From: a bacterium
GTDB lineage: Bacteria; Patescibacteriota; Saccharimonadia; Saccharimonadales; Saccharimonadaceae
DNA: 50,438 bases
Direction: 5' to 3'
Assembly (NCBI GenBank): GCA_030429975.1
Contig: JAUIGB010000005.1
Coordinates: 1-50,438 of the forward strand
Shown one piece after another: positions 1 to 50,438 of this stretch. Numbering within the stretch: the first letter of the stretch is position 1; each line of letters begins with the position of its first letter. The notes beneath the pieces were generated by a model. That model saw nothing but the letters and a program-made list of their open reading frames with translations, did not search any database and was not told the DNA's origin. The position numbers were made by a program, and so were the translations under genes.

Positions 1-192
1 CACGAGGAGGACAAGGACCTTTCCTGTGGCGGGTGCATGAACGAATCAGGCTTGTCCGTGAAAATGGGTCTCAAGGGCATGCCGAAGGTCGCCGAAGATG
101 TCATGGTTGCTCGCGATATTGAGTTGGCATTGGCCACCGGTGCACGAGCACATTTTTGTCATGTTTCAACTGCGGACATATGCCGGCAATGA
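1..192 (+). pseudogene. pyrC: Dihydroorotase fragment (both ends missing)
   Basis: Frame 1 reads a dihydroorotase-like segment containing GLKGMPKVAEDVMVARDIEL and ending in HVSTAD, then a TGA at 190-192. The family uses this region around the conserved H-V-S-T-A metal-site motif to cyclise carbamoyl-aspartate in pyrimidine synthesis. Upstream sequence lies outside the window, and homology stops right after HVSTA, so the C-terminal third is missing. Codons are GC-rich at third positions, unlike the core genes here. The fragment runs head-on into the truncated MFS gene. It is either a chimeric contig end or a deletion/insertion scar. The family call is confident; native origin is doubtful. Confidence 0.75.
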
Positions 193-754
193 CTACAAAA
201 ACTATGATAGCTACAGGGACATTAATCCAGAATGTCCAGCGCCAATCAGTAGTTGCCCCTAGCAATGTGTGACCTTCGGTTAGCCAACCACCCAGTAATG
301 GGCCGACCAGTGACGCCAGACCAAAAACCGCACCAAAAAATCCTTGCCATCGACTACGTTCTCGCGCGGCGAACAGGTCGCCGATAATCGTAAAGGCGTT
401 TGCTGTGATTATTCCGCCACCTATACCCTGTATCGCTCGCCATATGACTAAAGCCTCTATATTGCCGGCTAAGCCTGAAAATAGAGAACCAAGTCCAAAG
501 ATAGTTACGCCGATGAGTAACATAATTCGTCTACCGAACAAATCAGACAGCTTACCCGCGATGGGCACGGTAATCGTTGTCGTCAACAGGTATGCGGTCA
601 CTATCCAGCTAAGTGAATCAAACGCGTTAAAATCCTCGACTATCCTACCGAGGGCAGTGGCTATAATAGTCTGGTCGAGCGCTACCAAAAACAAGCTGGC
701 CATGACGGACAGCATGATGATTATTTTTGAGCGCAATGTTAAGTTATGATGCAC
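101..754 (-). pseudogene. Truncated MFS multidrug exporter (DHA2, 14-TM type)
   Basis: The first roughly 190 residues are a DHA2/EmrB-QacA-like drug:proton antiporter. TM1 contains ALDQTIIATALG, followed by the loop signature GKLSDLFGRR, the motif WRAIQGIGGG and motif C near GLASLVGPLLGGWL. Full-length members have about 450-500 residues and 14 TM segments. Here homology ends after about six TM segments near base 180, where the other strand becomes dihydroorotase, so the last 25 or so residues are antisense read-through. The GTG start at 754 lies 21 bp after the AbrB gene's stop, suggesting a regulator-exporter operon. It cannot be functional as it stands. Confidence 0.8.
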
Positions 755-775
755 GAGATCGTGGCCCCTTATATT

Positions 776-1015
776 TTACTTATTCTGATTATTTTTGAGT
801 GAACGTATATTTTCCAGCTGTTCCGTCATGTGAGCTAGCATACCTTCGAGCATCTCTTCCTTCAGAAACACTATACCACCGGAATTCATGGCGCCAATTA
901 CATATAGTCTATCGCCAGTCTTTAACTCCAGTTCTTCGCGCGCATCTGCAGGTATAACAACCTGGCCCTTACTGCCGATAGTGGCGGTGCCATATAGTTT
1001 TTTGTTGTGTTGCAT
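776..1015 (-). CDS. AbrB/SpoVT-family transcriptional regulator
   Basis: About 79 residues with the AbrB swapped-hairpin signature near the N terminus: TIGSKGQVVIPADAREEL followed by KTGDRLYV. Such proteins dimerise and bind DNA as transition-state or local regulators, and the C-terminal 30 residues look helical. Two ATGs are available. The one at 1015 sits 9 nt from a GGAG Shine-Dalgarno, whereas the one at 1021 is only 3 nt from it, so 1015 is preferred. It is followed 21 bp downstream by the MFS exporter, so it probably controls that exporter and itself through the palindrome at 1029-1049. Confidence 0.85.
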   Translation of the reverse strand: MQHNKKLYGTATIGSKGQVVIPADAREELELKTGDRLYVIGAMNSGGIVFLKEEMLEGMLAHMTEQLENIRSLKNNQNK

Positions 1016-1028
1016 GTTCATCAGCTCC

Positions 1029-1067
1029 TTTTACTACATTGTAGTAAAAGTATGAAAAGTATGTCAA
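1029..1067 (-). promoter_or_regulatory. Promoter with embedded operator of the AbrB-MFS operon
   Basis: On the minus strand TTGACA (1062-1067) and TACAAT (1038-1043) are separated by 18 nt. A near-perfect palindrome at 1029-1049, arms TTTTACTACA and TGTAGTAAAA around one central base, contains the whole -10 box. A dimeric repressor bound here would block RNA polymerase directly. Autoregulation by the adjacent AbrB protein is an inference. Confidence 0.75.
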
Positions 1068-1092
1068 GTGTGTCGTGGGATTATTATCAGTG

Positions 1093-1539
1093 CTACTTTT
1101 CGCAAGCAGTTTTCAGGTCCACCAGGTCATTTCGTAGCTGTTTTTTGGTAGCACTTTTCATTAGCAGGAACATGATGTTCATGAAAAAGTTCGCCACAGG
1201 GTTGTCTACTGCGCAGTCAAATACCATCGCGACATCTGTCTTGCCGTCTTTTTCCGTGAACGTGTAATCCGTACGATATTTCGCGCCTCTCGAGTCGGCT
1301 TCAATTGTATAGCTTTTATTTTTTGTCAGTTCGCCTACCCACATTTCTTCGGTTGCCTCTTTGCCGAACATCGTGCGTGTTTCGCGCCATTTTGTCCCTG
1401 GGGCCATTTTGCTAGGGCCTTCGAGAACTTTGATTTTCGTGATCGCGGAAATATTTTTGTTCGCATTGTCTAGGTCGGTAAAGACTTTGAAGACTTCGCC
1501 CACCGGCGAGTTTATAGTGATTGTATCTATAATTTTCAT
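1093..1539 (-). CDS. SRPBCC (START-like) domain protein
   Basis: A 148-residue protein that starts with the typical SRPBCC opening (ITINSPVGEVFKVFTDLDN) and ends in a long amphipathic helix. Alternating beta strands with W-R-E-T and Y-T-I-E-A-D segments fit a polyketide-cyclase/activator-like hydrophobic-cavity fold. The fold usually binds a small lipid or aromatic ligand; the ligand here is unknown. TATACT lies 6 nt before the ATG, so the mRNA is probably leaderless. Its start overlaps the end of the next gene upstream by 4 bp (1536-1539), yet it has its own promoter-like box. Confidence 0.75.
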   Translation of the reverse strand: MKIIDTITINSPVGEVFKVFTDLDNANKNISAITKIKVLEGPSKMAPGTKWRETRTMFGKEATEEMWVGELTKNKSYTIEADSRGAKYRTDYTFTEKDGKTDVAMVFDCAVDNPVANFFMNIMFLLMKSATKKQLRNDLVDLKTACEK

Positions 1540-2006
1540 GGTTTTAGTATAACACTATCAAACCCGCGGAGTATTGACCGACCTAGTTCGCGGACTCGGG
1601 CGAACTTGGGTTGTGGTTGTTGTTCGGCTTTTGCGCTAGGTTGGCGACTGGCAAGGATTTTCGCCATTAGTTGATCGGCTGCTTGCTGGTAGGTCTGGCG
1701 CTGTAACTCGCTGATAGATTCGAACCTATCCAGAAATGTTTCCATGCCCTCGGGATTGAGTTCTTTTAGCTCTGCTAGCAGAGACGGGTTTGGCCAGCCG
1801 TTTTCATCGAGCGTATTTGATAGTCGTGCGCAAAAATCTTCGGAATATTCTGGTCCCAATTCGTTGGCGACTTCTGCCATTGCTTGACCAAAGGCCGAGG
1901 CGTTGTTGAGGTATTCGTCGGCCAAAGCTTCTGTTTGTTCGTACCAGTCGCCTACTCTGTCGGCAATTTGATTATAGTGTCGCGAAGCGGTCGGAGTCTC
2001 TGTCAT
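1536..2006 (-). CDS. Hypothetical helical protein, 156 aa
   Basis: Not recognised. The protein is acidic, almost entirely helix-forming, and has no TM segment or signal peptide. It is rich in Glu/Gln/Ala, and the last 35 residues are more basic. The start is supported by TATAAT ending 6 nt before the ATG with no Shine-Dalgarno. It overlaps the SRPBCC gene by 4 bp. Codon use matches the core genes of the window, so it is likely a real cytoplasmic protein of unknown function. Confidence 0.6.
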   Translation of the reverse strand: MTETPTASRHYNQIADRVGDWYEQTEALADEYLNNASAFGQAMAEVANELGPEYSEDFCARLSNTLDENGWPNPSLLAELKELNPEGMETFLDRFESISELQRQTYQQAADQLMAKILASRQPSAKAEQQPQPKFARVRELGRSILRGFDSVILKP

Positions 2007-2047
2007 GCCATGATTATACTCCCGTGTCCGTTGTGTTCAAAATGCTA

Positions 2048-2320
2048 CTATTTAGTTATTTGCAAATCGTATTTGTTTGCCACTTGTTGGGCGTTGATAC
2101 CGTTCGTGATATTGGTAAAACCTTGTTGGCGCAAGATATGCGATGATACGTTCGACCGACTGCCCGATACGCAATACAGAACTATCTCGGTGTCTTTTTC
2201 GACGCCGCTTAACTGGGGTGATCCTTCCATGATTTCGGAAGGTGGAATATTGATGGCGCCCATGACGTGACCGCGCTGATATTCGCTAGGTTCACGTACG
2301 TCGATGATTAACGGACTCAT
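2048..2320 (-). CDS. Single-domain rhodanese-like sulfurtransferase
   Basis: A 90-residue rhodanese domain: N-terminal LIIDVREPSEYQRGHV (CH2A-like), then the active-site loop CVSGSRS with catalytic Cys50. The length fits GlpE/PspE-type single-domain enzymes, which carry persulfide sulfur between thiol acceptors. The C-terminal residues GINAQQVANKYDLQITK replace the usual end of the domain. AGGAGG lies 4 nt before the ATG. No signal peptide is visible, so it is probably cytoplasmic. The sulfur acceptor is not indicated by neighbours. Confidence 0.88.
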   Translation of the reverse strand: MSPLIIDVREPSEYQRGHVMGAINIPPSEIMEGSPQLSGVEKDTEIVLYCVSGSRSNVSSHILRQQGFTNITNGINAQQVANKYDLQITK

Positions 2321-2401
2321 GATTCCTCCTAATTAACTATACATAGTATAGCATATGATACTTTTTAGAGGAGTGCCTCGTGGCCACGATACTAATAATT
2401 T

Positions 2402-3103
2402 TTATAACAAGTTTACCCAGGTAACTAGTAAGTCGCAGTATTCGTCCGCTAGTGCTTGCGTCGCGAGATTGTGTGGAGCGTCTGGCATGACCTCGTATTG
2501 CAGTTTGGATTTGTCTGCTACTGCGTCGGCGTAGTTTTGCGGTGTTTGGTGATGCACCACCGCGTCCGCGCCAGCCTCTACGATCTGAATTTTGCCGGTG
2601 AAATTGTGAATGGCCGTTAACGCCTGGTTTTGCGAGTGGGTCGTGGGTTGTGTGCGCCACTTTTTGACCGCGTCGTGGTCGTAATTTGCATGGGGCGTAT
2701 CATAGCCGTTGTCGGGATAGTTTGCTGGCACTCTGAACGACAGACAAGAAACGTCGCGTTTAGTCGTCAACATGCTGGCCGTATAGCCACCAAAGCTACT
2801 ACCTACTACACCAATTTGCATGTCGTCGCCTATTTGTTCGCGCAAATAGTCATAGGCTACGGTGGCGTCATGTATAAAGTCTGCTCTGCTAAAGTCGTTG
2901 ATTTCGCCTTCGCTATCGCCATTGCCACGCATGTCATACGTCAATGTCGCGTAACCCAGATCAGCCACCGCCTGCGCGGCCTGCAAGTTCTGGTGTCCTC
3001 GCCAACCCTGGATAAACAAAAAGCCACCCTTTAAATCGCCCTTCGGCAAAAATAAATTCCCCGCAAGTTTGTATCCGTCTGTTTGTAGGGTCACTTTGGT
3101 CAT
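2402..3103 (-). CDS. Alpha/beta hydrolase (prolyl-oligopeptidase-like esterase type)
   Basis: A 233-residue alpha/beta hydrolase with nucleophile elbow GSSFGG (Ser103), an oxyanion-region motif FIQGWRGH, a Y-D-M-R-G-N-G-D-S-E-G strand-turn typical of the DUF/BAAT esterase group, and a probable catalytic His in MPDAPHN near residue 213. The start at 3103 is chosen because TATAAT ends 6 nt upstream; the longer reading frame to 3166 would run into the divergent gene's promoter. No signal peptide is present, so it is probably a cytoplasmic esterase or peptidase. Substrate unknown. Confidence 0.8.
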   Translation of the reverse strand: MTKVTLQTDGYKLAGNLFLPKGDLKGGFLFIQGWRGHQNLQAAQAVADLGYATLTYDMRGNGDSEGEINDFSRADFIHDATVAYDYLREQIGDDMQIGVVGSSFGGYTASMLTTKRDVSCLSFRVPANYPDNGYDTPHANYDHDAVKKWRTQPTTHSQNQALTAIHNFTGKIQIVEAGADAVVHHQTPQNYADAVADKSKLQYEVMPDAPHNLATQALADEYCDLLVTWVNLL

Positions 3104-3141
3104 ATATTTATTATAAACTAGCAGCGTGTTAGTGTTGAGGT
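3104..3141. promoter_or_regulatory. Divergent promoter region
   Basis: This 38-bp gap between divergent genes contains a minus-strand TATAAT 6 nt before the hydrolase ATG and a plus-strand TATAAA about 25 nt before the ATG at 3142. The plus-strand gene also has a GAGG just upstream of its start. The two promoters overlap, so the two transcripts may compete. Confidence 0.5.
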
Positions 3142-3720
3142 ATGAAGGTAGTGCACAATAATACAAATACGAAAAAAAATCTAATTATCATAGCAATAGT
3201 TGCCGTCGCGGTTGTTGCGGGCTCTGTTCTGATTATGAACAGCAAAAGTAACGCAGAGTCCCAGTCGGCTGGCAACAATGAAGAATCTTTGCCAAAGTCG
3301 GTCTTTGCTTTTGATACGAATAGTGCGGAAGGTTGGCGAAAAGGTCCAAGTAACGCAACGTCACTGGCCCTATTTAGCAATAATCGTGAGTGTTTTGTCT
3401 CGGTAGAGCAAAAGGACGGCACGATTGATATGGAGTCGAGGCTGGAAAAAACTCAAGTTGATTTGGAAAAGGATGGCTATACTCGCCAATCGACCGGAAC
3501 CGTGGAGGTTGCGATGCAAGTAAACGGAGACAGCGAGTCCTATAAACTGCATAAATATGATGTTGCAGGAGACGGTGACGCGGGCAAGTTGTACGGCGGG
3601 CAAGAATTTGGATACGTACAGTTAGCGGATGGCTATATAGCGGTTCAAGGATATTGTGATAAAGCCGAGCAGTTGCCTGCCACGATACCTGCCCTGCAGG
3701 CGATATCTTATCAAGGCTGA
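3142..3720 (+). CDS. Membrane-anchored extracytoplasmic protein, 192 aa
   Basis: Residues about 13-32 (IIIAIVAVAVVAGSVLIM) form one N-terminal TM anchor after a short basic cytoplasmic tail. The remainder is a soluble domain of about 155 residues that should lie outside the membrane. No catalytic motif is recognised. The domain contains two Cys (NRECF and QGYCDK) that could form a disulfide. Small single-TM proteins of this shape are common in Saccharibacteria. Function unknown. Confidence 0.7.
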   Translation: MKVVHNNTNTKKNLIIIAIVAVAVVAGSVLIMNSKSNAESQSAGNNEESLPKSVFAFDTNSAEGWRKGPSNATSLALFSNNRECFVSVEQKDGTIDMESRLEKTQVDLEKDGYTRQSTGTVEVAMQVNGDSESYKLHKYDVAGDGDAGKLYGGQEFGYVQLADGYIAVQGYCDKAEQLPATIPALQAISYQG

Positions 3721-3769
3721 TATTTTTTGATACAAACTGTCAGCTAACCACAAGTGATATACTGACATC

Positions 3770-4108
3770 ATGATTCAGCTTTTCGTGACGCTTGTCGTGT
3801 ATGCCGTAGTAATCAGAACCGACACGGGTTTGGTCCCTAGGGTGTTATTGGCGGTTTTGATCCCGACATTAATCAACGTGGCGTTTAGGTACATATACAT
3901 CTCGGGCGGTGACTTCCCTTTGTTCCAGATATTCATGCTTCAAGACGGTATTATCTTGGCACTACAACTTGTCTTGGCGTATGTGATTTTCCGTGTGTTG
4001 GATCAAAAAGAAGATTCGTTGGTATCTTGGACTGTGATTGCCGTAGTAGGCTTTTTCGTGCTATATATCGTGGCACCCATGGCGGTTCTAGCTATGTTGT
4101 CTAAATAA
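3770..4108 (+). CDS. Four-TM small membrane protein
   Basis: A 112-residue, strongly hydrophobic protein with about four predicted TM helices: residues 2-16, 24-44, 55-76 and 88-110. A short charged loop (DQKEDS) separates TM3 and TM4. TATACT ends 6 nt before the ATG, so translation is probably from a leaderless mRNA. I do not recognise the family. It is followed by a 12-bp hairpin with a T-run at 4155-4185. Confidence 0.65.
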   Translation: MIQLFVTLVVYAVVIRTDTGLVPRVLLAVLIPTLINVAFRYIYISGGDFPLFQIFMLQDGIILALQLVLAYVIFRVLDQKEDSLVSWTVIAVVGFFVLYIVAPMAVLAMLSK

Positions 4109-4128
4109 GATTCTCCTCCCCTATTTTT

Positions 4129-4185
4129 TATAATACATATGTTTCTCCTTGGGGAAATCCATATGGATTTCCATATGGATTTTTT
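4129..4185 (+). promoter_or_regulatory. TATAAT box and 12-bp hairpin ahead of the structured RNA
   Basis: TATAAT lies at 4129-4134. A perfect 12-bp stem (4155-4166 with 4171-4182, loop ATTT) follows and ends in a run of T. It can act as the terminator of the gene at 3770-4108 or as the 5' hairpin of a transcript started at the TATAAT. The hairpin arms are themselves copies of the self-complementary word TCCATATGGA. Confidence 0.55.
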
Positions 4186-4208
4186 ACAGAGGTAAAATGG
4201 GGATTATT
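4171..4208 (+). repeat. 38-nt repeat, copy 1
   Basis: Matches 5079-5116 at 33 of 38 positions. It comprises the end of a short palindrome, a T6 run, the word ACRGAGGYAAAATGGG, and TTATT shortly after. Four of the five differences are transitions. The GAGG-4 nt-ATGGG part looks like a ribosome binding site, but the frames that follow are short (28 codons here, 7 at the other copy). Confidence 0.7.
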
Positions 4209-4520
4209 ATGCAACAAGTTGCAATTGTTCTTTGTTTCGGCAAAGAACCAAACCGACCGCATTTGAGTGGCAAATGCGGCTAAACCACCGGGGTGGCTTC
4301 AACTCGCCATGACTATACAAACAAAAATACCGGTCACAGAAGAACGCAAGCGGTCAGTCCCTATGATTTAGTTAATCGGGCTGACTTTGCTTCTGTGAAT
4401 TATTCCGGCATTTTTGCCTGTAAAGTCTTGGGGGCCTGCAGGTACCCCGGACCCCGTCGGCTATGCGCGAAACCCAAATTACACGGTTTTGCGCCTTAAA
4501 AGGATGAACCTTTGATCCCC
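4199..4520 (+). ncRNA. Large structured RNA candidate, copy A
   Basis: The region can fold almost completely. The ends close with GGGGATT (4199-4205) and GATCCCC (4514-4520), followed inward at the 3' side by a 5-bp arm (4499-4503/4509-4513). Two strong hairpins follow the 5' end (4227-4248, 8 bp; 4257-4279, 9 bp). A nested domain has GACT-A-TACA/TGTA-A-AGTC (4311-4319/4419-4427), AAAAATaCCGG/CCGGcATTTTT (4323-4333/4405-4415), TCACAGAAG/CTTCTGTGA (4334-4342/4390-4398) and GTCAGtCCC/GGGCTGAC (4353-4361/4378-4385). A GCGCGAAACC/GGTTTTGCGC hairpin (4465-4494) sits near the 3' end. A homologous sequence lies at 8895-9148 on the other strand with compensatory changes. It matches no RNA family I know: no tmRNA tag, no RNase P core, no SRP loop. 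One caveat is that a frame is open at 4293-4499. Confidence 0.6.
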
Positions 4521-4527
4521 TGCTCTG

Positions 4528-4797
4528 TTATTTTCGTTTTCTAACCAACCATGCCGTTATAGAAATTACCGATAGTATACCTAGTCCGACTAATCCATAC
4601 ATTATTGTGCGTTCTGTCGCTTTTTGCTCCTCTGATTTTATAGGTTCATCTGTAAATATCTCTACAGGAGCATTCTTGCCCCTGTCCTGGCGACTATCGG
4701 TTGTATCCTGTTGCATATATGCTGTTGTCGGCGAGATAAATGTCGCCACAAACATAATGACCGATATTATTACTATGCCTATGCCTATGCTTTTCAT
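4528..4797 (-). CDS. Two-TM small secreted/membrane protein, 89 aa
   Basis: The N-terminal 26 residues look like a signal peptide or TM (IGIVIISVIMFVATFISPTTAY). A short acidic and polar stretch follows (residues 27-62). The C terminus has a second TM (MYGLVGLGILSVISITAWLV) followed by VRKRK, like a cell-wall or membrane-retention tail, but no LPXTG-type sorting motif is visible. TATAGT lies about 11 nt before the ATG. Not recognised; probably a small envelope protein. Confidence 0.55.
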   Translation of the reverse strand: MKSIGIGIVIISVIMFVATFISPTTAYMQQDTTDSRQDRGKNAPVEIFTDEPIKSEEQKATERTIMYGLVGLGILSVISITAWLVRKRK

Positions 4798-5174
4798 ATA
4801 GTTAGTGTACTATACCCTGGTCTTTTGAATACGCGCAAATACTCCTGAGATTTATGTCAAATGCTATGAACAAACCGATGACAGGCTACCGTTTGCCTCA
4901 ACTCTTGTATAATAGGGTGATTCCTGCTGTGTGTTAATTGTTCACAGTAGCAAACCGGTCGTAACAACAACTATGACTGCTATCGCAATAACAGCGTATC
5001 TATTAATGCCATTGTGTGATTTTTTTAGCCATAAGCATATAATATCAGAACAGTAACGAAACCCGGTCCTGCGTGAATCCATGTGGATTTTTTACGGAGG
5101 CAAAATGGGACTTATTTACTATATTTAGAGTGACCCGTACTCTGCAGAGAGGAATAAAGGTCTAGCGTTACTCA
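4798..5174. other. Intergenic region with a second copy of the 38-nt repeat
   Basis: No convincing coding frame is seen. It contains a plus-strand TATAAT near 4907, an 8-bp hairpin (CTGCTGTG/CACAGTAG), the 38-nt repeat at 5079-5116, and a hairpin AGAGT/ACTCT further on. The order TATAAT, hairpin, repeat resembles the region in front of RNA copy A, but the sequence after the repeat is not visibly homologous to that RNA. Confidence 0.4.
5079..5116 (+). repeat. 38-nt repeat, copy 2
   Basis: Second copy of the repeat at 4171-4208. It is preceded by the palindrome AATCCATGTGGATT (5076-5089) and contains GGAGGCAAAATGGG. The frame from this ATG closes after seven codons, so it is not an ordinary gene start. 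Confidence 0.7.
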
Positions 5175-5348
5175 CTACTCACATACTACTGAATATTGTC
5201 CTCGTGAGTCAGTACGATCCCTACAGGACCACGATTCATTATTGTATGATGACCAGGTTATGTAGCCTAATATCGCCACAAAGAGTACAGTCAAAACAAT
5301 TATCCAAGCTATGAGTTTTTTGTTTTTAAAATATTTTACTTTTCCCAT
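5175..5348 (-). CDS. Small membrane protein, 57 aa
   Basis: An open frame too short for routine ORF cut-offs. It begins MGKVKYFKNKK, followed by one clear TM helix (residues 12-31, LIAWIIVLTVLFVAILGYI), then a polar tail with two Cys (WSCRDR and VVCE) that would lie outside the membrane. TATAAT (5356-5361) ends exactly 7 nt before the ATG, matching the leaderless spacing used by many genes in this window. Positive charges on the N-terminal side support an N-in topology. Function unknown. Confidence 0.6.
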   Translation of the reverse strand: MGKVKYFKNKKLIAWIIVLTVLFVAILGYITWSSYNNESWSCRDRTDSRGQYSVVCE

Positions 5349-5360
5349 ACCGTATATTAT

Positions 5361-5393
5361 ATCAAAAAGACCTTGTGCTTAGGTCCTTTTGAT
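5361..5393 (-). terminator. Bidirectional Rho-independent terminator
   Basis: A 12-bp stem made of ATCAAAAAGACC and GGTCCTTTTGAT (one G-U pair on the minus strand) around a 9-nt loop. It ends the metalloprotease transcript. Its far edge touches the TATAAT of the 57-residue gene, so termination and re-initiation are adjacent. Confidence 0.7.
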
Positions 5394-5420
5394 ATAGTTT
5401 TGACATGTATTGTTATGTAG

Positions 5421-7127
5421 CTATTTGTTTTTGCCTTTGTTTTTGACTACATCCTTTGACCTATCGTGCTTCATTTTTGTTTCTAAGGACTTCCTGACTT
5501 CTTTTTCCTTTTTTGATACTTTTACATGTTTCGCATCATCATGCTTTAGCTTCTTGTTCTGGACCTCTAGTGGCGCCGTGAACTCTCCCTGATATATGAA
5601 TGCTTCCATACCATCTTGAATTGCACTCCAGTCATTATGGTCGTTTACCCCGTTAGTCCCATCAGAGAAATCTAGATCCTCGATATCATCCCAAGCTTCA
5701 ATTCTTGGTAATGCTAAATCCACACTCATTACACTTTGATAGTCCTCATCGGCATCGATTTGATCAATGTCAGCAAAAACACAGTCCTCGTCCTGCTCGG
5801 CATAGTGCTGTACGGATGACAGACATAAGTAGTGGCCAATCTCGTGAGTAATAATTCCCGCAAGTGCCCTATCAAAGCTGTATTCATAATGTTCATCTCG
5901 GTCTTCGGTGTTTCCGTATGCTATAAAGGAGTCATCTCCCAATGTCTCTGCCTGCGCATAGGTGCTAGCACTTGCATCCCCTATAGTATCTCCCACTATC
6001 ATGTATCGCCATATATCAAGTCTCAAAGAGTCAAACTGCGCAGATATCGTAGGACCTCCTGTATCCGTCGAATCGCCACCATACTTGTAATCATCTAAGT
6101 CAATATGGCCTACGGTTGGATCAAAGTTTGCGTTACTTGAGTACACGGGTAGTTGATTACCGCCCCCATATTCACCCATGTCAATGTGCGTAAATATCTC
6201 GTTGTCTGACAGTATGTCAACCACCTGATCTAGATGAGTTGATGTCGGTTTGTATAGTTTATCTTCACCTGAGTCATACATCCAATCTATTTCTATATAC
6301 AAATCCTTTGCTAGAGGTTCTGGGTATGCACATACATACGGGCTAACGCCGGTATCACAGAACGTAACATTTCGATAAGGGTACCACGCAGATTCTATGA
6401 AATCGTCAATACCGTCACCATCTGTATCAACATCCGTATCTGATGTATATTGTATGGCTTCTTGTATGTAGTCTAGGTTATCTCCATCAAAGTCATCTAC
6501 CGTGCCGTTGATACTCTCGCCGGCATAGCTGGTGGGATAATTCGCGCTGTATGTTGTTACGAAATTGTAATACCTACCGGTAAAAACTTGGCTAATCGAT
6601 TCACCAAAAAATGTGTTCCTCCAACCGCCAGCGTCTGCCGTAAAGAAGCACCCCGGATTCCCGCTACCATCCATGTATAGTTCAACGTATTGGTAGAGGC
6701 CTGAGAATACTCCAGCATACACCCTCGCTTCCTGTGCATTGCCTATGTCGCTCCACCGAACCTCATTCCAGTCCACCCCCGCAGCGCCTTCATTACTAGA
6801 TGCACTGTTCCATGTGATACTAACTGTGTCGCTGGTACCATTTGGATGGTGAAACTGGGCAACGGAGTATACGCCTGTGTCATCGGCCAGTGTAGCTGCA
6901 AAGTCCTCATAAAAACCCGTTGGACACTCTTCGTCCATGATTTCTACAAAGGTTTCTGTTATGTCTATGTCTGAATAGCCGTCATATCCGATGACTAGTG
7001 TGTCTGTGTTCTCCATGACGTTGTCATAGACCGAACTGGCATATACCGTATTGCCGGGCAATACCAATCCCACAGCGATGACTATTGCCGCCGCTATGTA
7101 TTTAAGTTTGTTTAGTATGTGTAACAT
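5421..7127 (-). CDS. Secreted zinc metalloprotease with calcium-binding repeat
   Basis: A 568-residue protein with a signal peptide (residues about 1-30, ending NTVYASS). The zinc-binding motif HEIGH is at residues 428-432, with another His at 441 and a possible Met-turn V-M-S at 466-468, so it is a zincin, possibly metzincin-like with unusual spacing. A DTDGDGIDD motif at 234-242 matches thrombospondin-type-3/dockerin-like calcium loops. The C-terminal 45 residues are Lys-rich. A G-rich Shine-Dalgarno precedes the ATG and a terminator follows at 5361-5393. It probably acts outside the cell on proteins. Substrate unknown. Confidence 0.75.
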   Translation of the reverse strand: MLHILNKLKYIAAAIVIAVGLVLPGNTVYASSVYDNVMENTDTLVIGYDGYSDIDITETFVEIMDEECPTGFYEDFAATLADDTGVYSVAQFHHPNGTSDTVSITWNSASSNEGAAGVDWNEVRWSDIGNAQEARVYAGVFSGLYQYVELYMDGSGNPGCFFTADAGGWRNTFFGESISQVFTGRYYNFVTTYSANYPTSYAGESINGTVDDFDGDNLDYIQEAIQYTSDTDVDTDGDGIDDFIESAWYPYRNVTFCDTGVSPYVCAYPEPLAKDLYIEIDWMYDSGEDKLYKPTSTHLDQVVDILSDNEIFTHIDMGEYGGGNQLPVYSSNANFDPTVGHIDLDDYKYGGDSTDTGGPTISAQFDSLRLDIWRYMIVGDTIGDASASTYAQAETLGDDSFIAYGNTEDRDEHYEYSFDRALAGIITHEIGHYLCLSSVQHYAEQDEDCVFADIDQIDADEDYQSVMSVDLALPRIEAWDDIEDLDFSDGTNGVNDHNDWSAIQDGMEAFIYQGEFTAPLEVQNKKLKHDDAKHVKVSKKEKEVRKSLETKMKHDRSKDVVKNKGKNK

Positions 7128-7355
7128 TTAACCCCCCCTCGTTAGTTACACTTACAGCATATATGGTGTACAATAATAATCAATAGCACTATAGAGAGTG
7201 CGCTAGGGTGTTTTGTTGTATCGTAAAAATAGACTATTTCGTAATCTGTAAAAAATTACGAAAAGTTTTGATATGGAATTTACAACTGGTTTTGTCAAGC
7301 GCATATTAATATGTGAGGGCAATTAATCTAACCTTAAAATAACCCGTAGAAAGAT

Positions 7356-7411
7356 AATGCTAAAAACATATGTTTTTAGCATTCCAGGAATTGTCCTTGG
7401 AACCTTTGAAA
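7356..7411 (-). terminator. 28-bp perfect palindrome and second hairpin after the TIR-like gene
   Basis: Bases 7356-7383 form a perfect inverted repeat (half-site AATGCTAAAAACAT) with the A/T-rich centre of a bidirectional terminator. A second stem, TTCCAGGA with TCCTTGGAA, follows at 7383-7403 between the palindrome and the TIR-like stop codon. Together they should end transcription from the right. No other gene is visible in 7128-7355, which should hold the metalloprotease promoter. Confidence 0.6.
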
Positions 7412-8812
7412 CTATGACTTTACGCCTACTTTTTCATGTATTGGCATTAAATCCTCACCTTTAAATATATGAGTCATGTCAGTGTTCCAGTACGCTAAGC
7501 CATCTGACAATTTTTGTTGACGCTTTTGATCTAAGATTTTTTGTAGTTCATCAATAGTCTTTGCGTTTAATGCGTGTTTGAATTCTTGGGCAAATCGCTC
7601 TGAGTCGAGGTTTGAAATAAAATCTGGAACATAGTAATCATCCCTGCCAAGTAACAGACCAGAAATATATGGATCATAAAAGTCTACAGCTAACATACTA
7701 ATTAGAGATCCGCACGTGTATGTCTGTAGTATTTTATCGTTATCAACAAGGCGCTCTTGAATTAGCGGGGTTGTAGGTATCGCGTAGTTCATGCCTGTCT
7801 TCTTGTTGAAAAATTGCTTTATACCTTCAGGATATTGGTATGTGTCCTCGATTTTGTACTTTCTCACGCCCCTGGGTGGTTTTGTAAATGCCGTGTCTAT
7901 AAGTTTGCCTATGTCTCTCCATTTTTCAAATTTTGCTAAACAGCCGACAATTAAAGAGGCAACCTCTTGAATGATTAGGGCGGTATATTCATCCGTGCCG
8001 TGTTGATCATACCTAGCCGCTATATTACCAAGGCCTTTGTAAGCCACCTGGATTGACCTTGGGTCACCATACTCTGCCGCCGTGTTGATAACGTCAAAAA
8101 GTTCTACCGTAAGAGGCAGGGTCTTTTGATATGCTTCGTAGACCTTTTCTCCGAGTGCCGTGTATAATTCACCACCCTTTGACGGCTCGGGGGCAAGTTC
8201 GACATATCGTTTGTAGAGTCCGTCAAAAAATACCTCGGCTTTTGTTTGAGTGGGCTTACCATTTTCAATCGCACTTATCAGTTGCTCCTTGGCATCTTCC
8301 TGTTCGGCTATAGATTCTTCTTCCTGAATAAGACCTAGGTGTGCTCTGATGGCCCCCTCCAAATTTGGTATAAGCTTTTTCGCTTTAGGATCATTCTTTG
8401 GCGAGCAGAAGATGATGCGGTTTTGTGCTATATCAAATGGCAACTCTTTAGCATCTCCAAAATCGCTATTTGCGACAAGCATGACTGCTTTCTCGCCTTT
8501 TTTACCAAAGGCATATCCAAGCTCAAACATCACATTTTGATTAGCTAGTTTTTTGCCCGATCTGCCCTTATCTACTAAAGAAACGTCAGCGAGGAAGATT
8601 TTTGATGAGCTAATCTTTCGTTTAATGGTGGCTGTAATTGAAACGGCACCGACCTCACCCTTAGTATCCCTGTCGAGTCGTGGCGCATCTTCAACATCCA
8701 TGGTGCTGGCAATATTCTTGAGTGCTTTTTTTAGAGCACTTTCGATGTAGTTACGCGTGTCTGGACTGTCCGATTGCCATGAATAGAATAAAGTTGGATT
8801 TTTTGACACCAT
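7412..8812 (-). CDS. TIR-like domain protein, possible defence effector
   Basis: A 466-residue protein. Its N-terminal ~160 residues have the pattern of a TIR-like nucleotide-binding fold: FYSWQSD (9-15), a helix with FI/YIESAL, a strand K-I-F-L-A-D-V-S, then NQNVMFELGYAFG (91-103), resembling the Asn/Glu motif of TIR-like and nucleoside-deoxyribosyltransferase-like families. Such domains often hydrolyse NAD+ or nucleotides in antiviral systems. The C-terminal 300 residues are mainly helical with no recognised motif and could be the sensor. TATAAT ends 8 nt before the ATG. No partner gene (CD-NTase, helicase, nuclease) is adjacent, so the defence role is an inference. Confidence 0.65.
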   Translation of the reverse strand: MVSKNPTLFYSWQSDSPDTRNYIESALKKALKNIASTMDVEDAPRLDRDTKGEVGAVSITATIKRKISSSKIFLADVSLVDKGRSGKKLANQNVMFELGYAFGKKGEKAVMLVANSDFGDAKELPFDIAQNRIIFCSPKNDPKAKKLIPNLEGAIRAHLGLIQEEESIAEQEDAKEQLISAIENGKPTQTKAEVFFDGLYKRYVELAPEPSKGGELYTALGEKVYEAYQKTLPLTVELFDVINTAAEYGDPRSIQVAYKGLGNIAARYDQHGTDEYTALIIQEVASLIVGCLAKFEKWRDIGKLIDTAFTKPPRGVRKYKIEDTYQYPEGIKQFFNKKTGMNYAIPTTPLIQERLVDNDKILQTYTCGSLISMLAVDFYDPYISGLLLGRDDYYVPDFISNLDSERFAQEFKHALNAKTIDELQKILDQKRQQKLSDGLAYWNTDMTHIFKGEDLMPIHEKVGVKS

Positions 8813-8894
8813 TATTCTAAATTATAGCTCCTTTCGCTGATGGTTTCCATGAAAATCAGAGATTAACTTTAAATGGATAAAATATTTTAAATTT

Positions 8895-9148
8895 GCGTTT
8901 TCGCGCGACAGCCGCCCGGGTGACTACTGCGAATACCCAAGGCCAATGGCATAAAATAACCGGAATCGTTCAAGCCATCATAGTCGGCACGATTAACCAA
9001 TATATAGTGACCGACCGCTTGCGTTCTGTCTTGACCGGTTATTCGATGTTATTGGCCTTGGCGTGTTCGTAGCGTCACCGAGTTTTTATCCACCTTTTGC
9101 CGGTTCAAAAGGTGGGGCGTCGGTTCCTGCGCCTACAGGAACATGTGT
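8895..9148 (-). ncRNA. Structured RNA candidate, copy C (homologue of 4199-4520)
   Basis: The minus strand shares a 15-nt identical core AGAACGCAAGCGGTC (9013-9027) and GTTAATCG with copy A, and the same nested design with different bases: outer helix 8937-8947/9051-9061 (11 bp), middle helix 8955-8963/9035-9043 (9 bp), then TCAAG/CTTGA (8970-8974/9030-9034), and GTCGGtCAC/GTGCCGAC (8983-8990/9007-9015). Two hairpins precede it (9123-9142, 7 bp; 9090-9115, 10 bp), as in copy A. It starts directly after the stop codon of the upstream gene, so it may be a 3'-UTR element or a processed RNA. No promoter is obvious. Confidence 0.55.
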
Positions 9149-10189
9149 TTATAGCAAACTAGTGGCAATCCGTCGGATTTGCTCACTGGATAGTGGTGCG
9201 TTGCCTTCAATTGTATACAGTATCCCGCCATTTACCCAAGCGGCGTTATTTTCGTATGTATAAATAACTAGTCCCCTCTCGGTATACGGAATATAGTTGG
9301 TGCCGGCGCGTGGATTCACATAGTTGTCTAGGACTGCTTCGTTGTTCCAGTCGCTTCGGCTTTGGCTGATGGTGTAGTTTTGCGGGCCACCGTTTGATTT
9401 GTAGGCCAGCGATACTCGCCCATCGGCGAATTTGATTGGTCCGTTCAAACTATATCCGTCGGGATTATACGACGGATATTCAGCGTTGACGCCCGCGTGC
9501 ATAGCAGCGACGCGTACGGATAAGTTGGGCATGTTTAGGTATGTGAAATATCCGCCTAGCATGACCACGGCGATAACTGCGCTAAATACGCCAACTAGTT
9601 TGTTGCGTAGATTAAAGCGTTTTTTGAGTGGCTTTGGTTTTTCTACCTTTTCTATGGCGTTTTGAATGGCTTGTTGGTTGATAGTCTTTGCTGGGACATG
9701 TGGCCGAGATTGGGACTGTGATTTTTGCAAAGATTTGGCATGCGCCTTGACTACATGAGGGTGCTGTACATGCACGTCTGGCGACGGTACTGCCCGATGT
9801 ACGGGTTTTTGGGCTGGCTTCATGTCCATGACTGGCCTAGAAACGCGTGCTGGTCCGATATCCATAGTCTTGCCAGATGGTTTGATCGCGCCCGTAGGAT
9901 GTGGCGCGAAACGACGCACCTGATGGTGTGTCTGAACATTTGTCGGGTGTGAATGTTGGACGTGTTGTTTGGGCTTTTCGATACGAGTCACTGCTGGTTC
10001 TGGCTTTTTGGTAGCACGACGGTGTAACGTGGTCGAGCGCATAGGTCGCGCATGGACGTTGTGTGACGGCGAATGACCACTGTTATGAGAAACGGACTCT
10101 ACATGGGGAGCTTTGTCAGTAATGGGCATGCCAGTTACTGCATCATATTCCTTCCCAGCAATAGTAATTCGACCGTTGTTAGAGTTCAC
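9149..10189 (-). CDS. Membrane-anchored envelope protein with DUF4367-like domain
   Basis: About 346 residues. The N-terminal ~190 residues are low-complexity, rich in His/Pro/Lys/Gln and likely disordered in the cytoplasm. One TM lies near 205-225 (LVGVFSAVIAVVMLGGYFTYL). The external C-terminal ~125 residues have the pattern Y-T-I-S-Q-S-R-S-D-W, G-L-V-I-Y-T-Y and A-A-W-V-N-G-G-I-L-Y-T-I-E-G, which fits the DUF4367 fold. A GTG at 10189 is 7 nt after GGGGG, so it is preferred over the TTG at 10195. Function unknown, probably envelope-related; the structured RNA copy C follows directly. Confidence 0.65.
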   Translation of the reverse strand: MNSNNGRITIAGKEYDAVTGMPITDKAPHVESVSHNSGHSPSHNVHARPMRSTTLHRRATKKPEPAVTRIEKPKQHVQHSHPTNVQTHHQVRRFAPHPTGAIKPSGKTMDIGPARVSRPVMDMKPAQKPVHRAVPSPDVHVQHPHVVKAHAKSLQKSQSQSRPHVPAKTINQQAIQNAIEKVEKPKPLKKRFNLRNKLVGVFSAVIAVVMLGGYFTYLNMPNLSVRVAAMHAGVNAEYPSYNPDGYSLNGPIKFADGRVSLAYKSNGGPQNYTISQSRSDWNNEAVLDNYVNPRAGTNYIPYTERGLVIYTYENNAAWVNGGILYTIEGNAPLSSEQIRRIATSLL

Positions 10190-10274
10190 TCGCAATCCCC
10201 CTTAAGCATATGTGTAATATTAATCTTATGCTTTGGGACAAAATATTGCAATACTTGATATAATAAAAAAACGT

Positions 10275-11723
10275 ATGAAACATTACGTTTCCCAAAAAAG
10301 ACAACCACTGAAAAGAACACTAGTATACAGCTTTATGACAATAGTTGTCGTCATGATAGTTACCATCATGACGCTATTAGTGTTGGGCTTTTCGTATGAC
10401 GAACGAAAAGGAAGCATAGCACAGGGTGGACTGCTGCAGTTCGCCTCTGTACCGACGGGCGCCAAGGTAACTCTGGACGGACGCCAATTAGGATCGAACA
10501 CTAATACCAAAGCCACCGTGTCCGCCGATGACCATAGTATCGAATACAATCTGGAAAGGTATCGCCCTTGGACAAAAGACATCACGATAACCGCCGGCCA
10601 GGTCGGCTGGGTTAACTATGCTCGTCTGGTGCCAAATAACCTAAACGTCAACACTGTAGATACACTAGCCAATGTCCATGACACATTGGTGTCGCCCAGC
10701 CGTAGCTATATAGCCGTTCAACCAACAAAGAGCAGCAGGACGTTCCAGTTCGTTGACATACGTACAGAAGAAGTCAAAAAGGTACAGGTAGAGCTAAACA
10801 CTGCCCTATTCACTGGATACGATCCCGTCCAGTCATCGATAACTATGACTAGTTGGAGCAAGAATGAAAACGCCGTGCTATTACGCCACGATAAAGGTGC
10901 GACCAGCGAATGGATATTGCTCGACCGCGACACGCCGGCTAGTTCCAAAAATCTGAACCGAGAGTTTTCACTGGCAATAGATAACGTGTATTTTGCCGGA
11001 AGTAGCGACCAGTTGATGTTCGTACGCGTCGACGACAAGGTAATGCGAGCCAGCACTAGCAGTGGCCAGGTTTCGGATCCCCTAGCAGTTGGCGTAGCTA
11101 GTTATTCGGTAGTAAATAGCGACACTATATCCTATGTCACGGTACCTAGCGAGATAGGTATCCGTACCGTGGGCTATTCGCGCCTAGGGTTCGACGAACA
11201 GCAGATGTTACGCGCGTATATCGATACCACTGGCCCCATACTGGCCGCCCAATCTAGTTATTTTAATCGTTCGTACATCTCTATAATCCACGAGGGTACG
11301 CTCACTGTCGATACTGGTGTATTTCCCGACGGTTCTACTTCCGCGGAATTTAGCAGGTTGATCCTACAGGATGTTGGCAATGACGTAACCGATCTGTCGT
11401 TTAGTCGCAATGGGCGTTTCGTGTTGTTGGAATATCCAAACAAATTCGCGGTGTATGACATAGAGCTGGATAAATACGATGAAACCGCATGGGCTTACGA
11501 ATCAGATACGACCGGTACCGCTAACTGGCTAGATGATTATATCTTTTGGTCCGATCGTGGAGGAACTCTGCGCATGTATGACTTTGACGGTGCAAACCAA
11601 CAAGACCTCATGAATGTAACCGAAGGATTTTCGGCCGCGCTGAGCGGTGGTGGCAAGTATATTTATGGATTTTTGCAGACGGATGCAGGTTACGAACTAC
11701 GACGTGTGCAGATGATTCTATAA
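10275..11723 (+). CDS. PEGA-domain, beta-propeller-like membrane protein
   Basis: About 482 residues from the ATG at 10275 (an upstream in-frame start at 10233 is less likely because TATAAT at 10259-10264 lies between them). It has a short basic tail, one TM (VYSFMTIVVVMIVTIMTLLVLGF), then a PEGA domain (SVPTGAKVTLDGRQLG ... ERYRPWTKDITI). The remaining ~350 residues show repeating 4-strand blades with S-x-D/N-G-R motifs, as in WD40/TolB-like propellers. PEGA domains are found on surface proteins and are thought to bind glycans or proteins. The divergent gene at 9149-10189 shares the intergenic region. Confidence 0.75.
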   Translation: MKHYVSQKRQPLKRTLVYSFMTIVVVMIVTIMTLLVLGFSYDERKGSIAQGGLLQFASVPTGAKVTLDGRQLGSNTNTKATVSADDHSIEYNLERYRPWTKDITITAGQVGWVNYARLVPNNLNVNTVDTLANVHDTLVSPSRSYIAVQPTKSSRTFQFVDIRTEEVKKVQVELNTALFTGYDPVQSSITMTSWSKNENAVLLRHDKGATSEWILLDRDTPASSKNLNREFSLAIDNVYFAGSSDQLMFVRVDDKVMRASTSSGQVSDPLAVGVASYSVVNSDTISYVTVPSEIGIRTVGYSRLGFDEQQMLRAYIDTTGPILAAQSSYFNRSYISIIHEGTLTVDTGVFPDGSTSAEFSRLILQDVGNDVTDLSFSRNGRFVLLEYPNKFAVYDIELDKYDETAWAYESDTTGTANWLDDYIFWSDRGGTLRMYDFDGANQQDLMNVTEGFSAALSGGGKYIYGFLQTDAGYELRRVQMIL

Positions 11724-11761
11724 TTTGCTATATTATACAAAATATACTATAATATTAATAT

Positions 11762-12346
11762 ATGAGCGAGTCTTTGGACTATAGCCGGGTGACTCTGTAT
11801 ACGCACCCAAAAGAAGTGTCGACCATGTCAATAAATGAAGTCGACCGAGTTAGCGTGTTGTATCGGCAGATAGCTGGCGTTCACTGCGACTATGGCAACG
11901 CCAGGGAGTACGCAGGTATCGCGAACAATGGAACTGATAGCGAGATGCTAGACATGCCAACACACATGGCTCGTGGCCTGGCGCGGGCATTAAACGTGAT
12001 GCGTGAAGGTCAGGATATGAACTGTCATAGGTTTAGCCGATTTCTACATCCAGATCATGCCAAAGGCGCCGAAAACACCTGCGACAAATCTTTTCATCCA
12101 GTTAGCTGTGACCATAGGAACAATTCCCCTACCGTAAAGTTGGGCATGGGCGCGATAGGCGTTATCTATTCGTTGGAATATGGTCCTTTGCACAGTATCG
12201 TGGGACTGGGCGAAGATAACTCTAATGGATTGCAAGTCACGTCATTCAAGGGCGTGCCTGTTATAGCTCCACATACGGATGTTTTGGGGTATTATCAGCA
12301 GGTTTACGCTGATTCCTATTACGTGAAGCTCTTGCGGGCTACCTAG
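11762..12346 (+). CDS. Hypothetical protein, 194 aa
   Basis: Not recognised. A soluble protein with no signal peptide or TM. It contains five Cys and many His, including C-H-R-F-S-R-F-L-H-P-D-H and F-H-P-V-S-C-D-H-R, so metal binding is possible. TATAAT ends 6 nt before the ATG (leaderless spacing). It is convergent with the sortase, the two stop codons being one base apart. Codon use matches the core genes. Confidence 0.6.
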   Translation: MSESLDYSRVTLYTHPKEVSTMSINEVDRVSVLYRQIAGVHCDYGNAREYAGIANNGTDSEMLDMPTHMARGLARALNVMREGQDMNCHRFSRFLHPDHAKGAENTCDKSFHPVSCDHRNNSPTVKLGMGAIGVIYSLEYGPLHSIVGLGEDNSNGLQVTSFKGVPVIAPHTDVLGYYQQVYADSYYVKLLRAT

Positions 12347-12347
12347 T

Positions 12348-13445
12348 CTATCGCGCGCCGAATAGTCGTTCTAGCAAGGTCGGTCCATCGCCAGCGAATA
12401 CGGCGTCGCCGTCGTCGGTAGCGTCAACGGCTGGTGCCTTGGCTTTTGATGGGTCGGGCGCTACTTGTTCGGCGGTTACTAACAAGCGTTTTTCGGCCGT
12501 ACCAAGTGGCGTGCATGTTATCAGCGTCAGAACGGGTTTGTCGGTGTCGTAGGTCAGCTTATCCACTTGGTTGGGTAGGACCACCTCTTTTTTAGTAATC
12601 GTATAGGTATAGCGGGTAGATTCGTAGTTAACGTATATGCTATCGCCCTTTTGCATTTTTTCTAGCTGGGCAAATATAAACTTATAATCCCCCGGATCAA
12701 ATAGGTCGTTACTAGAGTGGCCAGATATGACGGTATTGCCCACCTCGCCTGGCACGCTGTTAGCGCCCGGTATAGAAAAATGCGCTACGCCTTTTTTCAT
12801 GGCCTCTAGCTGTGAGCGCTGATCATAGCCAACGCCGTATACTACGGGAACGTCAACGTTGATTTTGGGTATGATGAGCCGTGGTTCGGCGCTGACTCGT
12901 ATATTGGCGGTAGGATCAACGATGATATTGTTTGGGTCGATTGCACCTGGGCTGACGTATGCCGTGACGTTCGATATCAGGACTTGGTTGTACTGTAGAA
13001 ACGCCACGATTCCGGCGACGATTATGGCGCTGGCGATTGGTATGAAATGTCGGCTTTTGCGCGCCTTTTTGGCGCTTGTTTTTGCCTTTACGGCTATTTT
13101 TTCGCGCAGGTTGGCAAGCTCTTCCTGGCGGATTTCTTCGGGTGATCGATTGGTCTTTTCGGCGTCCTCGATGGCTCGGTGCAGATGTCCCACGTAGTAT
13201 TGTTCGTAATATTTTTTGTAATAATCTTGCCATTCGGCGTGGTAACGAGCGGTATGTTCATCTGTTGGAGTCTGAGTGATGGGCGCGGGCTTTTCCTCTT
13301 TTTTCGCTTTGATATCGGTCTCGCCCACTGGTGACTGACTATCGTATAGCGCATCTAACTGACCACGTACTAGATCCGTGGCTTTTTCGCGGTTTTCATC
13401 GCGATTATCTGTCTGGTTTTCGTCTGTGTCTTTTTTTGGCTGCAC
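12348..13445 (-). CDS. Sortase (cysteine transpeptidase), membrane-anchored
   Basis: A 365-residue protein. Residues 1-130 are charged and cytoplasmic, with a helical segment at about 70-130. One TM lies at about 135-152. The sortase domain follows (about 185-328): I-P-K-I-N-V-D-V-P-V, catalytic His243 in SGHSS, Cys311 in LITCTP, and Arg320 in EKRLLV. The spacing resembles class D/E housekeeping sortases of Gram-positive bacteria. Sortases join proteins with a C-terminal sorting signal to the cell wall. No LPXTG substrate is obvious in the window. The start is a GTG with a weak AGGGA upstream. Confidence 0.9.
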   Translation of the reverse strand: MQPKKDTDENQTDNRDENREKATDLVRGQLDALYDSQSPVGETDIKAKKEEKPAPITQTPTDEHTARYHAEWQDYYKKYYEQYYVGHLHRAIEDAEKTNRSPEEIRQEELANLREKIAVKAKTSAKKARKSRHFIPIASAIIVAGIVAFLQYNQVLISNVTAYVSPGAIDPNNIIVDPTANIRVSAEPRLIIPKINVDVPVVYGVGYDQRSQLEAMKKGVAHFSIPGANSVPGEVGNTVISGHSSNDLFDPGDYKFIFAQLEKMQKGDSIYVNYESTRYTYTITKKEVVLPNQVDKLTYDTDKPVLTLITCTPLGTAEKRLLVTAEQVAPDPSKAKAPAVDATDDGDAVFAGDGPTLLERLFGAR

Positions 13446-13540
13446 TAGCTAGATTCCCTATGGTAACCATTATACACTGTAACCTGTTAAATCTTGCTGG
13501 AATCGTTTATAATTAGGAAAATTGTTCAAGATTGAGCAAT

Positions 13541-13628
13541 TGGTGGAATCAGTAGACAATTCGCTTCGCGAATCAAAATGAACTTTCTAGTGCCGCGGTG
13601 GCGGTCCGCCAGCTGGCGGATGGTAGAC
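13541..13628 (+). repeat. Two degenerate partial copies of the tRNA-Leu 5' half
   Basis: Copy 1 (13541-13557) resembles the D-arm part of tRNA-Leu (TGGTGGAATCAGTAGAC). Copy 2 (13592-13628) repeats GCCGCGGTGGCGG and TGGTAGAC exactly, but with a 16-bp perfect palindrome in place of AAT. Each copy is followed by AATT, a small hairpin, and a segment ending CTAGT just before the next GCCGCGG. They look like tandem duplication remnants upstream of the intact tRNA. Confidence 0.75.
13605..13620. repeat. 16-bp perfect palindrome TCCGCCAGCTGGCGGA
   Basis: A self-complementary GC-rich element inserted in the D-loop position of the partial tRNA-Leu copy. From general knowledge, near-identical palindromes recur in some CPR genomes, but I cannot count copies beyond this window. 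Confidence 0.8.
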
Positions 13629-13663
13629 AATTTTGCGGGCAAAATTAAAATTTACTAACTAGT

Positions 13664-13750
13664 GCCGCGGTGGCGGAATTGGTAGACGCGCTAGACTCAA
13701 AATCTGGTGAACATTAGTTCGTGCCGGTTCAAGTCCGGCCCGCGGTACCA
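13664..13750 (+). tRNA. tRNA-Leu (CAA)
   Basis: The acceptor stem GCCGCGG pairs with CCGCGGT (one G-U) and ends in encoded ACCA. The anticodon stem encloses CTCAAAA, giving anticodon CAA. The long variable arm GAAC-ATTA-GTTC is typical of class II tRNA-Leu, and the T-arm is GCCGG-TTCAAGT-CCGGC. Flanking inverted repeats (13648-13660/13750-13762) extend the stem and end in a T-run, so one structure may serve both 5'/3' processing and termination. Confidence 0.95.
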
Positions 13751-13800
13751 GTTAGTAAATTTTTCGCCAGACAGCCTGATGAATCGGGCCGCTGCGTGAG

Positions 13801-13827
13801 CAAAATCTGGTGAACATTAGTTCGTGC
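13801..13827 (+). repeat. 27-bp exact copy of the tRNA-Leu anticodon/variable region
   Basis: Identical to 13698-13724 inside the tRNA gene (from the anticodon loop through the variable arm). With the 5' partial copies upstream, the intact tRNA is bracketed by fragments of itself, as left by duplication or by integrase-type attachment-site events. Confidence 0.85.
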
Positions 13828-13934
13828 GCCCGCCCTTATTGCCTATGCTTGCATATTCGGTCATTTGATTGATAGAGTACATACATTCCGCAAGGAACAC
13901 TTTTACATGACAGACAAACGAGAGGAATCTTCCC

Positions 13935-14267
13935 TTGTCATCAGACTTTTGGTGGGGTGTGGCGGTCATTCCCGCCGCCGTCCTCGCAATATGCGTGACG
14001 GCCGGAGCGATCGCGGGCCTGATCTGGCTATCCGCGCACTTTCGGGTCAACGAGTACAAGCTATTGAAACGATCCGAGGATCATAATCGAGCTAATCTGG
14101 CCGCCACCATGGTGTGTGCCAAGTGGGTTCGCTATTGCTGGATACCCGGATGGCACCTGGTTCTCTGCCGTACGACGTTATACGGCAGGGGTGGCGACGC
14201 GATTGAGCATCGACATCGCCAGGTGCGCGCCTCGGTGCAAGCCACGGTGGCCCGAACCGAAGATTAA
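13935..14267 (+). CDS. GC-rich cassette gene: small membrane protein, 110 aa
   Basis: One long hydrophobic segment (residues about 6-33, WGVAVIPAAVLAICVTAGAI and on) is followed by a basic tail rich in Arg. The TTG start at 13935 has AGAGG 9 nt upstream. An overlapping frame from the ATG at 13907 (MTDKREE...) also has a Shine-Dalgarno, but its content is not protein-like. Third codon positions are markedly GC-rich compared with core genes. It is followed by a G-U-containing terminator at 14294-14320. No family recognised. Confidence 0.5.
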   Translation: MSSDFWWGVAVIPAAVLAICVTAGAIAGLIWLSAHFRVNEYKLLKRSEDHNRANLAATMVCAKWVRYCWIPGWHLVLCRTTLYGRGGDAIEHRHRQVRASVQATVARTED

Positions 14268-14293
14268 TTGAATTGGTCAGTGTTTGTCATATA

Positions 14294-14320
14294 GGCCTCA
14301 CGTTGATTCGTGGGGTCTTT
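14294..14320 (+). terminator. Rho-independent terminator
   Basis: A 9-bp stem GGCCTCACG/CGTGGGGTC (two G-U pairs) with loop TTGATT is followed by T-rich sequence. It ends the cassette at 13935-14267 and separates it from the next one. Confidence 0.65.
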
Positions 14321-14406
14321 ACTTTTTTGCTATTTTATGTCAAAATATATACAACCAAAAGAGTCGGTGGCCTCTGATGGCGCACCGCAAGAGTCTAGGA
14401 GAAAAA

Positions 14407-14862
14407 ATGTCGATGCCGGAGCCAATTACGTTCGAGACCGTGACGTTTCCGAACAAGATATCGCAAGCGACACTGGATCGGGCCCTCGATGAGATCACGG
14501 GCTATGTGAAATGGACGTCGTTCATGTCTCGAGATGGACTGATATATAAGGTCTATGGCCTGAGGGCTTATTGTTTGGCGGGTAGACGTGTCGCGAACAC
14601 AGGATGGCAACCACACAGGGATATCCTGGTGGTACCATATAGCTGGCGTACGGACCGTCCCAGTAATTCGCTATGGTTCGTAGAGAGCAGCGGGCCCATC
14701 CATCGCAAGGTTGGCCTGCGCAGTCGTCTGAGCTTGCCGAATCCCTTCGAAGAACTGAGCGACGAGACACGGGCGCATCTCGCGCTGATTTCGGAGGTAA
14801 AGGCAGTCGCCAGCAACCTCAGATCGGCAGTGCGGAGGCTTGAGCATCCGCAGGCCTCCTAA
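14407..14862 (+). CDS. GC-rich cassette gene: hypothetical protein, 151 aa
   Basis: Not recognised. The start ATG at 14407 follows AGGAG with 5 nt spacing; upstream in-frame starts are inside the leader. The protein is soluble with no signal peptide. It contains a predicted beta-rich centre with many Trp/Arg and a helical C terminus. Codons are GC-rich. The leader has a stem with CGGTG and CACCG. The strong terminator at 14879-14920 follows 16 bp after the stop. The complete promoter-leader-ORF-terminator arrangement suggests an independent unit. Confidence 0.55.
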   Translation: MSMPEPITFETVTFPNKISQATLDRALDEITGYVKWTSFMSRDGLIYKVYGLRAYCLAGRRVANTGWQPHRDILVVPYSWRTDRPSNSLWFVESSGPIHRKVGLRSRLSLPNPFEELSDETRAHLALISEVKAVASNLRSAVRRLEHPQAS

Positions 14863-14878
14863 TCAAACGCGGTGCGAT

Positions 14879-14920
14879 AGCCCAGTTCCCTATCCAAGGG
14901 GCTGGGCTTTTCGCTTTTTA
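14879..14920 (+). terminator. Rho-independent terminator
   Basis: AGCCCAGTTCCCT pairs with AGGGG plus CTGGGCT around a short loop and is followed by TTTTCGCTTTTT. It ends the 14407-14862 transcript. Confidence 0.85.
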
Positions 14921-14944
14921 TAAATAATAAATTCTAGGGTTATT

Positions 14945-14972
14945 GTGCAGACAGTTTCTGGGCTGTCTGCAC
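14945..14972 (-). terminator. Hairpin terminator of the 15004-15675 gene
   Basis: A 10-bp stem (GTGCAGACAG/CTGTCTGCAC) with an 8-nt loop lies 32 bp past the stop codon of the minus-strand gene. The downstream minus-strand sequence is A/T-rich without a long T-run, so the call is moderately supported. Confidence 0.6.
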
Positions 14973-15003
14973 TGTGTTTTGGCACCCAGTTGCCTTTAGT
15001 CCA

Positions 15004-15675
15004 TCAGACGAAGTGAACCGATTTGGATTCGCCGAAGTTTTCCGACTCTCTGGTCCAGTTGATCCGGACGTCATCGATCATTTCCAGAATCGTCGCCAAG
15101 TCGGCCCGTCGATGGTTCATGCCACCGGTTATACCGTGCGGGTCGTCGGAGTCGCAGGTGAATGAAACCATGTCTACACTGTCCTCGCGGACACGACGCT
15201 GGAACGTCAGCATGATTCGTCCGCCGAATGCCGCGCAAGCCAGTGTGGTTCGTCCAAACTCTCCACTCGTCTGCCATCCGGTCATCTGGCTGATTTTTTG
15301 GTATAAACCGCCACGGTCATAGACATGTTCGGCGAACTGCAGGAACCGTGCATTGATGAGATGCCACTCCGGTCGCAGGAACTTGTCGACCTGTTCGGCC
15401 ATGGCGTCTGACCCCGTCGTTTCACGAATGATTTCGCGTACGTAGTGCGCCAAGTCCTCTGGCGGATTAGCCCTCTTGAGGACATTCACGGAGTGTCCGA
15501 TGACGCCCAGCGCATGATCTTGGATTCGCCAGTGTGGATCGTCACCGTGAGGAATGGTCATGCCAGCGATGTGATCGGCCAGTGTGTTGGCGACGTGTCG
15601 CTCGACTGAGTCGACGTATGCCCGCGTGCTGTTGGCATGGTCTCGTAGCGCCGCCACGAACTCGGTTCTGTTCAC
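15004..15675 (-). CDS. GC-rich cassette gene: hypothetical soluble protein, 223 aa
   Basis: Not recognised. Residues 1-120 are mainly helical; the C-terminal half is beta-rich (MLTFQRRVREDSVDMVSFTC). No signal peptide or TM. The start is GTG with GGAG 4 nt upstream. The roughly 52-nt leader carries a 7-bp hairpin (15706-15724), and TATAAT lies at 15735-15740. GC-rich codons contrast with neighbours such as 15764-16555. It has its own terminator. Confidence 0.6.
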   Translation of the reverse strand: MNRTEFVAALRDHANSTRAYVDSVERHVANTLADHIAGMTIPHGDDPHWRIQDHALGVIGHSVNVLKRANPPEDLAHYVREIIRETTGSDAMAEQVDKFLRPEWHLINARFLQFAEHVYDRGGLYQKISQMTGWQTSGEFGRTTLACAAFGGRIMLTFQRRVREDSVDMVSFTCDSDDPHGITGGMNHRRADLATILEMIDDVRINWTRESENFGESKSVHFV

Positions 15676-15705
15676 GATTCTCCAATCGATAGATAGATGG
15701 ACTAA

Positions 15706-15740
15706 CAGAAAGATCTACTTTCTGATCGAGTATAATTATA
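15706..15740 (-). promoter_or_regulatory. Promoter -10 and 5' leader hairpin
   Basis: Minus-strand TATAAT (15735-15740) is followed by a CAGAAAG-ATCTA-CTTTCTG-type stem-loop (15706-15724) at the start of the mRNA and then by the Shine-Dalgarno. Such 5' stems usually protect mRNA from 5'-end-dependent decay. Confidence 0.6.
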
Positions 15741-15763
15741 ACATAAAAACTAAAATAGTAAAC

Positions 15764-16555
15764 CTATGCTGTTAGGCTGGCGGTGGCGGATTCTAGGGGT
15801 TGACCTGGATTCCATAGCCAATAACACGCCATGTTGGTGGCGACGGTGCCTTTCCATATCGCCATCGGGTATTCCCACGGCGTCGTGGTCACTTGGCCTG
15901 CGCTGGCAATTATGATTTGGTTCTGATGGAACGTAGCGATTGTCACGGGGTAAGTGATCGTGAATTTGTGCAGTGCTTCGACAAGCTGTTGCAACTGCAT
16001 GCTAAAAGTCAAAATCTTTGGATAATACACTCTGCTGAATATTTTTTGTAACTGAGCAAAGGACGCTACCAGTAGCGTGCCATCACGCTCGACCACTACA
16101 TCTGGTGTGTCTAACACTAGATCTAGCGCGTCCCTAGTGACCGTCAACGGGCCGGAATAATCACGAATAAAATCCTCTACCAACATGGCTGTTTCGCTAT
16201 TTTTGCCACTGTCGCCTATCAGCAGTACGCCATCGGCCCATTTACCCATGGCACGCAGTTCGTTGATGCCCTCGCGCGACATGCCCCCAGATGGATTTGT
16301 AGGTGTGTATGTGACGTCGGTAATTACCGCCGGGACGGATTTCTTTAGTACGTTTGGTAATAGTACGCGTACTTGGCCTACTCCGGCGTCCATGGCGGTC
16401 CCGTACGCGTCGCCTACACCGACAAAGCCCAACTTGTTGCCACCGACAATACCTAATTTACCCGCATGCTGTTTTTGCTCGGGCTTGTTCCATTCTATAT
16501 CCGGGAAAAGTGGCTTTTTTGGCTCTTGCCTTTTCCAATACTGCAAGTGTTCCAT
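15764..16555 (-). CDS. NAD(P)H-hydrate dehydratase-like (ribokinase fold) protein, divergent
   Basis: 263 residues. KLGIVGGNKLGFVGVGDAYGTAMDAG followed by G-Q-V-R-V-L-L-P and, later, a D-G-V-L-L-I-G-D-S-G-K-N-S-E-T-A segment resemble the YjeF C-terminal domain, which repairs NAD(P)HX. The canonical G-P-G-L-G and D-A-D-A-L motifs are degraded (G-D-S-G-K-N; V-T-R-D-A-L-D-L), so activity is uncertain. TATAAT ends 8 nt before the ATG. It may be a family-specific paralogue that binds a nucleotide without dehydratase activity. Confidence 0.55.
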   Translation of the reverse strand: MEHLQYWKRQEPKKPLFPDIEWNKPEQKQHAGKLGIVGGNKLGFVGVGDAYGTAMDAGVGQVRVLLPNVLKKSVPAVITDVTYTPTNPSGGMSREGINELRAMGKWADGVLLIGDSGKNSETAMLVEDFIRDYSGPLTVTRDALDLVLDTPDVVVERDGTLLVASFAQLQKIFSRVYYPKILTFSMQLQQLVEALHKFTITYPVTIATFHQNQIIIASAGQVTTTPWEYPMAIWKGTVATNMACYWLWNPGQPLESATASLTA

Positions 16556-16584
16556 ATCCGTTGATTATACATGACAAATGAAAT

Positions 16585-16617
16585 GGGGGCCGCCCGCGCA
16601 TAGCGCGAACGACCCCC
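16585..16617 (-). terminator. GC-rich terminator-like hairpin
   Basis: GGGGG and CCCCC arms enclose a CGCGC-ATA-GCGCG inner stem. On the minus strand it is followed by ATTTCATTTGTC. It would end a non-coding transcript coming from about 17.18 kb. Confidence 0.6.
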
Positions 16618-17190
16618 TACCAGCCCCTTATGGCGCATCTAGCGCGAGGACATGGTGGTGTGTGAGTGAGAAATACCGGGCCCGGTATGCAGGATCTCTC
16701 ATCCACAGCGGGTGCACTCCGCGGGTTCACAGTGTGGTACAGGCGGCGATCAACCGCATGCGCACATCTGTAGGTGGGCCTGCGCCAACCTTTGTCACGA
16801 CCCCCCTTTCGGCGGAGGATCGCAACTAGCCGGTCGCGCAGTGCGACCATTCCAACCCACCAGCGAGTGATGGGGTCTAGCAGGCGGAGATAGAATTGTT
16901 AACACTCTTTGGATAACAATATTCTAACCCGCCAAGCAGAAGGCGGAAAGCATGAAGCATGAGACGAAAGGCAGGAGACTGAGACTGTGGTAACTTGACC
17001 CTATTGAGGACAATGATTACCTACTGTGACCGTTCTTGCCTTTTTGGGCAATTTCAGTACAGTTTGCCAGATACACATTAATGTATCTGATAAACCGTAC
17101 TGAAAAGTATTCTCGTTTTCACTATAAATGTACAGGTGTGGGAGTCGATTTTGTCGCCTCTACCACCTCTATCCTTTCACTATAGCACAA
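16618..17190 (-). ncRNA. GC-rich structured non-coding block
   Basis: About 570 bp without a convincing gene but with many helices. They include GGTGGG/CCCACC (16773-16778/16856-16861) enclosing GGTCGC/GCGACC (16832-16837/16843-16848) and GACCCCCC/GGAGGATC (16799-16806/16814-16821), the palindrome ATACCGGG-CCCGGTAT (16673-16688), and a long stem-loop at 17052-17105 (9 + 4 + 7 bp). Minus-strand TATAGT boxes lie at 17179-17184 and near 17121, and a terminator at 16585-16617. I see no RNase P, tmRNA, SRP or 6S signature. It may contain one or more unrecognised RNAs. Strand is inferred from the terminator. Confidence 0.4.
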
Positions 17191-17215
17191 TATATAAAAT
17201 ATGTCAAATGTTTTT

Positions 17216-18013
17216 TTAATTTTCGTCTAGCATTTCTAGAGCAGCGTTTTTCATACCCTGTCCATGCAGGTAGTATCCGCTGGATATCCGTGATTCCAGT
17301 ACGCGTATGCGAGCCTCGTTATCCTCGGCCAGTACTATGTTGAGGAGTGTCGATGATGCCTTTTTCAGAGCCTCTTCCCCTGGTTGGTTGACATACCTTA
17401 TCAGATCTGGCTGATTCATGCCAAATTCTAGCGAATCTAGGGCCTCTAGCAATCGATTGCGGGTATCTGGGTCGTCTACTGGTTCGGTGAAGCGCGATCG
17501 CCATTCATTGGTGGGTGCCACGACATAAACGGTTTTTAGCGTGGCGAATCCGGCGCGGCGCATCATATCTAGGCTATCGGGTAAAAAGGGTTGCAGATTG
17601 TATTTGGAATCAAAGTTTTGCGGTTGACCTCCGTAAATATGTCCTGTTTTGAATAGCGACCAGTTGAGCATTTGACCGTTTTCGATCAGATCGACGGCAC
17701 GATCGTGGTTGTGCCCTTCGTCCGCGGTAATATAATCTGCCGGATCTGATGGACGTCGCCCGCGAGTGACGGACGAGCCTACCTCGGCTATATCTATTCC
17801 TCGTTGACGCCCCATTTCCAGCATCGGATTTATACTAGTAGATTTACCTACGCGAGTAGCACCCACGAAGGCTATGAAATGCTTGTCGGCCACTTCACCG
17901 CCGGTGTACGCGTAGTCGTCGCGTTGTGCGACCAAATCGTCGATTCGATCAATTGTACGTTTGGATACGCCCAGATCACATAAACGAGCGTAGGTTCCCT
18001 CCTCGATATTCAT
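17216..18013 (-). CDS. Guanylate-kinase-like P-loop NTPase, divergent
   Basis: 265 residues from the ATG at 18013, where TACAAT ends 6 nt upstream; the longer frame to 18046 would place the promoter inside the gene. Walker A is GATRVGKST (51-59). The following S-S-V-T-R-G-R-R-P-S-D-P-A-D-Y resembles the guanylate kinase GMP-binding T-T-R-x-x-R-x-G-E-x-x-G-x-x-Y motif. Y-V-V-A-P and the C-terminal helices fit a nucleoside-monophosphate-kinase fold. The conserved GMP-site Glu is replaced, so the substrate may differ. The N-terminal 35 residues contain a helix-turn-helix-like segment (LCDLGVSKRTIDRIDDL), which hints at DNA binding. Confidence 0.6.
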   Translation of the reverse strand: MNIEEGTYARLCDLGVSKRTIDRIDDLVAQRDDYAYTGGEVADKHFIAFVGATRVGKSTSINPMLEMGRQRGIDIAEVGSSVTRGRRPSDPADYITADEGHNHDRAVDLIENGQMLNWSLFKTGHIYGGQPQNFDSKYNLQPFLPDSLDMMRRAGFATLKTVYVVAPTNEWRSRFTEPVDDPDTRNRLLEALDSLEFGMNQPDLIRYVNQPGEEALKKASSTLLNIVLAEDNEARIRVLESRISSGYYLHGQGMKNAALEMLDEN

Positions 18014-18083
18014 GGAGCGATTGTACAGCACGATAATGTTTGGCAAAAGTTCTAGTGTTTATATTCCGCCCAAGAAAGCAAAA

Positions 18084-18133
18084 CGCCACCCGGTAACCGA
18101 GCAGCGCTTGCTGTTTGTGATTACGGGGTGGCG
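18084..18133 (-). terminator. Strong terminator overlapping a stop codon
   Basis: CGCCACCCCGTAA pairs with TTACCGGGTGGCG (one bulge), loop about 24 nt with an inner AGC/GCT stem, followed by TTTTGCTTTCTT on the minus strand. The 5' arm includes the last codons and the TAA of the 18121-18894 gene, so translating ribosomes could delay termination. Confidence 0.85.
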
Positions 18134-18894
18134 GATTTCGGTACGGAAGGGGCCGCGTTGATGGCCGCGTTCGTCAACTGTTGGTTGAGATTCTCGGCAT
18201 TGTTGTTTGCGAGACGCGCGGCCATGCGAACGATGCGATCGTGATTGTTCACGTAATCGTCGTTGACTTTCTGGGCATGAGCGAGAGATCCGTACAGTAC
18301 TGGAACACGATCGTCCAGCCATGACTGAGTCGTCTTTTTGCGAGCTTCATTGACCTCCACTCGCAAACGCGCTCGAACCTCGGCTGTCACATGAAGCTCG
18401 TTCCGTAGGATCGCCTCGTAGTCCAGGCCCTTGTCGCTTTCTCGCTCAATTTCGTGACGCACTCTGCTCCACGACAGACCGGGCCCCGTGCATTCCATGA
18501 TCTTGCCGAGATAGTAATCGACATGCGGGTCGATTATCTCGGTTTCCTCTGGCAGCTGCAGATCGTACATGTACTGTTCGCGATCCGCTTCTTTGCGTTT
18601 GTCGGCAGATTGACGAAAACGCACCCAGCTCCGAATCAGAAATCCGATACCACCCGCGCCAAGAACCGCGGACTGAATCGGAGCCCACATGAAGGCGGCC
18701 ATACCGCCTAGCACAAGACCGCCGAGACACCACAAGGTCGCAATCGTGAGCAACGTGTTAGCGTCGCGTCGCGTGTTGGACCCGTCCAAGTAGGAGTGCG
18801 GATTTAGCGCTTTTTCCCACTGGTCCTTGTCCATGTAATGACCATTGAGCACAAAGACCCAACGGCCGACGTAGTTCTCTAATTCTTTTAACAC
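18121..18894 (-). CDS. GC-rich cassette gene: two-TM membrane protein, 257 aa
   Basis: Not recognised. Two adjacent TM helices (residues about 48-90, LLTIATLWCLGGLVLGGMAAF and then SAVLGAGGIGFLI) follow a 45-residue N-terminal domain with Trp/Tyr. The C-terminal ~160 residues are charged, helical and probably cytoplasmic. The GTG start has AAGGAAA upstream. The promoter at 18957-18985, a leader stem CTATCCC/GGGTAG, GC-rich codons and its own terminator make it a self-contained unit. Confidence 0.6.
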   Translation of the reverse strand: MLKELENYVGRWVFVLNGHYMDKDQWEKALNPHSYLDGSNTRRDANTLLTIATLWCLGGLVLGGMAAFMWAPIQSAVLGAGGIGFLIRSWVRFRQSADKRKEADREQYMYDLQLPEETEIIDPHVDYYLGKIMECTGPGLSWSRVRHEIERESDKGLDYEAILRNELHVTAEVRARLRVEVNEARKKTTQSWLDDRVPVLYGSLAHAQKVNDDYVNNHDRIVRMAARLANNNAENLNQQLTNAAINAAPSVPKSATP

Positions 18895-18956
18895 GGAGCT
18901 TTCCTTCCGTTGTCGAAGATCTCCCTACCCTCTTTTCGGGATAGAGTTCTAAGCAA

Positions 18957-18985
18957 ATAATAGAATAAAATTGATAAAAAGTCAA
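18957..18985 (-). promoter_or_regulatory. Sigma-70-type promoter
   Basis: Minus-strand TTGACT (18980-18985) and TATTAT (18957-18962) are 17 nt apart. The leader then forms CTATCCC-GAAAAGA-GGGTAG (18925-18944). It drives the 18121-18894 cassette. Confidence 0.75.
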
Positions 18986-19000
18986 TGTTAGTAAAGAGAA

Positions 19001-19049
19001 AGACCCTGCGACGGCCACAGGGTCTTCTCTGTTGGTCATCGCAGGGTCT
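19001..19049 (-). terminator. Terminator of the lipoprotein gene
   Basis: AGACCCTGCGA pairs with TCGCAGGGTCT (11 bp) starting 5 bp after the stop codon and is followed on the minus strand by TTCTCTTT. An alternative inner pairing of AGACCCTG with CAGGGTCT also exists. Confidence 0.85.
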
Positions 19050-19054
19050 GCGGA

Positions 19055-19558
19055 TCAGCCGGTGATTTTGATGCTCACGAATTCGAGTCCGACTCGCTTG
19101 CCGTGCTGGGGGCTGTAGTTCACATTGGTCCTGCCGACATAGTGGACTTCGTCGTCCTCTTTCAGCTGACTGCAGACGGCTTCCTCGATCGGGCAGTCAA
19201 AGCCGGTCTCTGTGAAGTAGCCACCCTTCCCCGAGATAACCACGATGTAGGCGTCTTCTTCGGGGACGTGCCATGTCCACTCGACGATGCCGTCCAGCGA
19301 CATTAGCCTACCATCGCCGACCTTGTCGGCGATGCACTCTTGAACACTTCCCGAAACCGAGTCTTCGCATGCTCTCGCCTCGTTGGCGAACAGGTGCCGG
19401 TCATGATTCATGCTCCGGACCGACTCGCTCAAAATCGCCGGCGGGTCCTCGAGCAGTTGTTCGCTCGAACCCGGCAGGATCTCTTCGCCACAGGCAGTCA
19501 TCAGCAAGGATCCGGCGACAGCGATGAAGCCGGTCGCGAGATTTCGCATCTTGATCAC
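19055..19558 (-). CDS. GC-rich cassette gene: lipoprotein, about 167 aa
   Basis: The start region reads GTG ATC AAG ATG; a GGA lies 8 nt before the GTG. The signal sequence RNLATGFIAVAGSLLMTAC ends in a lipobox (L-M-T-A-C), so the mature protein would begin at a lipidated Cys and sit on the outer face of the membrane. The mature part has four more Cys and no recognised domain. TATAAT at 19613-19618 is followed by a 7-bp leader hairpin (19581-19602), and a strong terminator follows the gene. Codons are GC-rich. Confidence 0.65.
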   Translation of the reverse strand: MIKMRNLATGFIAVAGSLLMTACGEEILPGSSEQLLEDPPAILSESVRSMNHDRHLFANEARACEDSVSGSVQECIADKVGDGRLMSLDGIVEWTWHVPEEDAYIVVISGKGGYFTETGFDCPIEEAVCSQLKEDDEVHYVGRTNVNYSPQHGKRVGLEFVSIKITG

Positions 19559-19580
19559 GTTGTTAATCCAATCTGTACTG

Positions 19581-19618
19581 TCTTCGAACAAGGTGTCGAA
19601 GATACTGGATATATTATA
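19581..19618 (-). promoter_or_regulatory. Promoter -10 and leader hairpin of the lipoprotein cassette
   Basis: Minus-strand TATAAT (19613-19618) is followed about 11 nt later by TCTTCGA-8 nt-TCGAAGA. This is the same promoter-hairpin arrangement as at 15706-15740. Confidence 0.65.
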
Positions 19619-19627
19619 ACATAATAA

Positions 19628-20419
19628 CTATGAAATTACAATGCTGACAGGACAATGATCACTGCCCATTTGATCGGCATGAATATGGGCTGATTTGATA
19701 CGGGATTTTAGGGACTGCGACGCTACGACATAGTCGATACGCCATCCAACGTTGCGCGCGCGGGCGTTTGCCCAGGCTGTCCACCAGGTGTAGTTTTCGC
19801 CATCAGTGTTGAACATACGAAACGTGTCGAGGAATTTGGCTTCGACTATCGCGTCAAAACCGGCTCGCTCTTCGTCGGTAAAGCCGTGTGATTTGTGGTT
19901 GTCGTCAGGACGGGCGAGGTCGATTTCTTGGTGCGCGACGTTTAGGTCTCCGCAAAAAATCACGGGTTTACTCTGCTCTAGCCTCTTCATGTATTCCAAA
20001 AAAGCACGATCCCACTGCTGGGTACGCAGGTCGAGGCGTTCCAGTTTGCCTTTGCTATTTGGCGTGTATACGCTGACTACCCAAAAATCGTCGAATTCGG
20101 CGGCCAGTACCCTACCCTCGGCGTTAGTGTCGCCAAATTGATCCGACAGCTGGTATTTACTGGCAATGTCTGCTGGAATGTTATTTACAGTGGTGATGGC
20201 CGGCGTTTTACTGAATATGGCCGTACCGCTATATCCGGCTTTGTTGGCGTCGCACCAATATTCGGTATATTCGGCCAAATCGATTTCGGCCTGGCCTTTT
20301 TTGGCCTTGGTTTCTTGGATACAAAAAATGTCCGGTTGATGTTTGTTGATGAATTCTGTCAGCGCGCCTTTTTTGATGACGGCGCGAATTCCGTTGACGT
20401 TCCAGGAGTAGATTTTCAT
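19628..20419 (-). CDS. xth: Exodeoxyribonuclease III
   Basis: 263 residues, the usual length. Motifs of the exonuclease III/APE1 family are all present: KIYSWNVNGIRA (Asn metal ligand), D-I-F-C-I-Q-E-T-K (catalytic Glu), Y-T-P-N-S, C-G-D-L-N-V-A-H (Asp/Asn), and the C-terminal R-I-D-Y-V and G-S-D-H-C-P (catalytic His). The enzyme cleaves abasic sites and removes 3' blocks in base-excision repair. Its ATG overlaps the smpB stop (ATGA), so the two are co-transcribed and translationally coupled. Confidence 0.97.
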   Translation of the reverse strand: MKIYSWNVNGIRAVIKKGALTEFINKHQPDIFCIQETKAKKGQAEIDLAEYTEYWCDANKAGYSGTAIFSKTPAITTVNNIPADIASKYQLSDQFGDTNAEGRVLAAEFDDFWVVSVYTPNSKGKLERLDLRTQQWDRAFLEYMKRLEQSKPVIFCGDLNVAHQEIDLARPDDNHKSHGFTDEERAGFDAIVEAKFLDTFRMFNTDGENYTWWTAWANARARNVGWRIDYVVASQSLKSRIKSAHIHADQMGSDHCPVSIVIS

Positions 20420-20883
20420 GATTTGTAGTCCTTTGCTTCGCGTTCTAGGTCGCGTTTTTTGATAGTTTCGCGTTTGTCCATGCGTTTTTTGCCTTTACCC
20501 AGGGCGATTACTAACTTGATGTGTTGTCCGGTGGTTAACAGCTTGGTCGGTACTATTGACATACCTTCGTGACGCTTTGCGTACAATTGATCGATTTGTT
20601 TTCGATGCGCTAGCAGTTTGCGGGGCTCGGTGTCGATTGTTCTGGCCCCTGGCTTGCCTTTTTCGTTTAGCTTTAGGCTAAAACTGGCGTTGTTTAGCCA
20701 CAGTTCATTGTCACGAATCGTCACGAAAGAACCTTTTAGGTGGACGTGTCCATCGCGGGCGGCACGAACTTCTGGTCCGGTTAGGGATATTCCCACTACT
20801 AAATCATCCTCTAACGCGTAATCAAACCGCGCGCGACGGTTGAGGATTGCGGATGGTTTTTTGACTGATTTCTTGCCTGCCAT
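20416..20883 (-). CDS. smpB: SsrA-binding protein SmpB
   Basis: 155 residues with the typical start NRRARFDYALEDDLVVGISLTGPEVRA, the core G-S-F-V-T-I-R-D-N-E-L-W-L-N, and the C-terminal helix D-K-R-E-T-I-K-K-R-D that occupies the decoding centre. SmpB delivers tmRNA to stalled ribosomes. TACAAT ends 8 nt before the ATG at 20883, whereas the ATG two codons earlier is only 2 nt from the box, so 20883 is preferred. No tmRNA gene was recognised in this window. Confidence 0.97.
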   Translation of the reverse strand: MAGKKSVKKPSAILNRRARFDYALEDDLVVGISLTGPEVRAARDGHVHLKGSFVTIRDNELWLNNASFSLKLNEKGKPGARTIDTEPRKLLAHRKQIDQLYAKRHEGMSIVPTKLLTTGQHIKLVIALGKGKKRMDKRETIKKRDLEREAKDYKS

Positions 20884-20929
20884 TCCCATTAATTGTAACA
20901 GGGATTATTCTCTGGTATAGTCTGTTGAG

Positions 20930-21742
20930 ATGAATCGCCCGCAATTATTCACATTTGATGGACAGGCGCGTAGCGGAAAAGGCACCATCGTGCATGCGGT
21001 CAAACGTTCACTGCAGGCAAGAAATATAAAGACGATGTTAATCGACGCGGGACAGGTGTTCCGCGTTTTAGTCGTGTCGGCGCATGAACATGGCGTGGAC
21101 GTAGACTCTCCAGAATCTATCGATCAGTTTTTGTCTGACGAAAAGATGCTACACGAGACAACCGATCTAGTAAAAAAGGTTTACCATATGGATCATGCCG
21201 AGAGAGACGCATTGTTGTACACGAACGAGGTTGGCGCGAATAGTGCCAAGTTTGGGGCGCGTCCATTGGCTCAGGATTTCAAGGACAACCTAGTGCGTAA
21301 ATGGTTGCATGACGCATCTGACGAGGGATATCGCGTCGTGTTGATGGACGGTCGGGCGCTAGAAGAAGTCGGCGTACAATTGGAGTCAGAGGGCTTTTGT
21401 GATTTTCGAGCGGGGTTTTATTTTGTCAGCGACCCGCGGATTGGCGCGCGACGTACGCTGGGATATTATGACGTACCGTATGACAAGCTGACTGATGAAC
21501 AGCGCCGTGAAGTAGATGACTTTACTGATCAAATAATAGAGAGGAACCGGGCTGATAGCGAGCGCGAGAGACAGCCAATAGTACCGCCAGTTGGCGCGAC
21601 TACGTATAAACTTCCCGACTTTGACATGGAAATTACGGGCAATGAACGACAGATGGCTATTATCGATACATCGGCCGACGTAACTATCCAGCAAATGACG
21701 GGGCCAATCGTGGCTATGTTTGATAAAATATCTGACCTGTAG
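20930..21742 (+). CDS. Cytidylate-kinase-like NTPase
   Basis: 270 residues. Walker A GQARSGKGT (residues 11-19) opens the protein, as in CMP kinases. V-V-L-M-D-G-R-A-L-E-E-V-G followed by F-Y-F-V-S-D-P-R-I-G-A-R-R matches the D-G-R-D-I-G-T and R-A-x-R-R regions of the family. The insert between them is longer and different from housekeeping Cmk, and the C-terminal ~50 residues are extra. It is therefore a divergent member whose substrate may be CMP or something else. TATAGT ends 8 nt before the ATG. Confidence 0.7.
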   Translation: MNRPQLFTFDGQARSGKGTIVHAVKRSLQARNIKTMLIDAGQVFRVLVVSAHEHGVDVDSPESIDQFLSDEKMLHETTDLVKKVYHMDHAERDALLYTNEVGANSAKFGARPLAQDFKDNLVRKWLHDASDEGYRVVLMDGRALEEVGVQLESEGFCDFRAGFYFVSDPRIGARRTLGYYDVPYDKLTDEQRREVDDFTDQIIERNRADSERERQPIVPPVGATTYKLPDFDMEITGNERQMAIIDTSADVTIQQMTGPIVAMFDKISDL

Positions 21743-21756
21743 CATAATCGTCACGA

Positions 21757-22599
21757 ATGAACGGGGCGGTAGAAAGACATCGTTTTCCTAGAACTCATGA
21801 TAGTTTGGGTGGTCCTGGAGTGACCGTTTTTTTGGCCGGCATGCAAAGCCATGGAGCTGATCAAGCCTCGACTATACAGCGGTACTTACCAGGTGATGTG
21901 CGGACGTACAATGCTATTGGAAAAAAGTTTCATCCTGACCGCATAGCGGATGCCGTAATCAGTGATATTCAGCCATACGTTGACGATGAACAGCCGGTGC
22001 GATTCGTGGGTGCCAGTATGGGCGGAATGTTGACGCCGTTCGTGATGAGCGAGCTATTGGACAGGAATGATGGCATGAACACCGAGCAGTTGCGGGCTTT
22101 GGTAGTAGACTCCCCTGCTGGTCGCGATACGTTGGTGAACGAGCAGTCTCACCTACTGGGCAATCATGTGGTCGCGACTGTATTAGAGCACGCTCCGGGA
22201 ATAATAAAGGCTCCGATATTCATCCCTAAAAAAGGCGATGTTACGATACCGCGCGATCTACTGACTAGTCCCGAAAATTACGAGTATCAGTTTCGTCAGT
22301 CGGCACGTCAAAGGTTGTCTGGTTTTGCTTTGTCGCTATGGGCAGACGAGATTAATTGGATGAATGACATAGTAAAGGATGGCTCTTTGCCACGAGCCTG
22401 CCGGGCATTAGCTGGCGTGAGTATGAGGTATCTGATGTGTACGGGCAAAAATGACGCCGTACTACAGCCTAGGGCTGCGACTAGGTGGACCGAATGGAAC
22501 CCTGGCATGATGGTAGATTATGTTTCTGCCAGGCACTGTGCTTTTCATCAGGACAATCCCCAATTCGCGCAATATTTCAAAAGTGGTGTATTCCACTAG
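21757..22599 (+). CDS. Alpha/beta hydrolase
   Basis: 280 residues. The nucleophile elbow is GASMGG, followed by an L-x-x-F-V-M-S-E-L-L helix. The late acid/His pair is probably C-T-G-K-N-D-A-V and A-R-H-C-A-F-H. No signal peptide. CATAAT ends 8 nt before the ATG, 14 bp after the preceding kinase gene's stop, so it can be co-transcribed or leaderless. Substrate unknown; a lipase/esterase role is possible because of the fold only. Confidence 0.65.
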   Translation: MNGAVERHRFPRTHDSLGGPGVTVFLAGMQSHGADQASTIQRYLPGDVRTYNAIGKKFHPDRIADAVISDIQPYVDDEQPVRFVGASMGGMLTPFVMSELLDRNDGMNTEQLRALVVDSPAGRDTLVNEQSHLLGNHVVATVLEHAPGIIKAPIFIPKKGDVTIPRDLLTSPENYEYQFRQSARQRLSGFALSLWADEINWMNDIVKDGSLPRACRALAGVSMRYLMCTGKNDAVLQPRAATRWTEWNPGMMVDYVSARHCAFHQDNPQFAQYFKSGVFH

Positions 22600-22614
22600 T
22601 CACCACTGTTAATA

Positions 22615-22643
22615 TTGCAAAATATTGTAAAATCTGTTATAAT
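22615..22643 (+). promoter_or_regulatory. Sigma-70-type promoter
   Basis: TTGCAA (22615-22620) and TATAAT (22638-22643) are 17 nt apart, and the leader of about 35 nt ends in GGAGGTG. It drives the 22685-23401 cassette. Confidence 0.8.
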
Positions 22644-22684
22644 ACCTAACAACGGTATCCCTACGATATTTGGAGGTGGTTCGA

Positions 22685-23401
22685 ATGAATGTCGAACTCA
22701 TCAAAAGTGGGTTGCGAAACCCCGCCGTGTTCCTTTCCATTTCTCGTGCTGTCGCCGCACTGGCGCTGCTCTATCTGGTTCCGAACGAGATGTGGGGTTG
22801 GGCGCTGGGCGTATTTGTCTACGCCATTTCCACTGACATCTTCGACGGCCCTGCTGCCAAAGACAACCCGCACCCCTGGAATGGCAAGCTGATGAACGAC
22901 ATCCCGTCGGGCATCCTGTCGTGGACGGCGCCGGGTTCCTTGGTGCTGTGGCTGTATCTCACCCATCCAGACGCGGATTCCCCCTGGGATTCTGGTTGGT
23001 TCTGGCGGTGGGTCGGTCTCGGCGCGTTCTTTGTGTTCGGCACCTTGGTGCTGAACAGCTGGAAGAGCGCCAAGCGCCTGCAGGGCAAGACCGGTCCCGC
23101 TCGTCAGAAGGCACTCGACGACATGGTTCGTGCCGAGGTGGCGCAGGGCTGGTTCTATGGCCTGCTGATGCTGGCCTTCGCCCTGCAACTGTGGCACTTG
23201 ACGTCCGTCGAGCGTTTCGGCCTGGAGTATGTCGGTAGCGGCGACTACTGGCTTGGGCTGGCGCTGTGTGTCATTCTGGCATTTGTTGCGGGTAGCTACG
23301 CCAAGCATCGCTGGACCGATCGGCCGGAGACCCGTGAGCGCTGGGCGATTGATCGCGCTGATGATTCGGCGCGGGCCGAGTTCGTCGACAACGAGATGTA
23401 A
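22685..23401 (+). CDS. GC-rich cassette gene: CDP-alcohol-phosphatidyltransferase-like membrane protein
   Basis: 238 residues from the ATG at 22685, preceded by GGAGGTGG 5 nt upstream; the TTG at 22670 overlaps that Shine-Dalgarno. About six TM helices. The region S-T-D-I-F-D-G-P-A-A-K then N-G-K-L-M-N-D-I-P-S-G recalls the CDP-alcohol phosphotransferase motif D-G-x2-A-R-x8-G-x3-D-x3-D, but the spacing is off and the last Asp is Gly. This may be a degenerate or specialised phospholipid-synthesis enzyme. Codons are strongly GC-rich. It has its own promoter and terminator. Confidence 0.6.
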   Translation: MNVELIKSGLRNPAVFLSISRAVAALALLYLVPNEMWGWALGVFVYAISTDIFDGPAAKDNPHPWNGKLMNDIPSGILSWTAPGSLVLWLYLTHPDADSPWDSGWFWRWVGLGAFFVFGTLVLNSWKSAKRLQGKTGPARQKALDDMVRAEVAQGWFYGLLMLAFALQLWHLTSVERFGLEYVGSGDYWLGLALCVILAFVAGSYAKHRWTDRPETRERWAIDRADDSARAEFVDNEM

Positions 23402-23415
23402 TCGGAAAGTAACAA

Positions 23416-23467
23416 CAGGGTGTCTGGAGTCGTGTGCAACACGCTCCAGGCACCCTGCTTTCGTTTT
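23416..23467 (+). terminator. Strong Rho-independent terminator
   Basis: CAGGGTGTCTGGAG pairs with CTCCAGGCACCCTG around a 14-nt loop, followed by CTTTCGTTTT. The T-run touches the stop codon of the convergent glycosyltransferase gene. Confidence 0.9.
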
Positions 23468-24542
23468 AGACGAGTTTTTTGGCTGCTGTCAGCAGGACTT
23501 TGGCGGAGTGGTCCCAGCTGAATTTTTTGGTGTGTTCTCTACCCTTTTTGATAATCTCTTCGCGCGCATCACGGCTATCTAGTTGTGCGATTTTGGATGC
23601 GAAATCCTGCGGGCTTTCGGGATCGGCGTATAGCGCGCCCGGTCCCGCGACTTCATGAAATATTTCCATGTCAGTGACTACCGCCGGCACTTTCAGATCG
23701 ATTGCTTCTATCAGTGGCAGGCCAAACCCTTCGGCCTTTGACGCGCTGACCATGATGGCATCGTCGGCTAGCAGGCGCGCGTAATCCTCGTCACTAATGC
23801 CATTATGAAATACGACATTGCCGTTTTCGGGTATCAATTTTTCTAATTCGCGTCGCCGTTTGTCTGATATTCGTGACAGTAAATGCAGTGTGCGTCCATT
23901 TAGATACGCCAGTGATTGAATCAAACATTCGGCGTTCTTGTAAGGTATGAATGCGCCCATGTACACGAGGTTTTTGGGAGGGTTGTCGCCCTGTTCTACG
24001 GGTTTGTCTAGATGGATTGATAAATCTCTAGAAGCGTTTGGCACGACAACGATTGGTTTTTTCGTTAGCTTTGCCTCTAATATTTCGCGTTTGCTTGTTT
24101 CACTGACGGTCGCCACTAGGTCGGCGCCAGCCAGTGTAATCCGTTGCGGAACGTAGGTCATGTGATACAGACGCCAAGCAATGCGTACGGCGGGATTGTA
24201 TTGTGGCGGTGGCGTGCGGTGTTTGTAGTACGTGGTGTCTTGTAGGTTGAGGACTAGTTTGAAACGACGACCTACCGAACCTATGGTTTGCAGTGGTGAC
24301 ATGACGATGTCTGGATTGTGTTTGTTGAGCCAAAGCGCGGACAACGGTTCGCGCCATGACGTAACGGGATGCAATAGCACGTGTTTTGAATCCGGTGGCA
24401 AAAAGTCCAGCTGGCGTTTGTCGGAGATAATAAACGTTATTTCCTCTTGTCTAGCTAGGGCATTGGCTAGCTCGGTAGTGTATCTGCTGATACCATCATG
24501 AAAATCCACCCGAATATACCTGGCATCAAAAAAAATACGCAT
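23466..24542 (-). CDS. Glycosyltransferase, GT4 (GT-B) family
   Basis: 358 residues. The N-terminal half starts RIFFDARYI-x-DFHDGISRY with the GT-B acceptor domain. The C-terminal half contains the nucleotide-sugar site: L-V-Y-M-G-A-F-I-P-Y-K-N, V-F-H-N-G-I-S-D-E-D-Y and the E-x7-E motif in A-E-G-F-G-L-P-L-I-E-A. It transfers sugar from a nucleotide donor, probably to an envelope glycan or lipid. Its ATG overlaps the stop of the upstream two-TM gene (TAATG), and GGAAAAGTA precedes it. The two genes form one operon. Confidence 0.85.
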   Translation of the reverse strand: MRIFFDARYIRVDFHDGISRYTTELANALARQEEITFIISDKRQLDFLPPDSKHVLLHPVTSWREPLSALWLNKHNPDIVMSPLQTIGSVGRRFKLVLNLQDTTYYKHRTPPPQYNPAVRIAWRLYHMTYVPQRITLAGADLVATVSETSKREILEAKLTKKPIVVVPNASRDLSIHLDKPVEQGDNPPKNLVYMGAFIPYKNAECLIQSLAYLNGRTLHLLSRISDKRRRELEKLIPENGNVVFHNGISDEDYARLLADDAIMVSASKAEGFGLPLIEAIDLKVPAVVTDMEIFHEVAGPGALYADPESPQDFASKIAQLDSRDAREEIIKKGREHTKKFSWDHSAKVLLTAAKKLV

Positions 24543-24853
24543 TACTTTTCCTTGGATTTTTTGGCGTTTGTCTTGAGTTCTTCTCGTAGGCTGTCAGCGC
24601 GGATATCACGCCATCGCAAGATCAGAGCTACTAAAACACCGGTCGCGATAACCAACAGAGCTCCTAAAAGGGTGTTTAGTCCACCCGTGCCTAGCTCTGG
24701 CCAGAATAGATTAAAGCCAAGTACGTGGAACATATTCATGGCATCTGCGTCGCCATGAATAACACTATAAAAAAAGCTGAGCATCAAATGTGTCAGCGCG
24801 AATAAAATAATCGTGTAAGGTATTGCTTTTAGAAATGGATGGTAACTACCCAT
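24542..24853 (-). CDS. Two-TM membrane protein, 103 aa
   Basis: Residues about 10-33 and 58-80 are TM helices, and the C-terminal tail is charged (Lys/Arg/Glu). Not recognised. It overlaps the downstream glycosyltransferase start by one base, so it may anchor or assist that enzyme. TAAAAT lies 7 nt before the ATG. The divergent GT4 gene begins 41 bp away. Confidence 0.6.
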   Translation of the reverse strand: MGSYHPFLKAIPYTIILFALTHLMLSFFYSVIHGDADAMNMFHVLGFNLFWPELGTGGLNTLLGALLVIATGVLVALILRWRDIRADSLREELKTNAKKSKEK

Positions 24854-24894
24854 GGCAATAATTTTAGCATATGCCGCATGGTATAATGGCCTAA

Positions 24895-26088
24895 ATGCGT
24901 ATTCTCATTGCGAACGACCAGCATTGGCCGATGAAGAGCGGTGTCGCTACGGCGGCGCGAACGATGGCGCAAGGTTTGGCTGAAAACGGTCATACCGTTA
25001 TGGTTGTTGCCCCGTCACAGACTGGACGTGGCTATAAGGAAGTTGATGAAAATTACGAAATAACACGTATTCGTTCTTTTGGGCTGACCTTCCGAAAAAA
25101 TTTTCGTGTTTCGGTAACGTATGATCGCGAAATGCGACGAATACTAAACGAGTTCAAGCCGGATGTGGTGCATGTCCACACGCAGTTTACGGTCGGTTTG
25201 GGAATATTACGAGCGGCCGTTCATCAAGGAATACCGGTTGTCGCTACGAATCACGTCATGCCCGATAACATGATAAAGAACATCAAGATTTTAGCTCCTG
25301 TTTCTCGGCCGTTTAGTTATATTCTGACCGAATATGGAGCTTTGCTTTATAGGGGCGCGAAGCGTATCGTCATGCCAACTAAATCAGCCATAGAATTGTT
25401 CAACACTGACCGAATAGAGGCGCCAGCTTTGGCAATTAGTAACGGAATCAACCTAGATCGCTTTAAGCCAGGCAAGCCAAAACCCGAGCTGTTCACGAAG
25501 TTTAAAATTCCTAGAGACAAGACCCTCATCACCTACATAGGTCGCGTAGACGAAGAGAAGCATATACACATAATGGTTCAGGCGCTCGAATTGTTGCGAT
25601 GGTCCGGTAAGGATTTCCATGCCGTCATAGTCGGCGACGGCAATGCTCGTGAAAGGTTGGATGAACTGATTAGTACTTTGCAACTTGAGGATCACGTGAC
25701 TTTTACGGGATTGGTTTCGGACGATGATTTAGTGCAACTACACCGTATCGGCGATATATACGTTATGCCCTCGCCTACTGAGTTGCAGTGTCTGGCGATG
25801 TTAGAGGCAATGGCGAGCGGTAAACCGGTTGTTGCCGTAGATGCCGGTGCCCTAGGCGAACTGTGTATCACTGGCAAAAATGGTCACTTGATTGCGGTTG
25901 ATGACATAGAGGCTATGGCCAAGGCTTTGGTTGACCTATTGGATCATCCTAAAAAGAGGGCTACATATGCAAAAAATAGCGTCAAGATCGCTAAAAAGCA
26001 TGACGTGAAGGTAGTAATTCCTGAATTTGAAAAGCTTTACGAGCGAGTCATCGAAGAAAATCAACAATCGCAGCAGCTAGATCAGTAG
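24895..26088 (+). CDS. Glycosyltransferase, GT4 family (diacylglycerol glucosyltransferase-like)
   Basis: 397 residues. RILIANDQHWPMKSGVATAA and V-H-V-H-T-Q-F-T-V-G-L, then A-T-N-H-V-M-P-D-N, resemble the 1,2-diacylglycerol 3-glucosyltransferase/PimB-like group. The donor site is present: Y-I-G-R-V-D-E-E-K, V-I-V-G-D-G, T-G-L-V-S-D-D and the E-x7-E motif in P-T-E-L-Q-C-L-A-M-L-E-A. It probably glycosylates a membrane lipid on the cytoplasmic face. TATAAT ends 7 nt before the ATG. Its 3' end overlaps the convergent hydrolase by 41 bp. Confidence 0.85.
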   Translation: MRILIANDQHWPMKSGVATAARTMAQGLAENGHTVMVVAPSQTGRGYKEVDENYEITRIRSFGLTFRKNFRVSVTYDREMRRILNEFKPDVVHVHTQFTVGLGILRAAVHQGIPVVATNHVMPDNMIKNIKILAPVSRPFSYILTEYGALLYRGAKRIVMPTKSAIELFNTDRIEAPALAISNGINLDRFKPGKPKPELFTKFKIPRDKTLITYIGRVDEEKHIHIMVQALELLRWSGKDFHAVIVGDGNARERLDELISTLQLEDHVTFTGLVSDDDLVQLHRIGDIYVMPSPTELQCLAMLEAMASGKPVVAVDAGALGELCITGKNGHLIAVDDIEAMAKALVDLLDHPKKRATYAKNSVKIAKKHDVKVVIPEFEKLYERVIEENQQSQQLDQ

Positions 26089-26887
26089 GCTTTTCGTAAT
26101 GAGCTAGATGTCCAACTTCTGGTATGGTAATGAGTTTCGCGTTTATGATGTCGGCGGTTTTCTTTTGGTGTTTTAGCGGGGTGACGGCGTCGTTATCACC
26201 GTTTATTATTAACACGTCAAATTTGCTCAAGGCTGATTTGTAATGACTAATACCGGTGCGGTTGATCTGTCTGTTTAGTTGTTTGTACCAGCCTATGTGA
26301 CTGATGTAATTCAGGTTATCGTAATGGTGCCGGTGTATCTTGTCTCTCATCTCGACATCCTTGGTAGTCATTATGAGATTGGTGCTAAACTTCGTTATCG
26401 GTTTGCTTGTGGATAGACGTTTACCTACAACAGGCAGACGATGACTGGCTGAATAATATAGACCACTGGCCACGGCGCCAACTTTCCTAGAGTCGATCCA
26501 TTTTATGGGCGTTGGTACGGGGCTAGCGAGGACTAGCTCTTTTGCGAATAGTTCGGGATGTTGACGTATTGCTTCGGCTACAACCAGCGAGCCCATGGAA
26601 TGACCGATTAGGTTCGGTTTTTCTAGCTCGAGTTTTTGTATGAATTGGGTGAGCAACTTACCCAGCTCTGCCAATGTTAATTTGTGGTGTGGCAGTGGGC
26701 TGACACCAAAACCCGGAAGGTCTGGAATAATCAGCCGAAAGTCGGATAGCAACGGGACTAAATACTGGAATCCCTCATGAGTGCCGGTAAAACCGTGTAT
26801 TAAAACGAGAGTTTGTTTGCGCGAATCATTGTGGCTCCAATATGTGACTTTGTCGCCAGATTGCAATTCAACGGTATGTTTGGCCAT
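26048..26887 (-). CDS. Alpha/beta hydrolase (epoxide-hydrolase/esterase-like)
   Basis: 279 residues with the classical set: V-L-I-H-G-F-T-G-T-H-E (oxyanion HG), D-L-P-G-F-G-V-S, nucleophile G-H-S-M-G-S, late acid in I-N-G-D-N-D-A-V-T-P and catalytic His in V-G-H-L-A-H. No signal peptide. TATACT ends 7 nt before the ATG. It overlaps the GT4 gene tail-to-tail by 41 bp, so the two mRNAs are complementary there. Substrate unknown. Confidence 0.85.
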   Translation of the reverse strand: MAKHTVELQSGDKVTYWSHNDSRKQTLVLIHGFTGTHEGFQYLVPLLSDFRLIIPDLPGFGVSPLPHHKLTLAELGKLLTQFIQKLELEKPNLIGHSMGSLVVAEAIRQHPELFAKELVLASPVPTPIKWIDSRKVGAVASGLYYSASHRLPVVGKRLSTSKPITKFSTNLIMTTKDVEMRDKIHRHHYDNLNYISHIGWYKQLNRQINRTGISHYKSALSKFDVLIINGDNDAVTPLKHQKKTADIINAKLITIPEVGHLAHYEKPTDLAAAIVDFLR

Positions 26888-26902
26888 ATTGACAAGTATA
26901 AT

Positions 26903-27178
26903 CTATGACTTTGGATTCAGACCAGCGGCTTTCATGGCGTCCATTAGTTTAGGACGATCGAATCCTAACACCATAGTCCCGGCGACGTCCGTTACGGGAA
27001 CACCGCTAAAGTTGCCGTCCATTTTGTCCATCAATTCTTTTTGGGCGTCCGCATCTTGCTCGATGTCCTTTTTGACGTATGGAATTCCCAAGTGTTCTAG
27101 CCACTGTGCTTCGGTGTGGCAAAATGCGCACCAAGTGGTGCTATAGATTATTACTTTTGAATCTGATTTGTCGCTCAT
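26903..27178 (-). CDS. Glutaredoxin-like protein
   Basis: 91 residues with a thioredoxin fold: V-I-I-Y-S-T-T-W-C-A-F-C active site (C-x-x-C), the cis-Pro loop S-G-V-P-V-T-D, and a G-F-D-R-P-K-L end. The C-A-F-C motif differs from the common C-P-Y-C. It should reduce disulfides or mixed thiols in the cytoplasm, with a donor that is not evident here. The last residues (AGLNPKS) extend past the fold. It lies 15 bp upstream of the alpha/beta hydrolase on the same strand. Confidence 0.85.
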   Translation of the reverse strand: MSDKSDSKVIIYSTTWCAFCHTEAQWLEHLGIPYVKKDIEQDADAQKELMDKMDGNFSGVPVTDVAGTMVLGFDRPKLMDAMKAAGLNPKS

Positions 27179-27450
27179 AGATACCCTTCTAGTACTGGTT
27201 AATGTCTATTTGTTGCTTTTGAATCTCAAGCAGTTACATGATTTAACGTGTATTTTCTCGCGCCAAAACGTATCGATGTGATACGTCGCGAAGCGAAAAA
27301 TATATGTTAAGTGTAAACCTTGGGATTCAATGCGACAACATAGATGTTAAGTAGTACTCACTATACATAGTATATCATTTGCATTGATGGAATACAAAAT
27401 TACTAATCCCTATTATACAAAAAACACGCACATGGCGTGTCGGTAATAAT
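27179..27450. other. Intergenic region, A/T-rich
   Basis: No gene seen. It contains a 7-bp hairpin ACGTATC/GATACGT near 27270, and a CACGC/GCGTG hairpin near 27425 just before the terminator of the next cassette. The glutaredoxin promoter should lie at its left end. Confidence 0.4.
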
Positions 27451-27497
27451 CAAAACGACAAGCAGACGGTAAAACACCCCGCCTGCTCGTCGTTTTG
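27451..27497 (-). terminator. Strong Rho-independent terminator
   Basis: CAAAACGACaAGCAG pairs with CTGCTcGTCGTTTTG, extended by CGG/CCG, around a short A/C-rich loop. A T-rich tail follows on the minus strand. It lies 11 bp past the stop codon of the cassette at 27509-28102. Confidence 0.9.
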
Positions 27498-27508
27498 ACA
27501 TTGGCGGA

Positions 27509-28102
27509 TCAGCCTCCCAGATATACGCGCACCTGAGGCATCATGTAGGCGCAGCGCGACGCGGCGCTGAGCAGCATGCCAGCCCTTGCCTCGTCCCATG
27601 TGGGCGGGTAAGGAATTGTCCAGTGCGGTTCCGACAGAAAGCGAACTCCAGCTTCGACTCCTTGACGGGAGGCGATGCCACAGGCTTCGTAACCCCTCTG
27701 GTATGCCATCGACTTCGCCTGTACCGGTGACCGTGTCGGAATATTGGCCCAGGGTCCGTAGGGGGGCTGACCCACTACGGGCGGCGCGTACAAATGCGCG
27801 TGCCAAGGGCATTCCGCCAGGATGCTGAGTGCCATACCGCCACGGATTACCTCGTTGCCAGCGGTCCCGCCAAGCCTTCTGGCGTATTGGGCCACTGCGT
27901 ACTCGTAGTGCACGTTCTTGCTGGCGTACTCGCATGCGATTCCCGGCTTCTGAATGGCCAGTAGCAGAATTTCGCTCGAGCTGACAGCATTCGCGGTTGG
28001 CGCGACTGGCGATAGCGACATCATGGTTAGTGCCATGAATGCCGCGACCAGCATCGAAGCGCCGTAGACGAGTGCCCGTCGCGTCCGATAAAAGATCGTC
28101 AT
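27509..28102 (-). CDS. GC-rich cassette gene: secreted protein, 197 aa
   Basis: Signal peptide of about 38 residues (basic MTIFYRTRRA, hydrophobic core, cleavage near PTANA-V). The mature ~160 residues have six Cys, many Ala/Tyr/Pro and no recognised domain, so disulfides outside the membrane are likely. The start ATG follows GAAGGGA by 7 nt. The leader of about 130 nt includes a 20-bp stem (28159-28214). Codons are GC-rich and a strong terminator follows. Confidence 0.65.
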   Translation of the reverse strand: MTIFYRTRRALVYGASMLVAAFMALTMMSLSPVAPTANAVSSSEILLLAIQKPGIACEYASKNVHYEYAVAQYARRLGGTAGNEVIRGGMALSILAECPWHAHLYAPPVVGQPPYGPWANIPTRSPVQAKSMAYQRGYEACGIASRQGVEAGVRFLSEPHWTIPYPPTWDEARAGMLLSAASRCAYMMPQVRVYLGG

Positions 28103-28158
28103 CGATCGTTCCCTTCTCTAGAATTTGTTCGGAGACTTATCTGGTGCTTATGTTTCAC

Positions 28159-28244
28159 ACGAGATGAGCTATAGTGATGCGTTCTTGGCTTCGTATCACC
28201 ATAGCTCATCTCGTATCGTCTGCTTGTTTAGGTACCTCATTATA
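28159..28244 (-). promoter_or_regulatory. Promoter and long 5' leader hairpin
   Basis: Minus-strand TATAAT (28239-28244) is followed by a 20-bp inverted repeat (28159-28178 with 28195-28214; the single mismatch becomes a G-U pair in the minus-strand RNA) with a 16-nt loop. It is the largest of the leader hairpins seen on GC-rich cassettes. Confidence 0.7.
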
Positions 28245-28283
28245 ATGAAGTTGCGTAAATTATAGTATTTAATGTTATTTTTG

Positions 28284-28484
28284 TCAATTATCGTGTTTGC
28301 GTCTAGTTAAATACCAACCCCCGTCGGGGCCTTTATAAACGAACAGTTCTAGACCTGGATTTTGGAGCATTTGAACCTCGGCGGTGTTTTCGGCTTCCTT
28401 TTTGGTATGGTAACGTCTTTTATCTACGCTTGACACCACCTTCCTATACGGCGATGGTTTTGATAGCTTATGTCTCTTTGTCAT
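28284..28484 (-). CDS. Small basic protein, 66 aa
   Basis: From the ATG at 28484, with TATACT ending 6 nt upstream. Basic, with K-R-R-Y-H-T-K-K-E-A-E-N and a C-terminal L-F-V-Y-K-G-P-D-G-G-W-Y-L-T-R-R-K. The strand-helix-strand pattern fits a small AP2- or DUF2188-like fold, which often binds nucleic acid, but this is only a shape-based guess. Confidence 0.5.
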   Translation of the reverse strand: MTKRHKLSKPSPYRKVVSSVDKRRYHTKKEAENTAEVQMLQNPGLELFVYKGPDGGWYLTRRKHDN

Positions 28485-28536
28485 GATACCAGTATAGCTT
28501 GTCACGCTTGAACTTCTCTGTTACAGTTAACTAGTA

Positions 28537-28797
28537 ATGAGTGCTGAAGCGCCCAAAAAGAGCGACGACAAGCCTCAACCGCCGGAACGATCGACGGTTG
28601 TTTTATTGTTTGCGACTGCTGCCGACACTACGTGGCGTATGTTTGTGCCTACGCTCGGTGGTGCCCTAGGCGGACTGTGGATTGACGGTGCTATGAACAC
28701 CGAACCAATCTTTGCAGTCGGAGGTCTGGCACTGGGTATTTTAGTTACCGCATTTTTGGTTAAACAACAGTATTCAAAGGTAGAAAATGCTAAATAA
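28537..28797 (+). CDS. atpZ: AtpZ/AtpI-like ATP synthase accessory membrane protein
   Basis: 86 residues with two TM helices; the first carries W-R-M-F-V-P-T-L-G-G-A-L-G-G-L-W-I-D typical of the AtpZ/AtpI small accessory subunit that helps c-ring assembly. It is first in the atp operon and overlaps atpB by 11 bp. TACAGT lies 9 nt before the ATG and no Shine-Dalgarno is present, so the operon mRNA probably begins leaderless here. Confidence 0.75.
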   Translation: MSAEAPKKSDDKPQPPERSTVVLLFATAADTTWRMFVPTLGGALGGLWIDGAMNTEPIFAVGGLALGILVTAFLVKQQYSKVENAK

Positions 28798-29617
28798 TTT
28801 CGCTGCATCATCTGGATTGGAAATACACGTTGCTTCGCAACCTTTGTTCGAGATTGCTGGCTTTGGTATAACAAATTCCCTACTGACAGGTGCTATTAGC
28901 CTAGTCATCATGCTGAGCGTTTTCGCTTACCTGGTTCATATGATTAAAAACCACAAATACAATCGATTCGTAGGGTTGGCACAGTGGACTTTCGAGGGTA
29001 TGTTGGGTCAGGTATACAGTGTTATTCCTGACAAAAAAATCGCTACGCGCATAGCGCCACTGGCTCTGACGATTTTCTTTTTCATGCTATTCGGGTATTG
29101 GATGAGTGTTTTGCCGGGTCTAGACTCGATATTTTATAAGGACGTGCCAATACTACGATCTATTACGGCCGATCTGAACTTTACGTTTGCTGTGGCAATA
29201 ATAGTTCTTTTGACGGTGCAGTTTTTTGCCCTGCAGGCGCACGGTCCTATCGGCAATTTAAAGAGGTATTTCAGAAATCCAATCAAGGATCCGTTAGGTA
29301 CCTTCGAGGGTTTACTGGAATTTATCGGTGAGTTTTCGCGCTACGCGGCGCTCAGCGTTCGAATGTTCGGTAACTGCTTTGCTGGTGAAATATTGCTGGT
29401 AGTCATAGCCGTGATGACTAGTTATTTTGCCATGGTCGCCTTGCCTTTTTTCCTGGCCTTCGAGCTGTTTATCGGCTTTGTTCAGGCCTATGTATTCTTT
29501 GTTTTGACATTGATATTTACCGCGCTGGCAGTCGAGAGCCACGGCTCTCATGACGAGGCCCAGCCAAATATTACAGATCACTCATCCGCTGATAAACCGA
29601 AGAGAGTGGCGGCTTGA
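28787..29617 (+). CDS. atpB: ATP synthase subunit a
   Basis: 276 residues, polytopic. The family signature is present late in the protein: S-V-R-M-F-G-N-C-F-A-G with the essential stator Arg, followed by F-V-Q-A-Y-V-F-F-V-L-T near the C terminus. It forms the two half-channels for protons next to the c-ring. The C-terminal ~30 residues after L-A-V-E-S-H are polar and extend the usual end. Confidence 0.95.
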   Translation: MLNNFAASSGLEIHVASQPLFEIAGFGITNSLLTGAISLVIMLSVFAYLVHMIKNHKYNRFVGLAQWTFEGMLGQVYSVIPDKKIATRIAPLALTIFFFMLFGYWMSVLPGLDSIFYKDVPILRSITADLNFTFAVAIIVLLTVQFFALQAHGPIGNLKRYFRNPIKDPLGTFEGLLEFIGEFSRYAALSVRMFGNCFAGEILLVVIAVMTSYFAMVALPFFLAFELFIGFVQAYVFFVLTLIFTALAVESHGSHDEAQPNITDHSSADKPKRVAA

Positions 29618-29664
29618 CAGAGTGATGATACAATATTGTTAATAAATTAAAAGGAGTAAAAATA

Positions 29665-29883
29665 ATGGAACAATTAGCATTTGTGCTAGCTTATGCCCTA
29701 CCAGCCCTGGGTGCAGCAGTAGGTATTGGTGTAATCGGTGGTGGTGCGTTAGGCGCATTTGGCCGAAACCCAGAAAAACTAGGCGAAATCCGAACGCTGA
29801 TGATCACCGCGATTGTCTTTGCCGACTCTCTGGCTATCATTGGTATCGTCGTCGCATTTATCGCACGGGCTGTAGCAGGATAA
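29665..29883 (+). CDS. atpE: ATP synthase subunit c
   Basis: 72 residues, two TM helices. The Gly-rich TM1 (A-A-V-G-I-G-V-I-G-G-G-A-L-G) is followed by the R-N-P-E loop that contacts F1. The ion-binding carboxylate in TM2 is Asp (V-F-A-D-S-L-A-I-I-G), not Glu. The TM1 Gln typical of Na+ rings is absent, so proton coupling is expected. AAGGAG lies 7 nt before the ATG. Confidence 0.95.
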   Translation: MEQLAFVLAYALPALGAAVGIGVIGGGALGAFGRNPEKLGEIRTLMITAIVFADSLAIIGIVVAFIARAVAG

Positions 29884-29893
29884 GAGGATAAGA

Positions 29894-30439
29894 ATGTTAG
29901 GACACCTAACACAATTCGCTGCGTCAGAAGCTACAGAGGCTGGTGGCGACATATTCAGTTCGTTGGGTATCAACGGACAGATGTTGCTGTTTCAGGCAGT
30001 GGCTTTCGTAATATTGGTCGTATTGATGGGAAAGTTTGTGTTCCCTATCTTGATGCGTGCCGTCGATGAACGTCAGGAAAAGATAGAGGCAGGACAAAAA
30101 GCCGCGCAAGAATCTATAGATAAAGCCGCAAAATCTCAGGAAGAAATATCCGAGATGCTCAAGGAAGCTCGAGCCGAGGCAAAGGATATAGTAAATACCG
30201 CCAAAGACGAAGCTGCCGCCATGGTTGCCGAGGGCGAGACGAGGGCTAAACAGAAGGCGGAGAAAATCGTAGCGGATGCACATGAACAATTGGAAAAGGA
30301 TGTAATTGCCGCGCGTAAGACGCTGCATAACGATACAATCGAACTTGTAGCACTGGCGACTGAAAAAATCGTCAGTAAATCATACGCTAAAGAAACAGAC
30401 AAGAAGGTTATTGACGCTGCTCTAAAGGAGAAAGCGTAA
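29894..30439 (+). CDS. atpF: ATP synthase subunit b
   Basis: 181 residues: one N-terminal TM (MLLFQAVAFVILVVLMGKFVF) and a long Ala/Glu/Lys coiled coil (residues about 55-165) that forms the peripheral stalk. An extra ~30-residue segment precedes the TM (ATEAGGDIFSSLGINGQ). AGGATAAGA precedes the ATG. Confidence 0.95.
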   Translation: MLGHLTQFAASEATEAGGDIFSSLGINGQMLLFQAVAFVILVVLMGKFVFPILMRAVDERQEKIEAGQKAAQESIDKAAKSQEEISEMLKEARAEAKDIVNTAKDEAAAMVAEGETRAKQKAEKIVADAHEQLEKDVIAARKTLHNDTIELVALATEKIVSKSYAKETDKKVIDAALKEKA

Positions 30440-30832
30440 ATGGCGGGCCAAAAGCTGTCAAGGCGAAAGATCGCAGCACATGTAGCCGATGAGATATTGG
30501 CTGGCAAAAATGTGTTTGATCAGCTGGCGGCCTATCTGATAGAAGAAAAGCGAGTACGTGAAGCCGAGTTGATTGTCCGTGATATCGAACAAGCGCTGGC
30601 TGATCGTGGTGGTTTGGTAGTCGCGGATTTGGATAGTGCACAACCACTAGATTCTGATTCCAAGGACGCAGTCGCTGATTATTTGGTAAAGAAAATCAAT
30701 GCCGATCGTATAGTGTGGCGTGAAAATGTAGACCCTAGCCTGTTAGGCGGTGTGCGAGTATCGGCGGCCGGTCGGGAATTAGATTCCACCCTACGTCGAC
30801 GGTTGAATTTATTGAAAGCAAGCAAGATATAA
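30440..30832 (+). CDS. atpH: ATP synthase subunit delta, short
   Basis: 130 residues, against about 175-180 usual. The C-terminal beta-rich half is clear (P-S-L-L-G-G-V-R-V and L-D-S-T-L-R-R-R-L). The N-terminal helical domain is reduced: the expected Y-A-x-A-L start is replaced by SRRKIAAHVADEIL. It links the b stalk to the top of F1. The ATG follows the atpF stop directly, with AAGGAG 8 nt upstream. Confidence 0.85.
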   Translation: MAGQKLSRRKIAAHVADEILAGKNVFDQLAAYLIEEKRVREAELIVRDIEQALADRGGLVVADLDSAQPLDSDSKDAVADYLVKKINADRIVWRENVDPSLLGGVRVSAAGRELDSTLRRRLNLLKASKI

Positions 30833-30841
30833 GGAGTAAAA

Positions 30842-32380
30842 ATGGCAGAATTATTAAAAGTAACAGAACTCGGCAAGGATCTTCGCGAAGCGATAAACAA
30901 GCTAGAAGTATCTGGTGATTTAGAGTCGGTTGGTATCGTCACGCGAGTCGGCGATGGCGTCGCATGGGTGTATGGCCTACGAAGTGCTGGCGCTAGCGAA
31001 GTGCTACTTATCGAAACAAAAAGCGGCACAGTCGAGGCGTTCGCCCTAAACCTAAACGAAGACGAAATCGGAGCCGTACTCCTAGGTTCTGACGAAGAGG
31101 TCGTTGCGGGCGCCAAGGTAACTCTAAAAGGTACTATCCTAGACGTGCCAGTTGGCGAAGAGATGCTAGGTCGAGTGGTTGATCCTCTAGGCAAGCCACT
31201 GGATGGTGGCCCGGCTATCAAGACCAAACAGCGTGGTCTGGTAGAGCGCGAAGCAATCGGTGTATTGGGCCGAAAACACGTGCACGAACCTATGATGACT
31301 GGTATCGTTTCTATCGACGCCATGTTCCCTATCGGCCGAGGTCAGCGCGAGTTGATTATTGGTGACCGTCAGACTGGTAAAACTGCCATTGCCATTGACA
31401 CTATGATCAATCAGGGTCGCCAAAAGACCGGTGTTATTAATATCTATGTTGCTATCGGACAGAAACTTTCAAAAATTGCTCGCCTAGTTGATCGACTAAA
31501 GGCCGAAGGCGTGATGGATCAGACAATCATCGTCGCGACTGGTCCTAGCGATCCAGCTTCCCTGCTGTACTTGGCGCCATACGCCGCTACGGCCATGGGC
31601 GAATATTTCCGCGACAACAAAAAACACGCGTTGATTATCTATGATGATTTGACCAAGCACGCTGTTGCATACCGACAAATGTCACTACTACTTCGTCGTC
31701 CACCAGGACGCGAGGCGTTTCCGGGCGATGTATTCTATCTACATTCTCGCCTACTGGAACGATCTGCTAAATTGTCCGACAAACTTGGTGGCGGTTCGTT
31801 GACTGCCCTGCCTATCATCGAAACCCAGGCCGGCGACATTTCCGCGTATATTCCAACCAACGTTATTTCGATTACTGACGGACAGATATTCATGGAAACA
31901 GATCTGTTTAACCAGGGTATTCGACCGGCAATCAGCGCTGGGCTATCTGTGAGCCGTGTCGGTGGTGATGCTCAGACAAAGGCTGTCAAATCTGTTGGCG
32001 GCGGTCTAAAACTTGGTTTGTCACAGTTCCGTGAACTAGCGTCATTCGCGCAGTTTGGTAGTGATCTGGACGAAGAAACAAAACAACAAATCGAACGTGG
32101 TCAGCGACTGACGGAACTTTTGAAACAGCATCAATACAGCCCAATGAGTATTTGGGAGCAAGTTGCCAGTATTCGTGCCGTGACCAGTGGTTCATTCGAT
32201 AAGGTTCCTGTTGCCAAGATTCAGGAGGCAAAGACTGCTATGCTGACCAGGCTATGGAAAGACCACAAAAAGGAAATGCAGGAACTAAACACTGGCGCTG
32301 AAAAGATCGAAGACGAATCAAAAGTCGCCGGACTATTAGACAAAACAGCAGTTGCCGTAGCGAAAGGGTTCGAGGATTAA
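30842..32380 (+). CDS. atpA: ATP synthase subunit alpha
   Basis: 512 residues, full length. Walker A G-D-R-Q-T-G-K-T near residue 170, Walker B region L-I-I-Y-D-D-L-T, the [17 protein letters not shown] family block and the [13 protein letters not shown] signature with the arginine finger. It is the non-catalytic nucleotide-binding subunit of F1. AAGGAG precedes the ATG. Confidence 0.98.
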
Positions 32381-32382
32381 GA

Positions 32383-32829
32383 ATGACCGAAAAAACCTGG
32401 AGTCATCCACAGAATCCCAACCTAGAATATCTGGGGCGTGAGGCTGCTATTCGTCAGATGGTCGATAAAAGCGTGGCCGAGACAGTGCATGATATGCGTA
32501 GTGAGCGCATAGAAAACATCGCATCGGCACTGGGTAGCTTACCGCTGGATCAGATTGTTCAGGTTGAAAAGATCGTCGACGGTATGGTTGCTCAGAATGA
32601 ACACGCAAACAGTCTGATGACTGGCGCTGTCGAGGTTCTAAGGACCGTGAATGAAGATCAAGGTCAAGATGACGAGAATGTTTCAGATGGTCAGTCTAAC
32701 AAGGGTTCTTTGTACGCTGGCTTGGGAATTATTGACCCTAGTCGTACGAGACGGTCACAGCATCCTAGTCTCAGCAGACAAGTCCGAGATAGAAAACCAA
32801 GACTTCCTCGAGCGAGAGGAGCGGAATAA
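32383..32829 (+). CDS. Unrecognised protein in the atp operon, 148 aa (paralogue 1)
   Basis: Not an ATP synthase subunit. The N-terminal ~85 residues are helical and contain I-A-S-A-L-G-S-L-P-L-D-Q-I. The C-terminal 60 residues are polar and Arg-rich (R-T-R-R-S-Q-H-P-S-L-S-R-Q). It starts 2 bp after atpA and is followed 1 bp later by a gene sharing the S-A-L-G-S-L-x-L-D motif. It may regulate or chaperone the complex, or be unrelated. Codon use is like its neighbours. Confidence 0.6.
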   Translation: MTEKTWSHPQNPNLEYLGREAAIRQMVDKSVAETVHDMRSERIENIASALGSLPLDQIVQVEKIVDGMVAQNEHANSLMTGAVEVLRTVNEDQGQDDENVSDGQSNKGSLYAGLGIIDPSRTRRSQHPSLSRQVRDRKPRLPRARGAE

Positions 32830-32830
32830 T

Positions 32831-33103
32831 ATGGCAGAGCAATACTCACTGACAAACCAAGCCGAAAAAGCCCACTTGCGACTAGAGATAAGGTCGGCGC
32901 TAGGTAGCCTGTCTTTGGATGCTCTACGGCAGATTCATGACGTAATTATTGATAACAGCGAAGCTGTAGAAACGGTAGTGACGCACGACGCGGATGACGC
33001 GGATTATGGTTATTTGGAAGAGCTTGCATTGTCTGATCCGAGCAAACAACCATCACGGGCCAGGGTTTTGTCACTAGATGCAGCTAGAAGGGGGCGACGA
33101 TAA
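32831..33103 (+). CDS. Unrecognised protein in the atp operon, 90 aa (paralogue 2)
   Basis: The ATG at 32831 lies 1 bp after the previous stop. E-I-R-S-A-L-G-S-L-S-L-D-A-L-R-Q-I resembles the I-A-S-A-L-G-S-L-P-L-D-Q-I-V-Q-V stretch of the preceding gene, so both may derive from one domain. A negatively charged middle (D-A-D-D-A-D) and a basic end (D-A-A-R-R-G-R-R) follow. It overlaps the atpG start by one base. An in-frame extension upstream of 32831 exists but lies inside the previous gene. Confidence 0.6.
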   Translation: MAEQYSLTNQAEKAHLRLEIRSALGSLSLDALRQIHDVIIDNSEAVETVVTHDADDADYGYLEELALSDPSKQPSRARVLSLDAARRGRR

Positions 33104-33978
33104 TGTCTAGCACGCGCGCACTCAAAAACCGTATTCGATCTGTTAAATCAACCAAGCAGATTACCAAGGCTATGCAACTGGTAGCAGCCAGCAAGATGCG
33201 TAAGGCTCAGGACGCGGAAAAGGCCATGGAGCCATATACGCAGGCGGCACGAGAGCTGTTGACTCACCTCGCGGCACAGGGCGAGACTGATAGACATCCC
33301 CTATTTCGTGAACCGGCAAAGATCAATTCGCGCATGCTCATCGTGGTGGCTACCGATAAAGGCCTAGCTGGAGCGTATGATGCAAATGTACTGAAATTAT
33401 ACGCGAAGCAATTGCTAGAGGATGATAAGGCGGGTATAAAAAATCAGACTATTGCTATCGGACGACGTGCGAATCGATTCGTGTCAAAACTAAAAGGCGT
33501 GAATGTGGCTGCGGCTTATCAGGATTTACCGGACGATCCGTCAGGCGCGGAATTACATGCAATCGTCGATACAGCTATTGATGCGTTTAACGCAGGCGAA
33601 GCTGACGTAGTCGACGTGGTGTTTACTCAGTTTATTAGTAGCGTTAATCAAGTCGCTACGGTCAAACGCATTCTGCCTGCTGGATTCGAAGAGACGGAAG
33701 AAGTGAGCGAAGATGTTCGTACCGCAGAATTTGAGCCTAGCGCCGAAGAAGTGCTAGAAGCCGTAACCCATCGATTGGTCGAAGCGCAGGTTTACTACTT
33801 CCTACTAACGGCCCGTGCCAGTGAATATATCATGCGAATGTTGGCGATGAAGAACGCAACCGACAACGCAAATGATTTGATTGATGATTTGACGCTAGCT
33901 ATGAATAAGGCTCGTCAGGGAGCGATTACCCAAGAGCTAGCCGAGATTAGCGGTGGCGTGGAGGCGTTGAAGGAATGA
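33103..33978 (+). CDS. atpG: ATP synthase subunit gamma
   Basis: 291 residues. N-terminal L-K-N-R-I-R-S-V-K-S-T-K-Q-I-T-K-A-M-x-L-V-A-A-S-K-M and the C-terminal helix A-M-N-K-A-R-Q-G-A-I-T-Q-E-L-A-E-I-S-G-G signature identify the central shaft that rotates inside F1. The start overlaps the preceding stop. Confidence 0.97.
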   Translation: MSSTRALKNRIRSVKSTKQITKAMQLVAASKMRKAQDAEKAMEPYTQAARELLTHLAAQGETDRHPLFREPAKINSRMLIVVATDKGLAGAYDANVLKLYAKQLLEDDKAGIKNQTIAIGRRANRFVSKLKGVNVAAAYQDLPDDPSGAELHAIVDTAIDAFNAGEADVVDVVFTQFISSVNQVATVKRILPAGFEETEEVSEDVRTAEFEPSAEEVLEAVTHRLVEAQVYYFLLTARASEYIMRMLAMKNATDNANDLIDDLTLAMNKARQGAITQELAEISGGVEALKE

Positions 33979-34409
33979 GTCCGCAGCAAAAGAGGCCTAA
34001 TATGGATGTTGTTGAGTATAATCGAACTCAGTTACTTGACGAGGCGACTTTATCCGAATTGCGCCAGTGTGATAAACCCGAATACGTACCTCGTACAAAT
34101 ATCTTTACGATCATGTTCGAAGCTGGTGAAGACTGGGTCAATTACAGAACTGAACAGTCGGGGCCTAGCACCCAATCTCCAGAGGAGCGCGCTAGGGACT
34201 TGGCAAAGGAGATGACAGTCGATATACAGCGAGAATATGACGTGTGTTTGCCTGATGACAAGATAAATCAAATATATGGTATGTCGCATGATTTTGCCAG
34301 GTTAGCGCTAGGGATGAGACTTCCTGCGCCAGAAGGTAGGATTAAAAAGGCAGAACACCCAGTCAGGCGCAAAAGGAAGATATATCAATTCGCAAAGGAA
34401 ACAACATGA
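33975..34409 (+). CDS. Unrecognised protein between atpG and atpD, 144 aa
   Basis: Its start overlaps the end of atpG (ATGA). Soluble, no TM, Glu/Arg-rich, with a very basic C terminus (R-R-K-R-K-I-Y). A second in-frame ATG (MDVVEYN) lies 8 residues later. No similarity to the other two inserted genes is visible. Its position suggests co-expression with the synthase. Function unknown. Confidence 0.6.
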   Translation: MSPQQKRPNMDVVEYNRTQLLDEATLSELRQCDKPEYVPRTNIFTIMFEAGEDWVNYRTEQSGPSTQSPEERARDLAKEMTVDIQREYDVCLPDDKINQIYGMSHDFARLALGMRLPAPEGRIKKAEHPVRRKRKIYQFAKETT

Positions 34410-34454
34410 CAGACAGTAGATACCCAGCAAGATTAACCAAGCAATTGACAATGA

Positions 34455-35956
<1,502 letters not shown>

Positions 35957-35957
<1 letters not shown>

Positions 35958-36382
35958 TGAAGTTCCAATTAGTAACACTAACCGGTTCCAAAGTTGACCA
36001 AGATGTATATGAAGTCATCTTGCCAACCGCCGCTGGCGAGATAGCAGTTTTTCCAGGGCATGAGCCGTTAGTTGGAGTTGCGATACCTGGTGCGATAGCC
36101 GTACGCAATAGCAAGGGCGACGCCGACAGCAAACTAGAATATTTCGCGGTCAGTGGCGGTGTGATAGAAATAACTCCTGATGGCATCAAGGTACTGGTAG
36201 ACGAGGCTGATAACGCTGATGAGATATCTGAATCAGAGGCCAAGGCGGCTCTAGAGCGAGCCATGAAACTCAAGGCTAGTGCCAAGGATCAAGTTGAGCT
36301 AGAAAAGGCATCACAGCTGGTCGATCGTCATGCGGTTCGTTTGAAGGTTGCTGACCTGCGAAGACGCCACAGGCGAGGATAA
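35957..36382 (+). CDS. atpC: ATP synthase subunit epsilon
   Basis: 141 residues, GTG start overlapping the atpD stop. Typical beta-sandwich opening (M-K-F-Q-L-V-T-L-T-G) with E-I-A-V-F-P-G-H-E-P-L-V and the G-V-I-E-I-T-P-D-G strand. The C-terminal helices contain many Glu/Ala/Lys residues. Epsilon couples the shaft to the c-ring and can inhibit ATP hydrolysis. Confidence 0.93.
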
Positions 36383-36392
36383 AAGATAGTAT

Positions 36393-37283
36393 ATGGAAAA
36401 GGACGCGGGAGTTTTAGAGATGCAAAAAAATATTCCTGAATATATTTTGCTGGACGGTGCCGAAGGTAATATTCAGCAAGTTGAGGCTCAAGAAAACGAT
36501 ACAGTTGATAAATTGACGGAAGATGTTTATCAAGGACGTTTTTTGATTGCTACTGACAAGCTAATACCATGTAAATGTATAGACGGTCGCAAATGTGATA
36601 GTCCAACTCATGGCCCCAATGCAGCTGGTGGAACAGAAACAATATTCGTAGCTCAAGACCTAACGAAAGATGTTCCCTTGGGTCCCTTGGAATCTATAGC
36701 CAACGGCATACAGAGGACAATTCGTGATTTACATGCAAATGGTTATCCCATCGGTGGTCACGCCGATAATCGTCATGAGGATCCTAACGATTCAGGTTGT
36801 GGCGCGAACGATAGATTACCAAAGATTTATGACATGATTGTTCGCAATCCGGACATAGTGAAAAAGTACGTAGAGTCTATACTGGGTAAAAATTTCGTCG
36901 ATGATGTAACCGAAGAGTTGATTATAGGCAATGCCAAACTACGCGCAGAAGCGAAAATTTTTTCCACCGGCAAGGAAGTATATGATGTGCTGAATGAGGC
37001 CCAGGAGTCCGAAGTGGAGGTACTTGAAGGTGCTCACAAAGAGGTCGTAGCAGGAATAAACATGCGCGAGGGTACTACCCTGGATCGCGAGGCGCTTGCT
37101 AATGAATATGGCAACGACTACCAGGCCTTTAATATTGATGCATGGTCGTTCAAAAACGCCGCTGAGGCTGTATCTGCGAACGACGAAGAGGCGTGTCAAA
37201 AAATTATCGCGATGACGTATTACAATGTTGCAACAGCTCTCGTTCTATGCGGTCCGAGAATGCGCGTGGTCGTTGTTGATTAG
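36393..37283 (+). CDS. Possible carbonic-anhydrase-like metal-binding protein, 296 aa
   Basis: Contains P-C-K-C-I-D-G-R-K-C and, about 70 residues on, G-G-H-A-D-N followed by S-G-C-G-A-N-D. The order C-x-D-x-R ... H ... C-G is that of beta-type and cadmium carbonic anhydrases, where Cys/His/Cys hold the metal and Asp-Arg form the dyad. Overall length and the C-terminal half do not match a standard beta-CA, so this is an inference. An internal ATG at 36420 has GGAG 9 nt upstream and may be the true start. It follows the atp operon by 10 bp and may be its last gene. Confidence 0.45.
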   Translation: MEKDAGVLEMQKNIPEYILLDGAEGNIQQVEAQENDTVDKLTEDVYQGRFLIATDKLIPCKCIDGRKCDSPTHGPNAAGGTETIFVAQDLTKDVPLGPLESIANGIQRTIRDLHANGYPIGGHADNRHEDPNDSGCGANDRLPKIYDMIVRNPDIVKKYVESILGKNFVDDVTEELIIGNAKLRAEAKIFSTGKEVYDVLNEAQESEVEVLEGAHKEVVAGINMREGTTLDREALANEYGNDYQAFNIDAWSFKNAAEAVSANDEEACQKIIAMTYYNVATALVLCGPRMRVVVVD

Positions 37284-37340
37284 TAGTCCTTATGCTACAA
37301 TTGACCCCATAGAAATAGAAAACAAATAATAGGAAAAAAG

Positions 37341-38231
37341 ATGGAAAAGAACCAACATAATTCCGCGCGCCTAGTATGGACGACTATTTCTATTGCCATG
37401 ACCATCTGTATAATCATCGGACTGGTGCTTTATGCGATATTTGGCTCTCCTTCCAAGGACTCACCTCTCTATAGCGCGGCTTCCGCGCCGGGCTATCACG
37501 ACACTTCATTGGCGACAAACAAAGAGATTGATGACAACTTGTCCGATTTAGAGAATGTTTTAATTGAGGCCCAGCAGCATAAAAAAGATCTAGATGACTT
37601 AATAACAGTCGCCAATGTTGACGGCACTGACTATTACGCAGAAATGACCGTAGAAGTTATGAAGAATAACGCCATGGCCGTGATTCAATCAAAACTCGGT
37701 TTAATCAATAGTGACAAGAAGGAACTGATCTCCCTAAAAGACAAGATCAACTCAGCCGACACAATAGCTGATATCGATAAAAGCGTAAGAGAGTTCAACA
37801 AACAATTCAATAAAGCTGTCGTGCCCGTGGTGTCAGCCGGCGTCGAAACATATGCCAATAACCTCAAAGCGATCAAAAAGATATCTGGCAACGTTACAAA
37901 TAAAATTCAGACACAAGTCAAAGTGTTGAAAGATTGTGCAGAATCTAATACACCAGATAATGATTGCGAGAATCTAGAGATAGAAGTACGCGATAATCGC
38001 GCAATAAATACAGTTCAGTTTAGGCTGGATGAGCTGAATACCATGACGAATCTCATGCATAAACTACTATCCGTAGCGGATCAGTTAATAGCAGAATATA
38101 GTGACCTCTCTGAGCATGCTTCCATCGATTATTTAGAAGGGGTAGCGACACAATTAGACAGCGTGTTGGAAATGTCCGTGGACATACAGAATCTATTAGT
38201 AGCAACTGCTTTGTCAGTTAGGGAGGCGTAA
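37341..38231 (+). CDS. Membrane-anchored coiled-coil protein, 296 aa
   Basis: Short polar tail, one TM (residues about 12-33), then roughly 260 external residues of mostly coiled-coil helices rich in Asn/Asp/Lys/Leu. It has two Cys (K-D-C-A-E-S and N-D-C-E-N) with no known motif. AGGAAAAAAG precedes the ATG. It is the first of three adjacent genes with the same design. Probably a structural or adhesive envelope protein; not recognised. Confidence 0.65.
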   Translation: MEKNQHNSARLVWTTISIAMTICIIIGLVLYAIFGSPSKDSPLYSAASAPGYHDTSLATNKEIDDNLSDLENVLIEAQQHKKDLDDLITVANVDGTDYYAEMTVEVMKNNAMAVIQSKLGLINSDKKELISLKDKINSADTIADIDKSVREFNKQFNKAVVPVVSAGVETYANNLKAIKKISGNVTNKIQTQVKVLKDCAESNTPDNDCENLEIEVRDNRAINTVQFRLDELNTMTNLMHKLLSVADQLIAEYSDLSEHASIDYLEGVATQLDSVLEMSVDIQNLLVATALSVREA

Positions 38232-38233
38232 GC

Positions 38234-38515
38234 ATGGAATCGTTAGGAGAATCAAAAAAGAATTTATGGATTATTGTAGGAATAATTTTTGGCGCGTTAG
38301 CAATACTTAGTCTGTTGGTGTTTCTAATAATAGGAAACATTGGCGGATCAAACGGAAATAATGATAATAACAGTACGGAATCGGTAGCGACGAAAGAAGA
38401 AATTGAACAGGATCTCACGGATATCGAAAAAGGCATCAAGCAATCCGTCGCTGATCAAAAAGCTGCCGAGGCCGCATTAAAAGATGATAGTAAGAGAATA
38501 AGACTGGAGGAATAA
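38234..38515 (+). CDS. Small membrane-anchored helical protein, 93 aa
   Basis: N-terminal TM at residues about 12-35 (WIIVGIIFGALAILSLLVFLI), an Asn/Gly/Asp-rich linker (G-G-S-N-G-N-N-D-N-N), then a 45-residue charged helix (E-E-I-E-Q-D-L-T-D-I-E-K-G) similar in style to the previous gene's coiled coil. Shine-Dalgarno GGAGG. It starts 2 bp after that gene. Confidence 0.65.
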   Translation: MESLGESKKNLWIIVGIIFGALAILSLLVFLIIGNIGGSNGNNDNNSTESVATKEEIEQDLTDIEKGIKQSVADQKAAEAALKDDSKRIRLEE

Positions 38516-38516
38516 A

Positions 38517-39557
38517 ATGAAGATACTATTCCCTACTCTATTAAAAAAACATACTGTTGCGATTGGACTAGTATTTCTATCAATGGCGCTGGCTATTCAC
38601 GGTCCCGTCGCTACTACGAACGCTCAAGCCGCTAACGAAACAAGGGGTTTTCAGGAGCTAAAGAACAAAGCTCTGGAAGAAATTGAAAGACGCGTTCAGA
38701 ATTATCGCGAAACCAGAGAGAGACTTACTGTTGATATTAATATTAGCAAGGAAAACTCCAGCGCAACTATTGAGAAGGCCGAAAACGGCTTATATATTAC
38801 AAAAGATGAAAATGGATTGGACGTGAAGCTCGAGCTCGCGTCGAATCTAAAGGAAAAGGTAAAAAGCTTTACGGAAAAAACCATAGAGCAACTGAGCCAT
38901 TTAAAAGAAAAAGTCAAAGGTGCGCAAAGCATGGAGGACATACAGCCACTTATCAAGAATATAGAGGCCCAACATCAACTAACGCAGCTGGCGGATGTAC
39001 AATCTAAAGTTACGAACGCAATCGAGACTTTAACTGGTGTTGTAGACAAAATAGAAGTTGCTCGCGATAAGCTAAAATCACAAATCCAATTAATGCGGGA
39101 ATGTCTGGGCGGAATAAAAAGTGGTAATAGTGAAATAAGTATAAAGAGTGAAAATGGCGATACCACTGTCTCTGGTGCAGGACCCGGATGCGAGGATCTC
39201 AACATCAGTAGTGCCGATGCGATCGTCGACGCCGAGTCGCGCATGGCCAATATCGCAACCATGACATCAACCGTCAAGAATGTTCTTGCATCCGCAATGT
39301 CATTGTTGGCTGGGTCGGTCGATACGTTTAATAGTATATTGAGCGAACTGGGTAATGCGAGCGGTTTAGGCAATTTAGGCAACCTGGGAAATACAACAAA
39401 TCTAAGCAGTTTATTAAGCGATAGCGATGGCATAGGTAGCATAAATGGCCTCATGAGTTCATTTACGGCCATTACGTCTCAATTAGGGCTTGCCAATGGA
39501 ATGTCTGGAAATGTTCAGGGCTTGCTAGGAAATCTGACCAGCTTTATAAATGTCTAG
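38517..39557 (+). CDS. Secreted coiled-coil protein with Gly/Asn/Leu-rich tail, 346 aa
   Basis: Signal peptide of about 38 residues (cleavage near TTNAQA). Residues about 45-210 are coiled coil. The C-terminal ~130 residues are low in charge, with repeats such as L-G-N-A-S-G-L-G-N-L-G-N-L-G-N, which could self-assemble or span a surface layer. Two Cys lie at M-R-E-C-L-G and G-P-G-C-E. Shine-Dalgarno GGAGG. Last gene of the three-gene operon. Its end overlaps the convergent dus gene by 4 bp. Confidence 0.65.
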   Translation: MKILFPTLLKKHTVAIGLVFLSMALAIHGPVATTNAQAANETRGFQELKNKALEEIERRVQNYRETRERLTVDINISKENSSATIEKAENGLYITKDENGLDVKLELASNLKEKVKSFTEKTIEQLSHLKEKVKGAQSMEDIQPLIKNIEAQHQLTQLADVQSKVTNAIETLTGVVDKIEVARDKLKSQIQLMRECLGGIKSGNSEISIKSENGDTTVSGAGPGCEDLNISSADAIVDAESRMANIATMTSTVKNVLASAMSLLAGSVDTFNSILSELGNASGLGNLGNLGNTTNLSSLLSDSDGIGSINGLMSSFTAITSQLGLANGMSGNVQGLLGNLTSFINV

Positions 39558-40504
39558 CGAATACTAGCGATCAAAGAGCGAACTTCGTCAGTGCTTTTTG
39601 TGTGCATCATTCTATCACGAAGCTCCGCGGCGCCATCAAATTCACGAATGTATATTTTGAAGAATCTCTTTAGGGTATCAAACGGACGTCCGGTTTGTTT
39701 TGAATATTTATCGTATAAATCTAATTGTATTTTCAATAAGTTAATCATGTCATCTCTAGTATGTTCTTTCTGATTGGTTTCGAAGGCGTATGGATTATGA
39801 AACACTCCCCTGCCTATCATTACCCCATCTACGTCGTATTTGTTTACTAGTTCCAGACCATGCGTGCGATCGTTAATGTCACCATTGATAGTTAATAGCG
39901 TATCGGGAGCTATGTCATCACGAAGTTTTTTGATTTCGGGAATTAGTTCGTAGTGGGCCGGAACCTTACTCATCTCCTTTTTGGAGCGCAAGTGAATGGT
40001 AAGGTTGACTACATCCTGCCGTAATATGTGGCCTAGCCATTCGGGCCACTCGTCTACCCTGCTATAGCCTAATCGAGTTTTTACACTCACGGGAAGCCCG
40101 GATTTTTTAGCTGCATCTATAATAGCAGTTGCGTTCTCGGGTGTTCGTATCATACCGGCTCCGCCACCGCTTTTAACGGCTGTTGCCTCGGGGCACCCCA
40201 TATTTATATCTATACCGTCAAATCCTAATTCAGCACAGTGTAGTGCCATTTGCTCCATGCATGTGGGGTCTGAACCCCATAGCTGAGCAACCAGAGGATG
40301 TTCATCATCTGTTTTGATAAGCCTGCCGCCGATTGCTTTATCACCTGCGTGCGCCCAGCCAGTCGCGTTTGTAAACTCGGTGAAAAAAACGTCTGGTGAA
40401 CCGGCGTGCTTGATAACATGACGAAACACGACATCCGTGACGGCCTCCATGGGGGCAAGGATGAAAAAAGGTTTGGGTAGTTCGTACCAAAAATTATTAC
40501 TCAT
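39554..40504 (-). CDS. dus: tRNA-dihydrouridine synthase
   Basis: 316 residues. FMN-barrel opening (F-F-I-L-A-P-M-E-A-V-T-D-V-V-F), V-A-Q-L-W-G-S-D-P, the active-site loop D-I-N-M-G-C-P with catalytic Cys104, K-S-G-G-G-A-G-M, and the phosphate loops I-N-G-D-I and G-V-M-I-G-R-G. It reduces specific uridines in tRNA to dihydrouridine using NADPH. TACAAT ends 7 nt before the ATG. Confidence 0.95.
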   Translation of the reverse strand: MSNNFWYELPKPFFILAPMEAVTDVVFRHVIKHAGSPDVFFTEFTNATGWAHAGDKAIGGRLIKTDDEHPLVAQLWGSDPTCMEQMALHCAELGFDGIDINMGCPEATAVKSGGGAGMIRTPENATAIIDAAKKSGLPVSVKTRLGYSRVDEWPEWLGHILRQDVVNLTIHLRSKKEMSKVPAHYELIPEIKKLRDDIAPDTLLTINGDINDRTHGLELVNKYDVDGVMIGRGVFHNPYAFETNQKEHTRDDMINLLKIQLDLYDKYSKQTGRPFDTLKRFFKIYIREFDGAAELRDRMMHTKSTDEVRSLIASIR

Positions 40505-40559
40505 TATATATATTGTAACGTGATAAAAAAATAACCGTCGCTAATCGCAACGGAAAATA

Positions 40560-40800
40560 TTACGAGCGGAGGGGGTGCCGATCGGCGACACACCCTTCCG
40601 CTCCTAGTAATTCAACCGGGATTACCGGTCACCTCGAACTACTAGCCTTGCGACATAGTGCACCGCTTGCCCTTGTCGCTAGGTTTTTGGGAGCCGGCCA
40701 CGTACGCCCGGGGGGCGAGACGTACGTGGCCGGCAGGCGGGTACTATAGCGCCTGGCTGCGCGTACCCAACCTATCTCGTGACGGGTGTCCCACGTCCGC
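40560..40800 (-). ncRNA. GC-rich multi-hairpin block downstream of the tRNA-like genes
   Basis: Nearly every base can pair. Hairpins at 40564-40603 (GAGCGGA/TCCGCTC ends), 40604-40645 (CTAGTA/TACTAG with inner ACCGG/CCGGT), 40642-40682 (CTAG and GCGACA/TGTCGC), 40693-40734 (14 bp, GCCGGCCACGTACG with CGTACGTGGCCGGC) and 40739-40768 (GGGTAC/GTACCC with inner GCGC). Whether it is a distinct RNA, the trailer of the tRNA transcript or a series of terminators is not clear. No known family signature is seen. Confidence 0.45.
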
Positions 40801-40824
40801 ACGAGTCTTTACATAGAAAGTTTG

Positions 40825-40909
40825 TGCGAGCAACGGGATTTGAACCCGTGACCTCCGCCGTGAAGGCGGCGCTCTACCGTCCCTGCTGGGAACTCTGAGC
40901 TATACTCGC
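40825..40909 (-). tRNA. tRNA-Val-like gene with D-loop insertion and short anticodon loop
   Basis: Acceptor GCGAGTA/TGCTCGC, D-stem GCTC/GAGC, variable AGGTC and T-arm ACGGG-TTCAAAT-CCCGT are intact; A73 is present and CCA is not encoded. The D-loop is 22 nt and contains a GTTCCC-AGCA-GGGAC hairpin. The anticodon stem CCGCC/GGCGG encloses only TTCAC, two bases short of the T-T-C-A-C-A-C expected for tRNA-Val(CAC). It is either a tRNA with unusual processing or a decaying pseudogene. Confidence 0.6.
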
Positions 40910-41072
40910 TTGCGGGCCGAGGGTCTGCAGCCCCTCGGCCCTTTCGGCTAATTCCGAATGGGCCGGCGGCGAAAACCCGAGACGGCAAGCCAAGACGGAT
41001 AAACTGATTCGGCGTGTCCGGGCGCCAAATCAGAAACAGCGGCAACTGCTCCACCTTCATACTGCAAGATTG
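40910..41072 (-). other. Structured spacer between two tRNA-like genes
   Basis: GC-rich and hairpin-forming: 40915-40940 (GGCCGAGGG/CCCTCGGCC), 40938-40965 (GGCCC/GGGCC with TTCGG/CCGAA) and 41004-41033 (CTGATTCGGCG/CGCCAAATCAG). An 83-codon frame across it is judged a by-product. Confidence 0.5.
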
Positions 41073-41207
41073 GGCGGATGGCAGGAATCGAACCTGCGAC
41101 CTCTGACGGCAGGATTCGCCTATTCAGCCACCGGGATGCGCTCTTCCCGGGTCGTGATATTTGAATCCTTCCCGGGGTGTCAGCGCTCTGCCCTGAGCTA
41201 CATCCGC
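41073..41207 (-). tRNA. tRNA-like gene interrupted in the anticodon loop
   Basis: Acceptor GCGGATG/CATCCGC, D-arm GCTC-AGGGCA-GAGC, anticodon stem CTGAC/GTCAG, variable AGGTC and T-arm GCAGG-TTCGATT-CCTGC are all perfect. Between the two halves of the anticodon stem are 71 nt instead of 7. The insert folds: AGGATTC pairs with GAATCCT and encloses CCGGGA-8 nt-TCCCGG. It is too short for a group I intron. The anticodon cannot be read, so the amino acid is unknown. The insert could be an intron removed by an unknown route, or the gene is dead. Confidence 0.55.
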
Positions 41208-41346
41208 ATTGCAGACAAACTTTCGTGTAAACGTTCGACAGGAAAGTATGCAGCGGGCATAAAAAGAATGACGTATTCTCGTCATCCCCGCCACATACAC
41301 GTCTGTACTAGAAAGTAATTATATTTATTTATACTGTTTTTGTCAA
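41208..41346. other. Intergenic, upstream of the tRNA-like cluster
   Basis: About 140 bp with no gene seen; it should hold the promoter of the tRNA-like cluster (minus strand) and the end of the helicase transcript. Confidence 0.4.
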
Positions 41347-44300
41347 CTATATTTTACCAGCCAGCAGATCATCCTCAAATTGTTTGATACCGTCAATTGT
41401 TTTGTCATACTCTGAGGTGTCGGGAAAGGACAAATCTTGGACATGTTGCCATATTATTTGAACTAACTTTTTGAAACGATCAAGCTCTTGCTGCTCTATA
41501 GAGCCCAAGTTGAGTTCCATAATCTCGCCGTTATCGTTGGGTTCAACGAACTGCAGGATGCCGTCGTTCATTTTATATTTTCTCCAATCGCGAGAGTTCT
41601 CTATTAGTAGTTTATAAAATAACAGTTGCTGTCTGTATTTGTATGCTTTGACTTTTTTATAGACATCACCTTTATCCCATGACGATAGAACACTACCCGT
41701 TTTGTAATCAACGACGCGGGCCGTCATGGTGTCTTTGTCTAATTCGACTACGTCTAATTTCCCTGTCAGGTGCGCGTCGTTCAGATACGCGTCTTGGCGA
41801 GCAAAGTCCAATTCTGCTAATTGCGTAGGTTTGAAACCGTCATATTTTGCATTCAAAAACGCCCTTAACGTGTCGCAGCCTTTATGGGTAAAATGCCTTC
41901 TGTCGTCGTCCGTAAAAATTAATTTATCCATCTGTTTTTCAAACTCTTGTAACACATCCTCTTCTGGCAAATGTGATCCGGTGGATTTCAGATGTTCGTG
42001 AGCTCGTTGCAAAGACCTATGGATGGCAGTGCCATAGTTTGCGTTTGCCGCGGGAGCCGCAGGAAAGTGCAATAGTGAATCTAGCAAGAATCTGTGTGGT
42101 CCTGAGTTTACTATATCCGTGAATCGGTTGATATGAGTGGCGCTCAGTTTGTAGCTATTCAAAATTGGCGCCAAATACTCACGCATAGTTGCTGATGGAA
42201 TGTTAACTATAGGAGCATACCACTGGCTCTCTGATGCTGCTAATTGCTCTGACTCACCGTATCCTTCGACCTCGTTCAACTCGATGCTACTATTTAACAG
42301 GAATGCGGAACGCAAGGTCTCCTTTGCTGAATCATTTTCTCCTGAAAACGATATATGGAGCCCTTTTCTAGCGCGTGTCATCGCTACATAGAATAGACGC
42401 AACCTCTCGTCGTAATCATCATTGTTCTGTCGCAAACGCAAATGTGGCGGAAACGAGATAACCGATGATTTACCTCTCACCTTTTCGCCCCAAACCGTGT
42501 CTACTCCATTGATGATAAACACATGATCAAACTCCAATCCTTTTGATCCATGTGCCGACATCATCTGTACGGCATTGTCGTCATCACCTAGATGGCGTAG
42601 GCTTGTGATGTTAATTCCGGCCTTTCGGTTATCATCTATGAATTGTAGAAAATCAACTAGTTTTGGAGATTTCATGTCTACCGCATTGTCACGTAGCTTT
42701 TGTCGCAGTGCTGATAAACTGTCCAGGTGTGCCACATAACTACTAGCATCATGTCTGATTTTTTCTATCGGGAAATAATACTTACGTATTGGAGACCATA
42801 TATCTTCGATGTCCTTGTTGCCGATAAGTATGTCCAAGATTATTTCCAGGGGCGCGTGTTTTGCTTGCGCCGCCGCTCCGACTAGCCATTCGAATAGTTT
42901 ATTGGTCTCGTCTTGTTCGGCTAACAACTCCATCCAGAGCCTTTTTGTTTCATAAGACTTGATACTAATTTTCCATAACAATGTCGGTTTTATTTGCCAT
43001 GCTGGGTGGGATAAAAGTTCTGGCAACATCGAGTTGGCTGTCATATGGTCGCCGATACTTATGGCATGAACTATATTACCGAGTAGTTCTAGTAGGACAA
43101 TTACTTCATCGTCCAGTACGTTTTCTCGTTTGTCATAACTGATAGGTATTTCTTCATTTGCCATGTACCCGAGCAAATTTATTAAATCGGAGTGTTTTCT
43201 AGCTATAATTGCAATTTCACTCGGCTTTACGCCGGAATTAATCAGAGATTTTACTGATGATCCAATCCACTTTCTTTCGTCGTGCGAAGACGGGAAAGAC
43301 ACTATCTCTGTTCTGGAGTCATCATCTTTTCTATTGGATTGCAGGGTTTTATTTAAGGAACTTATCTTTGACTCTAGTCTATCGTCGCCCTGCACTATTA
43401 CTTCGCGTGATCCGTCCAGTATCGTCTGTGAGCTACGGTAGTTTTCTGTTAGCGTTATCAGGTTTGCTTTTTTGTATTTGTCACGAAAGTTTAGAATATT
43501 GCTGACTTCGGCTCCTTGAAAACCATAGATAGCTTGATCGTCGTCACCAACTACTAGGATATTTGGAGAATCTTCCACCACTGGATTGTTTGTGAGGTTA
43601 TGTAGAATACGCATTTGCGCCATGTTTGTATCCTGAAACTCGTCGACCATAATGTAATGATATTTCTCTTGCAAATCATAGCGTAGATCATCGTTCACTT
43701 CGATTGCGTGAACCGTTTGCATAATCATGTCGTCGTAATCCAACAGCTCTGCTTTTTCTAGTATTTTTAAATATAGACCGTATATGATATTGAGCTCACG
43801 AAGCTTTGGAAGTGCCTTTTGAATCTTTAGTATTTTTGATTTGTCGGCGCCGCTAGTCATCCATTCGTCTTTCCAGGCCGTTATTGGTGGCGTAACTTTC
43901 TCGTGATTTCTTGCCTCTTCTAGTGTGGATTTGATGCTTTTTATTAATACATCTTTTAGAGTTGCGACGTTTGGTAGTGGCGAACTTTCGTCAACTTCTG
44001 ATATTTCATTCAATACTTCTGACAGTTTATCGACCGTTGATTTGCTTACTCTGTCAGTGAAGACTTCTGTGAGTTTCTGACCGACTATCTCTACGGTTGC
44101 TTGAGTCTGATCTAGTAATAACCTGAACTCCTCGTCAGTTAGTCCCGCTCGTTTTAAATCACCTATAGCCGTAATAATGTCACCAATAGACGTGTATCTA
44201 CCGTTCATTTGACTGCGCAGTGGGCTGTCATAGTCACGAGAGTCCAATATCTCTGTAATTATTTTGTGTCTGGCTAGGTCATCTGCCAGGCGGAAGTCGG

Positions 44301-44625
44301 CACCGTTATAAAAATACTCCCTATGCCTATTCATAATTTCCGAGCCAAAAGCGTGGAAAGTAAAAATAGACACGTTGTACGCGTCACGTCCGATTATGCT
44401 GGTAAGGCGCTTTTGCATTGCTATAGAACCGGCATCCGTGAATGTTAGGCATAGTATGTTTTCTGGGCTTGTGTCTGTCCTTTTTAGAATATTAGCCGCG
44501 CGCATGCTCAATAGCTCGGTCTTGCCAGTGCCTGGACCTGCTATTACCATCACGGGTCCATCGATTTGATCAACTGCAGATTTCTGAGCAGTGTTGAGCT
44601 GCTGATAGCGTTTTTCAAAATCCAT
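41347..44625 (-). CDS. UvrD-like helicase fused to a PD-(D/E)XK nuclease (AddA/RecB-like)
   Basis: 1092 residues. The SF1 helicase motifs are complete: Q-x2-A (Q-K-S-A-V), Walker A in G-P-G-T-G-K-T-E near residue 35, L-T-F-T-D, Walker B V-D-E-F-Q-D-T, G-D-D-D-Q-A-I-Y-G-F-Q-G, H-G-S-K-G-L-E-F and Y-V-A-M-T-R-A-R. The C-terminal ~250 residues carry the RecB-type nuclease motif: T-G-K-L-D-V ... V-V-D-Y-K-T-G and a downstream Y-R-Q-Q-L-L-F-Y. Such proteins process DNA ends for recombination and may degrade foreign DNA. No AddB/RecC partner gene lies in the window. TATAAT ends 8 nt before the ATG. Confidence 0.92.
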   Translation of the reverse strand: MDFEKRYQQLNTAQKSAVDQIDGPVMVIAGPGTGKTELLSMRAANILKRTDTSPENILCLTFTDAGSIAMQKRLTSIIGRDAYNVSIFTFHAFGSEIMNRHREYFYNGADFRLADDLARHKIITEILDSRDYDSPLRSQMNGRYTSIGDIITAIGDLKRAGLTDEEFRLLLDQTQATVEIVGQKLTEVFTDRVSKSTVDKLSEVLNEISEVDESSPLPNVATLKDVLIKSIKSTLEEARNHEKVTPPITAWKDEWMTSGADKSKILKIQKALPKLRELNIIYGLYLKILEKAELLDYDDMIMQTVHAIEVNDDLRYDLQEKYHYIMVDEFQDTNMAQMRILHNLTNNPVVEDSPNILVVGDDDQAIYGFQGAEVSNILNFRDKYKKANLITLTENYRSSQTILDGSREVIVQGDDRLESKISSLNKTLQSNRKDDDSRTEIVSFPSSHDERKWIGSSVKSLINSGVKPSEIAIIARKHSDLINLLGYMANEEIPISYDKRENVLDDEVIVLLELLGNIVHAISIGDHMTANSMLPELLSHPAWQIKPTLLWKISIKSYETKRLWMELLAEQDETNKLFEWLVGAAAQAKHAPLEIILDILIGNKDIEDIWSPIRKYYFPIEKIRHDASSYVAHLDSLSALRQKLRDNAVDMKSPKLVDFLQFIDDNRKAGINITSLRHLGDDDNAVQMMSAHGSKGLEFDHVFIINGVDTVWGEKVRGKSSVISFPPHLRLRQNNDDYDERLRLFYVAMTRARKGLHISFSGENDSAKETLRSAFLLNSSIELNEVEGYGESEQLAASESQWYAPIVNIPSATMREYLAPILNSYKLSATHINRFTDIVNSGPHRFLLDSLLHFPAAPAANANYGTAIHRSLQRAHEHLKSTGSHLPEEDVLQEFEKQMDKLIFTDDDRRHFTHKGCDTLRAFLNAKYDGFKPTQLAELDFARQDAYLNDAHLTGKLDVVELDKDTMTARVVDYKTGSVLSSWDKGDVYKKVKAYKYRQQLLFYKLLIENSRDWRKYKMNDGILQFVEPNDNGEIMELNLGSIEQQELDRFKKLVQIIWQHVQDLSFPDTSEYDKTIDGIKQFEDDLLAGKI

Positions 44626-44653
44626 TGCTACTAATTATAACGTAAGGACACTT

Positions 44654-45511
44654 TTATTGGCCTGATGACTTTTGGCGCATTTTTTGTGCGAGCTGTTGGA
44701 GACTAGGATTCTCTTCGACTGTCTGATGTGCCTGTTCAATAGCCATAGAAAAGGCTCTGCGGGCTATTTTTTTATCAAATAAATCAGTAAACCGTTCTAT
44801 CATTTTTCCTATTTCTGGCGTGGGTGATATCAGATTGGCATCGCCACCATTCGACTTCTCCCAATTTCTTAATTCTGTTTTTGCACGCCACTCCAGCTGG
44901 CGTCCTGCGATGCCCGGATCTTTTAATGGTCCGATTGATAATTTTGAATTTTTAGCTAGGGCGGCAACCACTATTAAGTTATCGGCGTCCGGCGCGCGGT
45001 GGGCGTGTGTGAATGATAGGGTTGTTCCGCCGTCGAAATACTTATTGCCTTTCAGCGCGACGTGACGATATCCGCCAGGGATGGCCGATGCCGCCGCTGC
45101 CTTTTCGGCAATTGTTATGTCTTCGTCCCATAATACCTCCACGCGCGGCACGGGCTTTTTAAAAGTCGGTATTCGTAATACTGCCGCTCCAATGCGCGTA
45201 GAACGCGCTTCGCCAAAAACCTGTTCGCCTATGCCTAATAGATAGTCTTTTTCACGATTCGGAAAACGTACGGGCGGTATCTTCTCTGCCCCATCCTTTG
45301 TCATGCCTTCCTCGATAAATCCGGCCGTCCAGACTCCACCAGATACTGCCAAGATTGGTCCATCGTCTTCTCGTAGGTTTATGCCTTTTTGGCCTAGACC
45401 TACGCATATGCCCGAGTCATACGAGATGGCAAAAGGCCCGCCAGCCCCCAGAACTGTAGATAGCAATGGACGCTCGTTTTCTTCAAATACCTGTTCAATA
45501 TTTTTTGACAT
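44654..45511 (-). CDS. Patatin-like phospholipase family protein
   Basis: 285 residues. G-A-G-G-P-F-A-I-S-Y-D-S-G-I corresponds to the oxyanion segment G-G-G-x-x-G. A-V-S-G-G-V-W-T-A-G fits the nucleophile G-x-S-x-G position in a modified form, and A-S-A-I-P-G-G-Y followed by Y-F-D-G-G is the Asp of the Ser-Asp dyad (D-G-G). It may hydrolyse acyl lipids. AAGAGG lies just before the ATG, so it has a short leader. It lies just downstream of no operon partner; the helicase gene starts 29 bp after its stop. Confidence 0.7.
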   Translation of the reverse strand: MSKNIEQVFEENERPLLSTVLGAGGPFAISYDSGICVGLGQKGINLREDDGPILAVSGGVWTAGFIEEGMTKDGAEKIPPVRFPNREKDYLLGIGEQVFGEARSTRIGAAVLRIPTFKKPVPRVEVLWDEDITIAEKAAAASAIPGGYRHVALKGNKYFDGGTTLSFTHAHRAPDADNLIVVAALAKNSKLSIGPLKDPGIAGRQLEWRAKTELRNWEKSNGGDANLISPTPEIGKMIERFTDLFDKKIARRAFSMAIEQAHQTVEENPSLQQLAQKMRQKSSGQ

Positions 45512-45585
45512 AACCTCTTCTTTGATTACGAAACTATAGCATAATTCGTGTACCCTGTCTAACTAATATGCTATACTTTTTGCAA

Positions 45586-46071
45586 ATGCATGACGTATAC
45601 GATGACATGGCTATAGAACAAGTTGCGAAAAGGCAATTTGGTTTGGATATCGAAGTCGACAAAGTAATAGCAAGAAGGATTCCAGTCAGTCGTACTGCGT
45701 TTGCAAGCGTCTTTTTAACCGATAGAAAACAGCTATATTGTTTTATCTCGGCTCAATCAAACCTGAACTTAGGCGAGGTAAAAAAATTCGTTACTCGTAT
45801 GGGGCTAAAGGCCGAGTTGTATCTGCCTCCAAAAAGTAGACCAAATTATTTTGACGATATTGGCAGGGAACATTTTCGCAAAGTATTCCCGGGTCTTGGC
45901 CCTGTTTCCGACTCGGATTTAGTGTACTATCGTACCCTTGCGCCATATAATCCCGCCCTCATAATGATAAAAGAAGTTCCGCACAATGCAATTCGTCAAT
46001 TTGATACTGACGCGCGGGGCAAGTGGCGCCCCGCGGTCAAGTTTACTTATCGTAGAATAGCAACGAGCTAA
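45586..46071 (+). CDS. Hypothetical protein, 161 aa
   Basis: From the ATG at 45586, because TATACT ends 8 nt upstream and overlaps the alternative start at 45568. Soluble alpha/beta protein. The core L-N-L-G-E-V-K-K-F-V-T-R-M-G-L-K-A-E-L-Y-L-P-P and F-P-G-L-G-P-V vaguely recall YbaK-type aminoacyl-tRNA deacylases, but the match is too weak to claim. It ends 4 bp inside the convergent pilin-like gene. Confidence 0.55.
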   Translation: MHDVYDDMAIEQVAKRQFGLDIEVDKVIARRIPVSRTAFASVFLTDRKQLYCFISAQSNLNLGEVKKFVTRMGLKAELYLPPKSRPNYFDDIGREHFRKVFPGLGPVSDSDLVYYRTLAPYNPALIMIKEVPHNAIRQFDTDARGKWRPAVKFTYRRIATS

Positions 46072-46352
46072 CTGCTGAATTCGTTAGCCGCCTCGTCTAA
46101 TTCGGTGGCTTCAGTGCCATCCTCAATCGATAGATCGTCCAATGCCTCGATTGCCTTGTCTAAATCATCACTTGATTCTACCGCCACGGGGTCGAGCTTC
46201 TCTTCTGATGACTGGCTGGTTTCGTTTGTGTCGGCATCGCTGTTCGTGGCAAAAAAGTTGGTATAAGCAAAGTAACCAACTGCCCCTATAACGACTACTA
46301 CTACCAATACTAGGACTGCTTCTAAGACTGAAAATCCTTTACTGTTTTTCAT
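46068..46352 (-). CDS. Type IV pilin-like small protein with acidic tail, 94 aa
   Basis: The N terminus KNSKGFSVLEAVLVLV-V-V fits a prepilin peptidase site (after Gly, before Phe; Glu at position +5 of the mature protein) followed by the hydrophobic pilin helix. The rest is unusually short and acidic (Asp/Glu/Ser/Thr), unlike a full pilin head domain. It could be a minor pilin or a surface protein using the pilin export route. Shine-Dalgarno AAGGAGG; it directly follows the coiled-coil gene (TAG-ATG). Confidence 0.65.
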   Translation of the reverse strand: MKNSKGFSVLEAVLVLVVVVVIGAVGYFAYTNFFATNSDADTNETSQSSEEKLDPVAVESSDDLDKAIEALDDLSIEDGTEATELDEAANEFSS

Positions 46353-46994
46353 CTAAGAGTCCTCCTTTGTGGTTCTGTTAGCTTCGGCTACCTCTTTGAC
46401 CGCAGATGCCAGATCCTTTACTGCGTCTCGATATGCTTTCATGGCGTCTATACTATCTAGCCTTCTTTGCTTGAAGTCAGCGATGTCAGCCTTGGGCTGG
46501 TCTCCGTCACAATCAAGTTGAGGTACGGCTTGCTGATTATCTATTCCGGCTTGTGCAGCCTCTTTCGCTACTACGATAGCGGCGACTAGGCTGTCATAGT
46601 TTTCTACTGATAGGCTTTTTTCTGTATAAAAACCAGTAATGGCCTCGTAGATTTGAGTAACTCTGTCAAACGCATTGGTTCGTCGCGTATCCATCCGCTC
46701 CATTATCTGATTAATCTTGGATTCACGGCGCTCACAAATACTCTTCTTTGCATCGCTCAATCTTTCGCGAAGATTAGATTTAGCTTCATCAACCCTTTCC
46801 GTTCGGGTTTCCTTCGCCTGATCTAGGCGGGCTTGAAGCTTACGTTTTGCCTCCAGCCTGCGTTGCTCCAATCTGGATGTATCCGACACGGTGGAGTCGT
46901 CTTCGCTATCGGCCTCTTGGGCGAATACGGCAGGCGTGAATACCAGCGCAAAAACCAAGCTACCAGTTAATATGTTTTTTATAGTGTGCTTCAT
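46353..46994 (-). CDS. Secreted coiled-coil protein, 213 aa
   Basis: Signal peptide of about 25 residues (cleavage near PAVFA-QE). An acidic linker is followed by a long Arg/Lys/Glu coiled coil (about 45-125) and a second helical domain. Two Cys (S-I-C-E-R and L-D-C-D-G). It is co-transcribed with the pilin-like gene downstream. Probably an extracytoplasmic structural protein. Not recognised. Confidence 0.65.
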   Translation of the reverse strand: MKHTIKNILTGSLVFALVFTPAVFAQEADSEDDSTVSDTSRLEQRRLEAKRKLQARLDQAKETRTERVDEAKSNLRERLSDAKKSICERRESKINQIMERMDTRRTNAFDRVTQIYEAITGFYTEKSLSVENYDSLVAAIVVAKEAAQAGIDNQQAVPQLDCDGDQPKADIADFKQRRLDSIDAMKAYRDAVKDLASAVKEVAEANRTTKEDS

Positions 46995-47087
46995 GATAAA
47001 ACCTCTTATGGTTATTTACCCCTGTATAATACCCTATTCACGCTGGTCGCGCAAATACACTACCTCTTAACGAATACCATAATAATA

Positions 47088-47116
47088 TTGACATTTTAAA
47101 AAGAATATGTTAATAT
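47088..47116 (+). promoter_or_regulatory. Promoter of the PE-PPE-like gene
   Basis: TTGACA (47088-47093) and TAATAT (47111-47116) are 17 nt apart. The -10 overlaps the first ATG (47115) and lies 8 nt before the second (47127), which supports the second as the real start. Confidence 0.75.
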
Positions 47117-47126
47117 GGATAATAAT

Positions 47127-49604
47127 ATGGTAAGAGGTGAAGTCAATACTACTAACCCTGTTATTGAACAAGACTCTATAGAGGTACTTGCTCGCTACGA
47201 TGCAGAAATGCGTGATTATCTGAACTCCCCTGATGATTTGGGCGGTGGCATTCAAAATGACCTATCTGATCAGAATTTATCACCAATCCTAAAATTGCTC
47301 ATGGGAGATCATAGAGATTGGGTTGCTCAGCATACGTTTGAGACGACTGTTGATCCAATGAAAGAGAAAGCTCAACGCGTACGTGAAGGGCTAATCAATG
47401 TAGCACACAAGGCGTTATATTTCGCTAGCGACAAGGCTTATGAGGCGAAAGAAACAATCACCAATCCTCTAACCGATAACGCATTAGAAAGAAATATTAA
47501 TCATGCTAATCAATCTGGTGAAAATGTTATAGATTTTGCCCGGGCAAGGGCCAATAGGGCTTCAGACGAAGAAGACAACAAGTCAAATGAACGACGGTTG
47601 AAGCTTGGCGCCGTGCGCGGAATAGGCCGAAAGGCCGTGGCTAGTGTAGTCGTCGCTGCTGGTTTAGCCGGCGGTTTGACATACATGGCTAACAGCGAGC
47701 AGCCTAGCAAGAACGAAATATCATCGATAGCATCCGACGAATTTGGTTACGAGCGCGCTATTCTAACTAGCGCTGTTAAATCATATGTAATTGGTGGTAA
47801 CGGACAAACTGTTGGTCCAGTCGAAGAGTTCGACGTAAAAGGTTACGCGCCAGGTGATAATGACGAGGCCGTACAATGGTCGGCTAATATGGGTATTGGT
47901 GATCCGGGCCATATCCCGCATGAGTCAATCAGAGAAGGCTCAAATACTCTAGTTAATAATTATCATGAATCTAGGTCTCGTGGCGAACACACGCATATCA
48001 GTGCGTATTCATTCGGTACTTACGCCGCGCAGGACGCAATGTGGCGGATATATTCCGAAAACGGCAATCAATGGCCTTCAGACCTAACTGTCGATATAAT
48101 TGGTGGCCCACAAAGTCCGGAAGGACTGACGAGTGGTGGCATTGGCAAGATTGGCGGAATGTTCTTGAAATTACCGGAGCATAGTAACAAGCCATTTCCT
48201 CCAGGCGCAAAAGTACGTGTTATATATCGAGCGGACGATCCATATGCGAGTGGTGGTAATGAAAGCCTGGCTGTATTGCTGTATGATTTGGCCGGTATTC
48301 CGGAGGGTACGCACGAAGCGCCGGCCTTTGGTGACCCAAACTACGAATGGACCATGTCGAGAGATGCTAATGGTATTGAGCACTGGGTGGCTCATCCAAA
48401 GAACGAATGGGTAATCACTGCTTTGCAAAAAGCTGGAATTAATCTAGTAGATACAGATAGTGCCAATAAGGCTATACGAGCATTGTTCCCGCGAAATCAC
48501 GATCCAAATACGCCTCCGCCAGAGGCGAATGTGAGGGAGGCTATGCACTATGCCGCAGTCGCGTTAGACGCTCAATTGGGAACTGGTAACTTATTCCAAA
48601 CAGTCGTTGAAAAAATGCCAGAACCATGGAAGCAAGTTATGGATGATGGTTGGAATGGCTTTAATACTATAGCCGATACCGCGGCCAAGATAGCAAACAA
48701 TGAAATGCCACTAGACGTTGGTGCGCGTATCATCATGAACGAGATATCGCAGATTGCTACTGGTATTGCCAACGCTATTCCTCGTCCAGAACAGGGGTAC
48801 ACTCCATTGCAGGATATGGGTGTTGGCATAGCTGCCGATCAATTCCAACAGTACACAGGGATGGACATCACTCCTCAACTTAATGCGTTTGTAAATAATA
48901 TGCGTAGCAGGATTCAGGCATATATTGATAATCCCGAAAATAGAACACCTCTAATATCGCCTGCAACCAGCGGCTTCAATCAAAACGACCTACCTGACCT
49001 ATCCAATCTGGTGCCAAGTAAATGGCTACCCGATAACACTAATACGTCTATTACTATAGATGTTCCAGAACTACCCACACCATCGAGTATCCCAGAGCCT
49101 GCCCCACCCGCGGTTGGTTCACCGGTTTCGGAACCGAATATGTCAGAGGATAATACACCAATATGGAGAAATGCTCCGCCAATTATATTGCAACCAGAAG
49201 TTATTGACCCCAACCCCGCTCCGCAACCACCCGAGATACAAGCGCCTGCCCCTAGTAGACCAATAGTTGAGCGATCTGCTCCCGCACCAGCACCAGCGCC
49301 CGCTCCGGCTCCGGCACCGGCACCAGCACCACCTCCCCCGCCGCCTCGACCACCACGAGTAGAGCTTCCGCCTCCTCCGCCGCCACCACCAGCACCAGCG
49401 CCCGCTCCTGCTCCCGCACCAGCACCTCCTCCGCCACCACCGGCACCGTCATTCGAAATGCCAAATCTACGAGATTTGATTCCAAATTTCGGTAGCGGAC
49501 AGTCATCTGGTCCTAAGGTTAGCTTCCCGTCTACACCATCATCAGGATCAGGTCCTAGCCCTTCGGGCCCAGCGGTTCAATTGCCTGGATTCCTGCAGAA
49601 CTAA
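47127..49604 (+). CDS. Membrane-anchored PE-PPE-like serine hydrolase with proline-rich tail
   Basis: 825 residues. One TM at about 170-187 (VASVVVAAGLAGGLTYM). The external domain (about 220-480) resembles the mycobacterial PE-PPE alpha/beta hydrolase domain: Y-V-I-G-G-N-G at the start, H-I-S-A-Y-S-F-G-T-Y-A with the nucleophile Ser (about 295), V-D-I-I-G-G-P-Q, and V-R-V-I-Y-R-A-D-D-P. The C-terminal ~180 residues are Pro-rich with (P-A)n and P-P-P-P repeats and a Gly/Ser end. It probably acts at the cell surface on lipid or glycan esters. A second, similar gene follows. Confidence 0.75.
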   Translation: MVRGEVNTTNPVIEQDSIEVLARYDAEMRDYLNSPDDLGGGIQNDLSDQNLSPILKLLMGDHRDWVAQHTFETTVDPMKEKAQRVREGLINVAHKALYFASDKAYEAKETITNPLTDNALERNINHANQSGENVIDFARARANRASDEEDNKSNERRLKLGAVRGIGRKAVASVVVAAGLAGGLTYMANSEQPSKNEISSIASDEFGYERAILTSAVKSYVIGGNGQTVGPVEEFDVKGYAPGDNDEAVQWSANMGIGDPGHIPHESIREGSNTLVNNYHESRSRGEHTHISAYSFGTYAAQDAMWRIYSENGNQWPSDLTVDIIGGPQSPEGLTSGGIGKIGGMFLKLPEHSNKPFPPGAKVRVIYRADDPYASGGNESLAVLLYDLAGIPEGTHEAPAFGDPNYEWTMSRDANGIEHWVAHPKNEWVITALQKAGINLVDTDSANKAIRALFPRNHDPNTPPPEANVREAMHYAAVALDAQLGTGNLFQTVVEKMPEPWKQVMDDGWNGFNTIADTAAKIANNEMPLDVGARIIMNEISQIATGIANAIPRPEQGYTPLQDMGVGIAADQFQQYTGMDITPQLNAFVNNMRSRIQAYIDNPENRTPLISPATSGFNQNDLPDLSNLVPSKWLPDNTNTSITIDVPELPTPSSIPEPAPPAVGSPVSEPNMSEDNTPIWRNAPPIILQPEVIDPNPAPQPPEIQAPAPSRPIVERSAPAPAPAPAPAPAPAPAPPPPPPRPPRVELPPPPPPPPAPAPAPAPAPAPPPPPPAPSFEMPNLRDLIPNFGSGQSSGPKVSFPSTPSSGSGPSPSGPAVQLPGFLQN

Positions 49605-49742
49605 CACGCTTTTTAATTAGACAGGTCTTAGGATAACGATAAGCGGGTCAATTTCTAAATAGTCGTTGTCAATAATACATGACTTATTTGTTCTGGCATT
49701 TTACTACAGTTATTTTTGATGTTAAAAAATATTATTTTAATA

Positions 49743-49762
49743 AAAAAAGCATTAGCTTTTTG
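49743..49762. terminator. Bidirectional hairpin terminator
   Basis: AAAAAAGC-ATTA-GCTTTTT: an A/T-rich stem of 7-8 bp with T-run in both directions, about 140 bp after the first PE-PPE-like gene. Confidence 0.6.
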
Positions 49763-49884
49763 TTATCAGTAGCAACACTTTTGATGTTCGTGTTTGGTTG
49801 GGCACATTTTGTTTGACTTTCATAAATCCCGAATAGTACACTTCGTCCATATAATTAATTCTGGTGGGGGTATCGGGAGCTTTT

Positions 49885-50438
49885 ATGCGAGGGAAAAGAA
49901 ATAGTGAGGCTGCCCCGGCTATTGTAGCGACGGCAGAAAAAACAAATGAAAGCGAGACTTCCAAGTTTCGACGGGCAATCGCGTTGGGCGCCAGCGCGCT
50001 AGTGCTGACAGGTGGTGTTGTTGCGACTAGTGTTGCTGTGGAAAAATCACCAACGATTGCAGTTGCGCAAGCTGACGAACAAGTATTCGTAGGTGGTAAT
50101 GGTGACCCACGCTCTGAGTTTATACGGTCTGAGTATGAACGGTTGGGCATGGTTAATCCAAACGCACGACACATAAACCTTCATTATCCTGCATCCATGT
50201 TCCCGCTAGGTGAAGTTCGTACGGACGAGTCGATAAGGATTGGTGCAGATAATTTAATGGCCGAGATGCACAACAACGCACCCGGCGAGCACATGTATGT
50301 AGAGTGCTTTTCTTTGGGCTCCGCCGTTTGTGACGAGTTTGGTCGGCGACTAAGCAATGGAGGTCAACATCCTATTCCAGAAAACATACATATAATCACG
50401 AATGGCGATGGATATTCAGGAATAGGCCTACTAGATCA
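49885..50438 (+). CDS. Second PE-PPE-like secreted serine hydrolase (3' end outside window)
   Basis: An open frame of 184 codons runs off the right edge with no stop. GGGAG lies 5 nt before the ATG. It has a short basic start, one TM (I-A-L-G-A-S-A-L-V-L-T-G-G-V-V-A-T), then V-F-V-G-G-N-G and Y-V-E-C-F-S-L-G-S-A-V-C-D-E-F, where the nucleophile Ser aligns with S-F-G-T-Y of the previous gene, and I-I-T-N-G-D-G. It is a paralogue of 47127-49604 in tandem. The opposite-strand ORF at 49752-50174 is its shadow. Confidence 0.75.
   Translation, partial: MRGKRNSEAAPAIVATAEKTNESETSKFRRAIALGASALVLTGGVVATSVAVEKSPTIAVAQADEQVFVGGNGDPRSEFIRSEYERLGMVNPNARHINLHYPASMFPLGEVRTDESIRIGADNLMAEMHNNAPGEHMYVECFSLGSAVCDEFGRRLSNGGQHPIPENIHIITNGDGYSGIGLLD

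Follow-up and report, generated by a model that had tools for sequence, protein, structure and literature searches.

A tRNA-like sequence with an enlarged anticodon loop in a predicted structured-RNA operon of Saccharibacteria

Organization of the helicase-dus gap

The window, i.e., the whole stretch of DNA analysed here, consists of 50,438 nucleotides from a member of the Saccharimonadaceae (contig JAUIGB010000005.1, assembly GCA_030429975.1). A gene for a UvrD-type helicase and the dus gene are encoded on the minus strand of the window, and the gap that separates them contains two tRNA-like sequences within a predicted transcription unit. The anatomy of the unit was computed directly, and its features are as follows, in the 5' to 3' order of the minus strand:

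41347-44625, minus strand: UvrD-type (uvrD/addA-type) helicase gene, named from its translation
41318-41346, minus strand: sigma70-type promoter TTGACA-N17-TATAAT, 12/12, from the sequence
41246-41298, minus strand: leader hairpin GTATGTGGCGGG...CCCGCTGCATAC, from sequence and fold, similar to a hairpin in the related loci L140, L141 and L142
41226-41236, minus strand: putative boxA-like element GAACGTTTACA, placed as GCACATTGACA / GCTCTTTAACA in relatives
41215-41231, minus strand: 5' arm of a long-range closing stem, TTTACAcGAAAGTTTGT, with a 10-bp perfect core, paired in the minimum-energy fold
41073-41207, minus strand: tRNA-like 1, a complete tRNA frame with no encoded CCA (tail CAA), RF00005 match
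41108-41178, minus strand: 71-nt replacement of the anticodon loop of tRNA-like 1, predicted to extend the arm (AGGATTC at 41163-41169 with GAATCCT at 41111-41117)
40824-40909, minus strand: tRNA-like 2, with an extra D-loop hairpin (40876-40896), a 5-nt anticodon loop and no CCA
40808-40825, minus strand: 3' arm of the closing stem, ACAAACTTTCtaTGTAAA, with the discriminator base of tRNA-like 2 as its first position
40693-40734, minus strand: very stable hairpin downstream of the closing stem, from the fold
40525-40553, minus strand: intrinsic terminator-like hairpin and U run, the predicted transcript end, from the sequence
39554-40504, minus strand: dus gene, named from its translation

The -35 hexamer of the promoter lies directly at the point where the helicase gene ends, and the promoter is followed by the leader hairpin, the boxA-like site, the first stem arm, the two tRNA-like sequences enclosed by the stem, the hairpins and the terminator. 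The similarity of the boxA-like site is to the consensus only, and it is weaker for GAACGTTTACA in the window than for the sequences of the relatives, such as GCTCTTTAACA in locus L143; a further counterpart, GTTATTTAACA, is located in the 16S leader of a related genome, G024. NusB is encoded. In the closing stem of the window, GAAAGTTTGT pairs with ACAAACTTTC and is lengthened by TTTACA/TGTAAA, but the 10-bp perfect core was equalled in 2 of 20 shuffles and is alone not beyond chance.

tRNA-like 1 is predicted to lie within a longer transcript of about 780 nt, and the predicted 784-nt RNA has a fold z-score of -10.4 relative to shuffled sequences. In an Rfam scan of the window and 40 related loci, RF00005 was the only family that scored above the gathering threshold, with no matches to GOLLD, ROOL, OLE or other large RNAs.

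Structure of the two tRNA-like sequences

The first-pass annotation of this DNA had described a tRNA frame split between the two halves of the anticodon stem, which was borne out by a match to the complete RF00005 model (positions 1-71; cmscan, 51.2 bits, E = 3.6e-8) with all stems paired (acceptor 7/7, D 4/4, anticodon 5/5 and T 5/5). The strands CTGAC and GTCAG of the anticodon stem are separated by 71 nt, and the "64-nt insert" and the "71 nt" of that annotation are one and the same thing, since 71 nt corresponds to a 7-nt loop plus 64 nt. The 3' end of tRNA-like 1 reads ...CATCCGC-C-CAA. ARAGORN detected this sequence only if introns were allowed, and its anticodon was left unsettled between Arg CCT and Gly CCC, depending on the options. 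The annotation had also called the insert structured, a description that fits the whole transcript more than the insert, which by itself is only weakly structured (z = -1.4, as compared to -1.9 for the whole anticodon arm). For tRNA-like 1, a cloverleaf that includes the long arm lies 2 kcal/mol above the minimum-energy fold.

Neither the strand of the split tRNA nor the aberrant neighbour, tRNA-like 2, had been mentioned in the first-pass annotation. The anticodon arm of tRNA-like 2 is CCGCC-TTCAC-GGCGG (40855-40869), and ARAGORN misreads the sequence as Pro(AGG). An open frame of 84 codons on the minus strand runs from 41060 down to approximately 40809, starting after tRNA-like 1 and passing through tRNA-like 2; it was rejected as a gene, as it lacks a Shine-Dalgarno site and neither of the related genomes G006 and G009 has a counterpart, and it probably arose by chance.

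Conservation of the unit in other Saccharibacteria

The conservation of the unit and the covariation of its stem were computed directly from a set of 98 orthologous helicase-dus gaps. A promoter matching at least 10 of 12 positions was identified on the strand of the unit in 49 of these gaps and on the opposite strand in 4, with 2.6 expected by shuffling. Perfect inverted repeats of at least 13 bp were present in 26 of the 98 gaps and were matched in none of 20 shuffles of each. Of these repeats, 22 are variants of one stem, GACAGAGATAGTGA...TCACTATCTCTGTC, which directly follows the boxA-like site and is 13-16 bp long in the relatives. The parts follow one another in the same order in the 16S operon of G024, which has a promoter, GTTATTTAACA and a stem that closes at the end of the 16S gene.

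The covariation analysis covered 18 loci (15 distinct), which were selected by their outer motifs only and include one mis-anchored row (L086). The inner nine positions of the stem form 8.13 pairs on average, as compared to 6.52 when the 3' arms were re-dealt (0 of 5000 as high), and 9 of the 14 pairs have changed on both sides. The covariation score was 0.439 versus 0.210, far above that of slid versions, and neither the pairing nor the score was reached in any of 500 shuffles. The bodies of the unit in ten relatives have fold z-scores from -7.2 to -14.9, while the adjoining helicase coding DNA, used as a control, gave values between 0.2 and -1.7 apart from a single -4.8 (8 shuffles each).

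Aberrant tRNA-like sequences recur in these gaps. The gap of G009, which belongs to the same genus, contains a tRNA whose anticodon loop is 60 nt long and of unrelated sequence, and a second odd tRNA; that of G006 contains three tRNAs, the first of which has a 7-nt loop with C33; and the tRNA-like sequences of L142, L143 and L146 have anticodon loops of 35-50 nt. Other gaps contain tRNA-like sequences with loops of 3-5 nt, or tRNA-like sequences followed by a small open reading frame. Long anticodon hairpins were found in four near relatives, with inserts that have no evident sequence in common yet mostly fold into extended anticodon arms. In four relatives, the fold of minimum energy is a cloverleaf that includes the long arm. 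Compared to shuffled sequences, two of the five long arms are clearly more stable (L140 and L143), the arm in the window is slightly so, and that of L146 is not at all. Among the 34 tRNA-like sequences counted at this locus, with two ordinary tRNA-Cys genes set aside, CCA is encoded by only three, and a 7-nt loop with U33 is kept in about 12 (e.g., Val-TAC in L141). A second tRNA-like sequence in G009, at another locus (L258, G009:C18:3606-3710), has an insert of about 40 nt in the anticodon loop and no CCA. In the gap of G007 (L201 / L097), the 3' half of a tRNA-like sequence is combined with a 5' part that is very long and interrupted, and repeats of 19 bp flank the sequence, which could be a further rearranged member.

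A functionless tRNA pseudogene, decaying after an insertion of foreign DNA, would account for the missing CCA and anticodon, the lack of decoding capacity and the aberrant neighbour, and tRNA genes are common targets of insertions. However, the stems beyond the anticodon arm are still paired in sequences that differ between species, many genomes of the group have kept the promoter and the boxA-like site together with a closing stem that covaries and a strong fold, and the tRNA-like sequences recur in the gap with differing changes to the anticodon. Rather than relaxed constraint and decaying stems, we found that the acceptor stems of 29 tRNA-like sequences, with 25 distinct 5' strands, have on average 6.9 of 7 positions paired, versus 3.9 when re-dealt, a difference to which the search itself contributes in part, because the sequences were found by a tRNA model. 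We therefore consider a pseudogene unlikely.

Many of the units also contain an open reading frame of about 50 codons with a good Shine-Dalgarno sequence, encoding either a zinc-ribbon/CXXCXGXG-like or a basic helical protein. Examples are located in the gaps L173, L177, L178, L192-L194, L157, L142 and L143. None of ten representatives reached the Pfam cut-off. In one close pair (L167/L168), the frames differ by 15 silent and one replacement codon differences, and this frame therefore looks translated and kept.

Splicing, charging and decoding of tRNA-like 1

The first-pass annotation had also raised the possibility of a short insert that needs another removal mechanism. Under this explanation, an intron of unknown type would be excised by an unknown nuclease-ligase pair to yield a working tRNA (Gly or Arg), in line with the perfect frame, its split in the anticodon loop and the presence of inserts at the same place in other members of the genus. 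Ordinary tRNA loops require U33, and the 7-nt loops of the control tRNAs agree with this requirement. Yet excision of the insert could generate eight different 7-nt loops, all of which have C33 and none U33. The absence of the tRNA-splicing endonuclease EndA (PF01974) was computed directly for 61 Saccharibacteria genomes (this one and 60 relatives), with archaeal controls positive. Group I, group II and other intron models of Rfam gave no match at tRNA-like 1, the insert of 64-71 nt compares with a catalytic core of about 200 nt or more in group I introns, and no bulge-helix-bulge motif was apparent at the exon-intron borders, as judged from the predicted folds. An intron of the group I or archaeal type was rejected on the basis of the loops, the endonuclease and the intron models. 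Neither the length nor the sequence of the insert is conserved among the relatives, and the counterpart in G006 starts with the 7-nt C33 loop.

The 3' end argues in the same direction. Among the ordinary tRNA genes checked, 35 of 35 in this genome and 32 of 33 in G009 encode CCA, and the absence of CCA from tRNA-like 1 and of the CCA-adding enzyme (PF01743) from 13 genomes (this one and 12 relatives; ten bacterial controls positive) was computed directly. As a general observation, this genome and its relatives lack the CCA-adding enzyme family, and practically all of their ordinary tRNAs encode CCA. Since tRNA-like 1 has no CCA and no enzyme that could add it, neither charging nor decoding is expected, and judging from the sequence charging should be impossible. 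It thus lacks both features of a functional elongator tRNA, a 7-nt loop with U33 and a 3' CCA, encoded or added. A variant tmRNA was also rejected, as the tmRNA (RF00023) is located elsewhere in the genome (C13:12353-12759).

The remaining argument for an intron is the set of tRNA genes. No intact tRNA-Gly(GCC) was detected in this assembly, although the gene is present in G006, G008, G009 and G024, and tRNA-like 1, the acceptor stem of which is Gly-like, could therefore conceivably be needed for decoding. The tRNAs Ala-TGC, Ile-GAT and Val-TAC are also absent from the assembly. In G024, these three genes are located directly after the 16S gene, which was not found here either, although the 16S search was positive in just 9 of 14 control genomes and its negatives are therefore weak. 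The linkage to the rRNA genes explains the gap for these three tRNAs, for which we set the argument aside, but not that for Gly-GCC. Taken together, we regard a spliced tRNA as very unlikely.

Least probable of all is that the tRNA-like sequences, when charged or bound, act as donors of aminoacyl groups for processes other than translation, like the cell-wall Gly isoacceptors of staphylococci: the acceptor pairs G1-C72 and C2-G71 are like those of tRNA-Gly in three same-genus genomes, but a CCA end and a CCA-adding enzyme are both lacking, and the discriminator bases of the tRNA-like sequences at this locus vary among species (C, U, A, G).

Interpretation of the unit

The non-decoding role that had been proposed as the alternative to splicing is supported by the finding of a conserved structured-RNA operon, the tRNA-like sequences of which mostly have no normal anticodon loop and no CCA. 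We conclude that tRNA-like 1 is probably a tRNA-like domain with no part in decoding, that it belongs to a large structured RNA encoded by a gene organized like an rRNA operon, and that the insert is left unspliced. This non-decoding, unspliced state is much firmer than the functional role.

Transcription, antitermination and cutting by RNase III at the stem are predicted steps. A strong promoter of its own, located between the uvrD/addA-type helicase gene and dus, would drive transcription of the RNA, probably with boxA/NusB antitermination as in an rRNA operon. The ends of the RNA would be brought together by the long-range stem, which may then be cut by a double-strand RNase (RNase III), and the output would be a stable structured RNA. 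Selection would retain the acceptor, D and T arms, not the anticodon, and since the anticodon would be unselected, its loop could lengthen (71 nt here) or shrink (3-5 nt); the insert would be an extension of the anticodon arm that stays in the RNA. In a putative form of tRNA punctuation, RNase P/Z, or else other proteins that bind tRNA, may recognise the tRNA-like parts. The arms visible to all of these proteins are kept, while the anticodon and the CCA needed at the ribosome are lost, so that processing or folding modules of an rRNA-like operon would fit better than decoding. We offer this modular role tentatively, as possible rather than probable.

There is about an even chance that the unit represents an undescribed, widespread RNA operon of Saccharibacteria, possibly a new family of abundant large RNAs comparable to GOLLD, ROOL and OLE, with an rRNA-operon-like frame around a fast-changing stable body and anticodon-less tRNA-like sequences and/or a gene for a protein of about 50 amino acids. 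If so, an RNA that belongs to no described family would be expressed from a strong promoter unit of the rRNA type in many of these bacteria, which are ultrasmall and epibiotic and have reduced genomes, some would build this RNA from tRNA bodies stripped of decoding, and tRNA gene finders would assign spurious anticodons (Pro, Arg, Pyl, Asp) to such genes. The unit should be directly testable, because it is present in TM7i (complete genome CP075337, L193).

Comparison to known systems

A literature search for tRNA-like sequences or structured RNAs in Saccharibacteria gave nothing relevant. The tRNA-Other of Bacillus cereus is a pseudo-tRNA that forms part of a much longer RNA, for which a separate promoter and terminator exist (PMC3399842). 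As in the Saccharibacteria unit, a tRNA-like sequence unused in translation is embedded in a longer RNA, which is predicted here from the promoter, terminator and fold. However, tRNA-Other has kept its Trp anticodon, is weakly aminoacylated and occurs in some Bacilli only, and neither a boxA nor a closing stem is described for it (PMC3399842), whereas the tRNA-like sequence described here has lost its anticodon and lacks CCA, and its operon is distributed across the Saccharibacteria.

According to the sections of PMC12286853 on which we draw, no function is known for GOLLD and ROOL, two large and highly structured RNAs that adjoin tRNAs, and the GOLLD linker sometimes holds tRNAs. The less conserved 5' part of GOLLD is a further similarity to the Saccharibacteria unit. 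GOLLD and ROOL differ in being RNAs of phages, prophages and tRNA islands, as compared to a fixed chromosomal gap here; those sections describe no embedded open reading frame of about 50 codons (PMC12286853), and the Rfam models of both are unmatched.

It is established that boxA may precede long untranslated RNAs (PMC7862264). With rRNA operons and boxA-led CRISPR arrays, the unit shares a strong promoter, a boxA-like site and a long-range stem around a long untranslated RNA, but the RNA enclosed here is neither of these and evolves very fast. With the tRNA introns of the group I and archaeal bulge-helix-bulge types, the insert shares its position in the anticodon loop, but it is too short for group I, matches no ribozyme model and would leave no U33 after excision, and EndA is absent.

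Observations on tRNA-Gly(GCC) genes

The tRNA-Gly(GCC) genes of the relatives (G009:C14, G008:C9, G006:C28 and G024:C1; L247, L262-L264) have a non-canonical T loop, TTAGAGT or TTAGGGT, and in G024 a partial tRNA-Gly-like stretch is located just upstream of the gene. In the present genome, a conserved short promoter-terminator unit, TATAATAATG..TTCTGACCGCTCTCA, was identified at approximately 6855-6950 of contig C24 (L275), with no tRNA-Gly(GCC) following it. The same short unit is located upstream of the Gly-GCC gene in G009 and G008.
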